Source: a virus
IMG/VR virus record: IMGVR_UViG_3300017917_003276
Coordinates: 1 to 50,671 of that record
DNA length: 50,671 nucleotides
Reading direction: 5' to 3' (one strand)
Position numbers and translations under genes: made by a program. This document shows, piece after piece, positions 1-50,671 of this stretch. The notes under the pieces are model-generated. The model did no database searches, was not told the DNA's origin, and worked only from the letters and a program-made list of their open reading frames with translations. The stretch's first letter is position 1. Every line of letters begins with the position of its first letter.

Positions 1-1111
1 CATGATTCTTGATATCCCAGCATGGGTCTGCAGGTCGCCAGCGGGTCGAGCAGCCACTGGCATCACCAGTTATATGGAAGCAGTACAGGGCACTTACATT
101 AACAATGAATATTTTATGAAGAACCGCACTGGTGCGTGTAAGTTCCTAAATGTTCTGCAGGGTGAAAATCACACAGAAGCAGATGATTGGTATGACCGCA
201 TGAAAAAATACTGCGACCCAAAGCAGTACGCTATGCCCTTTGAAGGTTGGGCCATGGGTGGTCAGAACATGTGTGATGTACACTTAATCTTGCGTAGACT
301 TGTAGCACTACGCTTCGACGGACTGTTAGAAAAAGGTCAACATGACTGGATGCACTTCCTAGGTACCAGTAAACTAGAGTGGGCCTGCTTGCTAACAGAT
401 ATTCAACGTGCTGTGAGAAAATATCATAATGAGAACTTTACCATTAGTTTTGACTGTGCTAGTCCTTTCCTTGCCTCAGCCAACGGGCAAATTTATATCC
501 AAACAGAAATCACTGACAGAGAAAAGTGGGTCTATAGAATGGTTCCTTCGGTAGACAATAAGAAGTATGCTACTGACGCACGTAGATTTGGTGATGCAGT
601 AATACAGGACAAAGTTTTTGAAAAGTTTACAGAAAGTCCCGTGAGCCTTCGATGCAATATCAATGATATCTGCGTATACAAAAAGGGCGACCTTAATAAA
701 ATTGGCAAGGAAGGCAAAACTTCCTGGGATAGTTTCAGTTATGCTATACAAATGGGACACAATGTATGGAGTCATATTACATCGGTACAGGAGGCCAATC
801 GTCAATACGACCAAAGTATTGTGCCTGGCATGTTAGTGCAAGAAAATTTTGACCGTATAATGTTTAGACAGTTAGTTGATGAAATCTTTGCTACTAATGA
901 TCGCGGTCGTGCTGAACAAATTATTGAAGACCATAGTAAGTATTGGGACAGTATCATTGGCACCAGAGGTGCCACTGGCAAAAGAATTCGTAATGCACAT
1001 ACTAAGTTTAACCAATTGTTTGAAACTGTTGAGGAATTTGAATACCACCGTGACGACAGCGGGTTAGATGAAGATAATCTAGATAATCTTGAAAATTCAA
1101 TGGAGGAATGA
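1..1111 (+). CDS. dpdA: TGT/DpdA-like transglycosylase, 5' partial
   Basis: The protein resembles tRNA-guanine transglycosylases and their phage DNA-acting relatives (DpdA), which swap guanine for a 7-deazaguanine base. Numbering from the ATG at base 2, I see LQGENH (residues 52-57, the QGG-like motif), GWAMGG (82-87, the GxxxGG substrate-pocket motif), HFLGTS (118-123) and FDCASPFLASANG (150-162), which matches the FDCxxPTRxxRNG box with the nucleophile Asp (here D151). A later GHNVWSHI stretch fits the family's C-terminal HN helix. The part carrying the general-base Asp of the DSGG region is missing, so the gene very probably begins left of the window and the ATG at base 2 is internal. It ends TGATG, coupled to the next gene. 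FolE, QueD and QueE in the same arm support DNA rather than tRNA modification, but this is inference. Confidence 0.75.
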   Translation, partial: MILDIPAWVCRSPAGRAATGITSYMEAVQGTYINNEYFMKNRTGACKFLNVLQGENHTEADDWYDRMKKYCDPKQYAMPFEGWAMGGQNMCDVHLILRRLVALRFDGLLEKGQHDWMHFLGTSKLEWACLLTDIQRAVRKYHNENFTISFDCASPFLASANGQIYIQTEITDREKWVYRMVPSVDNKKYATDARRFGDAVIQDKVFEKFTESPVSLRCNINDICVYKKGDLNKIGKEGKTSWDSFSYAIQMGHNVWSHITSVQEANRQYDQSIVPGMLVQENFDRIMFRQLVDEIFATNDRGRAEQIIEDHSKYWDSIIGTRGATGKRIRNAHTKFNQLFETVEEFEYHRDDSGLDEDNLDNLENSMEE

Positions 1112-1296
1112 TGAATCACCTTAAGTTGCAGCATCGTTTGGAACATCTAGAACAAAAGCACCGTGAACTTGACAAAGAGATCACAGAGTTGTATAATAAC
1201 TATGACAGTGATGATCACGTGCATCAGTTAAAGAAAGAACGACTACATGTCAAAGAAGAAATTAACAATCTCAAAGCACAATTGAAGGCAGCATGA
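1111..1296 (+). CDS. Small coiled-coil protein (YdcH/DUF465-like)
   Basis: This 61-residue, highly charged protein is predicted by eye to be one long helix (HRLEHLEQKHRELDKEI, then QLKKERLHVKEEINNLKAQL), which resembles the short two-helix YdcH/DUF465 family. Function unknown. GGAGG at 1102-1106 favours the ATG at 1111 over the one at 1108. Its start overlaps the stop of the dpdA-like gene and its stop overlaps the next ATG, so the three are probably co-translated. Confidence 0.7.
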   Translation: MNHLKLQHRLEHLEQKHRELDKEITELYNNYDSDDHVHQLKKERLHVKEEINNLKAQLKAA

Positions 1297-1829
1297 AACG
1301 AGAATATTCCTCAGGACAAAATGAAAGCGTTAGATTTTTCATCGGCAAAGAAATTGAACGCACACCAGCATACGGGATGAAGACCTTGTTTGTTGTAGGT
1401 CTGCAAAATGCAGATGAGATTCGTAAGAATTTGATAGATCCCTATACACAGATCTCCGAACCGGTGACTCACTTGTACTTTGGCGCTAATCAAAGTTTTA
1501 AGCCTGCAAGCAACAAAGAATGGCAACATTGGGATGTACTGCTCTGCGAATTTCTTGAGGAAGGTTATTGGGTTACTCTAGACTTTGATGTTTCACAGTT
1601 AACCGATGTACACGAAAGTGCAGTCAACGAATACCGCAGATTTATTCCTCAGATTTCAGTAAAAATTCCATACTTGCATTTGTTGAATTATAATGCTACA
1701 CTAAAGATTGATGATACTGGTTTTGAGGACACGAATCCTGGAGTATGGTGTCATAGGCTTCAAACTTTGACCTCACCGGAGGTATTCACTGGTTGGGATG
1801 AATACACCAAAGATGAGATTATCGAATGA
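1293..1829 (+). CDS. Conserved T4-like phage protein of unknown function
   Basis: This 178-residue soluble protein has no signal peptide or membrane segment. I recall similar sequences, with the ending IDDTGFEDTNPGVWCH followed by FTGWDEY, from T4-like cyanophages, where they also sit beside the next gene's family. No catalytic motif is recognised. It starts at an ATG overlapping the previous stop (ATGA) and overlaps the next gene by 4 bases. Its position between the dpdA-like gene and a T-fold-like protein hints at the 7-deazaguanine pathway, but nothing in the sequence proves that. Confidence 0.75.
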   Translation: MKREYSSGQNESVRFFIGKEIERTPAYGMKTLFVVGLQNADEIRKNLIDPYTQISEPVTHLYFGANQSFKPASNKEWQHWDVLLCEFLEEGYWVTLDFDVSQLTDVHESAVNEYRRFIPQISVKIPYLHLLNYNATLKIDDTGFEDTNPGVWCHRLQTLTSPEVFTGWDEYTKDEIIE

Positions 1830-2269
1830 TTAAAACCGAACGCGAAACCATTGACAGAATTACACAAGCAGCAGACCGCAAGATTTGGGTGACCTTCCGC
1901 AAAGAAGGCGTACACTGCTATCCTGCTGCGGGCACTGATCCTCAACTGGCCACAGGAGGCCCCGACGATGTATCGTTTCTTGCTAGTCCTCATCGCCACA
2001 TTTTCCATTTCAGGGTGTCAATCACTGTGTGGCACAACGACAGGGACATCGAGTTCATCCAGTTCAAACGCTGGCTTGAATCGCTGTACAATAGCAACGT
2101 TCTAGAACTCAACTATAAGAGTTGTGAAATGATTGCGGATGATCTTTATGTTAAGATCGCCCAACGGTATCCCAATCGCGATGTTCAAATTGAAGTCAGT
2201 GAAGATGGCGAAAATGGGTGTTCAATTGAGTACAACCGTACTCGTCCTTATCAATCTATTGTACTTTAA
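1826..2269 (+). CDS. HRH-motif protein, possible QueD/PTPS-like T-fold
   Basis: This 147-residue protein of T4-like cyanophage type carries SFLASPHRHIFHFRVSI near residues 50-66. It then has an IEFIQFKRWLES segment, a KSCEMIADDLYVKIAQ helix and VSEDGENGCSIEY near the end. The order matches landmarks of the 6-pyruvoyl-tetrahydropterin synthase/QueD T-fold: HGHxxxVxV, DFxxLK, the PTxENxA helix, and VxEtxxxxaxY. The catalytic Cys before the first His is absent, so if it is a T-fold it is probably not a classical QueD. The true queD-like gene is separate, at 12561. The family assignment is my inference from motif order. It overlaps its upstream neighbour by 4 bases and touches the next one. Confidence 0.7.
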   Translation: MIKTERETIDRITQAADRKIWVTFRKEGVHCYPAAGTDPQLATGGPDDVSFLASPHRHIFHFRVSITVWHNDRDIEFIQFKRWLESLYNSNVLELNYKSCEMIADDLYVKIAQRYPNRDVQIEVSEDGENGCSIEYNRTRPYQSIVL

Positions 2270-2280
2270 TGGAGAAACCT

Positions 2281-2472
2281 GTGGCAAATCTTAGTAAGTT
2301 GACAAAAGTAAATGATTCATTTACAGTATATCGTTACGACAATGGTTGGATGGTTGAAGTTGGTGGTCGCAATAAGAGCGAAGACTACAAGACTACCAAA
2401 ATTATCTGTAACACTGAAAACGAACTGCTTGAATTGATCAAGCAATACAACACATTTGAACTTGATTCCTAA
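2281..2472 (+). CDS. Small conserved phage protein
   Basis: This is a 63-residue protein of unknown function with alternating beta-like segments (FTVYRYDNGWMVEVGG). A GTG at 2281 preceded by GGAG at 2271-2274 gives correct ribosome-binding spacing, so I prefer it to the in-frame ATG at 2269, which overlaps the previous stop. It lies in the same tightly packed plus-strand run as its neighbours. Confidence 0.65.
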   Translation: MANLSKLTKVNDSFTVYRYDNGWMVEVGGRNKSEDYKTTKIICNTENELLELIKQYNTFELDS

Positions 2473-2483
2473 GGAGATTTATT

Positions 2484-2708
2484 GTGGCACATCCCGCCTG
2501 GCTTAACAAGTATCTTACCATGAAGCCCGAAGTCAAGCAAATTTTCAACGACCTAGAAGCATGGCACAACTACTGTAGGTTTAATATGATCAAGTATGAC
2601 CCTGCTGATCTGTACAAGAGTTCTGCCTACAGGGACTGGCAGGCTAAACGTAAGGCCAAACAGGCCAATCAAACAAGAGAAGGTGGATATCGAGGACGTA
2701 AGCAGTGA
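2484..2708 (+). CDS. Small basic conserved phage protein
   Basis: This 74-residue protein has a basic, low-complexity C-terminal tail (KRKAKQANQ, then GYRGRKQ) after a helical domain with WHNYCRFNMIKYDPADLYKS. Similar small proteins occur in T4-like cyanophages as I remember them. Function unknown; the basic tail could bind nucleic acid. It starts with GTG at 2484 after a strong AAGGAG at 2471-2476. Its stop overlaps the GTG of the next gene (GTGA). Confidence 0.7.
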   Translation: MAHPAWLNKYLTMKPEVKQIFNDLEAWHNYCRFNMIKYDPADLYKSSAYRDWQAKRKAKQANQTREGGYRGRKQ

Positions 2709-3805
2709 CAGTTTTTCTAGTTGATCTAGAAGCAGTTGAAACTAGGTACACGGGTCAATGGAAGACCCATGTACCCGAACTGCTGAAGGGAAAAGGACAT
2801 GATGTCAGAATTATTCAAGGGCCAGATGACATACCTAGTGCCACCACTCCTGGTGCTTTTCTTAACTTTGGCGGCACTAACATATACAAAGCACGGCAAG
2901 TTGAAGAAATGGGCAGACTATTTACCAACGGTAGCGTGGCTGCTGGCGATCATTTTTTGTTTACTGATGCCTGGCATCCTGGTATTATTAATCTCAAATA
3001 CATGTCCGAGTTGCTTGGAATCCCTGTCAAAATCCATGCTCTCTGGCACGCCGGGAGTTATGACCCCCAGGACTTTTTGGGCAGGCTAATTGGCGACGCG
3101 CCGTGGGTGCGACATGCAGAAAAGAGTTTCTTTCATGCCATTGACTACAACTACTTTGCCACAAACTTTCATATTAGAATGTTTGCTGAAAATCTACTAA
3201 ATGATAGTAGATCTTTGGAAAACCCATGGTGGGAAGAAGATCTTCAAGACATCCTTGATGGTAAGATTTCAAAGATTGTGCGCTCAGGTTGGCCTATGGA
3301 GTACCTTGAAGAAACTTTTGAGCAATATAGATCTAGACCCAGACACAATCGTGTGATTTTCCCGCATAGAATTGCTCCAGAAAAGCAAGTGGAAATCTTC
3401 CGAGACCTTGCTACAAGTATGCCTGAATATGAATGGGTGGTCTGTCAAGACCACCAGTTGACCAAACATGAGTATCATACTATGCTGGCGGAAAGTAAGA
3501 TCGTATTCAGTGCTAACCTGCAGGAAACCCTAGGTATCAGTTGCTACGAAGGTATGCTAGTAGGTGCTATGCCTATGGTACCTGATAGATTAAGTTATCG
3601 AGAAATGTACGATGACCATTTCCGTTATCCCAGTGAGTGGACTGAAGATTGGAACAGTTATCAACAGCACAAACATGAACTAATGGCTTTGATTGCAGAT
3701 CAAATGACCAACTTTAACTATCGTTGGAATCGAATTTACAATAATCTGCGCAGGCTAACTGCTGACTATTTTTCTGCAGATAATTTACTAAAAAATCTTG
3801 AATAG
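2705..3805 (+). CDS. GT-B glycosyltransferase (GT4-like)
   Basis: This 366-residue protein has two Rossmann-like halves. The C-terminal half contains NRVIFPHRIAPEKQVE (about residues 213-228) and SANLQETLGISCYEGMLVGA (about 268-287), the E(x)7E-type donor-sugar region of GT4-like enzymes. It would transfer a sugar from an activated donor to an unknown acceptor in the cytoplasm, for example modified DNA or a virion protein. The GTG start at 2705 overlaps the stop of the previous gene. It is followed directly, with overlap, by a shortened DegT-type aminotransferase, which suggests the pair makes and attaches an amino sugar. Confidence 0.8.
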   Translation: MTVFLVDLEAVETRYTGQWKTHVPELLKGKGHDVRIIQGPDDIPSATTPGAFLNFGGTNIYKARQVEEMGRLFTNGSVAAGDHFLFTDAWHPGIINLKYMSELLGIPVKIHALWHAGSYDPQDFLGRLIGDAPWVRHAEKSFFHAIDYNYFATNFHIRMFAENLLNDSRSLENPWWEEDLQDILDGKISKIVRSGWPMEYLEETFEQYRSRPRHNRVIFPHRIAPEKQVEIFRDLATSMPEYEWVVCQDHQLTKHEYHTMLAESKIVFSANLQETLGISCYEGMLVGAMPMVPDRLSYREMYDDHFRYPSEWTEDWNSYQQHKHELMALIADQMTNFNYRWNRIYNNLRRLTADYFSADNLLKNLE

Positions 3806-4382
3806 TCCCTTTGATAAAATTTTAGAGTTTGAGCAGGCACTGGCGCATTATACCGGTGCGCCATTTGCCATTGCAACCGATTGTTGCACTCACGCACTAG
3901 AACTGTGTTTGCGCTATCAGCGTCCGCATTTCGTTCACTTTACTGCTTATACATATTTGTCGGTACCTATGACCATGCACAAACTTGATATAGGATATAG
4001 TTATGTAGACGAAACATGGGAAGGTGAATATCCCATCTACGGCACTACTATCTGGGATAGTGCTAGGTTACTCAAACCTAACATGTACCGAACAGGACAT
4101 ATGCAGTGCCTAAGTTTTGGTCGTGACAAACCTTTGGAAATTGGTAGAGGTGGCGCAATTCTACTGGATGATGCCAAAGCCTACGAAACCATACTGAGAC
4201 AACGTTATGATGGTCGTGATCTAAGCATACTTCCGTGGCAAAATCAAAAGATTTTCTACGTGGGATACCATTATCGTATGAATCCAGAGGAAGCAGAAAT
4301 TGGATTAAAAAAATTGTCAACAGTTGATCCTAGACCTAAATATCATCAATATCCAGATCTTCGTAATATTATTATTCAATAA
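3798..4382 (+). CDS. Short DegT/DnrJ/EryC1-type aminotransferase
   Basis: This 194-residue protein has the core of the PLP-dependent sugar aminotransferase family. It shows FEQALAHYTGAPFAIATDCC near the N-terminus, an IWDSARL box in place of the usual DAA(Q)S, and SFGRDKPLEIGRGGAILLDD (about 107-126) with the candidate PLP lysine. Family members are usually 360-400 residues; the C-terminal small domain is largely missing. There is no frameshift remnant downstream, so it seems a genuinely short form, perhaps catalytically altered. The TTG start at 3798 lies inside the previous gene with no strong ribosome-binding site, implying coupling. A full-length relative is at 23629-24744. Confidence 0.72.
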   Translation: MNSPFDKILEFEQALAHYTGAPFAIATDCCTHALELCLRYQRPHFVHFTAYTYLSVPMTMHKLDIGYSYVDETWEGEYPIYGTTIWDSARLLKPNMYRTGHMQCLSFGRDKPLEIGRGGAILLDDAKAYETILRQRYDGRDLSILPWQNQKIFYVGYHYRMNPEEAEIGLKKLSTVDPRPKYHQYPDLRNIIIQ

Positions 4383-4383
4383 T

Positions 4384-4412
4384 TTGACAACGATCTAAAT
4401 ACATTATATAGT
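4384..4412 (+). promoter_or_regulatory. Sigma70-type promoter of folE
   Basis: TTGACA (4384-4389), a 17-base spacer and TATAGT (4407-4412). The predicted transcription start, near 4419, is only a few bases before the ATG at 4423. Confidence 0.8.
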
Positions 4413-4422
4413 AATAAACAAC

Positions 4423-5154
4423 ATGGCAATCCACTGCCTTAACATCGGAGAAAAACAATTGAGCGCATTTGAAATTAGTAAGATAATCAGAGAACGTATT
4501 GACGCAGCAGGCGGACGTTATTGGGCTGGCGACAACATCAGTGCTTACATCAGTGATGAAGAACGTGACCAACTGGTCAACGAACTCACTCTAAAGTTTG
4601 AGGGTGTACTAGATAGTCTTGTGATCGACAGGCACCGTGATCCTAACAGCCAAGGCACTGCACGTCGATTGGCTAAAATGTATATCTACGAAATTATGGC
4701 AGGTCGTTATGAACCTGCACCAGATGCTACAGCATTCCCCAACGACAGTCAAAACCGTTATGAAGGCATGCTGGTTGTTCGTTCAGAACTGCGCAGCATG
4801 TGCAGTCATCATCATCAACCAGTAAACGGTGTGGCCTACATCGGTATTATCGCTGCAGAAAAACTAATTGGTCTTAGCAAGTACACTCGTATTGCACAAT
4901 GGTGTGCTCGCCGCGGCACACTGCAAGAAGAACTCTGCAATGACATTGCTAGAGAAATTATGAAAGCAACTGGTGCTAAAGACGTAGGTGTTTATGTACA
5001 AGCTCAACACGGCTGCTGTGAAAATCGGGGGATAATGGCACACTCGAGTCTAACACAGACTACAGTCTTGCGGGGAGCATTTAAGGACGATATAGGAACC
5101 AAAAAGGAGTTTTTCGATAATATCAAACTCCAGCAGGATTTCTCTCCACGCTAA
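4423..5154 (+). CDS. folE: GTP cyclohydrolase I
   Basis: FolE converts GTP to 7,8-dihydroneopterin triphosphate, the first step toward 7-deazaguanine and also folate. The 243-residue protein has the zinc-site motif RSMCSHHHQP, then the family core IGLSKYTRIAQWCARR, and the second zinc Cys in HGCCENRGI. The C-terminal tail LTQTTVLRGAFKDD... is copied as a separate mini-gene at 5417. Two starts are possible: ATG 4423, which the promoter would make almost leaderless, or TTG 4459, which has GGAG at 4447-4450 and would give 231 residues. The TTG has the better ribosome-binding site. With queD and queE on the same strand, the product probably feeds 7-deazaguanine synthesis. Confidence 0.93.
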   Translation: MAIHCLNIGEKQLSAFEISKIIRERIDAAGGRYWAGDNISAYISDEERDQLVNELTLKFEGVLDSLVIDRHRDPNSQGTARRLAKMYIYEIMAGRYEPAPDATAFPNDSQNRYEGMLVVRSELRSMCSHHHQPVNGVAYIGIIAAEKLIGLSKYTRIAQWCARRGTLQEELCNDIAREIMKATGAKDVGVYVQAQHGCCENRGIMAHSSLTQTTVLRGAFKDDIGTKKEFFDNIKLQQDFSPR

Positions 5155-5167
5155 AATATTTTTTAAG

Positions 5168-5196
5168 TTTAAAATCAACTATGTTAAATTTATACT
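5168..5196 (+). promoter_or_regulatory. Possible sigma70-type promoter
   Basis: A weak TTTAAA (5168-5173), a 17-base spacer and a good TATACT (5191-5196). It is followed by GGAGG at 5210-5214 ahead of the ATG at 5223. The poor -35 box limits confidence. Confidence 0.45.
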
Positions 5197-5222
5197 TATT
5201 TATCAAATGGAGGCTGTGAAAA

Positions 5223-5420
5223 ATGAACGAATATTTTAAAAATCAAATAGAGCAAGGTGCTAAAGAGATGTTTTTCTATGGACTTGAGCATCCTGCTGAC
5301 GCTGCGGAAGACATTACGATCGAGATTAAGAGTCATAAAGGCACACTGGACACTTTTCCTAACTTGGAATATATCCGACACTTGAGCGAAGGTATTCCGT
5401 TATTTAAGGAACTGCAATGA
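5223..5420 (+). CDS. Small protein of unknown function
   Basis: This 65-residue acidic protein has no recognised motif. Its start is supported by GGAGG about 8 bases upstream and by a possible promoter in the preceding intergenic stretch. Its stop overlaps the ATG of the 34-codon FolE-tail mini-gene (ATGA), so the two should be translated together. It lies between folE and an NTF2-like gene. Confidence 0.65.
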   Translation: MNEYFKNQIEQGAKEMFFYGLEHPADAAEDITIEIKSHKGTLDTFPNLEYIRHLSEGIPLFKELQ

Positions 5421-5521
5421 CACAAACTACAGTGCTCAAGGGTGCTTTTAAGGATGACCCAGGGACTAAGAAAGAGTTCATGGATAATATTAAACTTCAA
5501 CAGGAGTTCGCTCCGCGATAA
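5417..5521 (+). CDS. 34-residue mini-gene duplicating the FolE C-terminal tail
   Basis: The peptide begins MTQTTVLKGAFKDDPGTKKE and ends KLQQEFAPR. It matches the last 34 residues of FolE at 28 of 34 positions. At DNA level, 17 codons differ silently, 6 differ in amino acid and 11 are identical. That excess of silent change suggests the peptide itself has been kept by selection and is not decaying debris. The ATG overlaps the previous stop (ATGA), and AAGGA at its end serves the next gene. It could be an assembly or regulatory mimic of the FolE multimer tail, or the remnant of an old folE duplication; function is unknown. Confidence 0.75.
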   Translation: MTQTTVLKGAFKDDPGTKKEFMDNIKLQQEFAPR

Positions 5522-5531
5522 GGAATTACAT

Positions 5532-5861
5532 ATGGACTTAAAAAATCAAGCACTGCGTTACTTTTACAAATTTTCAAACAAAGACCTGCAGGCATTGAAA
5601 ACCATGTTCGATGCTAGTGTTACTCTGAAAGACTGGAACATCGACATCATAGGGCTAGCAGGAGTACTGGACGCAAATCAAGATATTTTTGACAACGTTG
5701 AGTCTATCAAAGTTACTCCGTTGGCTATATATGAACAAAATCACACGGTCATAGCAGAACTAGATATTCTGGTTAACAATCTCGAACACCTTGCAGTAGT
5801 TGATGTAATTAAATTTAATGACAAAGGCTTAATTACATCAATCAGAGCCTACAAGGGATAA
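5532..5861 (+). CDS. NTF2/SnoaL-like protein
   Basis: This 109-residue protein has the sequence pattern of SnoaL-like/NTF2 cone-fold proteins: an N-terminal helix (ALRYFYKFSNKDLQALKTMF), then DASVTLKDW, then beta strands (HTVIAELDILVNN, LAVVDVIKFND) and the typical ending ITSIRAYKG. Members bind or isomerise small molecules; the substrate here is unknown. The start ATG 5532 has AAGGA at 5520-5524. I recall close relatives in T4-like cyanophages. Confidence 0.78.
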   Translation: MDLKNQALRYFYKFSNKDLQALKTMFDASVTLKDWNIDIIGLAGVLDANQDIFDNVESIKVTPLAIYEQNHTVIAELDILVNNLEHLAVVDVIKFNDKGLITSIRAYKG

Positions 5862-5864
5862 ACA

Positions 5865-6185
5865 ATGAACTATTTAAAATTTCATCTCGGCAAGATTTTT
5901 AGAAGTTACACGCAGTACTATTATAACAACAATGTCGCACAAGACATCAGTGTTTCTACCTCTCCCCAATACGGCCCCCGAAACCTAGTCGCTGGTAGTG
6001 ACGAGTTGGGACCTGGCAGTATAGATTTTAGAGTATGGTCAGCCAATGGCGGTGTAATTGTGCGAACCCAAAAATACGATGATGTCAAAGACCGCCACAG
6101 ATATAACATGTATGTTATCCCCGAGGGCGAAAATCTTCAAGACAACATTAGCAAGATTGTAACTATGGAATATCTAACACGATGA
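5865..6185 (+). CDS. Hypothetical phage protein
   Basis: This is a 106-residue protein with no recognised motif. It has a Tyr-rich N-terminal part (YTQYYYNN) and a predicted beta-rich middle. It starts 3 bases after the previous stop and overlaps the phosphoribosyltransferase gene by 4 bases, so it belongs to the same transcription unit. Confidence 0.65.
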   Translation: MNYLKFHLGKIFRSYTQYYYNNNVAQDISVSTSPQYGPRNLVAGSDELGPGSIDFRVWSANGGVIVRTQKYDDVKDRHRYNMYVIPEGENLQDNISKIVTMEYLTR

Positions 6186-6676
6186 AGATAAACAATAAAG
6201 AATACTATGATTACGTTCACGTACACGAGTGGATCGGCAAAATTGTGCGCCATATGTACAAGGATAACTGGCGTCCAGAGTACATTGTGGGACTCACCCG
6301 TGGAGGACTAATCCCCGCAGTGATCCTTAGCCACTACATTGATGTCCCCATGCACACACTCAAAGTCAGCCTACGAGATGGTGGCGATGTCGAATCCAAC
6401 TGCTGGATGGCCGATGATGCCTATGACGGTGTAAATATCCTTGTTGTTGATGATATAAACGATACAGGTGCTACACTAGAATGGATTACCAAAGATTGGC
6501 CTCTGAGTTGTCACCCTAAAGATAAACAGTGGTCAGAGGTATGGGGTAACAATGTAAGATTTGCCACACTAATTGATAATTTAAGCAGCAAGTTTTCTTA
6601 TAAAGTCAATTACACAGGTAAAGAAATCAACAAAGCAGAAGAAGATGTTTGGATTGTTTACCCGTGGGAGCGTTAA
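6182..6676 (+). CDS. Phosphoribosyltransferase (PRTase type I)
   Basis: This 164-residue protein has the PRPP-binding motif ILVVDDINDTGATL (about residues 89-102) and the upstream GLTRGGLIPAVILSHYIDVP typical of xanthine/hypoxanthine-type PRTases. It would join a base or regulatory ligand to phosphoribosyl pyrophosphate in the cytoplasm. Substrate cannot be told from the sequence; purine salvage or a role with 7-deazaguanine bases are both possible. It overlaps its neighbours on both sides (ATGA and TAATG). Confidence 0.85.
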   Translation: MKINNKEYYDYVHVHEWIGKIVRHMYKDNWRPEYIVGLTRGGLIPAVILSHYIDVPMHTLKVSLRDGGDVESNCWMADDAYDGVNILVVDDINDTGATLEWITKDWPLSCHPKDKQWSEVWGNNVRFATLIDNLSSKFSYKVNYTGKEINKAEEDVWIVYPWER

Positions 6677-6888
6677 TGAACTGGAATAAAATTGTAGGAT
6701 GGATTGCTAATGTAGTTACAATCGTAGGCGTTGTGTTGACCAGTTATGACGTATATCCTGCCAATCTAGCAGTGATGTTGGTGGCCAGTGCGATGTGGAT
6801 TACTACCGGCCTAATTTGGCGTCGGCCTGAACTTTGGACATTGAATGCCCTAATCTTTCTTATCTACTTACATGGATTAATTAAATAA
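6676..6888 (+). CDS. Small two-helix membrane protein
   Basis: This 70-residue protein has two or three hydrophobic segments: IVGWIANVVTIVGVVLTSY, NLAVMLVASAMWITTGLIW and a C-terminal ALIFLIYLHG. It is probably an inner-membrane protein of unknown role. The ATG at 6676 overlaps the previous stop (TAATG). An earlier in-frame start at 6649 would lie inside the phosphoribosyltransferase gene and is less likely. Confidence 0.7.
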   Translation: MNWNKIVGWIANVVTIVGVVLTSYDVYPANLAVMLVASAMWITTGLIWRRPELWTLNALIFLIYLHGLIK

Positions 6889-6920
6889 TTCTTCAATATT
6901 GATTACAAAAATTTATATAG

Positions 6921-8936
6921 ATGTTAAACAAAAAAAATGTTTATCTGTGGAGCAAAAACATGAATAGTGGAAGTCTAATTCCACTATTATGGTTTAGTGC
7001 CAAAACTTACTACGAAGAAAATGGATCAAATGTTGAGCAGTGGGCCTGGCAGGATCCGTTTATTCATGATCGATCAATTGAAGATATTCTTAATTATCTA
7101 ACTCTGTATCCTCCTACAATATTTGGTCTAAGTGTTTATGTTTGGAGTTATGAACTCGCCGATCAGTTAGCCAAAGAAATAAGATCACGATGGCCCAAAT
7201 GTTTAATTATATACGGTGGACCTCAAAATGACATCAAATATTCAGAAGATTTTTTTATCAAAAAGCCCTGGGTTGATCTTGTAGTACCTAGCGATGTATA
7301 CGGGGAACCAATATTAACTTATATACTTGACAACTACGACAATTTAAAACACCACCAAATACCAGAAGTATACTATCAACGCAGTGGCATTAAATTTAGA
7401 AGCAAACATGAATTAAAAAAAAGAGACTTTGTTTGGCCAAAAAATATATTTGCTCAGCAAAAAGAATATCTCAATTTTGAAAGAAAAGATAGTTGGGCTA
7501 TATACGAAACCACTCGAGGATGTCCGTATCGATGTATCTATTGTGACTGGGGTGGCGGAACTTATACTAAAGTAATTAAAAAACCTATAGAAACCATACG
7601 AAGTGAGTTAGAATCTTTGGCCGCAGCCAAAATTGAATTTCTAATAATTGCAGATGCTAACTTTGGTATCTACAAAGAAGATCTAGACATTATTGAATAT
7701 ATCATCGAACTAAAAAACAAATATGGTTATCCTTTAACTGTTAATATTGAAAACGCTAAAAATAATCTAGATCGTGTTATAAAGATACAAAAATTGATGA
7801 TTAAAAATCAATTGAGTTCATTTTATAAAATTAGTGTTCAAAGTCCTGATGATGTTGTAAAGGCCAATATTGATCGAGTTGATATCCCTTTTGAAAAATA
7901 TATAGATGCTATCCGAGAGTTAAAAACGGAATTCAATGCCCCTGTATGGTTTGAAACTATTTTAGGTCTCCCCGGAGACAATTATGAATCAACTTTAGAA
8001 ACTATTAATTTAGTTTATGCGCATGATGTTGATAGTTTTAGATCTAGTATTTGGATGTTGCTACCCGAAGCGCCGGCCTTTGACCCTGCTGTGCGTAGTA
8101 AATTTAAGATAGAAACCAAAAGGTTTGAGTTATCAACACACCCGTTTCAATGGAAACCCGATCATACTCCGGATCCTGGTGTACAGGCTATAAGCAGTCT
8201 AACTATGATAAGTGAAAATGTAATCGGAACTTACAGTTACTCTAGCCTAGAATGGGTTGATATGGTAGCGGTAAGTATGCTAGCAGGGATCAGCAAAACT
8301 CTGGGAATTGATCTGCTGGTAAAATATTTACAAAACGAACTTAACGTATCTGCAGGTACTTTTTATGATCAGGTTTATAGAAATATTATTATACCAGGAA
8401 AATTTAATTCCCCTGAATTGAATCAAAAATTTTTAGAAATACCAAAACAATTAAAAGCGATAATTTCAGAAGATAAGATTCATAGATTAGAATTTGACAT
8501 TGACCCCCGTTTTCCCCTTAATTTGTCTATCTATGTCTATGTTGCATTTGTAATAATGCTATACCCTAAATCGTTCTTTGAATCAGTTACTGAGTATTTT
8601 TCCAAAAGCCTCAATGATGAAAAATTAAAAGACCTTGGCCAATATCTTGCCAATATAATGATAGATATGGACTACAATCCCGTGACCAAAAGAGTTTTTG
8701 AAACAAAATTTAATTGGTATGGTTATTTTAATCTAAATAAACCATTAACAAGTGGTAGATATGAGTATAAAATATTAGATGAGCAACTAAAATTTAAGTC
8801 TTCTTCGTTATTTGAACATTCAGACTACCCAGAAAAAACAGATAGATACGAAAAAATGAAACAATTTTTTTATCACAGAGCAAGCAATACATCAAGAAAA
8901 AAATATGCTCAACACATTGTTGAAGGTAAATTATGA
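6921..8936 (+). CDS. B12-binding-type radical SAM protein
   Basis: This 671-residue protein has an N-terminal region (about 1-150) resembling the cobalamin-binding domain of class B radical SAM enzymes: SGSLIPLLWFSAKTYYEENG, then FGLSVYVWSYELADQLA, then CLIIYGGPQ. A radical SAM core follows, with the cluster motif C201-x3-C205-x2-C208 in TTRGCPYRCIYCDW and an ETILGLPGDNYEST motif. The C-terminal 250 residues are unassigned. Such enzymes often methylate unreactive carbons or rearrange substrates. The gene looks distinctly AT-richer than its neighbours and has no clear ribosome-binding site, suggesting later acquisition. Its stop overlaps the queE ATG (ATGA), so a role in modifying the 7-deazaguanine base or its DNA is a reasonable guess. 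Confidence 0.82.
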   Translation: MLNKKNVYLWSKNMNSGSLIPLLWFSAKTYYEENGSNVEQWAWQDPFIHDRSIEDILNYLTLYPPTIFGLSVYVWSYELADQLAKEIRSRWPKCLIIYGGPQNDIKYSEDFFIKKPWVDLVVPSDVYGEPILTYILDNYDNLKHHQIPEVYYQRSGIKFRSKHELKKRDFVWPKNIFAQQKEYLNFERKDSWAIYETTRGCPYRCIYCDWGGGTYTKVIKKPIETIRSELESLAAAKIEFLIIADANFGIYKEDLDIIEYIIELKNKYGYPLTVNIENAKNNLDRVIKIQKLMIKNQLSSFYKISVQSPDDVVKANIDRVDIPFEKYIDAIRELKTEFNAPVWFETILGLPGDNYESTLETINLVYAHDVDSFRSSIWMLLPEAPAFDPAVRSKFKIETKRFELSTHPFQWKPDHTPDPGVQAISSLTMISENVIGTYSYSSLEWVDMVAVSMLAGISKTLGIDLLVKYLQNELNVSAGTFYDQVYRNIIIPGKFNSPELNQKFLEIPKQLKAIISEDKIHRLEFDIDPRFPLNLSIYVYVAFVIMLYPKSFFESVTEYFSKSLNDEKLKDLGQYLANIMIDMDYNPVTKRVFETKFNWYGYFNLNKPLTSGRYEYKILDEQLKFKSSSLFEHSDYPEKTDRYEKMKQFFYHRASNTSRKKYAQHIVEGKL

Positions 8937-9796
8937 AAATCAAAGTCAGTGAAATCTTTTATTCAGCACAGGGCGAAGGTCGTTTTGTAGGCGTTCCCAG
9001 CGTGTTCCTTCGTACTTTTGGCTGCAATTTTACCTGTGGCGGGTTTGGTATGCCGCGCGGCGAGATGAGCAAGGAACGCGACCGGGTCGCCATTAAAGTT
9101 GACGACTTTAAGCGTTACGAAGATCTACCTCTGGTCAATACTGGCTGCGATAGTTATGCAAGTTGGGATCCTAAGTTCAAACATTTGAGTCCAAATTATA
9201 CTACGGAAGAAGTTATTGAGCGCATGCTAGCGTTAACTCCTAACAAGTCTTGGATGCAAGACAACGGCAACGATGTGCATCTTGTGATCACCGGCGGTGA
9301 ACCCTTACTGGGTTGGCAAAAGGTATATCCAGATCTCCTGGAAGCCATTAGTATGCGAGATCTCAAAAATCTAACATTTGAAACCAACGGTACACAAGAA
9401 CTACACAAAGACTTCAAGGACTATCTCAAGCACTGGCGTGGTCCTGATTGGATGGATCGTGATATCACGTTCAGTGTCAGTGCAAAACTTTCAGCCTCGG
9501 GGGAAAAATGGTCAGACGCTATCAAACCAACAATAGTTGCAGAATACGCAGAATATGGTTTTACATATCTCAAATTTGTCGTAGAAAAAGCCATTGATTT
9601 TGATGAAGTAGACCAAGCAGTCAAAGAATACCGTAGCGCAGGATTCCACGGCGTGGTCTATATCATGCCCGTGGGCGGAGTAGTTTCAGTATATGACGGC
9701 AATAAATTTAATGTTGCTGATGAAGCAATCAAACGTGGTTACTACTATAGTCCAAGGTTGCATGTTGATCTTTGGGGTAATAGTTGGGGCAAGTAA
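8933..9796 (+). CDS. queE: 7-carboxy-7-deazaguanine synthase-like radical SAM protein
   Basis: QueE makes the 7-carboxy-7-deazaguanine ring from carboxytetrahydropterin. The 287-residue protein starts with the family signature SEIFYSAQGEGRFVGVPSVF (residues 6-25) and has ITGGEPLL and FETNGTQ. The cluster motif is unusual: GC31NFTC35GGF38 lacks the third Cys of CxxxCxxC, and the next Cys is C72 in NTGCDSYASW after an insert, which may supply the third ligand. I recall this insert form from other T4-like phage proteins annotated as QueE or organic radical activating enzymes. Starts at an ATG overlapping the radical SAM gene upstream, and is followed by a TAATG overlap. Confidence 0.88.
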   Translation: MKIKVSEIFYSAQGEGRFVGVPSVFLRTFGCNFTCGGFGMPRGEMSKERDRVAIKVDDFKRYEDLPLVNTGCDSYASWDPKFKHLSPNYTTEEVIERMLALTPNKSWMQDNGNDVHLVITGGEPLLGWQKVYPDLLEAISMRDLKNLTFETNGTQELHKDFKDYLKHWRGPDWMDRDITFSVSAKLSASGEKWSDAIKPTIVAEYAEYGFTYLKFVVEKAIDFDEVDQAVKEYRSAGFHGVVYIMPVGGVVSVYDGNKFNVADEAIKRGYYYSPRLHVDLWGNSWGK

Positions 9797-10017
9797 TGAA
9801 GACCATCGTGCATGTCAATCAACACGTGATACGTAAGAATACCAAAACCGGCGAACGTAACCCTGTGCTCACGGTCAAGACTAGTAAAACCAATACCTAT
9901 GCACACGAGGTCAAAATTGAAGGGCCTTGTGTGATAAAATACTCACCAGACAATCCTCTGAATTGCGGTGCAAGAGTTTGGATAGAAACAGAAAATGAAG
10001 TTGTAATTTTACGTTAA
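9796..10017 (+). CDS. Small conserved phage protein
   Basis: This 73-residue, beta-rich, basic protein (for example HVNQHVIRKNTKTGERNPVL) has no assigned function. The ATG at 9796 overlaps the queE stop, and its end is 7 bases from metK, with AAGGA at 10016-10020 serving metK. Its position between queE and metK is all that hints at a role. Confidence 0.7.
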   Translation: MKTIVHVNQHVIRKNTKTGERNPVLTVKTSKTNTYAHEVKIEGPCVIKYSPDNPLNCGARVWIETENEVVILR

Positions 10018-10024
10018 GGATCAT

Positions 10025-11119
10025 ATGAGTTATTTGTTTACATCAGAATCAGTCAGTGAAGGACACCCAGATAAGGTAGCAGATGCTATCAGTGATAGTG
10101 TTTTAGATCTAATGATGCGAGAGCAGAACACTGCTAATCGCTGCGCATGCGAAACTCTAGTAACTACGAACCGTGTGGTTTTGGCAGGAGAGTACAAAGG
10201 TATACTGCATCCAGAAGAAGTTGAAAGCAGTGTTCGCAGAGTGATTCGCAGTATTGGTTATGAACAATCAGGTTTCGATTGGCGTACTGTAGAAATTACC
10301 AACCTCATGCATGGACAAAGTGCAGACATTGCACTAGGTACCGATACTTTTGGTGCTGGTGACCAAGGACTGATGTTTGGTTATGCCTGCAACGAAACTG
10401 CAGATTACATGCCCAGTGCCATCTACTGGAGTCATAGAATCGTAGAAACTCTAGCACGCCTTCGCAAAAATAATTCTATGATTTGGTTGGGTCCCGACGC
10501 AAAGAGTCAAGTGACGTTTGAATACAACGAAGACAACCAGCCTATCAGAATCTCTAAAGTAGTCTGTAGCACTCAACATGATGAAGACGTAGACATTGAA
10601 CATGTTCGACAAACAGTTGAGAGTGTGATCAGAGCAATTCTGCCAAAGCAGTATATTGATAATGATACTCAATTTTATATTAACCCCACTGGACGATTTG
10701 TCGTTGGCGGACCCGATGGGGATACCGGACTGACCGGACGTAAGATTATTGTGGATACCTACGGTGGATATAGTCCACATGGCGGTGGTGCCTTTAGTGG
10801 CAAGGATCCCACTAAGGTAGACCGTTCAGCAGCCTATATGATGCGTTGGATTGCTAAGAATATTGTATCCGCAGGTCGTGCTGATTGGGCAACCTGTCAA
10901 ATCAGTTATGCCATCGGTGTAAAAGAACCTATGAGTTTTTATATTGAAAGCAACGGCGACAGTCGAGAGTTGACTCGTTGGGTACAAGATAATGTTGACC
11001 TTACCCCTCTAGGAATTATAAATAGATTTGACTTGTTTAGACCTATCTATAGTGAAACTACCAACTATGGACATTTTGGTAAGCCTAACTTACCATGGGA
11101 ACAGGTAGATCTATTTTAA
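10025..11119 (+). CDS. metK: S-adenosylmethionine synthetase
   Basis: MetK makes SAM from methionine and ATP. The 364-residue protein has all main motifs: SESVSEGHPDKVADAISD (N-terminal ATP site), GAGDQGLMFGYA, the GGGAFSGKDPTKVDRS loop and FVVGGPDGDTGLTGRKI. It is slightly shorter than bacterial MetK (about 384). A phage copy is unusual. With eight radical SAM proteins encoded in this window, its likely value is to raise the SAM supply for them, though SAM-dependent methylation is also possible. Its ribosome-binding site AAGGA lies just upstream. Confidence 0.96.
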   Translation: MSYLFTSESVSEGHPDKVADAISDSVLDLMMREQNTANRCACETLVTTNRVVLAGEYKGILHPEEVESSVRRVIRSIGYEQSGFDWRTVEITNLMHGQSADIALGTDTFGAGDQGLMFGYACNETADYMPSAIYWSHRIVETLARLRKNNSMIWLGPDAKSQVTFEYNEDNQPIRISKVVCSTQHDEDVDIEHVRQTVESVIRAILPKQYIDNDTQFYINPTGRFVVGGPDGDTGLTGRKIIVDTYGGYSPHGGGAFSGKDPTKVDRSAAYMMRWIAKNIVSAGRADWATCQISYAIGVKEPMSFYIESNGDSRELTRWVQDNVDLTPLGIINRFDLFRPIYSETTNYGHFGKPNLPWEQVDLF

Positions 11120-11132
11120 TAGGAATCTTTCA

Positions 11133-11525
11133 ATGTTTGATAAATTCATCAAAAAACTTACCAAATCTTCTACTGTAGAAGAAACTCCAAAGCCTAAATC
11201 TACACCTAAGCCAAAAAAACTATCCCCCAAAGATCAGGCCACACAAGAAGGCAAACCGTGGGTTCAGGTTCTCAATGTAGAATTAGACCCAGACAATCCA
11301 GGCGCAGGTGCATTTGAACTTGATTGGAATGATAAATTTGTAGCCAATCTTGTTCGTGCAGGCTACAAGGGCAAAAACGATCAAGACATAGTTGACAACT
11401 GGTTTCAAGATGTCTGTCGCCACGTGGTATTAGAAACCTATCAACAAGAACAGGCAGATCCTGATAAACGTTCTCAGACTATACAGCGCCGCGACCTAGG
11501 TGATGGCCGCAGTGAATTTAGTTGA
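11133..11525 (+). CDS. Conserved T4-like phage protein of unknown function
   Basis: This 130-residue protein has a basic Pro/Lys-rich N-terminal linker (about residues 8-36, PKPKSTPKPKK) and a globular part with KPWVQVLNVELDPDNPGAG, AFELDWNDKFVANLVRAGY and IVDNWFQDVCRHV. I recall this family from cyanophages, without known function. The gene starts 13 bases after metK, with AGGA upstream, and is followed by the exonuclease promoter. Confidence 0.75.
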   Translation: MFDKFIKKLTKSSTVEETPKPKSTPKPKKLSPKDQATQEGKPWVQVLNVELDPDNPGAGAFELDWNDKFVANLVRAGYKGKNDQDIVDNWFQDVCRHVVLETYQQEQADPDKRSQTIQRRDLGDGRSEFS

Positions 11526-11550
11526 CAGATCTTTATAAAGAAGATATAAT
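11522..11550 (+). promoter_or_regulatory. Sigma70-type promoter of the exonuclease gene
   Basis: Perfect TTGACA (11522-11527), a 17-base spacer and perfect TATAAT (11545-11550). The predicted start of transcription falls on or next to the ATG at 11557, implying a leaderless mRNA. Confidence 0.88.
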
Positions 11551-11556
11551 ACTGAT

Positions 11557-12549
11557 ATGAGATATCTTCTTGTAGACACTGCAAATACTTTCTTCCGTGC
11601 TCGTCACTCGGCGCATCGTCAAAGCGATACCTGGGACAAACTAGGTTTTGCCATACACGTGACCATGGCCAGCATTAACAAGTGCTGGCGAGATCAAAAG
11701 GCAGATCATGTTATCTTCTGCTTAGAAGGACGCAGTTGGCGCAAGGACTTCTACGAACCCTACAAGAAGAATCGTGCAGTAGCACGTGCTGCACTGACGG
11801 ACGCGGAAGCGGAAGAAGATCGCTTGTTCTGGGAAACCTTTGACAACCTTAAGACGTTCATTGCAGAAAAGACTAATTGTACTGTGCTGCAACATCCAGA
11901 ACTAGAAGCAGATGATCTTATTGCAGGCTTCATTGCTGCACATCCAAATGACCATCATACCATTGTCAGTAGCGACACTGACTTCCATCAACTGTTGGCT
12001 ACTAATGTAAATCAATACAATGGTGTTGCAGATGAACTGCATACCATTGAAGGCATCTTTGACAAAAAAGGCAACCCTGTTATTGATAAGAAGACCAAGG
12101 AGCCAAAGAAGATTCCTAATCCTAAGTTTATCCTGTTTGAAAAGTGCATGCGTGGTGACCCCACTGACAATGTCTTTTCAGCATATCCAGGTGTGCGTAG
12201 TAAAGGCAGTAAGAATAAAGTTGGACTTGAAGAAGCCTTTGCGGACAAGGACAAGCGTGGTTATGCTTGGAATAATCTAATGCTGCAACGCTGGACTGAC
12301 CACAATGGCGTTGAACATCGTGTACTAGACGACTACGAGCGCAATCGCACACTAGTTGACCTTACCGCACAGCCTGACAATATTAAAGTAAAAATCACAG
12401 AGACTATTGCTGCAGCAACCAAGGCTAAGAATTCACCTATGGTGGGTGCTCAGTTTCTTAAATTCTGCGGCAAGTATGAACTAGTAAAACTCAGCGAAAA
12501 CGCTACTAGCATTGCCGATTGGCTCTGTGCTGGGTACCCATCATCTTAA
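11557..12549 (+). CDS. 5'-3' exonuclease / flap-type RNase H (T4 Rnh-like)
   Basis: The 330-residue protein belongs to the PIN/FEN 5'-nuclease superfamily, which removes RNA primers and flaps in replication. Visible landmarks are the N-terminal YLLVDTANTFFRARH with the first acidic residue, HVIFCLEGRSWRKDFYEPYK, the acidic LEADDLIAGF site (about 112-121), VSSDTDFHQLL (about 134-144) and MRGDPTDNVFSAYPGV with further metal-binding acids. A helix-hairpin-helix-like part follows. There is no ribosome-binding site; the promoter sits 6 bases before the ATG. Confidence 0.9.
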   Translation: MRYLLVDTANTFFRARHSAHRQSDTWDKLGFAIHVTMASINKCWRDQKADHVIFCLEGRSWRKDFYEPYKKNRAVARAALTDAEAEEDRLFWETFDNLKTFIAEKTNCTVLQHPELEADDLIAGFIAAHPNDHHTIVSSDTDFHQLLATNVNQYNGVADELHTIEGIFDKKGNPVIDKKTKEPKKIPNPKFILFEKCMRGDPTDNVFSAYPGVRSKGSKNKVGLEEAFADKDKRGYAWNNLMLQRWTDHNGVEHRVLDDYERNRTLVDLTAQPDNIKVKITETIAAATKAKNSPMVGAQFLKFCGKYELVKLSENATSIADWLCAGYPSS

Positions 12550-12560
12550 GGAAAAATAAC

Positions 12561-13085
12561 ATGGCAAAGTATATTTCAACAAAAACTTATGGTAACGACC
12601 GTGGACTGAGTTGTTGTTTCAGACAATGGCGTTCAACTCATAGTCATTGCTCACTACTACACGGATACTCAATCGGTATCAAATTGATTTTTGAAAGTGA
12701 GACACTGGATGACCGTAACTGGGTTATGGATTTTGGCGGCCTTAAAGCCTTTAAGGAATGGGCAGAATGGCAATTTGACCACACACTAGTAGTTGCACAA
12801 GATGATCCACATCTTGATAAGTTTATTGAACTTGCCAAGTTAGGCCGGCAAGACCAAGGTGGCATTTGTGACCTACGCATTGTTGCTGCTGTGGGCTGCG
12901 AAAAGTTTGCTGAACTAGCATATCGTACTATGAATGAGATTCTAGAGGCGTTTCAAGAAGGACGCGGTTGGACGCATCCCAGAGGACAAGTGTTTGAAGC
13001 GAGATATCCTGTAGGACAAGGTGTTTGGCTGCGTAGCGTAGAGGTATTTGAACACGCCGGTAATAGTGCAATTTATGAGGGATAA
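12561..13085 (+). CDS. queD: 6-carboxytetrahydropterin synthase-like (QueD/PTPS)
   Basis: QueD converts dihydroneopterin triphosphate to carboxytetrahydropterin, the substrate of QueE. The 174-residue protein shows RQWRSTHSHCSLLHGYSIGI, in which C and H fit the catalytic Cys and zinc His of CxxxHGH; the second His of HGH is Tyr here, and the nearby HSH may supply the missing ligand. I recall this HSHC...LHGY form in a subfamily of phage proteins. WVMDFGGLKAFKEW and FDHTLVVAQDDPH match the DFxxLK and LDH motifs, and a late VEVFEHAGNSAIY the glutamate motif. AAGGA at 12548-12552 sets the start. Confidence 0.88.
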   Translation: MAKYISTKTYGNDRGLSCCFRQWRSTHSHCSLLHGYSIGIKLIFESETLDDRNWVMDFGGLKAFKEWAEWQFDHTLVVAQDDPHLDKFIELAKLGRQDQGGICDLRIVAAVGCEKFAELAYRTMNEILEAFQEGRGWTHPRGQVFEARYPVGQGVWLRSVEVFEHAGNSAIYEG

Positions 13086-13086
13086 T

Positions 13087-13593
13087 ATGTCTCTTTTGGC
13101 CAAAAGCATTGTCAAAAACAAGTGTTGGATAGTTGAAAAGGATGGCCTTAAGGTTGGTATGATTATGATCAACCCAGACGGAGTTGTTTATCAACATAAC
13201 CAGACTCGTGAGCACTTTGCTAGCCTTAAACTGCTGAGTGATCGCTATAATATTCTTGTTGAAAAACATCCGCCCAAAAAACCCATTGCTCAGCCCTACG
13301 AAGTCTATGGATTCCCCTGCGAATATCGTCCCCATAATGTTTTATGGGACGTTCGTCATCGACTGCCTATCTTTACTAAAACCAGCAAAAGTAAAAGTTT
13401 TTTCTGTGCTGGATATTATATTGTAAAATTTAACAATGGTTGGGTTAAATCATATTGTCCTAAACTTATTACACTTAATCGTTATCCCTATGCTGGCCCT
13501 TACGACACTCAAGAGGAAATGCAGGAACGTTTAAGAATCGCCAACGGAGCACTGCATGGAACATCAATTAAGCCTGCATCTGAGGAAATTTAA
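13087..13593 (+). CDS. Conserved phage protein of unknown function
   Basis: This 168-residue soluble protein (MSLLAKSIVKNKCWIVEKDG...) has no recognised catalytic motif. I prefer ATG 13087 with GAGG at 13077-13080 over the earlier in-frame ATG at 13048, which lies inside queD. The 3' end overlaps the next gene by 38 bases. Confidence 0.75.
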   Translation: MSLLAKSIVKNKCWIVEKDGLKVGMIMINPDGVVYQHNQTREHFASLKLLSDRYNILVEKHPPKKPIAQPYEVYGFPCEYRPHNVLWDVRHRLPIFTKTSKSKSFFCAGYYIVKFNNGWVKSYCPKLITLNRYPYAGPYDTQEEMQERLRIANGALHGTSIKPASEEI

Positions 13594-13774
13594 CGATAAA
13601 ATCAAAGTTCTTAATCAGACAAATGCACGTGAACTAGTGCTGTCAGCAGCCGAAGCGCGACAACTGCAAGCAGACATCTTTGATCTTTTGACTCAAATTC
13701 AAAATCTTGCAGAAGTCAAAAATCAAACAGAAAATGAAGTAATACAGGTGCAGGTCAAAGGTGCAGGATTTTAG
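13556..13774 (+). CDS. Small helical conserved phage protein
   Basis: This 72-residue protein is probably all helix for its first 60 residues (HLRKFNDKIKVLNQTNAREL, AAEARQLQADIFDLLTQIQN). Similar small proteins occur in T4-like cyanophages as I recall. It starts inside the preceding gene (38-base overlap), implying translational coupling. Function unknown. Confidence 0.7.
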   Translation: MEHQLSLHLRKFNDKIKVLNQTNARELVLSAAEARQLQADIFDLLTQIQNLAEVKNQTENEVIQVQVKGAGF

Positions 13775-13777
13775 TTA

Positions 13778-13791
13778 AGTTAATATTAACT
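13778..13791. promoter_or_regulatory. 14-base perfect palindrome, possible operator
   Basis: AGTTAATATTAACT reads the same on both strands. It lies between two genes, 15 bases ahead of a late-promoter-like motif. AT-rich palindromes also arise by chance. Confidence 0.3.
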
Positions 13792-13805
13792 ACGCACTTT
13801 ATTGG

Positions 13806-13813
13806 CATAAATA
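13806..13813 (+). promoter_or_regulatory. Possible T4-type late promoter
   Basis: CATAAATA fits the NATAAATA late-promoter motif of T4-like phages and lies 20 bases before the ATG at 13834, in one of the few short intergenic gaps. Confidence 0.45.
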
Positions 13814-13833
13814 TATGTGGAGAACAATAGATT

Positions 13834-14121
13834 ATGTCAAGACCCAAACCAACAGTGCTCTTAGAGCACGTTAATAAGACCACCTATAAAAGTGACCAAA
13901 TACTCAGTAGTGAGGGCATTTGGGCAGTTTTCTTTGACAACGAACCCATCAATCTCAAAACACAAAATATTCTTGTGGCCTATCCTGGCCCCAAATACAA
14001 AAAAGTTAGTTTTTCAAACCCGGGGCATGCGGTTAACCTAGCCAAAAAACTCAATAACCTATTCAAAACTGACAAATTTTCAGTGGTGCTACTGCGCCAA
14101 GGCGAGCAGATTTATCCTTAA
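13834..14121 (+). CDS. Conserved phage protein of unknown function
   Basis: This is a 95-residue basic protein (ending KFSVVLLRQGEQIYP) without recognised motifs. GGAG (13819-13822) lies about 11 bases upstream of the ATG, with a possible late promoter further up. The next gene starts 2 bases after its stop, and both proteins begin MSRP. Confidence 0.7.
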   Translation: MSRPKPTVLLEHVNKTTYKSDQILSSEGIWAVFFDNEPINLKTQNILVAYPGPKYKKVSFSNPGHAVNLAKKLNNLFKTDKFSVVLLRQGEQIYP

Positions 14122-14123
14122 AA

Positions 14124-14519
14124 ATGTCACGCCCTGCTGAATGTCTACAGAATTTTTGGCAGAACGAATTTCAAAAACACAGCCTGATACCATTCGATAG
14201 TTCAAAAAATAATGGTAGCCTAGTTTATTTTGATTTGACCAATCCTCAGTTTTGGTGGCACAATCCCACCAATTATAATAGTCTAAGATTAACCAAAGAT
14301 GCATTTTTCATCTTGAATAAAACCTCTACTGTACCAAAGTGGAAGATTAAAATTACCGAAGCAATAAAACCCAAAAACTTTGTACAACTAGAACGGCATT
14401 TTAAGAGTCCTTACTTTTTGCAAACCATGACAGTCATCCATGTATTTGGCGAAAGTGATGCCAGCATGTTGGCCTTACATGGCGGCGACCTTCAACAGTA
14501 TCTCAACAATCACGATTAG
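14124..14519 (+). CDS. Hypothetical protein
   Basis: This 131-residue protein is rich in Trp, Phe and Asn in its first half (FWWHNPTNYNSLRL). No motif is recognised. It probably shares a transcript with the preceding gene. Its stop codon is immediately adjacent to the first copy of the duplicated promoter cassette, which suggests the unit ends here. Confidence 0.65.
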   Translation: MSRPAECLQNFWQNEFQKHSLIPFDSSKNNGSLVYFDLTNPQFWWHNPTNYNSLRLTKDAFFILNKTSTVPKWKIKITEAIKPKNFVQLERHFKSPYFLQTMTVIHVFGESDASMLALHGGDLQQYLNNHD

Positions 14520-14590
14520 ATTTTGGTTGACCTTTTGGTTACGTGGCCTTATAATAGCATCATAACGTAACAGAACAGGAGCAAGACATG
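14519..14590 (+). repeat. Promoter/leader cassette, copy 1
   Basis: This is a 72-base stretch ending in a start codon. It contains TTGACC (14527-14532), a 17-base spacer, TATAAT (14550-14555), a 5' leader and AGGAG (14577-14581). It repeats at 14811-14882 with identical length; only the promoter spacer, the last -35 base and one leader base differ. Confidence 0.88.
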
Positions 14591-14812
14591 CACACCGAAC
14601 AAATTCTTCGTTTCCGTGTTTATCGTATTTGGAACATTCCTGAGCGTCCGGAACTGCACGGCCAGAGTCAACTTGTTTATTCTTCTGCAGATCTGGGAAA
14701 CGCTGAAGAACACCGTCTGTGGATGGAAGAAACCTGGGGCACCAATGACCGTTTCATTGTTGAAGACAGCGGCAAGGAAGTTACCACTGTTGAAGTTGCT
14801 GATTGGTTCTGA
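14588..14812 (+). CDS. Small protein of unknown function
   Basis: This 74-residue acidic protein (ILRFRVYRIWNIPERPEL... ending VADWF) has no recognised motif. It is led by a strong sigma70-type promoter and an AGGAG ribosome-binding site shared in sequence with the next gene, so it is probably expressed early and at a high level. Base composition is GC-richer than the modification genes to either side. Confidence 0.72.
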   Translation: MHTEQILRFRVYRIWNIPERPELHGQSQLVYSSADLGNAEEHRLWMEETWGTNDRFIVEDSGKEVTTVEVADWF

Positions 14813-14882
14813 TTTTGGTTGACAACCAGCGTCTCTGATTGTATAATAGCATCATAACGTAACAGCACAGGAGCAAGACATG
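14811..14882 (+). repeat. Promoter/leader cassette, copy 2
   Basis: It contains perfect TTGACA (14819-14824), a 17-base spacer, perfect TATAAT (14842-14847), the same leader as copy 1 and AGGAG (14869-14873), ending in the ATG at 14880. Confidence 0.9.
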
Positions 14883-15194
14883 GCCAAGTTGATGATTTTC
14901 ACGCAAGTTTACGAAAACTATGCTTGGGACGAAAACGGCGTCCTCCATACTGGACCCAACGCCTACTGGAAGCCCAAGGGTGGCAACGAGTACGTGGTTC
15001 GCAATTTTGACCTCAACAATCCCGCTGCTGCTGTTGAGGCTGTTCGTGGTCAAATTGAGAGCCTTAGCGACTCCTTTGAAGAAACTGTGACCAACTGGTT
15101 TGTTGAAGACGACGGATACCTCACTGCGTTTGAGAAGAGCCAACTGCAATACGAAGGCAAGATCACTTACCCTGCACAGGAGTTGACGGCATAA
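14880..15194 (+). CDS. Small conserved phage/bacterial protein
   Basis: This 104-residue acidic protein has MIFTQVYENYAWDENGV followed by AYWKPKGGNEYVVRNFD. The pattern recalls a small family in phages and plasmids that begins 'MxLxIxTQYxENYG...YWKxKGGxxY'. Function unknown. It is expressed from the second promoter cassette. Its stop is directly followed by the promoter of the AAA+ gene. Confidence 0.75.
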   Translation: MAKLMIFTQVYENYAWDENGVLHTGPNAYWKPKGGNEYVVRNFDLNNPAAAVEAVRGQIESLSDSFEETVTNWFVEDDGYLTAFEKSQLQYEGKITYPAQELTA

Positions 15195-15203
15195 GCCGTT
15201 GGC

Positions 15204-15233
15204 TTGACAACCCCCCGCAGTTGGCTGTATACT
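15204..15233 (+). promoter_or_regulatory. Sigma70-type promoter of the MoxR-like gene
   Basis: TTGACA (15204-15209), an 18-base spacer and TATACT (15228-15233), then a leader of about 40 bases with GGGAG before the ATG at 15280. Confidence 0.85.
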
Positions 15234-15279
15234 GTTTTTATTGTAGTTAATTCCATTCAATTGTTTAGGGAGCAAAACA

Positions 15280-16365
15280 ATGACCACTGAAAATCGTACT
15301 GTTACCAGCGAAGAAGCCCGTATTAGCCTGCGCCGTGCTTTTGATAAGAAGCGTCCGGTGTTCCTGTGGGGTCCTCCGGGTATTGGCAAGAGCGAACTGG
15401 TTGCTAGTATCACCGAAGAAATGGGCGGATTGATGATTGACCTACGCCTGGGTCAGATGGACCCCACAGACATTCGAGGTATTCCTTTTTACAATAAGGA
15501 AAACAATCTTATGGATTGGGCCCCGCCCATCGACCTGCCCAGCGACGAACTGGCTGCTAAGTATCCTGTTATTGTTCTGTTCTTTGACGAAATGAACAGT
15601 GCCCCTCCCAGTGTTCAGGCTGCAGCCTATCAATTGGTGTTGAACCGCCGTATTGGTAAGTACGTTCTGCCTAAGAATGTGGTCATGGTGGCTGCTGGCA
15701 ACCGCGAGGGTGACAAGGGTGTTACGTTCAAGATGCCTAGCCCGCTGAGCAATCGTTTTGTACACCTTGAAATGCGAGCAGACTTTGATGCATGGCATCG
15801 TTGGGCTGTGACCAATAATGTTCACAAGGATGTGGTTGGTTACGTGAGTTTTGCCAAACAAGACCTGTTTGACCATGATCCCAAGAGCAGCAGCCGTGCA
15901 TTCGCTACTCCGCGCTCGTGGACCTTTGTCAGTGAACTTTTGGACGACAGTCTGCCCAACAGTATTGAAACTGATCTGGTTGCTGGCTGTGTGGGCGACG
16001 GTACTGCTGTGAAGTTTATGGCTCATCGCAAGGTCAGCGCACAGATGCCCAACCCCACTGATATTCTTGATGGCAAGGTCAAGGAACTGTCGGTCAAGGA
16101 AGTCAGCGCCATGTACAGTTTGGTGACGTCCATGTGCTATGAACTCAAGGATCTCAAGGACAAGGAGACCAACAAGGACAAGTGGCACGAGAAGGTTGAT
16201 AACTTCTTCCAGTTTATGATGAATAACTTCACCACTGAACTGACTGTTATGGGTGCTCGAGTTGCGCTGACTGTGTACAATCTGCCGTTTGTTCCCAACA
16301 AGTTGAAGACTTTTGACGAGTTCCACAAGCGTTTTGGCAAGTACATTGTGCAGGCTGTGGCCTAA
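15280..16365 (+). CDS. MoxR-type AAA+ ATPase
   Basis: The 361-residue protein has Walker A GPPGIGKSELV (about residues 31-41), Walker B VLFFDEMNSAPPSVQ (about 96-110), and NRRIGKYVLPKNVVMVAAGN with sensor 1. These fit the MoxR/CbbQ-like AAA+ group, which acts as a chaperone together with a VWA protein. The partner is evidently the metallopeptidase/VWA protein at 16724, one small gene away. Codons are GC-rich compared with the AT-rich genes elsewhere in the window. It has its own promoter and a GGGAG ribosome-binding site. Confidence 0.9.
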   Translation: MTTENRTVTSEEARISLRRAFDKKRPVFLWGPPGIGKSELVASITEEMGGLMIDLRLGQMDPTDIRGIPFYNKENNLMDWAPPIDLPSDELAAKYPVIVLFFDEMNSAPPSVQAAAYQLVLNRRIGKYVLPKNVVMVAAGNREGDKGVTFKMPSPLSNRFVHLEMRADFDAWHRWAVTNNVHKDVVGYVSFAKQDLFDHDPKSSSRAFATPRSWTFVSELLDDSLPNSIETDLVAGCVGDGTAVKFMAHRKVSAQMPNPTDILDGKVKELSVKEVSAMYSLVTSMCYELKDLKDKETNKDKWHEKVDNFFQFMMNNFTTELTVMGARVALTVYNLPFVPNKLKTFDEFHKRFGKYIVQAVA

Positions 16366-16377
16366 TACTGCTGTACT

Positions 16378-16683
16378 ATGGCCAATCGACCGCCCTTTAA
16401 AGTTGTCAAGTTAGACGGACGCTTTACAGGGCGGCAGTTTTTTACCTACGCCCTAGACTATCGTTTTGGCGGGTTTGGTGCTCGAGTAGAACCTTACCTA
16501 ATGCATCGTGCTTGGTTCTGGGAAACCTTTGGGCCCAGTGGCGAATTCCATCTTTGGCAAAAAGCAGTTTCTTATCAAGACAACATTAGTCGGTGTTGGG
16601 CTTGGGATTCTAACTATGACCAACGTAGAATCTATGTCCAAGATGACGAAACTCTTAGCCCGTTCCTCTTGACTTTTGGTTAA
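16378..16683 (+). CDS. Small protein inside the MoxR-VWA module
   Basis: This 101-residue protein has an aromatic-rich composition (YLMHRAWFWETFGPSGEFHL, RCWAWDSNYDQRRIYV). No family is recognised. It lies 12 bases after the AAA+ gene without an obvious ribosome-binding site. The promoter of the VWA gene begins inside its last codons. Confidence 0.65.
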   Translation: MANRPPFKVVKLDGRFTGRQFFTYALDYRFGGFGARVEPYLMHRAWFWETFGPSGEFHLWQKAVSYQDNISRCWAWDSNYDQRRIYVQDDETLSPFLLTFG

Positions 16684-16697
16684 ATTTGTCGTACAAT
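16669..16697 (+). promoter_or_regulatory. Sigma70-type promoter of the VWA gene
   Basis: TTGACT (16669-16674), a 17-base spacer and TACAAT (16692-16697), followed by AAGGGG and the ATG at 16724. Confidence 0.78.
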
Positions 16698-16723
16698 ATA
16701 AGTATTAACAGTAAGGGGCCGCA

Positions 16724-18007
16724 ATGAGTACTGCTACTACCACTCAGAACAAAGATCTTAAGAGCCTGATTGGCATCAAAACCGATCCTGAGATTGACCG
16801 TCAGGTGCGCGAAAAGTTGGTTACTGCACGTATTGGTCTGCTGCTCAAGGCTCCATTCTTTGGAAATTTGGCTACTCGACTGGAACTGGTCAATGCTGAC
16901 GATTGGTGCGGCACTGCTGCTACCGACGGTCGGCGTTTTTACTACAATTCCATGTTTATTCATAAGATGCCAGCCAAACAGGTAGAATTTCTCTTTGGTC
17001 ACGAAGTTCTGCATGTAGTCTACGATCACATGGGACGCCGGGGCGAACGCGATCCGCGTCTGTGGAATATTGCCGACGACTATTGCGTTAACAACGATTT
17101 GCTGGAACAAAAGATCGGTGAGCGTATTCCTGTTGGCTTGTACGACACTAAGTTCCGCGGTATGTCTGCAGAAGAAGTCTATGATCATCTGTACGAAAAT
17201 GCAGAAAAGATTGATATTGACGATCTCATGGATCTTCTGCTCGATGACCACCTTGACGGGGATGACGAAAGTGATAGTAGTGGCAGCGGTGATCAGGAAG
17301 GCAAGGAAGGCAAGAATCGTCCGCGGCTGTCCGCTGAAGAAAAGAAGGCTATCCGTGATGAGATCAAAGAGGCTGTACTGGCTGCTGCTAGCACAGTTAA
17401 GAATGCCAGCGATTTACCTGCAGGTGTGCGTCGACTGATCAAGGACCTTACTAGTCCGCAACTCAGTTGGCGAGATCTGCTGCCGCAACAGATTCAAAGT
17501 ACCATTAAGAATGATTATACCTGGCGGCGTGCTAGTCGTCGTTCGTGGCACATGGATGCTATTCTTCCAGGCACAGAGTTTGATCAAGAGATTGATATCT
17601 GTGTGAGTATTGACGCATCGGGTTCAATGACTGATGACATGCTCAAAGACATCCTTAGTGAAGTCAAAGGTATCATGGAAAGTTACACCAACTTCCGCCT
17701 GCATCTTTGGTCATTTGATACCGAAGTCTACAATGCTACTGTGTTTACCTCAGAAAATCTTGACGATATTATGAGTTGGGAGGTTGGCGGTGGCGGTGGC
17801 ACTGATTTCATGTGTAACTGGGAATATATGAAGGATCATGACATCGAACCCAAGTACTTTGTTATGTTCACTGATGGTTATCCCTATGGTTCGTGGGGCG
17901 AGGAACAATACTGCGACACTATGTTTGTGATTCACGGCACTACTACTATTGAGGCACCGTTTGGTATCACTACATATTACGATTTGGACAAAGGAAAAAA
18001 GAATTGA
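16724..18007 (+). CDS. Metallopeptidase/VWA-like protein (DUF2201 type)
   Basis: The 427-residue protein has a zinc-peptidase-like N-terminal domain with FGHEVLHVVYDH (HExxH at about residues 91-95). An acidic, Ser/Gly/Glu-rich linker follows (about 165-200), then a C-terminal VWA-like domain with the MIDAS motif SIDASGSMTDDM (about 293-304). This is the DUF2201 N-terminal plus VWA-like arrangement. It pairs with the MoxR-type ATPase, as in other AAA+/VWA chaperone pairs (for example RavA-ViaA, CoxD-CoxE). The role in a phage is unknown: host takeover, protein activation or maturation are possibilities. Confidence 0.88.
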   Translation: MSTATTTQNKDLKSLIGIKTDPEIDRQVREKLVTARIGLLLKAPFFGNLATRLELVNADDWCGTAATDGRRFYYNSMFIHKMPAKQVEFLFGHEVLHVVYDHMGRRGERDPRLWNIADDYCVNNDLLEQKIGERIPVGLYDTKFRGMSAEEVYDHLYENAEKIDIDDLMDLLLDDHLDGDDESDSSGSGDQEGKEGKNRPRLSAEEKKAIRDEIKEAVLAAASTVKNASDLPAGVRRLIKDLTSPQLSWRDLLPQQIQSTIKNDYTWRRASRRSWHMDAILPGTEFDQEIDICVSIDASGSMTDDMLKDILSEVKGIMESYTNFRLHLWSFDTEVYNATVFTSENLDDIMSWEVGGGGGTDFMCNWEYMKDHDIEPKYFVMFTDGYPYGSWGEEQYCDTMFVIHGTTTIEAPFGITTYYDLDKGKKN

Positions 18008-18168
18008 CATCTAATAGAAATTGGTACTTTGGAGCCACTGTGATGTTTGCAGTGGCTTGTTCTATTAACTGGTTTGCTAATCCCTGTGTTAGTTATGAAC
18101 TGTTAACAGGTATTTTTGCTGTGGTTGCAACTGTGCCTGTGTGGTTTTATCCATTGGTACGTAGATAA
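18004..18168 (+). CDS. 54-residue membrane protein, TTG start
   Basis: It begins at TTG 18004, overlapping the previous stop (TTGA), with AAGGA at 17991-17995 at proper spacing. Two hydrophobic stretches, YFGATVMFAVACSINWF and LLTGIFAVVATVPVWFYPL, indicate a small inner-membrane protein. Function unknown. It is coupled to the metallopeptidase/VWA gene and may act with it. Confidence 0.7.
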   Translation: MTSNRNWYFGATVMFAVACSINWFANPCVSYELLTGIFAVVATVPVWFYPLVRR

Positions 18169-18173
18169 CTAAT

Positions 18174-18551
18174 ATGAAAAAATTTAACCTTGAGAAAGAT
18201 TTGCATGCCAGTGAATTAATCTTAACCAAGGTCAGAGACGAGACATACGCACAAAATCTCTATGCTGCACTCTGCAACATGCAGTGGCAAAAAATTCATA
18301 TATGGACTATACTCAAAGGTGATGTTTGGTCGTGCTCTTGGAGATCTGCAGGCGGTATCGTAGCAGAACTTCGTAATGAAGGTGACTATATGAATTGGTA
18401 TTGCTCTGGTTCTGGCTTTGGATTGGGCAATGGTGATGTAGGCGGCGCCCAACGACATGTGCCCGAGGGAGTAGTCACTGATGAAATTGCACAGGATTTA
18501 AAAAGATTAGGTTGGAGACCTGTGCCTTATAATGATAAAGATTTGATATGA
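18174..18551 (+). CDS. Hypothetical phage protein
   Basis: This 125-residue protein has a Gly-rich middle (WYCSGSGFGLGNGDVGG). No family is recognised. It starts 5 bases after the small membrane gene and overlaps the next gene by 4 bases (ATGA), so it is co-translated with it. Confidence 0.7.
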   Translation: MKKFNLEKDLHASELILTKVRDETYAQNLYAALCNMQWQKIHIWTILKGDVWSCSWRSAGGIVAELRNEGDYMNWYCSGSGFGLGNGDVGGAQRHVPEGVVTDEIAQDLKRLGWRPVPYNDKDLI

Positions 18552-18823
18552 TCAAAAACGGTGAACCCAACCCATTGAATGTTCACGGCCTTAGACAACT
18601 AGACTGGTGTCCTCCCCACTTTACACCTGTTGTAGTGGGTTTTGCTTTTGCTGGAGGAGAACTTACCAATTGGATCTATGAAAATCTCACTGGCAGATTC
18701 TATGTTGGGTATGTAGACAACGAGCAAGGGAGATTTCTAAGTGTTGCTTTTGAAGACGCTAGCGAGGCCAGTTATTTTGCATTATTCTTACCCAGTTTAA
18801 TTGATCAAAAGTTTGATTTTTAA
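18548..18823 (+). CDS. Conserved phage protein of unknown function
   Basis: This 91-residue protein (LDWCPPHFTPVVVGFAFAGG, then NLTGRFYVGY) resembles a small family I recall from T4-like marine phages. No function is known. It starts within the preceding stop (ATGA). A 64-base AT-rich gap without a clear promoter follows. Confidence 0.7.
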   Translation: MIKNGEPNPLNVHGLRQLDWCPPHFTPVVVGFAFAGGELTNWIYENLTGRFYVGYVDNEQGRFLSVAFEDASEASYFALFLPSLIDQKFDF

Positions 18824-18887
18824 TTAAAAAATTTTTCCATTGGTTCTTTAGTCATTAAATAAAAATGTCCTACAAGGAGATTTTTAA

Positions 18888-19127
18888 ATGGCAAATCAGG
18901 AAGAACAAGTACAAACCACTGCTGCAGAACAACCAACTAATGCAGCAAATTTAACTCTGCAGGATCTTGTGTTGGTAGCACAGATCATTCAACTTTCTAG
19001 TCAGCGCGGCGCTTTCCGTGCAGAAGAACTATCTGAGGTTGGAAATTTTTATAATAAACTTATAAATTTCCTGCAGTCTACTGGTGCCCTCAAACCAGCA
19101 AACTCAGAGGAAAATAAAAATGATTAA
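18888..19127 (+). CDS. Conserved T4-like cyanophage-type small protein
   Basis: This 79-residue acidic protein has the recognisable segment LTLQDLVLVAQIIQLSSQRG, then FYNKLINFLQ, a pattern I recall in many T4-like cyanophages. Function unknown. AAGGAG upstream (near 18875) supports the ATG. It overlaps the next gene by 8 bases. Confidence 0.78.
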   Translation: MANQEEQVQTTAAEQPTNAANLTLQDLVLVAQIIQLSSQRGAFRAEELSEVGNFYNKLINFLQSTGALKPANSEENKND

Positions 19128-19776
19128 GCACGTAGGCAAACACAATCAACGTAGAGTTGCTATTGTGTACCGTAAGGTTCCCGACGAGGTACATATGTGT
19201 TTGGTCATGTATACTGATAACCTACCTATGTTAGTGCATGACGAAGCAATGAAGTGCCTTGAAAGTGACGTTGGTCAACAGGCCAAAGACCTAGCAGATG
19301 CACTGTTTCGACATACCATGCCAGACGGTAACAACTGTCTGACCTATATACACCGTGCTGGATATCTTAAGAAGGTTCCAACTAATCAGGTAATTGTTAC
19401 TCCCAATGCTAAGAGTACCTGTCGACTAGACGAGTTAAATGACATCCTAGACAAACTTGAAGCCGGTGGCGAAGCAGCAGAAAAATTGGCCAACATGGAT
19501 GCAAATCGTGGTATAAAAGGTGTAATGCAGGAAGGTCGAGAAGTTGGAATGCCTGCTAATCCATATACTGGACAAAATCAGGCTGTAGATGTTTCTAGTG
19601 TTTTAAGCGACAGCGATATTGCTCAACAACGAGTTGATCAAGCCAATCGCATGGAGTCAGAAGCCAAAGTTTTACTAGCGGAGGCCAAGAGACTTAGAGA
19701 AGAAGCAAGCGAATTAGCACCAGCAAAGGCCAAGAATGTCAGAACACCCAAAGCCAAGAAAGCAACGACGCAGTAA
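19120..19776 (+). CDS. Conserved T4-like cyanophage-type protein
   Basis: This 218-residue protein has a conserved N-terminal domain (NQRRVAIVYRKVPDEVHMCL, HDEAMKCLESDVGQQAKDLA) and KKVPTNQVIVTPN. A C-terminal coiled-coil tail rich in Glu/Ala/Lys follows (about 170-218). The family is familiar from T4-like cyanophages but has no known function. I choose ATG 19120, with AGAGGA upstream, over the earlier in-frame ATG inside the previous gene. Confidence 0.78.
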   Translation: MIKHVGKHNQRRVAIVYRKVPDEVHMCLVMYTDNLPMLVHDEAMKCLESDVGQQAKDLADALFRHTMPDGNNCLTYIHRAGYLKKVPTNQVIVTPNAKSTCRLDELNDILDKLEAGGEAAEKLANMDANRGIKGVMQEGREVGMPANPYTGQNQAVDVSSVLSDSDIAQQRVDQANRMESEAKVLLAEAKRLREEASELAPAKAKNVRTPKAKKATTQ

Positions 19777-20077
19777 AAAAATTACCCTCAACAAAACTCG
19801 AAGTTGGAAAACCATAATTGAAGGTGTTGACAAAAAAGAAGTTCCTGTACGTATTCTTCAAGAAATAATGGTCAAGTTGATCGACGGGACTGTAATATCA
19901 ATTGACATTAAACAGTTAATCGAAGAGGGTCTAGATCCCAGAGATATAGAAAAACTTCTAGATAATAAGTTTACTGAATTAGATGCTTATATTGAAAACG
20001 TAGATTTTATGATTGACATCGCTAAGGTTGTAGACACAGTTCAACCAGAAACAGAACGGGTTCTCAAAGGTCTATGA
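19736..20077 (+). CDS. Conserved phage protein of unknown function
   Basis: This 113-residue protein has a basic N-terminus (PKPRKQRRSKKITLNKTRS) and an acidic, helical C-terminal half (LIEEGLDPRDIEKLLDNKF). No motif is recognised. It overlaps the preceding gene by 41 bases and the reductase gene by 4, so it is part of one translational chain. Confidence 0.72.
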   Translation: MSEHPKPRKQRRSKKITLNKTRSWKTIIEGVDKKEVPVRILQEIMVKLIDGTVISIDIKQLIEEGLDPRDIEKLLDNKFTELDAYIENVDFMIDIAKVVDTVQPETERVLKGL

Positions 20078-20559
20078 TTTACTCTATACTAGCCAGTACT
20101 GGGCAAGGGGCCATCGGTAATCGTGGTACCCTTCCCTGGTCAAAACACAAAGAAGATCTAACCTGGTTTAAAAATCATACCACAGGCCATGTGGTTGTAA
20201 TGGGGCGTAACACCTGGGACGACCCTAAGATGCCCAAACCTTTACCCGATCGTATAAATTGTGTTTTTAGTTCTAGGCCTATTATTGAAAATGCACGACG
20301 ATTACATGGCGATCCAACCACGGCCATTTTACAAGTGCAACAACAGTTTCCTAAAAAGGATGTTTTTATAATCGGTGGAAAACAACTCTACGAATCAACA
20401 GTTGATCTAGTAGAGCGTGTTTATCTAACAAGAATAAAAGGCAATTACTGGGTCGATACTAGAATTAACCTAGATAAGTATCTGTCCAATTTTCGATTAA
20501 AGTCTGTCAAACCAGGGCAAGACTGTACCTATGAAATCTGGGATCGAGTAACATTCTAG
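20074..20559 (+). CDS. folA: Dihydrofolate reductase
   Basis: It reduces dihydrofolate with NADPH, regenerating the folate consumed by thymidylate synthase. The 161-residue protein shows the N-terminal SILASTGQGAIGNRGTLPW with the active-site region, VVVMGRNTWDD and the C-terminal DVFIIGGKQLYEST (the G-G NADPH motif). Length is normal for the family. The ATG overlaps the previous stop. It is followed directly by the thyA promoter. Confidence 0.93.
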   Translation: MIYSILASTGQGAIGNRGTLPWSKHKEDLTWFKNHTTGHVVVMGRNTWDDPKMPKPLPDRINCVFSSRPIIENARRLHGDPTTAILQVQQQFPKKDVFIIGGKQLYESTVDLVERVYLTRIKGNYWVDTRINLDKYLSNFRLKSVKPGQDCTYEIWDRVTF

Positions 20560-20588
20560 TTGACATAGGTTAATAAACATATTAGTAT
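20560..20588 (+). promoter_or_regulatory. Sigma70-type promoter of thyA
   Basis: Perfect TTGACA (20560-20565), a 17-base spacer and TAGTAT (20583-20588). The ATG at 20595 begins 6 bases after the -10 box, so the transcript would be leaderless. Confidence 0.75.
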
Positions 20589-20594
20589 TAACAC

Positions 20595-21488
20595 ATGAAA
20601 ACTTATCACGACTCTCTCAAATTTATTCTTGACCACGGGGAAATCCGTAAAGATCGCACCGGAGTTGGTACTATCGGTGTGTTTGGCATGCAGCAACGAT
20701 ACGATCTGAGACAGGGGTTTCCTGCAGTCACTACCAAACGACTGGCTTTTAAATCCTGCTTGTCTGAGTTACTTTGGTTTATCGAAGGTTCGGGAAATGA
20801 ACAGCGGCTTCGAGAAATACTCTACGATGGTAGCACAGATAAAGAAACTATTTGGACTGCCAATGCCACAGCCCCATACTGGGAGCCAAAAGCCAGCGAA
20901 GAAGGCGATCTAGGTCGTATCTATGGAGTACAATGGCGTAGTTGGCGTAAGCCTGGCACTACTCGTTATTCTATAGTAGATGATGACGAACTCTACCCAG
21001 ATCCAAGATATCATGTGGATCAACTTATGGATCTAGTACGCGGTCTTAAGACTGATCCGCAGGGACGTAGGCATATTCTAACCGCCTGGAATCCGGGTGA
21101 GTTAGAACAAATGGCCCTGCCACCATGTCATTGTTTTGCTCAGTTCTATGTATCAGCCAATGGTGAACTTAGTTGTCAAATGTATCAACGTTCATGCGAC
21201 ATGTTTCTGGGTGTTCCTTTTAACATTGCTAGTTACAGTATCCTAACTCACATGCTGGCACAGGTTACTGATCTAAAGGTAGGCGAATTTATTCACACCC
21301 TAGGGGACGCACACATTTACCTAGATCACGTTGATCAAGTCAACGAACAACTTTCACGTGAGATCTATCCTGCTCCAACGCTTTGGTTAAATCCCAAAAT
21401 AGAGCACATCACAGATTTCACTATGGAAGACATCAAATTGGAAAACTATCAGTGCCATGAACAAATTCGAGCAAAGATGGCAGTATGA
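20595..21488 (+). CDS. thyA: Thymidylate synthase
   Basis: ThyA methylates dUMP to dTMP with methylene-tetrahydrofolate. The 297-residue protein has the catalytic Cys in ALPPCHCFAQFYV, the Arg/Asn pocket QRSCDMFLGVPFNIASYSI and HTLGDAHIYLDHV. The Asn in PFNIASY is the dUMP-type residue, so this looks like a true dTMP synthase and not a dCMP hydroxymethylase. The loop after TIWTANATA is a few residues longer than in E. coli. With dihydrofolate reductase next door it forms the folate cycle. There is no ribosome-binding site, consistent with the leaderless promoter. Confidence 0.95.
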   Translation: MKTYHDSLKFILDHGEIRKDRTGVGTIGVFGMQQRYDLRQGFPAVTTKRLAFKSCLSELLWFIEGSGNEQRLREILYDGSTDKETIWTANATAPYWEPKASEEGDLGRIYGVQWRSWRKPGTTRYSIVDDDELYPDPRYHVDQLMDLVRGLKTDPQGRRHILTAWNPGELEQMALPPCHCFAQFYVSANGELSCQMYQRSCDMFLGVPFNIASYSILTHMLAQVTDLKVGEFIHTLGDAHIYLDHVDQVNEQLSREIYPAPTLWLNPKIEHITDFTMEDIKLENYQCHEQIRAKMAV

Positions 21489-21652
21489 AAAACTCATATA
21501 CCATTACTCTTGAAGAAAACGAACAAGGGGAGTTGGTCTTGCCTTTTACTGAAGAAATTCTCAAAACTTTGGGCTGGACTGAAGGTGATATCCTCCAATG
21601 GCACAATAATAATGATGGCTCTTGGTCTATTACCAAAAAGGAACAGGAGTGA
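21485..21652 (+). CDS. AbrB/SpoVT-like small protein
   Basis: This 55-residue protein reads TITLEENEQGELVLPFTEEI, then LKTLGWTEGDILQWHNNNDGSW. That is the swapped-hairpin AbrB/MazE-like pattern (beta strand, LPxxxxxxLGWxxGDxLxW, beta). It could bind DNA as a small regulator. ATG 21485 overlaps the thyA stop (ATGA), and its stop overlaps the GTG of the next gene. Confidence 0.75.
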   Translation: MKNSYTITLEENEQGELVLPFTEEILKTLGWTEGDILQWHNNNDGSWSITKKEQE

Positions 21653-22308
21653 AGGTTTACTTTTCAAAGTATCGCAATCATTGGATTAGTCCTTATACTA
21701 TCTGCGAGAAACTCTGCTGGTGGCGTGAAATTGACTATGATGAGCCTTGGGTACAGCGAGTAAATAAAATCTTAACCCCCCTGTGTGCGGCCTGGGAAAA
21801 GTTTTTAAATTTTGTGCATCCTGAAATTCGTTGGGTAAAAATTGATCGCTGGGATACCTGGAACATGGACTCAACTCTCAACCCAATTATCCTGCCCATG
21901 CTAAAGCAACTTCAACAGACCAAACAGGGTTCACCACATGTGGAAGATGAAGACGTACCAGAACACCTACGTTCAACGGCAGCCCCTCCCAAAGACAACG
22001 AATGGGACACTGACGAACTTTGGCATGACCGTTGGACCTGGGTCCTGAACGAGATGATCTGGAGTTTTGAACAACTTAACTCAGATTGGGAAGCACAGTT
22101 CCATACCGGAGAACATGACATTTACTGGGAAAAAACTGGAGAGACTGCCCTCAATCCAGTCACAGGAAAGATGGAAGGACTCAGTGAAATGAAACGCGGT
22201 CCCAATGATACTCATAAATTTGATGTTGAAGGATATAAGGCGCACAGTGATCGTATCGACACGGGTCTACGTTTATTTGGCAAATACTATCGTGCGCTTT
22301 GGGACTGA
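21649..22308 (+). CDS. Conserved T4-like phage protein of unknown function
   Basis: This 219-residue acidic, Trp-rich protein has VKIDRWDTWNMDSTLNPIIL, ending GLRLFGKYYRALWD. I recall closely similar proteins with the same KIDRWDTW core in T4-like cyanophages, where the function is unknown. The GTG at 21649, overlapping the previous stop (GTGA) with AGGA upstream, is a better start than the ATG at 21622. Confidence 0.8.
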   Translation: MKVYFSKYRNHWISPYTICEKLCWWREIDYDEPWVQRVNKILTPLCAAWEKFLNFVHPEIRWVKIDRWDTWNMDSTLNPIILPMLKQLQQTKQGSPHVEDEDVPEHLRSTAAPPKDNEWDTDELWHDRWTWVLNEMIWSFEQLNSDWEAQFHTGEHDIYWEKTGETALNPVTGKMEGLSEMKRGPNDTHKFDVEGYKAHSDRIDTGLRLFGKYYRALWD

Positions 22309-22562
22309 TGCGTGTTCTTGTATATACCATCCAACTTGGTGATGTAGAAGATCCAGAAATATATGCGGCAGAACCAATATATGCCTGGGAACATTCAGAA
22401 CAAGGTCAGTGGTTGCATGAAAACAGTTATCAGCGTATGGTCTATACCATAAACCCTAGTCCTAACTTTTATGGAACACAGGTATGCATATGGGCCTGGC
22501 TGCACGAAACTGCACTAACTTATTTTACACTACGGTGGGGGAAACCAAATGGCAAACTTTAA
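22308..22562 (+). CDS. Small protein of unknown function
   Basis: This is an 84-residue acidic, aromatic protein (MRVLVYTIQLGDVEDPEIYA). The ATG at 22308 overlaps the previous stop (TGATG). Its last 14 bases overlap the next small gene. No motif is recognised. Confidence 0.65.
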   Translation: MRVLVYTIQLGDVEDPEIYAAEPIYAWEHSEQGQWLHENSYQRMVYTINPSPNFYGTQVCIWAWLHETALTYFTLRWGKPNGKL

Positions 22563-22707
22563 AGATCTAATTAAATCTGCACTGGATAAAAAGCAAGGAG
22601 CCAATCACGGCAAAAACAAAATAGACAAGAGCGAAAAAGGTCAATCTGGAAGGCAACAGGTAGTTGATCACAAACCAGCCCGCAAGTCAGCAGGTCGAGG
22701 CCGATGA
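22549..22707 (+). CDS. 52-residue basic protein
   Basis: It begins MANFKDLIKSALDKKQG and is then rich in Lys, Gln, Ser and Arg, with an RKSAGRGR end. It looks disordered and basic, possibly nucleic-acid binding. GGTGGGGGA lies upstream as ribosome-binding site, and its stop overlaps the ATG of the next gene (ATGA). Confidence 0.65.
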   Translation: MANFKDLIKSALDKKQGANHGKNKIDKSEKGQSGRQQVVDHKPARKSAGRGR

Positions 22708-23666
22708 AGTTTGTTGTCACAGGAGGATTAGGATTTATCGGACACCATGTAGTCCGCATACTTGAAGAGCAGAATCATGAATGTTTAATTATTGATAGTC
22801 TAACAGACTATGGTTTTCTTGATCCTGCAGAACTAACCTATCTTGTAAACCATCGACGTCAAGGTATCAAAGCCGAATGCCATAGAGTAGACATTCGCGC
22901 ACCAAAGATAGTTTATGAACACTTTGCAAAATTTCAACCTGATGTGGTTATTCATTTGGCCAGTTACCCTAGACAAAAGGCAGTGTCTGCAAAACCATTA
23001 GAAGCCAGCGATGTAATGTGTACAGGTTTAATTAATCTATTAGAAAATGCCAAAACTACAGGAATAAAAAAATTTGTTTATATTTCTAGCAGTATGGTCT
23101 ATGGTGATTTTGAAAATGACGTCACTGAAGAGTCTTCTTGTAATCCCATAGGTCAGTATGGGATTATGAAACTTATGGGAGAGGCATTGGTAAAAGACTA
23201 TAGTCGACTGGGAAATTTTGACCACGCAATTGTGCGTCCCAGCGCGGTTTATGGTGAATGGGATGTCAAAGACCGAGTGATCAGTCAGTTTATGACCAAA
23301 GCCATGCGAGGAGAAACTCTGCAGGTCAAAGGTGCAGATGAAGTTTTAGACTTTACCTATGTCAAAGACGCTGCTATGGGCATAGTGATGGTTGCAACTC
23401 AGGATATTTCTGCTAACAAGACTTACAACATCACCAGATCTAATGGTCAACTCTGCAGTCTGCTTGAAGCAGCCAATCTTGCAGTAAAAATTGCAGGACG
23501 AGGATTTGTATCTATTACCGACAGAGATTTGAATTTCCCCAAGAGAGGAAGATTGGATATTACCAATGCCGTCAACGACCTAGGGTACAACCCCAGCGTT
23601 GACATTGAAGAAGGTTTCCATAGATATCATGCATGGTACTTACAAAATCCCGTTCTTTGGTCTTGA
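22704..23666 (+). CDS. NAD-dependent sugar epimerase/dehydratase (extended SDR)
   Basis: The 320-residue protein has the NAD motif VTGGLGFIGHHVVRIL (GxxGxxG, residues 5-20), VVIHLASYPRQ, SSSMVYGDFEN and the catalytic YxxxK in QYGIMKLMGE. It fits NDP-sugar 4-epimerases/dehydratases that act on nucleotide-sugars in the cytoplasm. The exact substrate is not readable. The next gene is a DegT-type sugar aminotransferase overlapping by 38 bases, which suggests a pathway to an NDP-amino sugar used by the glycosyltransferases encoded in this window. Confidence 0.9.
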   Translation: MKFVVTGGLGFIGHHVVRILEEQNHECLIIDSLTDYGFLDPAELTYLVNHRRQGIKAECHRVDIRAPKIVYEHFAKFQPDVVIHLASYPRQKAVSAKPLEASDVMCTGLINLLENAKTTGIKKFVYISSSMVYGDFENDVTEESSCNPIGQYGIMKLMGEALVKDYSRLGNFDHAIVRPSAVYGEWDVKDRVISQFMTKAMRGETLQVKGADEVLDFTYVKDAAMGIVMVATQDISANKTYNITRSNGQLCSLLEAANLAVKIAGRGFVSITDRDLNFPKRGRLDITNAVNDLGYNPSVDIEEGFHRYHAWYLQNPVLWS

Positions 23667-24744
23667 TAGACAGTACCAAAGTATTCGTAAAGAAATTCTT
23701 GAGACCAGTGATCAGGTCTATTCCTCAGGGCAAGTCTTAGATGGTCCAAACACTGCAGAATTTGAGCGCACCATAGCCAAGATGTGCGAGAGACGCTATG
23801 CCATAGCAGTGAATAGTGGATCTCAAGCCTTGATCTTTGCACTGCGCAGCGTGGATTTGCTACAGCGTGAAAAAAATAAAATTGTAATACCTGGCCAGAG
23901 TTTCGTAGCAACACTAAACAGTGTCATTGAATCAGGGTTTGACCCTAGTTTTTGTGATGTAGATCGTTTAAATGGTCTTCTTGATATAGGTAGCATAAAC
24001 TTGCCGGCAGAAGATATTTCTGCAGTTATGTATGTTAATCTATTTGGCAATGTTATCGACTATGATCAACTCAGAGCCTACGAAAAGATTTTTACCGATG
24101 ACACTGTACCTATTATCGAAGATGCAGCACAGAGTTTTGGTGCCTACTACAAAGGTATACCCAGTGGTAAATTAGGTGATATTAGTTGTTTAAGTTTTGA
24201 TCCTACAAAAAATTTACCCGCCTACGGCAGTGGGGGCATGGTGTTGACTGACAATCCAACAGTTGCTGAGGCTGTCGTTAATCTTAGAGATAACGGCAAA
24301 GTCAGCGATCACAATATTACCGGCACAAACAGCAAAATGAACGAAGTTGACTGTGCTCATATGCTGGTTAAACTTAAATATTTTTCTCAATGGCAGCAGA
24401 GACGAACTGCAATTGCTAACTATTATATTGATCAACTTAAAGACATTGTACTGTTACCAACAGTCAGTTCCGATGTTGAACATTGTTGGCACAAGTTTGT
24501 ACTGCATGTTCATGATCGATATAGATTATCTACAAACTTAACCAGATTGGGAATTGAAACTCGTGTGCACTATTCAACACCTTTGCACTATCATACTGTT
24601 GCCTATACTGCCAGTTACAGTTATACTAGTTTACCGGGTGCTGAAGAATTTGCTCAAACTTGCCTAAGTTTGCCTATATACCCAGAACTCACTGACGCAG
24701 AAGTTGAAGCAGTTGTTGATGCTATCCGTGATAGCCTTTTGTAA
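23629..24744 (+). CDS. DegT/DnrJ/EryC1 sugar aminotransferase
   Basis: The 371-residue PLP-dependent protein transfers an amino group to a keto-sugar nucleotide. It shows IPFFGLDRQYQSIRKEILET at the start, VNSGSQALIFALR (cofactor phosphate site), IIEDAAQSFGAYYKGIPSG and the PLP lysine in SFDPTKNLPAYGSGGMVLTD. Length is normal for the family, unlike the short relative at 3798. I prefer ATG 23629 over the earlier in-frame 23599. It is the last plus-strand gene and its end overlaps the converging minus-strand operon by 23 bases. Confidence 0.9.
   Translation: MHGTYKIPFFGLDRQYQSIRKEILETSDQVYSSGQVLDGPNTAEFERTIAKMCERRYAIAVNSGSQALIFALRSVDLLQREKNKIVIPGQSFVATLNSVIESGFDPSFCDVDRLNGLLDIGSINLPAEDISAVMYVNLFGNVIDYDQLRAYEKIFTDDTVPIIEDAAQSFGAYYKGIPSGKLGDISCLSFDPTKNLPAYGSGGMVLTDNPTVAEAVVNLRDNGKVSDHNITGTNSKMNEVDCAHMLVKLKYFSQWQQRRTAIANYYIDQLKDIVLLPTVSSDVEHCWHKFVLHVHDRYRLSTNLTRLGIETRVHYSTPLHYHTVAYTASYSYTSLPGAEEFAQTCLSLPIYPELTDAEVEAVVDAIRDSLL
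24721..24740 (+). terminator. Possible terminator at the convergent junction
   Basis: A 6-bp stem GCTATC/GATAGC (24721-24726, 24730-24735) with a 3-base loop, followed by CTTTT. It lies in the last codons of the aminotransferase gene where the two arms converge. The stem is short, so efficiency is uncertain. Confidence 0.45.
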
Positions 24745-27157
24745 TCCAATGATTTTGTAACCATGCCCACTCAAAGGTCAACAATAGTTCTGCGTAGTTA
24801 TAGTTAACTTCCTTGCAGTAGTCTAGCGCGTCTTTGGCGCCCTGTATACTCCACCCTGCATGGTTTCCTTGTGCTTTGGTTAACCAAGTATCTAATCTAT
24901 ATCGGCTTTCAATACTGCCCGTGTTTAAAACGTCGTAGTTGAGTTTAACTACTTCTCTGAAGGCAGTACGCCATGTTAGTTCTGGAGACGTATTATAATG
25001 CGCTATACCGCTGTTAACGGGTACTACTGCGTGTGGCTTGCTCAGAGTGAAATCAAGGCCATGTTCTTCAGTTTCTAAAACTAGTTTTTTATTGTAGGCA
25101 ATCATGCCCATATGACCATATTCTAGACCATTTACGGGGTTTTTTGAGTGGAAAATGTAGTGTTTTAGACCCTGTAATCTGTCCGGTTGCCAGTACCAGT
25201 CAAAATTGGGGTTTACTTCTAATTTTGCAAAAACAGCGAAAAACCAGTTTGTGCTACTGGCCTGTGCTGCGGCTTTGTAGGCAGCAGCACGACCATTTAT
25301 ATTAGTAACCCTATGTATGAAATTTACTGCGCCACTACCTTTTACAGTGTTGTATAAATGTTGGTACCAACGTTCTGCTTCTGGTTCCCCATTGCTGATG
25401 TAAACTATGTCTAATTCGTCATCTGTGATTTTAATATTATCTTTGTGTAGATAGGGGTAGTCATAGAGTTGTGTTTTTAGATAGTTTTTGACTTCTCTAG
25501 GCACCAAAACCATACTATTTCCGTTTGAAATGGGATAGATTTTTTTGTCTTTTTCATTCCACAGGCAAGGATCGCAAATATAGTGAACTTTATTATTGTA
25601 ATCGGGTTTAAAAAAAGTATAGGGGTTGATAAAAGTATGATTTTTAACTGCAGTAACTAGATCATCGTTAGCATACTCTACAGTGTCAAAATTCAATCTA
25701 TCCACACGCTGATCTTCGCAATAGTTGATAACATTGAACCAATCCAACAATTCTAGTTCGACCATTTGCTGTTTAAAACTTTCAACATGAATATAGAATG
25801 TGTCACCGCGCTTTTGTAGACCGCTGGCAAACACGTGAATCATTTCTCGTTGCCATGGCTCAGGTTGCCAACTAAAATCAAATTTTGTATAATCACACAG
25901 ACTAGATATTACCCAAACATATTCAGTTGGGGCTGTAGCCACAATGCGTTTAAGTACGTCCAGATATTCCCCTGCAAATCTTGTGCGTTTGATTTTGGGA
26001 TAACGAGACTGTAGACTGTCAAAGTAATCACCTGCAGCATTGCCATGATCAACCCAATAGATATCGTATAGGTCATCGGGTATAACCACAGGTTGGTCAT
26101 TGACAAAGTTTAGATTAGGGAACTCTTCAATGCTCTTGCACCACTTGCTGCAACGCTCAAACTCGTACTTGTTGATTAAGAAAGTATCTGACCACTTCTG
26201 CCATTGACTACCAAACACATGAGTCATATAACTCTGCCATGGCTGTGCATGCCAAGCAAAGTCAAAATTATCATAGACACATTCGCTGGATATAACCCAA
26301 AACTTTGCTGTCTTAGACCTTGCTAGACAGCGTGTAATGGTTTCTATCATGCTGTTAGCATAACGTACCTTCTGTGCATGCGGATATCTTTCGTATAGAC
26401 GGTTATAGCGTGTCTGTGATGCTGCATTACTTTTGTCAATGAAAAATATATCTAGGACTTCAAGTGCTGACTTATCAGATTGTTTTACCGGTGCTGGGCC
26501 CGCAAATTTTATTTCAGTGGCAGAGGGCACGGTATAGATTAGCCCAACACTCTGTTGATACTCAGTGCCAAAGTGATAGATATATGGAGCATCTAACACG
26601 TTTGGGTGCCATGTAAAGTCTATATTGTCAGTATCTACTTCTTCAGGAACCAACCAGTATTCTAGTGTGGGTTTGGTTGCAACTACGAAAGCATCTTCAA
26701 ATCTTATGCCTGCCGAATCTGCAGACGCATAGACAACTCCGCAGGCACTTTGATGCTGACTAGGAAAATGATGCTGGAAACGGGGACCCAATGGATCAGG
26801 GTGCCAAGAAAAATCAACAGTAGACTTGTCTACATAGTTGGGAATTGTCCAATTTTCTTCCGAAGGTCGTCTTGTGACCGTGGCTGATAAGAAATGCCAC
26901 TGTGGATTGACTGCTAGATCTTTACGTGCCAAGTATGTTTGGCCGTCTCGTTGCCACTGACTTGGCCAAACATGTACGTACTGCTCCTCCCAGGGGGCAC
27001 TGTGATAATCAAAATTAAAATTAGAATAATCGTTATCACCGTGAATAAACCAAAAGAATCTAGTTCTGCTTTTTTCAGCAGCAGCAGCCAAACTTTCTGC
27101 TGGTTGTTCAAAAGGAAATAGATTAGGTTTTGAGCCCTGATAAAATACATCAAACAT
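24722..27157 (-). CDS. 811-residue protein of repeated degenerate GT-A modules
   Basis: The protein contains about six copies of a module with a core like FWVISSECVYDNFDFAWH, then PWQSYMTHVFGSQWQ. They lie near residues 35, 105, 168, 285, 415 and 645. The fuller copies begin with a Rossmann-like DIFFIDKSN or DIYWVDHGN strand. The last module aligns with the glycosyltransferase at 44364 (NGLEYGHMGMIAYNKKLV against NGLQYGNGGLSCWTKEFV). Where that enzyme has LIDGDNIPDP, this one has VFAKLEVNP, so the metal-binding acid motif seems lost. It may be a binding or scaffold protein derived from glycosyltransferases. It is the last gene of the long minus-strand operon. Confidence 0.8.
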   Translation of the reverse strand: MFDVFYQGSKPNLFPFEQPAESLAAAAEKSRTRFFWFIHGDNDYSNFNFDYHSAPWEEQYVHVWPSQWQRDGQTYLARKDLAVNPQWHFLSATVTRRPSEENWTIPNYVDKSTVDFSWHPDPLGPRFQHHFPSQHQSACGVVYASADSAGIRFEDAFVVATKPTLEYWLVPEEVDTDNIDFTWHPNVLDAPYIYHFGTEYQQSVGLIYTVPSATEIKFAGPAPVKQSDKSALEVLDIFFIDKSNAASQTRYNRLYERYPHAQKVRYANSMIETITRCLARSKTAKFWVISSECVYDNFDFAWHAQPWQSYMTHVFGSQWQKWSDTFLINKYEFERCSKWCKSIEEFPNLNFVNDQPVVIPDDLYDIYWVDHGNAAGDYFDSLQSRYPKIKRTRFAGEYLDVLKRIVATAPTEYVWVISSLCDYTKFDFSWQPEPWQREMIHVFASGLQKRGDTFYIHVESFKQQMVELELLDWFNVINYCEDQRVDRLNFDTVEYANDDLVTAVKNHTFINPYTFFKPDYNNKVHYICDPCLWNEKDKKIYPISNGNSMVLVPREVKNYLKTQLYDYPYLHKDNIKITDDELDIVYISNGEPEAERWYQHLYNTVKGSGAVNFIHRVTNINGRAAAYKAAAQASSTNWFFAVFAKLEVNPNFDWYWQPDRLQGLKHYIFHSKNPVNGLEYGHMGMIAYNKKLVLETEEHGLDFTLSKPHAVVPVNSGIAHYNTSPELTWRTAFREVVKLNYDVLNTGSIESRYRLDTWLTKAQGNHAGWSIQGAKDALDYCKEVNYNYAELLLTFEWAWLQNHWITKGYHG

Positions 27158-27572
27158 TAATTTGTTCTACTTCTATCCCAGAACGCGATAAAAATTTAAT
27201 TCCGTCAGCGCAACGATATTCTGTAGCATAGTAAACTTTTTTAATTCCACTTTGGTATATTAGTTTGGCACAGTCAATGCAGGGCGCATGTGTGATAAAA
27301 ATTACAGCACCTTCACCACTTTCACTAGACCGTGCTAGTTTTGCAATGGCATTTGATTCTGCATGCAGGACTTCTGGGCGTGTTTTTAGTGAACCATCTT
27401 CTTGTGTGAATTCACAGACATTGTCCCACCCGCTAGGCATACCGTTATAACCAATAGAAATTATTCTTTCATCTTTAACTATCAGTGCACCCACTTTGAG
27501 TTTAACCGCAGTGCTACATTCTGCGTAGATGTGTACGGCTCGCATGTGAGCCTGTATGTGTTTGAGTTTCAA
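27150..27572 (-). CDS. dCMP/cytidine-type deaminase
   Basis: The 140-residue protein has the zinc motifs HAESNAIAKLA (HAE) and APCIDCAKLIYQSG (PCxxC), plus KVGALIVKDERIISIGYNGM, all typical of dCMP deaminase, which makes dUMP for thymidylate synthase. The start appears to be TTG 27572, overlapping the stop of the kinase gene (TTGA). Its distance from thyA, inside a modification operon, could also point to a role on a modified nucleotide. Confidence 0.88.
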   Translation of the reverse strand: MKLKHIQAHMRAVHIYAECSTAVKLKVGALIVKDERIISIGYNGMPSGWDNVCEFTQEDGSLKTRPEVLHAESNAIAKLARSSESGEGAVIFITHAPCIDCAKLIYQSGIKKVYYATEYRCADGIKFLSRSGIEVEQINV

Positions 27573-28003
27573 TTGTTTACCATGTAAATAAGTTGTTCAG
27601 CAATGATCTGATCCCAAGGCCAACTAGTATAATCATGTATTATATAGTCTGCTTCACTGGGAGGTTCAAATATTTTGTTCGTATCTGCATATCTGCTTTC
27701 TTGGAGAGTATTCATCCATATCAACAGATCAGGTTGAAAAATTTCTCTAAATTCTTTCAGCGGGCAGACAAAATCACAGACAACAATTTTGCCCTCTTGT
27801 TCATAATCTGCTGCCAGATCATTCATTCTACGAGCCTGACGTGCTCTTCCTTCAAAACTAAAATCCCAATCATCATAGACTGCTCGAATCGAGTCGGCAT
27901 TTAGCCAAGCAACGTTTTCATTTTTATATTTTAAATAGTCTACTACACCTGCTGCCATGGTAGTTTTTCCGCTACCAGGCAGACCCATTATTAATGATCT
28001 CAT
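27569..28003 (-). CDS. P-loop kinase (APS-kinase/nucleotide-kinase-like)
   Basis: The 144-residue protein begins MRSLIMGLPGSGKTTMAAGV (Walker A). It has WLNADSIRAVYDDWDFS and VVCDFVCPLKEFREIFQ, which recall the substrate and lid parts of adenylylsulfate kinase and related small-molecule kinases. It would phosphorylate an adenylyl-sulfate, a nucleotide or another hydroxyl. ATG 28003 overlaps the carbamoyltransferase stop (ATGA). The deaminase follows with a 4-base overlap. Confidence 0.82.
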   Translation of the reverse strand: MRSLIMGLPGSGKTTMAAGVVDYLKYKNENVAWLNADSIRAVYDDWDFSFEGRARQARRMNDLAADYEQEGKIVVCDFVCPLKEFREIFQPDLLIWMNTLQESRYADTNKIFEPPSEADYIIHDYTSWPWDQIIAEQLIYMVNN

Positions 28004-29490
28004 GACAGCACCTTAATTCCGTATAGTTTTTCAAATCTATCCGCATCGGCCCTATCATTAACCATGGGCTCACCGCGAATGTTTAAACTAGTATTTAACA
28101 ACATTGGACAACCAGTCCAGGCATACCAGGCCTCTAGTAACTTTCTAATTCCAGATTGGTCGTTGGGGGGTACTGTTTGTACTCGTGAAGTGCCATCAAC
28201 GTGTACAATTGCAGGAAACTCTTTGGGGAACTTACAACTGGCTACTACCTGCATGTAGTTGCTAGTTTCCCATGAGACTGGCATAGCAAAATATTCGTGT
28301 AATAGTTCCTGCAGAATAACGGGTGCAAATGGTCTAAACTTTTGTCTACGTTTGATTTCGTTAACTTGATCTTTTATGTCTGGACCACGCGGATCTGCTA
28401 GTAAACTTCTGTTGCCCAGTGCACGTGGACCAAACTCTGCACGACCGCTGGCTACACCTACTATTTTATTGTTGACTAGTTCACTCAGGAGATCTTTTAC
28501 TGGGTATTCTCCAGGAATATCATGTCCTAGAAATGCGGTGTTCCAAGATAACTGCTTTCCGTAGGTCAAGGCCGCCGCACCCAGACTACTGCCAGCATCA
28601 CCTGGATTGGGCATTATCCATATACGATCAAAATATTCACCAAGAATTCGATTGGCCAAACAGTTTAAGGCAACACCGCCCATATATACTAAATTCTTAC
28701 TTAGATTAAAATTTTCTGCTTTGATCATCACACTGCTGATTAAATCTTCCGTTACTGCCTGTACTGTAGAAGCCATGTTCATATGATCATCAAATTTGAT
28801 TACGTTATTAGGAACACCCAGATGAAAATTATGCTTCAGAAGTATATTGCTGTCATCTTGCACGCAGGCATGGCTTAGTCGAATCTGATTTATAGCATCG
28901 GATTTACCCCATCCGCTCATGCCCATTAGAATATATTCTTCATCCAATGGTTTTAATCCTGCTAATTTGGTAAAAGCCGAGTACATCAGTCCAATGCTGT
29001 GAGGATATTTTTGACCCCATAGTTTTTTGTAGACAGCACGTTTTTGATTATCATATCTTGCATGCCATATAGAGATAGTATCCCACTCCCCAATAGCGTC
29101 GATTACTACAACAGTAGCATCGTCAAATGGACTTGTTTGAAATCCAGCAGCAGCATGACTCAAATGATGACCGTGATATTCTATCTTAGGAATCTTACCA
29201 TAGGGCCATATATTGCGTAGTTGATGGTGTATTTTCTTATTAGAAAAAGCATCGCGGTATTGGCCAGCGTATAGTTGTCTAGTAAACTTTATCCATGGTC
29301 TTTCGTAATAGGCGATGCAATCAAAAGGACCGCCATACTTGTATGCATCATACAATAAATCTCTGTTGAGTTCAGCATCATTTTTGACCTTGCTGTATCT
29401 TTCAGCATGACCAGCAAAGACAATTTTACTGTCTTCAATGACGGTGACTGAAGCATCGTGAAAGCCTGATGATATACCTAGTATGTTCAT
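28000..29490 (-). CDS. NodU/TobZ-type carbamoyltransferase
   Basis: The 496-residue protein fits O-carbamoyltransferases, which move a carbamoyl group from carbamoyl phosphate via carbamoyl-AMP to a hydroxyl. It has MNILGISSGFHDASVTVIED, HGHHLSHAAAGFQTSPFDDA (metal and active-site His), VYMGGVALNCLANR, PNPGDAGSSLGAAA and the C-terminal FGPRALGNRSLLADPR. The substrate may be a sugar on a virion or surface glycan, or a modified base in DNA; the sequence does not decide. The gene starts directly after an SGNH gene (TAAATG). Confidence 0.93.
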   Translation of the reverse strand: MNILGISSGFHDASVTVIEDSKIVFAGHAERYSKVKNDAELNRDLLYDAYKYGGPFDCIAYYERPWIKFTRQLYAGQYRDAFSNKKIHHQLRNIWPYGKIPKIEYHGHHLSHAAAGFQTSPFDDATVVVIDAIGEWDTISIWHARYDNQKRAVYKKLWGQKYPHSIGLMYSAFTKLAGLKPLDEEYILMGMSGWGKSDAINQIRLSHACVQDDSNILLKHNFHLGVPNNVIKFDDHMNMASTVQAVTEDLISSVMIKAENFNLSKNLVYMGGVALNCLANRILGEYFDRIWIMPNPGDAGSSLGAAALTYGKQLSWNTAFLGHDIPGEYPVKDLLSELVNNKIVGVASGRAEFGPRALGNRSLLADPRGPDIKDQVNEIKRRQKFRPFAPVILQELLHEYFAMPVSWETSNYMQVVASCKFPKEFPAIVHVDGTSRVQTVPPNDQSGIRKLLEAWYAWTGCPMLLNTSLNIRGEPMVNDRADADRFEKLYGIKVLS

Positions 29491-30138
29491 TTAGTTTTTT
29501 AGAATTTTAGTTTGAATAAAATTCTTTAGTTTGTCTGCTACTAAAGCGTGGCCCTGTTCTAAGAAATGACCGCGAGGACCTTGAGGTAGTCGATGCGTCC
29601 ATTCCATCATAGATTGATCGGGCCAGCCTAGGTAATAGGTTGGGTCAATCTGATCAAAAATCAATTGATTCTTATGTGTTTCTCTAATGTCGCCATTGGT
29701 ATTACCAAATGCATCAAGCATCACATAGGCCTTGCCCTGCTGACGTAGATAATTCTGAAGTAAAACAATGTTTAGTAGATATTGCCCGTATAGATATTGA
29801 TCATTATGATATCGAGTAAAGTATTCAATAATTTCTTTGCGCCACTCACCAAATTGTCTGTGGAATGCCGGTGAACACCCTGGCCATAGATCATAAGGCC
29901 CAACTTCATCAGCGACCTCTATTCGAGCAAAATGGCTCCAGGCAATGATGATAATATCATAATTGTTAACCTGTTCAACTGCACAACGTACCATTCTAGA
30001 ATTGCCGCTGCCCGGCTGAGCCAAATTTGTTAGGCTAAATCCTAAGTCATTAGACAACAAGCAAGGCCATGATTGATTTAAATCATCTAACTCTTCGCCG
30101 TAGGTAAAACTATCCCCAACTGTTAACAACCGCATCAT
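29491..30138 (-). CDS. SGNH/GDSL hydrolase-like protein
   Basis: The 215-residue protein starts MMRLLTVGDSFTYGEELDDL with the block I GDSF serine, then AQPGSGNSRMVRCAV (the GxGN-like block) and a late EQGHALVADKL His. Such enzymes are esterases or acyltransferases acting on glycans or lipids. Its ATGATG start overlaps the stop of the 33-residue peptide gene. There are two more SGNH-like genes in the operon, at 30202 and 40827. Confidence 0.82.
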   Translation of the reverse strand: MMRLLTVGDSFTYGEELDDLNQSWPCLLSNDLGFSLTNLAQPGSGNSRMVRCAVEQVNNYDIIIIAWSHFARIEVADEVGPYDLWPGCSPAFHRQFGEWRKEIIEYFTRYHNDQYLYGQYLLNIVLLQNYLRQQGKAYVMLDAFGNTNGDIRETHKNQLIFDQIDPTYYLGWPDQSMMEWTHRLPQGPRGHFLEQGHALVADKLKNFIQTKILKN

Positions 30139-30236
30139 TTGTAAATAAAAGGATCTCTCTTGCGTAATTCCTTTAACTTCTTACGATATGCTATCTCTAG
30201 TTTAATCCTGTTTATGATGTTTTTTAACCAATTCAT
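30135..30236 (-). CDS. 33-residue basic peptide ending RDPFIYK
   Basis: The peptide MNWLKNIINRIKLEIAYRKK continues as LKELRKRDPFIYK. It is a basic amphipathic helix with an aromatic end. ATG 30236 is preceded by GGAG at correct spacing (about 30247-30244). The gene overlaps the end of one SGNH gene by 35 bases, and its stop TGA lies within the ATGATG of the next. I recall small proteins ending in KKDPFIY or RDPFIY from marine bacteria and phages. Function is unknown; a substrate or small accessory peptide of the neighbouring enzymes is conceivable. Confidence 0.72.
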   Translation of the reverse strand: MNWLKNIINRIKLEIAYRKKLKELRKRDPFIYK

Positions 30237-30984
30237 TGAATTTCTCCATGATTAATATTGCAGCGTCATAGTGTGCATCTTCTAAAGGATGATCATTTGG
30301 CCCCTTAGTGTACTTATTTTCAGTTGCCCATTGATAAAAACCTCTTGGAGATTGAGTTTCATTAAAATTTATACCTGTTGGAAACCAATACCAATTATTC
30401 CAATCAATTTGCTGCCAAAGATTTTTTATAGACTCGTCATGCATGGCCCGAATAATGCAGTCATGTTGAAAAAAAATATTATTAGAACAGGTAAAAAGAT
30501 AAGGAATGTTTTTAGATTTAAGATAGTACTGTGTAAATAATATTTCCCTGAGAACAGTGTAGACTTCATAGTCTTCGTTGGAAACATTTTTAAAAAGATT
30601 ATAAGCAAACTCTTTTATAGTTTTTGAATTAAGTCCCTTGGTTACAAGACTTTGGTCGTGCACGTGCCAACTAGATATAGAATGCCAAATACCTCGGTGA
30701 TGGTTCAACTCGCTTGAAAATTTAAATTCAAACCGTTGTGCAAATGTCCATGAAACCAAAACAAAAATATCCTGTTCTTTAAAATTTTCACAGGAATTAA
30801 TGGTTGTCCTAGAAATGGCTTGATTTGAAAAACCAGGATATGCCTGACAAACATATTCCATGGAATTGTTTTCTGCCAACAGAGAAGCGTAGGTTTTGCG
30901 GCTATAACCGTTTGGTCCACAATTCTGACAATCTTTTAATTCATTGCCCCAAACAAAACTGTCACCGGTTGCTACTAAAATCAT
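30202..30984 (-). CDS. SGNH/GDSL hydrolase-like protein
   Basis: The 260-residue protein begins MILVATGDSFVWGNELKDCQ, with GFSNQAISRTT and a late GPNDHPLEDAHYDAAILIM. These are recognisable versions of SGNH blocks I, III and V (Asp-x-x-His type). The gene is AT-rich. Catalytic details diverge from the classical family, so activity is uncertain. It overlaps its upstream neighbour by 23 bases and the 33-residue peptide gene downstream. Confidence 0.72.
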   Translation of the reverse strand: MILVATGDSFVWGNELKDCQNCGPNGYSRKTYASLLAENNSMEYVCQAYPGFSNQAISRTTINSCENFKEQDIFVLVSWTFAQRFEFKFSSELNHHRGIWHSISSWHVHDQSLVTKGLNSKTIKEFAYNLFKNVSNEDYEVYTVLREILFTQYYLKSKNIPYLFTCSNNIFFQHDCIIRAMHDESIKNLWQQIDWNNWYWFPTGINFNETQSPRGFYQWATENKYTKGPNDHPLEDAHYDAAILIMEKFNELVKKHHKQD

Positions 30985-32134
30985 ATCCAGGCTTCATCAT
31001 ATCAATTTGTTTTTGCTTATAGTCGGGATCATTCCAACAATAATCAAAAATTCCAATAACATTGTCAATTTCTATTTTTACTATATCTAGATGGTTACTT
31101 AGTAATTCCCAAATTACTGTTCTATCTTCAGTTCCAAAACTGGCAAATAGATCAACATGACCAATCGGTAAGTATCCCAGGCTTAACTTTGTATCAGTTG
31201 GGTCCAGACCGTTGGAAACTAGCCATTCTTTGAATTTTAATTGCTCTTCTCTATGCCATGGATAATTGTCTTCCATGGTTACACTTTTCCCCCACTCGAT
31301 ATCAAATTCTCCCGAATAATACTCTAGATGTGTTATGGCATCACAAACAGTACTGGATAAATCTGGGGCATTTTCATCCCGCCAAACTTCAAAAAGGGTT
31401 TTTCCTATTTGTGTCCAGTGCATGTACACGTGACCAAATCGACGATCATACCCGTTATCTAAAAAACCTTGACGATGCTCATCGGTTAGTGTCAAGCGAG
31501 GCGCATGTAGAAATGTAGTAATCTGACTAGGCCTTATCCACTCAGGCAAAACTTGAAATTTTCGTTGACTTAAAATCAAATTTTCCATTTCGTGACAGAT
31601 ATTATTCAATTGCCTTATGGCATATTTGGTTTCGTAGTCAGCCACGCGATAATACGGACTCAAATCACTAACAGTGCCTTGTAAAATTTCAAAGTGATTG
31701 TGCAGTCGATTAAGTATAGATTGTTTGGGTTGTAGTCCTATTCTAGGTCGTTGATCTCGATAGGCATCGTCTACACCCGTTGATTCAATTGGATAACTGC
31801 TGGGGAATCTCACAGTATTAGGGTGAAACCAGTCTTCAATCAAATAGTTATCTAGTCCATATTTTTCAAAATCAAATTGGTTGATAACTTCGATTGCTTG
31901 ATTAAGTTGATCACATAAGTATTCTAAAGTCCTTGCAGTTTTTGGAAATCCCATAAAACAAAAGTTTTTTTCTATAGGATTTCCTGCTAGTATTAAACTT
32001 TTAAGGGCAACCTGCCAATCTTTGGCCAATTGGGTGCTGTTTGGAACTATATAATAATCTAACAAATCGCAACGATCTAAAGGATTTCTTAGAGTAATTT
32101 TAACTTTTGATTGAGCGGTACCACTCCAAGACAT
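30962..32134 (-). CDS. Conserved phage protein of unknown function
   Basis: This is a 390-residue soluble protein with no recognised fold. The N-terminal part carries ITLRNPLDRCDLLDYYIVPN, then PIEKNFCFMGFPKTARTLEY, a pattern I recall from T4-like marine phage proteins next to radical SAM genes. The C-terminal third contains LGYLPIGHVDLFASFG and IGIFDYCWND. It overlaps the radical SAM gene upstream by 35 bases and the SGNH gene downstream. Confidence 0.75.
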   Translation of the reverse strand: MSWSGTAQSKVKITLRNPLDRCDLLDYYIVPNSTQLAKDWQVALKSLILAGNPIEKNFCFMGFPKTARTLEYLCDQLNQAIEVINQFDFEKYGLDNYLIEDWFHPNTVRFPSSYPIESTGVDDAYRDQRPRIGLQPKQSILNRLHNHFEILQGTVSDLSPYYRVADYETKYAIRQLNNICHEMENLILSQRKFQVLPEWIRPSQITTFLHAPRLTLTDEHRQGFLDNGYDRRFGHVYMHWTQIGKTLFEVWRDENAPDLSSTVCDAITHLEYYSGEFDIEWGKSVTMEDNYPWHREEQLKFKEWLVSNGLDPTDTKLSLGYLPIGHVDLFASFGTEDRTVIWELLSNHLDIVKIEIDNVIGIFDYCWNDPDYKQKQIDMMKPGYDFSSNR

Positions 32135-33392
32135 CAGATCTTTCCTTTAGAATATCATCCATAGTATAGTTATCATTACGTATGCGTTCTAAGTGTAGCA
32201 CACGAGACTTACCACGAGCAACTGCTGCAGCGTAATCATTAGGCCACTGTTCAGCAAAGGTTGGTCTAGACTTCAATTGAACCAGCACATCCTTAAGAGC
32301 ACCGCGTGCTAATGGTGTTAGTTCGTCAATCCACGGATCAAGTATCGACCTAGGCAGAGCCAAGGGCGACATAATGATATCAGGTGAAAAACTAAACACA
32401 ACCTTTGCCAAAACATCTACGCCTAATTCATCGGACAACTTTTGAATATTTAAAATTTCAAACATACCCGGAAGGGTAAGTGTGAAATCGATTCTCATTT
32501 GGCGGCGATTTCTAGCGATTCTAAGACCCGCCTCAAAGTTTTTAACCCACGCTGCGTAGTCAAGACCTGTTCGTATATATTCACCAATTCTTTCTGTACC
32601 GTCAAGACTTGCACATATTTGCCAGTCACGAAGCCTAGCCAGAATATCATGGTAAAGGTTAATGCCGCGATAATCAATGCGGCTAAGATTGGTATTGTAC
32701 CTAGCGTATACATTTGGCCCATCCCCCAGTTCAACAATGCGTTGCATATAACGCCAATGTTGTTCAAACATTAGAGACTCGCCGCCTACCCAGTAAACTT
32801 CTTCAACTCGATGTTCCTCTACTGCCTGTGCAAACTCGAGTTCAATTTGTTTGCTCTGGAAACGCTCAATTTCTGCTTTGACTTCAGGACGCATCCAATT
32901 ATTTTTAGGATTGCGCCAATCGATCATATTGTGCTGCCTTTGTTCTGATTCCCAGGCACTGCTCAACATGTCTCCACACATACGGCATTTGAAATTACAG
33001 AGATTACTAAAACGATAATCCCAACTAACTGGCTGCACCGTTGTTGATCCGTCCAGTGCAGTATGCTCTAATACATACTCATACTTATGGCCAAATAGTC
33101 GATTAAAATAACTACGGTAAACGTCAGTGTTTAGTAACTTTTCGTTGCAGACTTCGCACTCAGGTAATATTTCGCCAGCCATCATGCGACGACGCACTGA
33201 CTTCATATGTTCTGAATTCCAATGTTCCTCTAAGGTAATAGGAATATACTTGCCTGTACCAGACTTTGTGTCGATGTACTGTTGAAAATTCTGCGCAGGC
33301 TCGCGGCTAGCACAGCACATTCTGCGTTCAGTCTGAGGACTGAGATATGTGTGCACCCAAGGAGCCATGCAAAAGGTATCTGATTTAGACAT
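32100..33392 (-). CDS. Radical SAM protein with N-terminal auxiliary-cluster motif
   Basis: The 430-residue protein has the radical SAM motif C132-x3-C136-x2-C139 (SNLCNFKCRMCGD) and the GGE-like YWVGGESLMFEQHW. Before it lie the cysteines C8 (TFCMAPW), C26-C27 and C79-x2-C82, a likely auxiliary 4Fe-4S (twitch/SPASM-like) site placed N-terminally. Such enzymes commonly modify peptides or sugars. ATG 33392 is preferred because C8 then lines up exactly with its paralogue at 34581; a TTG at 33410 is possible. It is one of five similar paralogues in the operon. Confidence 0.88.
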   Translation of the reverse strand: MSKSDTFCMAPWVHTYLSPQTERRMCCASREPAQNFQQYIDTKSGTGKYIPITLEEHWNSEHMKSVRRRMMAGEILPECEVCNEKLLNTDVYRSYFNRLFGHKYEYVLEHTALDGSTTVQPVSWDYRFSNLCNFKCRMCGDMLSSAWESEQRQHNMIDWRNPKNNWMRPEVKAEIERFQSKQIELEFAQAVEEHRVEEVYWVGGESLMFEQHWRYMQRIVELGDGPNVYARYNTNLSRIDYRGINLYHDILARLRDWQICASLDGTERIGEYIRTGLDYAAWVKNFEAGLRIARNRRQMRIDFTLTLPGMFEILNIQKLSDELGVDVLAKVVFSFSPDIIMSPLALPRSILDPWIDELTPLARGALKDVLVQLKSRPTFAEQWPNDYAAAVARGKSRVLHLERIRNDNYTMDDILKERSDVLEWYRSIKS

Positions 33393-34581
33393 ATCCCATG
33401 GCTTTGGCAATTTCTACGTGTGATTCAGCAAAATTTTGTTTTCGATATTCGTCAGTTTGTTTGATCTTTTGACAAAAATCAACGCCATCGCTAGTAGCAC
33501 CGTTTTCAATGAACTGAGCAATGCGAATCATTTCTATCTTGTGTTTACTGCCAAAGTTATGATTTTTCAATCTGTCGATCACTAGTACTTTGGCCTGGGT
33601 GGTCATGCGTCCTATATTCATTTCCCACGGGTCATGCAACATGTTAAAATATACGTGATCAAATGTCTGTGTCTGCAACCAGTCGCAGATTTCTGGTAGG
33701 TAGTAGACATTTTGTGTGTTTACGGTACAACATAGTTGAGTGCTGAGTCGACTGCTGCGAATCTTATCAAACTTATCAAGATTATCTAAAACCTGTGACC
33801 ATTTGGCTCCATATCTTTCATATTCAAAACGAGGTCCAATATTATCTATGCTAAAGGCAATTTCAACATGTTTGAACTGCTGCCAGAGTTCTGATTCTTT
33901 GGGGAATACTGTACCGTTGGTGTTGTAGTGTATTTCTATGTGTTGACTATGACCTTGCTCGACTGCAAATCTCAGCAGATCAAAATGCTGTTCAATAAGA
34001 AATGGTTCCCCTCCGGTAAATTCAAAATACTTGATGTTGGGCAGCAGAGTCTTAAGATTGTCCCAGAAAATATCGTTTTCTCGTGGCCATGTGCCTGACA
34101 TTAAGAAATGATGTGCCAGATGTTCTTTTCGGTTTATTCCAGGAACATAGTCTATTTCTTCTTTAGCCCATTTTGAACTAGACCAAGATCCGCAGATACG
34201 ACATTTGAGATTACAAATATTACCTAGTTTCAAATCAAGAAACCAAAGTTGATCGGGGTCAACGGTTGACCAATTGACGCTGTCGTAATATTCTTTGAGA
34301 CGAATTCTGCTGTTCATGCGTTTACTAATTCTGCCAGCATCTTCTTCGTCCCAACATCTTTTACAAGTCGGCGGTTTATCGCCGTCAAGAAATCTCCAGC
34401 GAAGATTCTGCATGTACTGACTGTGGTAAATTTCTTCTAGGGTATGATCTTTTAAAGAATACTTAGTACCATCTGGTTTGGTGATTTCTTCAACAGCCAA
34501 ACAGCAGGGTCTAGCCGTGCCAACTGGACTGGTTTCAATTGATATCCAAGGAAGAATACAAATGGTCTTAGGTAGGTTCAT
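33385..34581 (-). CDS. Radical SAM protein with N-terminal auxiliary-cluster motif
   Basis: This 398-residue paralogue of the previous gene has auxiliary Cys C8 (TICILPW), C26-C27 (RPCCLA) and C73-x2-C76, and the radical SAM motif C123-x3-C127-x2-C130 (NICNLKCRICG). FEFTGGEPFLIEQHFD follows. The substrate is unknown. I choose ATG 34581 (MNLPK), 14 bases inside the previous gene, over an upstream in-frame start at 34632. It overlaps its downstream neighbour by 8 bases. Confidence 0.88.
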   Translation of the reverse strand: MNLPKTICILPWISIETSPVGTARPCCLAVEEITKPDGTKYSLKDHTLEEIYHSQYMQNLRWRFLDGDKPPTCKRCWDEEDAGRISKRMNSRIRLKEYYDSVNWSTVDPDQLWFLDLKLGNICNLKCRICGSWSSSKWAKEEIDYVPGINRKEHLAHHFLMSGTWPRENDIFWDNLKTLLPNIKYFEFTGGEPFLIEQHFDLLRFAVEQGHSQHIEIHYNTNGTVFPKESELWQQFKHVEIAFSIDNIGPRFEYERYGAKWSQVLDNLDKFDKIRSSRLSTQLCCTVNTQNVYYLPEICDWLQTQTFDHVYFNMLHDPWEMNIGRMTTQAKVLVIDRLKNHNFGSKHKIEMIRIAQFIENGATSDGVDFCQKIKQTDEYRKQNFAESHVEIAKAMGYV

Positions 34582-35911
34582 AGTTCTTAAGATCACTGAG
34601 TTCTGTAAATGTGTCCCAGAAACTTTCTCCACGTATTTGATCTAATTTTTCAGTTTCTGTGATAAATCTAAACCAATGACTGCTGTTATCCTTAGACAGC
34701 ATAAAATTAATAGCACTGCTAAATCCGTTGGTTGCTCTCTGCAGGCTGTCATTGGGCATCAACCATTTGAGATGTTCTCGATAGGCCGGTTCAACTGTTT
34801 GCTTTTTAAAATATTCTGGGAGTATATCTATTCTGTACCATTCTGGACCTTGACAAATATTAACGTTAAAGTCCTTTGGTTTGATCAATCCTAGATCTGA
34901 CCACTCACGATGAAAATCCAATACATGCAGCACATTTAGTGTACTTACAGTGGCGCTGATATAAAAGTCCACATGTGGAACTTCTAAGATCATGCGTTGT
35001 CTATTTTCAACAGTCTGCAACCAATCGGTGCCTTTACGCATTAACTCGGCACGTGCACCGCTGGCATCTAAACTGGCACCAACGTTCACTGTGGTAAAGT
35101 GTTTCCAATATTCAAAAACATGCTTACCCTTGTACTGCAATTCACTGAAATTAGTATTGTACATTAACCTTACATCAGTCTTGCCCAGTTCTATTAGTTT
35201 CTCTAGCAGCAGATAATGGTCCTTCATGATCAGAGGTTCGCCGCCTGCAAAATAAACCTGCTCCAGATGTGGTATGTGCGGCTGCATCTGTTCCCAGATG
35301 TCAGATTCATGTTGACCTGCATACTCAACGCTGTTCATAGGACGACCCAAAACATCCGGCTTTGCGTTATAAAGTTTGATATGATCGTTATACCAGTTAC
35401 TGCTGAAAATTGGGCCGCAGGTTCTACAGCGAAAATTGCAGAGGTTGCTGAATCTCACGTCCCAGTATCTGATGTTAAACTCAGGATGCTCGCCATTATC
35501 TAGTGTTTTTTCAACTTCTGCAATGTGATGTCCGTAGTTTCTGTTGGCGTCATAACGCATGCTAAAGAATCCCATTTCTTCTTGTTCGTAACATTTAGTG
35601 CACTGCTTACTGGGGACGCCTGTCAACATGTTTTTTCTTAATTGACGATATTCATCTTGATTCCACACTGTGATCATCGAATCTTTGCGTAGATCACCCA
35701 GGGGATGCCAGTAATCTGCCAAGCAGCAAGGGTAAACTCTACCGTCGGGATAGGCATGCATATGAACCCAAGGTAGCATGCAAAAATGTTTACTTTCTAA
35801 CAACAACTCTCGTTGTTTTTCACTAAGTAAATCTAGTTCAGCAAAGTAAGGGGCTCGAGCAGTATAACTGTAACCTTTTTTATAAAAATTTTTGATTTTT
35901 TCATCGCTCAT
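34568..35911 (-). CDS. Radical SAM protein with N-terminal auxiliary-cluster motif
   Basis: This 447-residue protein carries an N-terminal extension of about 36 residues compared with its paralogues. Auxiliary Cys are C44 (HFCMLPWVHMH), C62-C63 (YPCCLAD) and C104-x2-C107; the radical SAM motif is C158-x3-C162-x2-C165 (SNLCNFRCRTCG). VYFAGGEPLIMKDHY is the GGE motif. ATG 35911 overlaps the previous stop (ATGA). The spacing of the auxiliary cysteines is nearly identical to the two genes downstream, indicating tandem duplication. Confidence 0.9.
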   Translation of the reverse strand: MSDEKIKNFYKKGYSYTARAPYFAELDLLSEKQRELLLESKHFCMLPWVHMHAYPDGRVYPCCLADYWHPLGDLRKDSMITVWNQDEYRQLRKNMLTGVPSKQCTKCYEQEEMGFFSMRYDANRNYGHHIAEVEKTLDNGEHPEFNIRYWDVRFSNLCNFRCRTCGPIFSSNWYNDHIKLYNAKPDVLGRPMNSVEYAGQHESDIWEQMQPHIPHLEQVYFAGGEPLIMKDHYLLLEKLIELGKTDVRLMYNTNFSELQYKGKHVFEYWKHFTTVNVGASLDASGARAELMRKGTDWLQTVENRQRMILEVPHVDFYISATVSTLNVLHVLDFHREWSDLGLIKPKDFNVNICQGPEWYRIDILPEYFKKQTVEPAYREHLKWLMPNDSLQRATNGFSSAINFMLSKDNSSHWFRFITETEKLDQIRGESFWDTFTELSDLKNYEPT

Positions 35912-37254
35912 AAATTTTCGTACCAATCGGCTAGATCTGGAAAAGTATATTTAAAGTCTTTGCCGCGTCTCTGATCGTATTGTTGATAAAACTGTCGAAA
36001 GTCGTTGTGTAAAGATGAAAGATCAAATGCTTCTGAGTGCGGACTATCAACTGTTTTAAGATATGTTATTAGACGTTCTACATGGGCCTTTTCATGAGCA
36101 TGCAACATACAATGATTACTAAAACGATCCAACCATTTCTCAAGTCTAGCACAATGGTACATTTTTTTCTCTTGTGGCAAGACCAGGGCACTTTGGAAAC
36201 TTGGAAAACGTAGAATGTTTAAGGTGAAGTTGGGATAATTCTTGCCCCACATGCTCTTCCATTCCATTAACATGGTTAGAAATTCAGGCAAACTTTCTAG
36301 GCACAGAGCATTAATAGTACACATCACATGTAGGCCGCGGATACGTTGAGTACGCATTAGATACCACATGTTATCTACCCATTCCTGCCAGTCAAGACCG
36401 TCACGAATGTATTCTGCATGCTTGCCCATGCTTTCATTGCTGGTATAGATATCCAATTCTACTCCTTCGGTGGCATCTAACAGTTGTTCTAGTTTATCCT
36501 GAGAGAACCCTAGGTTTGAATTAATTGCCAGGCGTGTTTGACTCTGGCCTTTATTCTTCTGAAACCACTCAATAAGGCGCCAGGTATAACCCGACATAAG
36601 AGGTTCGCCGCCTGTGATACGTAGTTCTTTGAGAGTCGTGTGAAGATCGGATTCCCACCATTGGAAGAACGCTTCCACGTATGGATTAGCATCATGGATA
36701 GTATATAATTGACTATGATCGTGGGTGTGAGTAAAATGGTTACGACCATCCGATCGGAGTCGCTCATAAGGCCCGTTATGCTTAATATCACGGACCCAAC
36801 TAGAACTAAAAGCTGGGTTACAATAAGAACATGCAAACTGGCACGTACGGTCAAACGCGATTTCCAACGTTTGAAGATTGACGTCTTGGGTATGGGGTGT
36901 TTTAAATGCAAGATCTAGATCCTCTTCAGAATAAATTTTAGTTTTGTAGACTCGATCACTGACAGTGCCAGCATCTTCTAATCGCCAACAGTATTCGCAG
37001 CCCGCAGGTCGCTCGCCTGCTTGCATCTGCTGGCGCTGCTCTTTCTTTTCTTGGGTATTGTGTATAGCCTTAGGATTTACTGCTATTTCTTTGATATCGA
37101 TCGCATGGGGTAAAGGATGGTGACAACTAGTAGTCTGGCCACTGCCCAACCATATGGTTGCGTTATACCATTTGGCTGCGCAGAAACTGTCTGACTTGAT
37201 GTCAATAACTCTACGTTTATACTCTAAATCTGTTTCATTTTGATTTTTCAGCAT
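35908..37254 (-). CDS. Radical SAM protein, C-x-H auxiliary subtype
   Basis: The 448-residue protein has the radical SAM motif C138-x3-C142-x2-C145 (RTCQFACSYCNP) and LRITGGEPLMSGYTW. The N-terminal cluster motif differs from the previous three: C25 (SFCAAKWYNA), C44 followed by His-His (SCHHP) in place of Cys-Cys, then C86-x2-C89. It is closest to the gene at 38314 (shared HNT.KKEQR, NGERP/AGERP, AEYIRDGL, PYVEAF.QWW). It ends DWYENL with an ATGA overlap. Confidence 0.9.
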   Translation of the reverse strand: MLKNQNETDLEYKRRVIDIKSDSFCAAKWYNATIWLGSGQTTSCHHPLPHAIDIKEIAVNPKAIHNTQEKKEQRQQMQAGERPAGCEYCWRLEDAGTVSDRVYKTKIYSEEDLDLAFKTPHTQDVNLQTLEIAFDRTCQFACSYCNPAFSSSWVRDIKHNGPYERLRSDGRNHFTHTHDHSQLYTIHDANPYVEAFFQWWESDLHTTLKELRITGGEPLMSGYTWRLIEWFQKNKGQSQTRLAINSNLGFSQDKLEQLLDATEGVELDIYTSNESMGKHAEYIRDGLDWQEWVDNMWYLMRTQRIRGLHVMCTINALCLESLPEFLTMLMEWKSMWGKNYPNFTLNILRFPSFQSALVLPQEKKMYHCARLEKWLDRFSNHCMLHAHEKAHVERLITYLKTVDSPHSEAFDLSSLHNDFRQFYQQYDQRRGKDFKYTFPDLADWYENL

Positions 37255-38327
37255 GTTAATTTTTTTAGAAAATTTTCAATATTGTAAAAGTTTGACAATT
37301 GGTATCTTCCTAGATTTTCAAAGAAAACCTTTCTGTTGTGATCACAAATGGGTTTAGACTTTGATAAAAAATCAGATAGATCTCTACTACACAATTCTTC
37401 AACCGAGTCAACGATTTTTAAAAGTCTTAAATCATGATCTTGGATTGAATCAAACGATTCATCTATCAAACCATCAAATGTCTTGTATCCTAGGTCATGC
37501 AAATTTTTATAAAATCCCGCCCCGGCTGCTATTATAAATGGATGTCCCATTAATAATGGTTTATAGGTTTTTTCTGAAATTAAATGATACTGACTACAGT
37601 AAAAAGTAGTTTCTGTAACAAGAGAAAAATACGAGTCAACACACAACTGATGATTTATTAGAATCAAAGGACAGTTAAAATCAAAAACCGCAGCACTGCC
37701 TATTAAAGGATTATAAAATGTATTATTAAAAAAATCAGGATACTCTGTTGGCAGACTAACTCCTTGACTTAAATCCGACCACAAGGCCTGCTGCAAAAGG
37801 TTTCTTTTGTCTAACTCAGATAGAATTTTTTTTCTGTGATCTCGTGGTTCTCTATTTAAAAAGGTAAATTTATAAGGTTTTTCAGTTTTGTTAAAAACAT
37901 CGTCATAAAAATTAAGAGCAATTGCCTGATTAAAATGATTAAAGGTTGAAAAAATATATCCGTTTATATTTGCATGCTCCCAATTCTGAGGCATGTCACT
38001 ACTTGATATGAAAAAAATTTGTCTAGTGTTAAAGTATTTTTCTAATTCTTTGAGGTCTTGCCTGTTAACAACCGAATAATAGCCGTCACTAAAACCTAAG
38101 ATGAGTAATCTATTAGTTATTGCCTGATCTAAAAATTTTTTGATTTTCTCAATTATTACAAAGTCATGATAAATTAAATTTGTATCTATGGTTGGGATAA
38201 AACCGTCTAATAGAAATAGTTCTTCTAATAGATTACAAATTTTTATTTCAACTCCTATGTGATGTGTAGCCTCAAAATATTTGATATCTTGTATACTATC
38301 TAAGGCTTTTAGTTTAATTTTCTGCAT
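37248..38327 (-). CDS. TEK-motif glycosyltransferase-like protein (paralogue 1)
   Basis: This is a 359-residue AT-rich protein. Its C-terminal part has LISEKTYKPLLMGHPFIIAA followed by FYKNLHDLGYKTFDGLIDES. Three other genes here (39695, 41542, 43418) share this (S/T)EK...(P/N)F(I/L)...LG(F/Y)..F pattern, which recalls the donor-binding end of GT10-like fucosyltransferases. A glycosyltransferase role is therefore inferred, not shown. I choose ATG 38327, overlapping the previous gene by 14 bases. It lies between two radical SAM genes of the C-x-H subtype. Confidence 0.68.
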   Translation of the reverse strand: MQKIKLKALDSIQDIKYFEATHHIGVEIKICNLLEELFLLDGFIPTIDTNLIYHDFVIIEKIKKFLDQAITNRLLILGFSDGYYSVVNRQDLKELEKYFNTRQIFFISSSDMPQNWEHANINGYIFSTFNHFNQAIALNFYDDVFNKTEKPYKFTFLNREPRDHRKKILSELDKRNLLQQALWSDLSQGVSLPTEYPDFFNNTFYNPLIGSAAVFDFNCPLILINHQLCVDSYFSLVTETTFYCSQYHLISEKTYKPLLMGHPFIIAAGAGFYKNLHDLGYKTFDGLIDESFDSIQDHDLRLLKIVDSVEELCSRDLSDFLSKSKPICDHNRKVFFENLGRYQLSNFYNIENFLKKLTC

Positions 38328-39702
38328 GCCATTTGCATTCTTGCCAGAACTCTCGCATCTGAGGGAAAGTCTGTTCAAAACTTAACCCGCGACGCTTGTT
38401 ATACTCGTTGAAAAAACGATAGAAATCTGCACGTTGTTCGTGCAGATATTTTTCATTTAATTTTTGACCATTTTTCATCCAGGCAAGGTCTCGCTCCATA
38501 CGTTGGATTTCATAATCTTTGAACCCATCATATCGAGATTCACCTTCTTTGATCTTGTGTGTCTTCATCCATTTGATAGTATCCTCAAGAATACTCACAT
38601 AAGATTCTGGCAATATTTGAAGACTTTGCCACTGCGGGGTTCGCAGAACGGGAGTATCAAACCACACTCGTTGATAGGTATGACTATGTTTACCGCGAAG
38701 ATCTAGTATATATTCTAACAATCGTTTTAATCCCAACAAACTGAGATTGTTCATAGTTATGATAAAGGTCAGACTATTACGTCCGGGAATTTCAGTGAGA
38801 AACCTTTCTATATTTTTAATACATCGATTATACTCTAAGCCATCGCGAATATATTCTGCATGTTCAGGAACACCAGTATCTAGACTCACATACTGCATGA
38901 AATGTTCTATACGTTCACCTTCGCAGAGTTGTTTGACCTTATCTAGGTAATTTTCAAAAAGAGATTCTTCAACTGAAAAATTACTGGTAACATCAACGTG
39001 TAGGTCTGCCTTAGGGCTGGCTAAGATATAGTCAAACACTCGATGGGTGTTTTTATCCATTAAAGGTTCACCACCAGTCATTCGAAAATGTTTGAGTTTA
39101 GGATAGAGATTGGGCCACCACTGCCAAAATGCTTCTACGTAGGGATTATGTTCTCGTACTGGAATAGGTTGACGTCGGCCTTTGAAATGCACAGGATCAT
39201 TATGCGGTGTCTTTGTTGGGTAGGCGCCCCAACGATCTATATCTTTGCCCCAAGTTGAACTAAACTGAGGACTACAATAACTGCAGGCCAGGTTACAACC
39301 ATGACTAAAATTAACTTCTACATAACTTGGTGTTACGTCTGCGTCCCACAGTAAAGATCTAATCTCGTCATAGTGTTCTGCCGCCCATGGTTCACCACTA
39401 CGATAGTGTCTATCGCTTAGATGGCCAGCATCTTCCATATGCCAACAATAGTTGCATTCCTTAGGTCTTTCCCCGTTAAGCATCTTACGGCGCTGTTCTT
39501 TCTTGTGTGCAGTGTTGTGCAGTGCTGCAGGATTGAATTCGATCGGCACCGGATCAATTTCATGCAAGGGGGGATGATAGCAACTGTTGTTCAATCCAGT
39601 GGGGAGATGCAGACTTACCTGTTGCCATTTAGCAAGGCAAAGAGCGTTGCCCAACTTTTGTTGCATTTCTTCTGCTGCACTCATAAATTTGCTTTTACTC
39701 AC
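38314..39702 (-). CDS. Radical SAM protein, C-x-H auxiliary subtype
   Basis: The 462-residue paralogue of the gene at 35908 has auxiliary C22 (ALCLAKWQ), C41 followed by Tyr-His (SCYHP), C83-x2-C86 (ECNYCWHMEDAG) and the radical SAM motif C136-x3-C140-x2-C143 (HGCNLACSYC). FRMTGGEPLMDKNTH is the GGE motif. The start may be GTG 39702 (GGGA about 8 bases upstream) or ATG 39684. It is flanked on both sides by TEK-motif transferase-like genes. Confidence 0.9.
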   Translation of the reverse strand: MSKSKFMSAAEEMQQKLGNALCLAKWQQVSLHLPTGLNNSCYHPPLHEIDPVPIEFNPAALHNTAHKKEQRRKMLNGERPKECNYCWHMEDAGHLSDRHYRSGEPWAAEHYDEIRSLLWDADVTPSYVEVNFSHGCNLACSYCSPQFSSTWGKDIDRWGAYPTKTPHNDPVHFKGRRQPIPVREHNPYVEAFWQWWPNLYPKLKHFRMTGGEPLMDKNTHRVFDYILASPKADLHVDVTSNFSVEESLFENYLDKVKQLCEGERIEHFMQYVSLDTGVPEHAEYIRDGLEYNRCIKNIERFLTEIPGRNSLTFIITMNNLSLLGLKRLLEYILDLRGKHSHTYQRVWFDTPVLRTPQWQSLQILPESYVSILEDTIKWMKTHKIKEGESRYDGFKDYEIQRMERDLAWMKNGQKLNEKYLHEQRADFYRFFNEYNKRRGLSFEQTFPQMREFWQECKWHAEN

Positions 39703-40864
39703 GATTTTGATCCCAAAGATTATAACTAATTATAACATCATTTAATTCATTAATCACTCGTTTTCTGACTAAATTGTGAAATTTAGTTTTCATATGCATT
39801 ACGTTGTTGTTAAACCTATGTTGATTTTGCTTCCATATTATTTTGGCATAGTCTGCATCGCTTAATAACCGATGATTTAGATCAACTAGAGCAACCAATC
39901 TGTCTATGGGATTTTTGATCTTGTCATAGTCATGGTTTACTACATCATCAAATACATCAAATCCCAGATCTCTTGCATGTGATACTGTACCTGTGCTGCT
40001 GGCCCAGATTAAAAAATTACAACCGTAGATACTGTGCAGGGTCTTTTCCGTCAACATCCAACATGGTTCTTCGTAATATGTTTCGGCTACTAGTTCAACG
40101 AAACTATTTCTATATATCTGTCTTAGAGGTTTATCTAAATTTTCACAAAGATCAACTGTGGGTTGACTAACTCCAAATCCCAGAGAATCTTTTTGCTGGG
40201 CCCTTAATTTTCCATAACCGGCGATCAATGCTGGTTTAATAGACTGTTCATGAGTTTCATCAAACAACCAGTTGTTTGATTTCATAAAACTTGTTGATCT
40301 AGTAAGAAATTCAGAAATATTTTTTCCTGTTATAATTTCTACATTACTGTCTAAACCCAAGTGATACAAATAACTCATTAATGCTATTCTACTTCTTATC
40401 GGTGAGCCAAATAGTCCAACAGATGATTTTTGACAATCAAAATTTTTATCTAAAACAGGGTCAATCTTTTTATATTCTTCTTCTAATAAACACATAAACT
40501 CACAAGCAATTACTTTGATATTAGGAATATCATCTAATTCTCTGTCCAAATTAGCGACGTCACAAATCACTGTGATGTTACTGTTAGGGTGTTTATTTGC
40601 CAGATTAGAAAATATTCTTGCTGCCCAAGATTTTTTTTGCGAGCCGTATAAAAAACTTCGATCGGTTAAATCGTCTGGTACGAATATAAAAACATTTTTA
40701 GATGAAATTTTTATAGGGTTAATCATTGATTCAAACTTATCTAGCGGGTTGGCCCAAATATAGAAAACGTCAGAATCATTGGGAATGATTTTTAAACATT
40801 CCTTAAATAAACCATAGAAAAAATGGTCATTTGGGGAGCCGCGAGATACTATTTGAAGATTCAT
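39695..40864 (-). CDS. TEK-motif glycosyltransferase-like protein (paralogue 2)
   Basis: This 389-residue AT-rich protein has CWMLTEKTLHSIYGCNFLIW, then ARDLGFDVFDDVVNHDYD near residues 275-315, the shared TEK/LGF pattern, and SVGLFGSPIRSRIALMSYL in the middle. It is the most divergent of the four paralogues. It overlaps the SGNH gene upstream by 38 bases and the radical SAM gene downstream by 8. Confidence 0.65.
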   Translation of the reverse strand: MNLQIVSRGSPNDHFFYGLFKECLKIIPNDSDVFYIWANPLDKFESMINPIKISSKNVFIFVPDDLTDRSFLYGSQKKSWAARIFSNLANKHPNSNITVICDVANLDRELDDIPNIKVIACEFMCLLEEEYKKIDPVLDKNFDCQKSSVGLFGSPIRSRIALMSYLYHLGLDSNVEIITGKNISEFLTRSTSFMKSNNWLFDETHEQSIKPALIAGYGKLRAQQKDSLGFGVSQPTVDLCENLDKPLRQIYRNSFVELVAETYYEEPCWMLTEKTLHSIYGCNFLIWASSTGTVSHARDLGFDVFDDVVNHDYDKIKNPIDRLVALVDLNHRLLSDADYAKIIWKQNQHRFNNNVMHMKTKFHNLVRKRVINELNDVIISYNLWDQNRE

Positions 40865-41549
40865 TTTTATCTTGATAATATTTTTCTAAAAATAATTTGG
40901 CTATGTACTTATGCCCTAGTTCATTTGGATGTCCTAGCGTCCCGTAGAGATATGGACTATCATGATCGTGGATAGCCGGAGGACCATCATACATAAATCG
41001 ATGTTCTTTGGGTTCAATATTGTGCGGGTAATTATCCCATTCAATTGGCTTACTTGCTAAAAGATTTATTAAATCTGTTTCACTCAAAAATTTACTATAA
41101 TCGATATTTAAGTTATAGTGTTTTCCACCTATTCTACCGTAATTGTGTGCCATACAATAATAGCATCCGATGTCATCGAGTATTTTTTGTATGGTATAGA
41201 TAAACAAAGAATGGTGGTATTCAAACCATTCTAAAGTTTTTTTGTTGAGAAATTTGATATAATAATCTTCTTTCATATAGTTTGATAAAGAATAAAATCC
41301 GTCTTTTTCATTCTCATCATACCACCTGCTGTCTGGCGGTATTATCACCAAAACTATATCATCTTTGGTAATCTTAAGATGATTAACAATCAATTTATGC
41401 AGTATTATTCCCAGACTGGCGCCTTCAACACTGTAATTTATAAAGAGCAAACCTAACTCAGATGAAAACCATTTAACAAAAGGGTATTCGCCTTTTTTAA
41501 GTTCAGCACCTGCACCAAAACTATCGCCAAAACAAAATACTTTAGCCAT
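40827..41549 (-). CDS. SGNH/GDSL hydrolase-like protein
   Basis: The 240-residue protein starts MAKVFCFGDSFGAGAELKKG (block I GDS), has VEGASLGIILHKLI and ends with LGHPNELGHKYIAKLFL, a typical block V His region. It is likely an esterase or acyltransferase. The gene is AT-rich and lies between two TEK-motif genes with short overlaps on both sides. Removal or addition of acyl groups on a glycan is a plausible role, not shown. Confidence 0.8.
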   Translation of the reverse strand: MAKVFCFGDSFGAGAELKKGEYPFVKWFSSELGLLFINYSVEGASLGIILHKLIVNHLKITKDDIVLVIIPPDSRWYDENEKDGFYSLSNYMKEDYYIKFLNKKTLEWFEYHHSLFIYTIQKILDDIGCYYCMAHNYGRIGGKHYNLNIDYSKFLSETDLINLLASKPIEWDNYPHNIEPKEHRFMYDGPPAIHDHDSPYLYGTLGHPNELGHKYIAKLFLEKYYQDKNESSNSISRLPK

Positions 41550-42576
41550 TAATGAATTCCTTAGATAGTTGATTAGTTGAAAGTGAAACGAAAGTCTGAT
41601 AATTATGTTCCAATACTTCTTTCATTTCTATTAGTAAAGTTTCTAAATCAGTTATGTTTAACTTTGCTATTTCTCCAATTATCAACTGAATTAATTTAAT
41701 ACGATCTTGGCCAGTCCATTGGTCATATTCTTCTGACCACCAAAAGTTAAAAGTTTTAAAACCCAACCTACGTAGATTTCTCAAATAGTTAGCGTTACTA
41801 ACTACAATAAATGGCCTATGTGCCAGTATTGCTCGCCATAGTTTTTCAGTTACTAAAAAGCAATTGCCGCTGATATTAGATTCTATGACAATATCCACAA
41901 ATAGTTCGTTATAATACTGTAGAAGATTCAAATTACTGGGATGCTGTATAGGATAATAACTGTTTTCGTGTTGAAATAGACTTCCTTTGGTATTTTTAAG
42001 ATCCTGCAGAAATTCTAAATCAATGGTTCTAGGACAGGTTTTTAAAAAATTAACTGCCTCTGGCACAAGGTCACACCCGTAGCGAAACAGATCATCGACA
42101 CCGATATAACCATTGGCATTATAATTTTCTCTACTAGAATCATAATGGTATGTCTGTATAGATTGATCTCGATGGTATGTGTCTAATATAGTTGCAGTCC
42201 ACAATCTAAACCAATTACTTCTACTGACAAAACAACCAAAATGCTTATTTGGCTGATACTGTATATCTAACTTTTTACCACGTAACCATTTTTGTATAGA
42301 TTTAATTTCATACCAATAACCGGGCTGTTTAGAAATTACATACTCTGAATGTTGCTCAATCATGTTTGCTGTTTTAATAGTTATACGATGTTTATCATAT
42401 CCAGTCGCTTGACAAAACTCGTCAAGTAATCTGTATAACCCAAGCATTTCAGCACAACTGCCTTCTGGATTAAAATCTATTATGGCATTTTTATTTTTTG
42501 AGTTACATTCGTGTAGATAGATCAGCAAAAGATCCCTGCGCCATATTTTTCTATCTAAAGTTTGTACACTGATCAT
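41542..42576 (-). CDS. TEK-motif glycosyltransferase-like protein (paralogue 3)
   Basis: The 344-residue protein has FLVTEKLWRAILAHRPFIVV followed by LRNLRRLGFKTFNFWWSEEY, the clearest form of the shared motif, and IQYQPNKHFGCFVSRSNWFR upstream. It is closest to the gene at 43418 (HFGCFVSRSNWFRL against IFGCFYGRPSASRL; QWTGQDR against SQTGKDR). ATG 42576 overlaps the previous stop. Confidence 0.7.
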   Translation of the reverse strand: MISVQTLDRKIWRRDLLLIYLHECNSKNKNAIIDFNPEGSCAEMLGLYRLLDEFCQATGYDKHRITIKTANMIEQHSEYVISKQPGYWYEIKSIQKWLRGKKLDIQYQPNKHFGCFVSRSNWFRLWTATILDTYHRDQSIQTYHYDSSRENYNANGYIGVDDLFRYGCDLVPEAVNFLKTCPRTIDLEFLQDLKNTKGSLFQHENSYYPIQHPSNLNLLQYYNELFVDIVIESNISGNCFLVTEKLWRAILAHRPFIVVSNANYLRNLRRLGFKTFNFWWSEEYDQWTGQDRIKLIQLIIGEIAKLNITDLETLLIEMKEVLEHNYQTFVSLSTNQLSKEFING

Positions 42577-43421
42577 CTTTTATATTTAAACTCTACACGA
42601 TGTGCGTGATCTATACGAGATTCTAAATCGTTAGCACTAGGGCACTGGCGACAAATTTTATTGGGTTTACCAAAGTTATCTAGGAAATCTTGTAATTCTG
42701 ATTCAGAGCAGTCAGGTGCAATACCCTGATCAATCAATGGTTTCCATTGTTCATAATTGGGATTGCCAAATCGAGTTAGAGTGTCTTCTAATAGTCCGGC
42801 GGTGCTGCACTTATAGATTTTACCTTTATACAACAAAGGACAGGTCTGTTGACAACATTGTTTGAACGCTTCTGCTGGGTCACTATCGTGTGGCTGCATA
42901 TTTTCATATGAACCTCGATAGGTTTTCCAAAACACGGTTGGACGCTTAACATAAAATCTTACATTATTGCCTGTGCGCCAACGCTGAATACCATACTCAG
43001 TAACTGATTCCCAGGTATATGACTCAAATATCCGATTAATAGTTTCTTCTAATTTAGGATCGTCAACGTGAACTCCAATTTTAATCACGCAATTACCTAT
43101 GTCGTGCAGTAATCTAATCAAATGAAACTTTTTGTGCAGATTAGTTCCGTTGGTGGTAAATCGTATCTGTGCTTGCGGCATTAATTCTCTTAATCCTACA
43201 ATCCATTGATCTACTTCCGGATTAACCAAAGGTTCTCCACCCAATATACCAAAGTCAGATATTTTCACGCGATCCATCCATGGAATAATTTGTTTGCGGC
43301 CTTCCGCCCACCGCACATACCCACTGTGTATAAGGTCGCTGTAGTTGGTACATCCGTGGCAACTTAGATTACAGGCCTGGGTAATCATAGTTTCAACGAA
43401 TGGTAAAACAGGTTTGTTCAT
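42573..43421 (-). CDS. Radical SAM protein with C-terminal Cys-rich region
   Basis: The 282-residue protein has the radical SAM motif C17-x3-C21-x2-C24 (TQACNLSCHGCTNY) near its start and ISDFGILGGEPLVNPEVD. A C-terminal set of cysteines (FKQCCQQTCPLL, YKCSTAG, then KICRQCPS) could hold an auxiliary SPASM-like cluster. It differs in layout from the five paralogues to its right in transcription order, which carry their extra cysteines at the N-terminus. It sits between two closely related TEK-motif genes, with 4-base overlaps on both sides. Confidence 0.88.
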   Translation of the reverse strand: MNKPVLPFVETMITQACNLSCHGCTNYSDLIHSGYVRWAEGRKQIIPWMDRVKISDFGILGGEPLVNPEVDQWIVGLRELMPQAQIRFTTNGTNLHKKFHLIRLLHDIGNCVIKIGVHVDDPKLEETINRIFESYTWESVTEYGIQRWRTGNNVRFYVKRPTVFWKTYRGSYENMQPHDSDPAEAFKQCCQQTCPLLYKGKIYKCSTAGLLEDTLTRFGNPNYEQWKPLIDQGIAPDCSESELQDFLDNFGKPNKICRQCPSANDLESRIDHAHRVEFKYKR

Positions 43422-44371
43422 TGAATTCTTGTGATAATCTTATTAAATTTACCGCTGATTAACAATTGATAATTGTGGTTAACTATTTCTTCTGCTTGAA
43501 TATTTAAATCTTCTAATTCTTTTGGTGCTAGATTCGCCAAATAATCAATTAATTTAATCACTTCTGCATATCGATCTTTTCCCGTCTGAGAGTCGTATCT
43601 TTCATCCCACATGTGGTCAAATGTCTTAAATCCCATTTGTCTGAGATATGTCAAATAATCAGCAGTGGCCATTACAATGAAAGGTTTACGGCATAGTATA
43701 GATCTAACAATTTTTTCTGTGGGATAAAAACTTTGCCCCTGCAGATGTGCCTCAACTACTAGATCAACAAAAATATGTTTATACAAGTAGTTTAAGTTGT
43801 TAGCATAATCATACTTGCCTGTTAGATAATCATAGGCATGATATTCAGAAGTATATTGATCAACATTTGCTAAAAAATCTACCACTCGATTAAAGGCTAT
43901 GGGAGACCACTCGTAGAGTTTCTGTAGTTCAAACATTTTTCTTGCATCTTGATCTGTTTGATTAAATCTGACCTTAATAAGAGATTGTTTGGGATATTTA
44001 CAGTGTAAATGCCCCGCTAGGCCCAATCTACTGGCGCTAGGGCGACCGTAGAAACAACCAAAAATTTTTGATTTATTCCAAGAATAATCAAAATTTTGAT
44101 CAAAGTTTGTGATTTTTGTGAACCAATGAGGCCAGTGTGATTTTTTGATTTGATATCGACTATGATGTTCTAGAGCATTACAGGTTCGAATAAAGACCAT
44201 AGAAAAATCAAAAAGGTCAATTAGGTCATAAACACGGTTCCACCTTAAGCAATGAGATTCTTGATTAATTGTTAGATCAATACTTTTTCCCTGATTCTCA
44301 ACTAAAAATTTGACGAATTTATCAATATTTAATAATTGATCATCCATTAGATCTACGGTAAATTTATTCAC
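43418..44371 (-). CDS. TEK-motif glycosyltransferase-like protein (paralogue 4)
   Basis: The 317-residue protein has SFYPTEKIVRSILCRKPFIV and LTYLRQMGFKTFDHMWDERY, then SQTGKDRYAEVIKLIDYL. It has IFGCFYGRPSASRLGLAGHL upstream, as in the paralogue at 41542. Glycosyltransferase activity is inferred from resemblance of the TEK region to GT10-like enzymes. The start is GTG 44371 overlapping the previous stop (GTGA). Confidence 0.7.
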   Translation of the reverse strand: MNKFTVDLMDDQLLNIDKFVKFLVENQGKSIDLTINQESHCLRWNRVYDLIDLFDFSMVFIRTCNALEHHSRYQIKKSHWPHWFTKITNFDQNFDYSWNKSKIFGCFYGRPSASRLGLAGHLHCKYPKQSLIKVRFNQTDQDARKMFELQKLYEWSPIAFNRVVDFLANVDQYTSEYHAYDYLTGKYDYANNLNYLYKHIFVDLVVEAHLQGQSFYPTEKIVRSILCRKPFIVMATADYLTYLRQMGFKTFDHMWDERYDSQTGKDRYAEVIKLIDYLANLAPKELEDLNIQAEEIVNHNYQLLISGKFNKIITRIQ

Positions 44372-45260
44372 GTACCATGGGCCCTTTGTTGAAAAAATTG
44401 CTCTTATAATGGTATTTGAAAAACTTACTTTGTTCTGCGTTCATATCTACAATAGGTAATCCTAAACGAGTTTCTAAAGTTTTACCTACTTCTCTAGCAG
44501 CCAACATTGGATCGTGTTCTTTAAACTTTTCCCACAATTCTGCCAGTGCATCAAAGTTTTGTACCTGACGATAGTCCCAATCTTCCAACATGGTCATGTA
44601 TGTACCAAGTCGTGCACCATATATGGACCAGACTCCATTTTCTACATCTGCACCCACACTTTGCCAAATACACAAATGATCGTAATTACGGCAGTGTACT
44701 CGCTGCTCAAAATTTTGCAAGTTGGGCTTCTCACCGCGATCCAAACACATCTTAACACCTTCTCTAAAGCCAGCACGCCAGGCCTGACCGGGTGTGGCAT
44801 TGGGGTATGTAGTTGAGTAACAATCTCGCATGGCCCAATAGTTGGGATAGAAGCAAAACTCTACATCATTTTTAGCATCACCATCGGATGCCTCATGAGT
44901 CTGCATGTTGTAAACAAATTCTTTGGTCCAACAACTTAGGCCCCCGTTGCCATACTGCAGCCCATTGATGTGATTGCGAGCACGCCAACGGAACACACAG
45001 CCACTATTGGATTCGTCAAGTTCAAGTTGAAGATTGAAAAATTGAGGATCGGGTATGTTGTCCCCGTCAATTAACACAAACCTGTCAGTGTCACTGGCAT
45101 CTGCTGCTGCTTTATGTGCAGCATCGCTGCCCTTAACTCCATCTACACGTTTAGCCCATGGCACCATGTTTTGAATCTTAACCCAAAACTCTTCCTTTTT
45201 AGGTTCGTCGTAGGTTAAAAAAATGCAGTCTAGATCTGCTATGTCAATAATCTGTTTCAT
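44364..45260 (-). CDS. GT-A-type glycosyltransferase-like protein
   Basis: The 298-residue protein has the Rossmann-like start DLDCIFLTYDEPKKEEFW, then DAAHKAAADASDTDRFVLID and the metal/nucleotide DxD-type site LIDGDNIPDP, followed by NHINGLQYGNGGLSCW. This is a GT-A-like layout. Its fold is shared with the last module of the 811-residue protein at 24722, which has lost the DGD motif. It overlaps both neighbours (17 and 8 bases). Confidence 0.78.
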   Translation of the reverse strand: MKQIIDIADLDCIFLTYDEPKKEEFWVKIQNMVPWAKRVDGVKGSDAAHKAAADASDTDRFVLIDGDNIPDPQFFNLQLELDESNSGCVFRWRARNHINGLQYGNGGLSCWTKEFVYNMQTHEASDGDAKNDVEFCFYPNYWAMRDCYSTTYPNATPGQAWRAGFREGVKMCLDRGEKPNLQNFEQRVHCRNYDHLCIWQSVGADVENGVWSIYGARLGTYMTMLEDWDYRQVQNFDALAELWEKFKEHDPMLAAREVGKTLETRLGLPIVDMNAEQSKFFKYHYKSNFFNKGPMVRE

Positions 45261-45597
45261 GTAATTCTCTCAGAGTTTCTATTTCATCGGGTTCTAAAAT
45301 TAAACTAGCATGATTTTTAACCGTTATAAAATCTTTGCTGCGGGCTTTCAACCTATTATGTAATCCGTTATTACTGTCAACTAATTTTAGTCTTCCGTTG
45401 ACTATGTGATACTTAAAATAGTTGTTATATTCTTCTTGTGTTACTACAACATAACTAGTGTTTTTTGGATGTGTTTGCATGCTGCCCATGACAATATCAC
45501 CGTGTTCATCATAGTGCAACCTATATTCAATTGGATCTGGTATGATATCTTCAACCATGCCTAAGGCTTTTAAGAATTCTAATTCTGTGAGATCCAT
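45244..45597 (-). CDS. Small conserved phage protein
   Basis: This 117-residue acidic protein (MDLTELEFLKALGMVEDIIP) has YVVVTQEEYNNYFKYHIVNG and no recognised function. It overlaps its neighbours by 19 and 17 bases in the same operon. I recall similar small proteins near tail genes of T4-like cyanophages. Confidence 0.7.
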   Translation of the reverse strand: MDLTELEFLKALGMVEDIIPDPIEYRLHYDEHGDIVMGSMQTHPKNTSYVVVTQEEYNNYFKYHIVNGRLKLVDSNNGLHNRLKARSKDFITVKNHASLILEPDEIETLRELHETDY

Positions 45598-46433
45598 TTT
45601 TCTTCCAAATTTTCAATAATTTCATCACTTAACCAATTCTTATCCTGATAGTGAAATGGATAATACTGATTAATACCATTTACGCGGATCATAGGCGCAT
45701 CGACTTCGCTAAACACTAAACTTGTCCATGGAGTTGATTCCGGCCAACCATTAATGGCATTTTTCATATGCGCAAAATTAATAAAATCGCAGGTAGGTAG
45801 TGTACAGACTTCTGCTCCCACAAGGGCAGCAGCCACAGCATAGACTAAGTCTGTAGTTGGTTGAGAATCTCTATAATTTTTTAGATACGGAGTAATGTCA
45901 TCCCAATTTTGCCAGCACTCTCTGACTATATTAAAAAAATCATAGGCTTCTCGACTATAACGAAAATACATTAATCCAGTGTAGACATCTGGCAGTTGAT
46001 TGTCATCGAACACTCGACGATATTGCCTAGCAGCAGATTTTTGGCCTAGATAGTCCTTGCAGCCATAACTCATTACAATATTCTTTAAACGAAAAGTATT
46101 CCACCAATGATTGATGCTGCGAGTAAACAGTATGTCGCTTTCAAGTTTAACTGTTTCTTTAAACGGTGTAAGACCAAATACCTTCCACTCGTTGGATAAT
46201 TTCCACTCATGGTTAACAGCATCATCGACGGGCAGTTTAATAACATAGTCAAATACCTGTTGATGTTTATCCTTGATCTGATCAAATGTGTAGTCATCGA
46301 CTATCACAGCATACTTACTATCCGGCATGCTTATTTTAACACTTAAGGCCTGCGCATATGCTGCTCGCAGATAATCTGTAGTACTGTTATTCTGCGCTAT
46401 GGTTAAAAAACCTTGTTGTTCTTTTTTTGACAT
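45579..46433 (-). CDS. GT-A-type glycosyltransferase-like protein
   Basis: The 284-residue protein has TTDYLRAAYAQALSVKISMP at the start, KYAVIVDDYTFDQIKDK, and the candidate metal site VKLESDILFTRSINHWW (ExD). SYGCKDYLG and LPDVYTGLMYFRYSREAYDF follow, as in GT8-like nucleotide-sugar transferases. It is a paralogue of the next gene upstream (46403), sharing the TxDYx(K/R)xAxQ start and xLxSDxxF motif. Confidence 0.75.
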   Translation of the reverse strand: MSKKEQQGFLTIAQNNSTTDYLRAAYAQALSVKISMPDSKYAVIVDDYTFDQIKDKHQQVFDYVIKLPVDDAVNHEWKLSNEWKVFGLTPFKETVKLESDILFTRSINHWWNTFRLKNIVMSYGCKDYLGQKSAARQYRRVFDDNQLPDVYTGLMYFRYSREAYDFFNIVRECWQNWDDITPYLKNYRDSQPTTDLVYAVAAALVGAEVCTLPTCDFINFAHMKNAINGWPESTPWTSLVFSEVDAPMIRVNGINQYYPFHYQDKNWLSDEIIENLEEKWISQN

Positions 46434-47230
46434 ACTTGTTCCACTAGTTGATCAAATTCGTTGCTTAAGAGATATTGTTTATCCATAATATGAACATTTT
46501 GCATTGGTAGCACATAGGCCTTGTCTGGTAGTTTAACTATCAGATTGTTGTTTTTTATTTCAATCTTTTTTATCAATTGATGAAATGAAACCATATTCCA
46601 GGGATTACTTTGATCTTGTCCAAGTTCGTATCCGTTTAAGATGCTGTTAGCGATAGTAAATGCATAGTCGTTGCGAAAGTTTCTTTCTCGGATATTATAC
46701 AATAATTTGTAATATTCATAGTTGCGTTGGATACGGCCCACTAGGTCAAAAAATTGTTTGGATCTAAGTGTTTTTTTAAACAAAACTACAGTTGCCCATA
46801 TATAAGGCAAACTGGTCATGCCCATGACAAAATTAGATTCTTCCCCAATCATATGATTATTGTGTTGCAGCCTAAAATCAGAGGTAACTTCAAATAACGT
46901 TAGTAGACTGCAGTCAAAAATCAAATAATCACTGTCTAGTAGCAGAGTTTCATTATAGGGACTGAGATCATACGCAGTGTATCGATCAGCATTTCTCCAT
47001 TCTGTTTGGTCACAGTTTTTACTATTTTTAACCACGTGGTTAACCCGAATAATTTGATCAAATATTTCATGCTTAACATCTGCATCTGTGATCAAGGTCA
47101 CCGGTAGGTTTAGAAAGTTATCAATTAATTGTGCAGATTGTACAGCGATTTTTATATAATCAATCGTTGTGGTATTAAAGGCAAATAATACAGCACCTCT
47201 AGATTTTTCTAACACGTTTAAGTTCTTCAT
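46403..47230 (-). CDS. GT-A-type glycosyltransferase-like protein
   Basis: The 275-residue protein has AFNTTTIDYIKIAVQSAQLI, LPVTLITDADVKHEIFD and the DxD site ETLLLDSDYLIFDCSLLTL. It is a paralogue of the gene at 45579. A role in decorating virion or cell-surface structures would suit its place just behind the tail-fibre-like genes. It starts 32 bases inside the preceding gene and overlaps the following one by 31. Confidence 0.75.
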   Translation of the reverse strand: MKNLNVLEKSRGAVLFAFNTTTIDYIKIAVQSAQLIDNFLNLPVTLITDADVKHEIFDQIIRVNHVVKNSKNCDQTEWRNADRYTAYDLSPYNETLLLDSDYLIFDCSLLTLFEVTSDFRLQHNNHMIGEESNFVMGMTSLPYIWATVVLFKKTLRSKQFFDLVGRIQRNYEYYKLLYNIRERNFRNDYAFTIANSILNGYELGQDQSNPWNMVSFHQLIKKIEIKNNNLIVKLPDKAYVLPMQNVHIMDKQYLLSNEFDQLVEQVCQKKNNKVF

Positions 47231-47507
47231 GTTGCACGTGCCAAAAGTTTAATGCAGTTTGATAATGTTGCTTGCAAAGAGTCAATAGTTCAACACGATT
47301 AATTTTTACAGGTGTTTGATATGTGTCCTCAATCACTAGTTCATTATCGTCCCAACACTGCAGAAATGCGATCAACTCTGGCGAAGATTTAAACAATCCA
47401 CCATTGTAAGCAAAATGTAAATCCCCTTGTATTTTTTCGCGGAGAATACGTTTGTTAATTTGATAGTCAGTTGATTGTTTTATCTGTTCTACTATTTCTT
47501 CAATCAT
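47199..47507 (-). CDS. Small conserved phage protein, first gene of the operon
   Basis: This 102-residue protein has QINKRILREKIQGDLHFAYN, then GGLFKSSPELIAFLQCWDDN. I recall this family close to structural genes in T4-like cyanophages; function is unknown. It begins after a strong terminator. The upstream sequence GCTATATATTATT has no ribosome-binding site and no good -35 box, so the operon's promoter is not clear. Confidence 0.75.
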   Translation of the reverse strand: MIEEIVEQIKQSTDYQINKRILREKIQGDLHFAYNGGLFKSSPELIAFLQCWDDNELVIEDTYQTPVKINRVELLTLCKQHYQTALNFWHVQHEELKRVRKI

Positions 47508-47523
47508 AATAATATATAGCCAT

Positions 47524-47553
47524 AAAAATAGGCAAGTTAGAAAAACTTACCTA
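47524..47553 (-). terminator. Rho-independent terminator after the tail-fibre-like genes
   Basis: On the minus strand a 10-bp stem (47553-47544 with 47538-47529, one G-U pair) and a 5-base loop are followed by five Ts (47528-47524). It lies 26 bases after the stop of the gene at 47579. Confidence 0.88.
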
Positions 47554-47578
47554 AATTTTAAAATCTTAAAATTATTGC

Positions 47579-48517
47579 TTAGGTAACTGTTGGGGATCCC
47601 CAAACACTTGTTAGGTATGTTGTTTCTGGCACAACAATATCAATACGATGATTGATACCAACTGAAAGAGTATTGTTAAAAGAGTCAGCCTCAGGAAGAT
47701 TTAAACCTAAATCAAAATATATTATACTTCCAGTGTCACCCGCTGTTCCTTGAGTACCGTTAGTACGTATACGAAGGTTAGCCACATCTGATGTATAGGC
47801 AACCCCAGTACTGGTTACCTGTACAAAGGTAATTTGTGCTGTTGATAAGTTTCTATAACCCTGTGTAGTATTGTTGGTGTTTAAAGTACCACCTGACCCA
47901 GTACGGCCGCCAGTTTGAGTGTTGCGCAGGGCACTTAATCCACCCATGTTGGTTCCAATTAACGTCACTGTATCAGAAGTTCTGGCGCTGGCATCACCAG
48001 CAGTGACACTTGAAATTACAAAGTTTATTTGGCCGCCAGTGTTGAAAAAGTATCTTGCTGCATCGCCGCTAGAAAAAGTCACTGTTCGAGTAAGGGAGTA
48101 AATTGGACCGTAACTTGTTCCTAACGCAGCATTAGCCCAGGTAAGAAAGTTTGTACCAGTTGTTGTAGCACCTTGACTGCCAAATCCAGCAGCATTATTA
48201 TTAATTGTAGTCACCGAGGAAGCAACGTTGGCAAAATAAGTAATAATCGACCCTGCTACTGCGTTAAGGTTGCCGCCTCCCATCAATTGTGTTTGGCCTT
48301 GATGCCCTAAACAACGATTTATAATATTAAATAATCCGGTCCATTGGGTGGCCGTTACCGTAGTTCCCGCACTAAGTGTACTAATTCCGGTAGTACTTTG
48401 ACCGTAGCCGTTGGCGCCAAACCCTGTACCCCATACCCAAGCAACATTAGCAGTGTTGGTTCGTGCTAACCCATTGTAGTCTGTTGCTGAAATTACTCCG
48501 CCTTGTGCATACGTCAT
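47579..48517 (-). CDS. Tail-fibre-like virion protein
   Basis: The 312-residue protein is rich in Thr, Ser, Gly and Asn (for example GYGQSTTGISTLSAGTTVTA) with few charges, as in beta-rich phage fibre or virion surface proteins. No enzymatic motif was seen. It starts 11 bases after the preceding gene's stop, with AGGATCAGCAAG upstream (minus strand), and ends at a strong terminator. The assignment rests on composition and position. Confidence 0.72.
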   Translation of the reverse strand: MTYAQGGVISATDYNGLARTNTANVAWVWGTGFGANGYGQSTTGISTLSAGTTVTATQWTGLFNIINRCLGHQGQTQLMGGGNLNAVAGSIITYFANVASSVTTINNNAAGFGSQGATTTGTNFLTWANAALGTSYGPIYSLTRTVTFSSGDAARYFFNTGGQINFVISSVTAGDASARTSDTVTLIGTNMGGLSALRNTQTGGRTGSGGTLNTNNTTQGYRNLSTAQITFVQVTSTGVAYTSDVANLRIRTNGTQGTAGDTGSIIYFDLGLNLPEADSFNNTLSVGINHRIDIVVPETTYLTSVWGSPTVT

Positions 48518-48528
48518 CTTGCTGATCC

Positions 48529-49896
48529 TTAACTATTTAACTTGACTATGGCTTCGATAACACCTTCGCCGGCTGTGGTCTTAGATTCTAAAGAGCGACC
48601 AATAACATTAAATGCAGTGATTTCATTTCTGTTAGCAGCACGTGCCATACCGTTCCCTGCAGATACCAACCGATCTCCCTTGCGAATTTTTCCTAACACA
48701 CGAACTGGTACTCGCCCGCTCATTGCCACCGGTGGATGTGTGCTGTCATCCCCTGCTTCACCATTTAAAAGAAAACCCGCTCGAGTACTTATGACACCAA
48801 AAACTTCTTCCGTTAATTCTTCTTGAACTGCTGTGATTTCTTGTACACCACCGAGTTGAACTACTGTACCTGGAGAATAAACGCTATCTGCAGCAAATCT
48901 TTCTGCCAAGTCAGCGTATTGCGCATTAACTGCAATACCATAAATTGTAGCCCACTTGTTTGAAGAACTTCCTAAATTGTAAGTATTGTGTACTGACGGA
49001 ATTACATTTCCACTAAAGGATGATTGTAGTGTAGACGCTGTGATGGTTAATGCAGTGCTTTGAACACCGGCTTTGTTTAGGTCAAATCTTAAATTTTTAT
49101 TAGAAGTTGTTCCACTAATTACTGCCACAGTTGGAGATGTTGAATCAAATGTTAGATCACTACCCACAGTAAGTCCACCAGCAGCACCAAATGGATAACT
49201 TGTAGTTTGAGAAATATCACTTCTTAAAAATTGACCAGAAGTAAACCCATCAAGTGTAGTGGCCCCGGTGGTGGTGCCTGTAAATTGTGAGCCCGTCAGT
49301 GTACTTGAACTGATCAAATTAAATCCAGGTATAATTGTTGCGAACCCTGGAATAGCAACCTGAGGAGTGAATGCAGCATCCTTGCTTAGAATTGCAATTA
49401 CGCTATTAGAAATATAAAATTTTGTTACCACATGACTATTACTAGAACTATCTAGTATGCTTTCTGTAACAGGACCCGATGTTCCTGAAGTAGTAGTGTA
49501 TGTTGGTCCAATTGTAATCCAAGCACTACCGGACCAAACTTTAAGTTGTGCATTATTTGTATCCCACCAAATATCACCGGTTACGCTAACACTGCTACTT
49601 GGTGCGGTTCCTTGAGATATTGAACTAGAAATAGGTTTCCATATGTTAGTTGCACCGTTGAACACTTTTAGGATATCATTAGTGCTGTCATACCAAAGTT
49701 GACCGGTTAATGGAGCAGTCGGTGGGGTTGAGTTGCTAAAATTTTCCAGTAATTGAACATAATTTTCATTTAAGAAAATGCCGTACCCGGCGTAGTTTTT
49801 ACCTATTAGGGTTAAACTGGTTGCGGTTGAATTGACTGTGCCATCGGCAATTGTTGCAACAGTTGCACCGGCTGTTGTAGTAACTGTGTAAGTCAT
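48529..49896 (-). CDS. Tail-fibre-like protein with a C-terminal autoproteolysis-like domain
   Basis: The 455-residue protein has N-terminal repeats of the type TGQLWYDSTNDILKVFNGAT and TGDIWWDTNNAQLKVWSGSA (about residues 64-135), a common phage fibre motif. A long Ser/Thr-rich beta region comes next. The C-terminal domain has NTYNLGSSSNKWATIYG, AQYADLAERFAADSVYSPGT and AMSGRVPVRVLGKIRKGD. That end resembles the Peptidase_G2-type intramolecular chaperone found at the tips of phage fibres and spikes. A late-promoter-like motif lies upstream. Confidence 0.8.
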   Translation of the reverse strand: MTYTVTTTAGATVATIADGTVNSTATSLTLIGKNYAGYGIFLNENYVQLLENFSNSTPPTAPLTGQLWYDSTNDILKVFNGATNIWKPISSSISQGTAPSSSVSVTGDIWWDTNNAQLKVWSGSAWITIGPTYTTTSGTSGPVTESILDSSSNSHVVTKFYISNSVIAILSKDAAFTPQVAIPGFATIIPGFNLISSSTLTGSQFTGTTTGATTLDGFTSGQFLRSDISQTTSYPFGAAGGLTVGSDLTFDSTSPTVAVISGTTSNKNLRFDLNKAGVQSTALTITASTLQSSFSGNVIPSVHNTYNLGSSSNKWATIYGIAVNAQYADLAERFAADSVYSPGTVVQLGGVQEITAVQEELTEEVFGVISTRAGFLLNGEAGDDSTHPPVAMSGRVPVRVLGKIRKGDRLVSAGNGMARAANRNEITAFNVIGRSLESKTTAGEGVIEAIVKLNS

Positions 49897-49921
49897 AGCG
49901 TTAACCTATTTAATAATATAT

Positions 49922-49929
49922 TATTTATC
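49922..49929 (-). promoter_or_regulatory. T4-type late promoter
   Basis: GATAAATA on the minus strand, matching NATAAATA, lies 25 bases before the ATG at 49896 in an intergenic gap. It overlaps a 14-base AT palindrome (49912-49925). Confidence 0.6.
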
Positions 49930-49945
49930 ACAGTTTTAGACAAAG

Positions 49946-50671
49946 TTAGCCCCACGTGATATATATTACACCAGTGTTTCCAGGACCACCATTTCCTTGT
50001 CCTGCATCATTTCGGCCGCCGTTTCCGCCGCCGCCACCTGCACCTGGGCCGGTACCAGCACTACCATTTCTAACAGAATCAGCCCCGGCACCGGTAGTCA
50101 CGCCTGCGCCGCCTAAACCTCCAGTACTATAACCAGGAACACCGCCACCGTCGCCCCCGGACTGAGTGTTTCTGCCTGTAGACTCAACTCTTGCACTGCT
50201 ACCTGCGCTGCCATTTGACCCTCCCGGACCTGCAATTCCGCCGTTATTTAAATGACTATTGCTAATTCCTCCTGCAGAAGGTTGACCGCCGCCGGCTGTT
50301 AATGCACCAATTCCTCCGGTACCACCAAATTGAGTAGATTCTCCTGCCCCTCCTTGTTTAACACTGCCACCTTTGGCTCCTGATGTGCCGGTGCCACCAA
50401 TACCGCAGCGATAATAAATTCTTGACCCCGGCACAACCGAAAGGCCATTTACAACAGTAAGACCGCCCGATCCTCCTCCACCGCCGCCGGATATGTTAGG
50501 GTTGGCTTCACTGCCGCTGGATCCGCCGGCTCCACCGCCTATAATCACAACATTAATACTAGTAACATTATCAGGTACAATCCACTCACTGTTTGTAGTT
50601 GCTGAAAGGGTAACAGACCCGCTTGGCGCCGGAGGAGGCGAAGGTGAGGGCGACGGTGAAGGTGGTGGTGG
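49946..50671 (-). CDS. Glycine-rich tail adhesin-like protein, 5' partial
   Basis: The reading frame is open to the right window edge, so the gene starts outside; the GTG at 50548 is internal. The visible part starts with a Pro/Ser linker (codons for PPPPSPSPSPSPPPAPSG), then SVTLSATTNSEWIVPDNVTS and INVVIIGGGAGGSSG. About 180 residues of Gly-rich repeats follow, ending GVIYITWG. This fits the Gly-rich domains at the tips of phage fibres and the gp38-like adhesins. It is followed by a 49-base gap holding the late promoter of the next gene. Confidence 0.8.
   Translation of the reverse strand, partial: PPPPSPSPSPSPPPAPSGSVTLSATTNSEWIVPDNVTSINVVIIGGGAGGSSGSEANPNISGGGGGGSGGLTVVNGLSVVPGSRIYYRCGIGGTGTSGAKGGSVKQGGAGESTQFGGTGGIGALTAGGGQPSAGGISNSHLNNGGIAGPGGSNGSAGSSARVESTGRNTQSGGDGGGVPGYSTGGLGGAGVTTGAGADSVRNGSAGTGPGAGGGGGNGGRNDAGQGNGGPGNTGVIYITWG

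Follow-up and report, generated by a model that had tools for sequence, protein, structure and literature searches.

Foreign gene ends that arrive together with an endonuclease gene are known from fungal mitochondria, where mORFs carry a foreign C-terminus for atp6 in Allomyces and for atp6, atp9, cox2 and nad3 in Glomus sp., the enzymes being of the LAGLIDADG or GIY-YIG type (PMC3630166). The native atp6 and cox2 tails of Glomus are not expressed as mRNA (PMC3630166). Among phages, the ShiLan element is an out-of-frame HNH gene in a phage methylase (PMC11855218), and the T4 mob and seg genes are the closest phage relatives in kind of the element described here (PMC2988022).

The folE locus of the window (the whole 50,671-nucleotide viral stretch analysed here, IMG/VR record IMGVR_UViG_3300017917_003276) and its relatives resemble the fungal mORFs in joining an endonuclease gene to a replacement 3' end of the target, with a hybrid host gene as the outcome, and in carrying the native C-terminus displaced downstream, the tail differences being largely silent and the tail horizontally transferred (PMC3630166). 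Here too, the foreign 3' end stands in frame with the host 5' part and the native 3' end lies behind the endonuclease (L112, L113, L206, L101 and others; in the window, by synteny). Unlike the fungal elements, however, the folE element resides in phage, encodes an HNH enzyme and is antisense to its target, whose end it overlaps, and, unlike the native tails of Glomus, the displaced folE tail has a start codon (PMC3630166). Given the different enzyme families of the fungal elements, the likeness is likely a case of convergence.

With the T4-like mob genes, the element shares a free-standing HNH gene, a variable C-terminal DNA-binding part, a position beside a conserved metabolic gene and spread from phage to phage; it departs from them, and from intronless homing, in that the C-terminus of the target is replaced and its tail displaced, neither of which is described in the available part of that source (PMC2988022). 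As in the ICP1-related exchange bracketed by HEGs, nuclease genes stand at boundaries of genetic exchange between phages, while the available part of that account describes no displaced and re-started gene tail of the kind found in the folE loci (PMC10448857). ShiLan, too, is a homing HNH insertion, one that leaves its target unharmed without being spliced; there, reading continues through the insert in the frame of the host gene, whereas folE is restored by a replacement tail (PMC11855218). Within the open-access literature, which was the scope of our search, we found no replacement tail described for a phage, and priority is to that extent uncertain. The folE loci would show that a selfish endonuclease needs no splicing to occupy an essential motif of a metabolic gene, since it brings the missing end along, and would explain puzzling phage ORFs that are short copies of a neighbour's C-terminus.

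The mini-gene at 5417-5521 (plus strand) encodes 34 residues, MTQTTVLKGAFKDDPGTKKEFMDNIKLQQEFAPR, followed by a stop. An earlier note on this DNA had described it as a copy of the last 34 residues of FolE, with 28 matching positions, 17 silent codon differences and 6 replacements. Realignment to the tail of the window's FolE (5050-5151) reproduces these figures: 28/34 residues and 74/102 nucleotides are identical, and the codons divide into 11 identical, 17 synonymous and 6 nonsynonymous. A tblastn search of the window with its own FolE tail returns the mini-gene far beyond chance (E about 3e-17). The reported ATGA coupling to a 65-residue gene is also real, the overlap joining the start of the mini-gene to the end of the ORF at 5223-5420; the gap between the folE stop and the mini-gene, about 260 bases in the note, is 262 nt. 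The extent of the homology has to be trimmed by one position, however, as FolE Leu210 corresponds to the start Met of the mini-gene and the homology runs from Thr211 onward.

The best match of the mini-gene lies outside the window. After the start Met, all 33 of its 33 residues are those of the functional FolE tails of loci L038, L058 and L061 (84.8-85.9% identical in DNA), while the window's own FolE tail, at 73.7%, ranks only 52nd among 129 tails by DNA identity. Positional equivalents exist in 17 other loci that bear the element. The mini-gene is thus almost certainly the displaced native 3' end of folE (codons T211-R243) fitted with a start codon, and the tail on the full-length gene is the foreign one.

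The full-length folE (4423-5154, plus strand) encodes a GTP cyclohydrolase I of 243 residues (PF01227, E=3.5e-38; phrog_2197; PDB alignment to E. coli FolE) and is a hybrid of a native body and a foreign tail. Against the folE of L022, its body shows about 70% nucleotide identity and its last 126 nt show 94%, so that the tail on the full-length gene is what moved; every other folE tail is at most 78% identical to that of the window. The replacement tail occupies 5011-5154 (plus strand); its left boundary falls between codons 186 and 197 (4978-5011), codon 186 being the change point. The last 21 codons of a homing endonuclease gene (5126-5188, minus strand; ...KLKKYFSVERNPAGV) run in antisense orientation across the 3' end of folE and were detected by tblastn with the L022 endonuclease, which aligns here over its residues 190-210 (86% identity, E=1.7e-6). 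This 63-bp leftover from the 3' end of the gene indicates that the endonuclease was once there and is now mostly deleted.

Behind the remnant, a 5' stub of the displaced folE copy remains at 5209-5222 (plus strand; GGAGGCTGTGAAAA, compare GGCTGCTGTGAAAA, coding G-C-C-E-N), and the same stub, TGG.TG(C/T)TGTGA.AA, follows the endonuclease in 25 of the 27 element loci. The 65-residue gene (5223-5420, plus strand) lies between this stub and the mini-gene, which its 3' end provides with an AAGGA Shine-Dalgarno sequence and the ATGA. Downstream, at 5532-5861 (plus strand), is a gene for a SnoaL-like protein of 109 residues (PF12680, E=6.4e-8), the native neighbour of folE. In five element-free loci (L001, L004, L005, L007 and L049), SnoaL-like homologs with 46-53% identity sit directly behind folE with an ATGA overlap, and in the folE-body tree three of these loci (L001, L005 and L007) are among the closest neighbours of the window. 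As the SnoaL-like gene follows folE in these relatives and the mini-gene in the window, 5417-5521 is the original end of folE, and the intervening DNA came later. A search of viral contigs with the SnoaL-like protein itself gave no match under settings that were too strict, since homologs do sit behind folE in related loci.

Searches with the endonuclease family yielded about 25 distinct contigs in which the gene follows folE immediately, in antisense orientation, and in most cases runs into the folE 3' end. The endonuclease of L022 is 210 residues long (4650-5282, minus strand), starts about 600 nt past folE and ends inside it. Together with those of L107 and L105 it belongs to the homing endonuclease family phrog_655 (E=3e-21 to 5e-25; L022, E=5e-25); the window keeps only the last 21 codons of its own. 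Against the Pfam HNH cut-off, L022 scores above, and L112, L107 and L113 slightly below. Comparison of loci shows that the replacement tail travels with the endonuclease and that the insertion point is at the codons for HGCCENRG. This motif aligns with HYCVKARG around Cys181 of E. coli FolE, a known zinc ligand, the counterpart in the phage protein being Cys198. Homing endonucleases typically target conserved sites.

The loci form a series of states. In L112, L113 and L206 the full order of folE, antisense endonuclease and displaced tail is kept, the tail being complete from G197 (..GCCENRGIMAHSSLTQTTVL.. through to the stop) and the stub running straight into it. Nine loci, truncated on the 5' side, retain 31-38 FolE-derived codons (L101, L105, L107, L191, L192, L205, L214, L216, L217), and four retain 9-16 (L102, L193, L196, L198); the homologous codons kept, 11 in L196, 15 in L193 and 9 in L102, are always those of the 3' end. 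L104/L106 is like the window, with the endonuclease lost and the rest kept. Overall, a displaced tail is present in 18 of 27 distinct element loci and no recognisable one in 9, and none of about 81 element-free folE loci contains a second folE tail. Four other candidates from the pattern scan (L108-L111) were rejected as free tails, being ordinary full-length FolE with Met at position 210.

At this one site the element is present in some phages and absent from others, and its distribution departs from the phylogeny of the hosts. On the folE-body tree, a quick tree with many weak branches, the element requires 22 changes for 27 bearing rows, a scatter like that obtained with shuffled labels (mean of 24), and a single clade of element-bearing loci is rejected (p-AU 0.003). 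Element-borne tails can be nearly identical where the bodies are not (L104/L206, 99% versus 70%; L205/L206, 97% versus 69%). Judging from this patchy distribution across the folE of environmental phages, the element seems to be very active. The element loci come without exception from metagenomic virus contigs; the cultured phages of INPHARED yielded neither a free FolE tail nor a close endonuclease, identities staying below 60%.

Mechanistically, comparison of the loci shows that an element made of a replacement folE 3' end and an antisense HNH endonuclease gene inserted into folE at the HGCCENRG codons, its own tail restoring a full-length gene and the native tail being pushed downstream. 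A homing element, whose endonuclease would cleave the element-free allele and drive copying, is very probably the cause of the displacement. In the lineage of the window, most of the endonuclease would later have been deleted, and the 65-residue gene would have come between stub and displaced tail. The end of folE would hold the Shine-Dalgarno sequence and start region of the next gene, and translation of that end would keep the next gene expressed; the displaced tail, with start signals and in front of the original neighbour of folE, would persist as a short relay cistron. The explanation as a whole (insertion of the element, displacement of the native tail and its retention as a relay) has, in our view, a good probability.

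The relay is suggested by the start codons of the displaced tails. An in-frame ATG lies within 18 nt upstream of 12 of 13 truncated tails, as against 1/13 in each of the other frames (p=8e-5 if independent), although common ancestry is possible for those junctions that involve the ..HFGVEE gene, so that the 12 do not amount to 12 fully independent events. These 13 tails were not selected for a start codon; L104 and the window were left out. Loci L104, L105 and L107 had first been found by a pattern that requires an ATG, and the endonuclease search found L105 (as L211) and L107 (as L199) again, but not L104. Most of the regained starts come with a motif resembling a Shine-Dalgarno sequence; in eight cases the start overlaps the stop codon of a small gene upstream.

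The other side of the relay is the following gene. Its start overlaps the stop in 41 of 81 element-free folE genes and 11 of 18 displaced tails, and in none of the 27 main folE genes of element loci (Fisher, 3e-6). In the displaced tails of the relatives this overlap is mostly -1. Among the folE genes whose stop is overlapped, 37 of 41 have AGGA within the final 24 nt, compared with 6 of the 40 others. The choice of Gln codons at the end of FolE (CAACAGGA for QQE/QQD) is tied to the overlap of next gene and stop (element-free L001, L004, L005, L007 and others). Read from the sequence, the QQE/QQD codons carry a predicted ribosome site of the next gene.

The regain of start codons, the stop overlap and the embedded AGGA therefore point to retention of the tail as a relay that would keep ribosomes arriving downstream, and the shortest displaced tails, which keep only the 3' end, fit this function. 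The window has the corresponding signals: AAGGA, ATG, an ATGA overlap with the 65-residue gene and a next start close by. That next gene begins 13 nt after the first base of the stop of the tail, with an AAGGA of its own; it may therefore not need the coupling, and dependence on the relay may be weaker in the window. The relay is also dispensable, as an in-frame start is missing from L198 and nine element loci lack a recognisable displaced tail. On balance, we somewhat favour the relay as the reason for retention. A more general reading, in which displaced tails repeatedly become translated mini-cistrons with a selected role (as a relay, possibly also as a peptide acting on FolE), is possible if doubtful; if true, displaced-tail mini-cistrons would be a route from selfish elements to new small genes. 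Such tails constitute a natural experiment in the origin of small cistrons with start signals.

If the displaced tail were instead plain debris, untranslated or irrelevant and not yet decayed, its presence would reflect recent invasion, and some invasions are indeed recent (the element-borne tails of L216 and L217 have an Sd of 0), while several loci have lost the tail. The bias towards in-frame starts over the other frames, the Shine-Dalgarno motif or ATGA coupling of most tails and the retention of the 3' end rather than of random pieces speak against it, and we consider debris unlikely. The earlier note had named absence or frame-breaking in relatives as the mark of debris; free FolE-tail ORFs are in fact found in many related phages, so that pure debris does not describe them, even though some are shrunk or gone.

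Slightly less likely again is retention of the displaced tail for use as the right homology arm in homing, with selection on DNA and not on translation. A homing donor requires homology on either side of the break, and the displaced copy does match the native tail and downstream genes of a recipient; but the downstream genes could suffice as an arm, and arms of 9-16 codons and the acquired start codons are left unexplained.

The earlier note had read the silent differences as selection on the peptide and had proposed that a free tail might act in FolE assembly. Two features would favour a peptide that tunes assembly or activity by binding FolE or a partner of the FolE tail: in many phages the displaced tail is an intact ORF equipped with start signals, and its sequence is no less canonical than that of a functional tail (each group averaging 0.36 unseen residues per tail). 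The silent differences, however, have another source. The pN/pS of 11 aligned displaced tails against the nearest functional tail is 0.113, and that of functional tails against their nearest functional tail is 0.102. Between L216 and L217, divergence is similar for the displaced tails (pS 0.42) and the folE bodies (pS 0.46), but close to nil for the element-borne tails (Sd 0). The low ratio therefore dates from before displacement: when the displaced tails diverged, along with their host phages, they were still the end of folE, and the element came afterwards. The ratio in the window thus records the earlier divergence of two folE alleles, both functional and only later brought together. We reject it as evidence of selection on the free peptide, since functional tails give the same ratio and displacement came later than most of the divergence.

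A role in assembly is also at odds with the sister loci that shrink the tail to 9-16 codons of the 3' end, or lose it, while keeping the 3' junction. Moreover, the peptide spans T211-R243 only: it begins C-terminal of Cys198, the residue aligned with E. coli Cys181, and has neither a metal ligand nor the zinc ligands and active site of a GTP cyclohydrolase I. A functional peptide is thus improbable, and the peptide of the mini-gene is itself probably without function. What stands of the earlier interpretation is a real ORF with a start codon and the existence of free tails in many relatives, not the selection read from silent differences; for annotation, silent-site ratios of such tails should not count as evidence for peptide function.

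Endonuclease genes inside conserved catalytic motifs are typical of introns and inteins, and the position of this one could suggest that the insert is spliced out and FolE made with its native tail. This is highly improbable: folE is complete, with its own stop ahead of the endonuclease, which is antisense to it, and Rfam intron families have no match in the window or in six element loci, on which ground an intron was rejected. That the folE end was misassembled, or simply duplicated in tandem, is conceivable for a single contig from a metagenomic virus collection but has a negligible chance of being right, as about 27 distinct and independent contigs share the architecture and the two tails, only 73% identical in DNA, are each nearest to a different phage.

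Several further features of these loci were observed. The endonucleases of L105 and L113, at the same folE site, have a common N-terminal HNH part and different C-terminal parts, which suggests from their sequences that these enzymes swap DNA-binding domains. The space that separates the stub from the displaced tail accommodates small genes (L104, L105, L107, L205, L216, L217), which often encode MNE(K/R)I..LAEQ...HFGVEE proteins with a variable middle and a conserved end (GTTGAAGAATGA). Behind the 5' end of the endonuclease, L101 and L100/L103 have a consensus-like sigma-70 promoter aimed at the displaced tail and the downstream genes (in L101, TTGACA-17-TATAAT). At the same place in the window (5168-5196, plus strand), a consensus scan gives a weak version, TTTAAA-17-TATACT, whose 9/12 matches are suggestive only. 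The nearby TATTTATCAAATGGAGGCTGTGAAAA stretch is the element edge plus the folE stub; it was rejected as a genome-wide leader or promoter, TATTTATCAANTGG having a single exact match in the window.

The 65-residue protein has no Pfam or PHROG match. Its relatives, found in 14 viral contigs (among them L083, L085, L086, L025, L088, L089, L090, L092 and L094), precede unrelated genes (clamp-loader-like, epimerase-like and others), and many of them likewise end in ATGA. The C-terminus, FKE.., encodes AAGGA, and the gene usually ends in ATGA; this modular gene appears to supply a ribosome site and a start codon to whichever gene comes next. Finally, the region of the window around folE (2705-9796) contains a glycosyltransferase-like gene, a DegT-like aminotransferase fragment (194 residues), a phosphoribosyltransferase, a radical SAM protein with a weak B12-binding match and a QueE-like radical SAM protein, and the presence of folE and queE together may mark a region for deazaguanine DNA modification.
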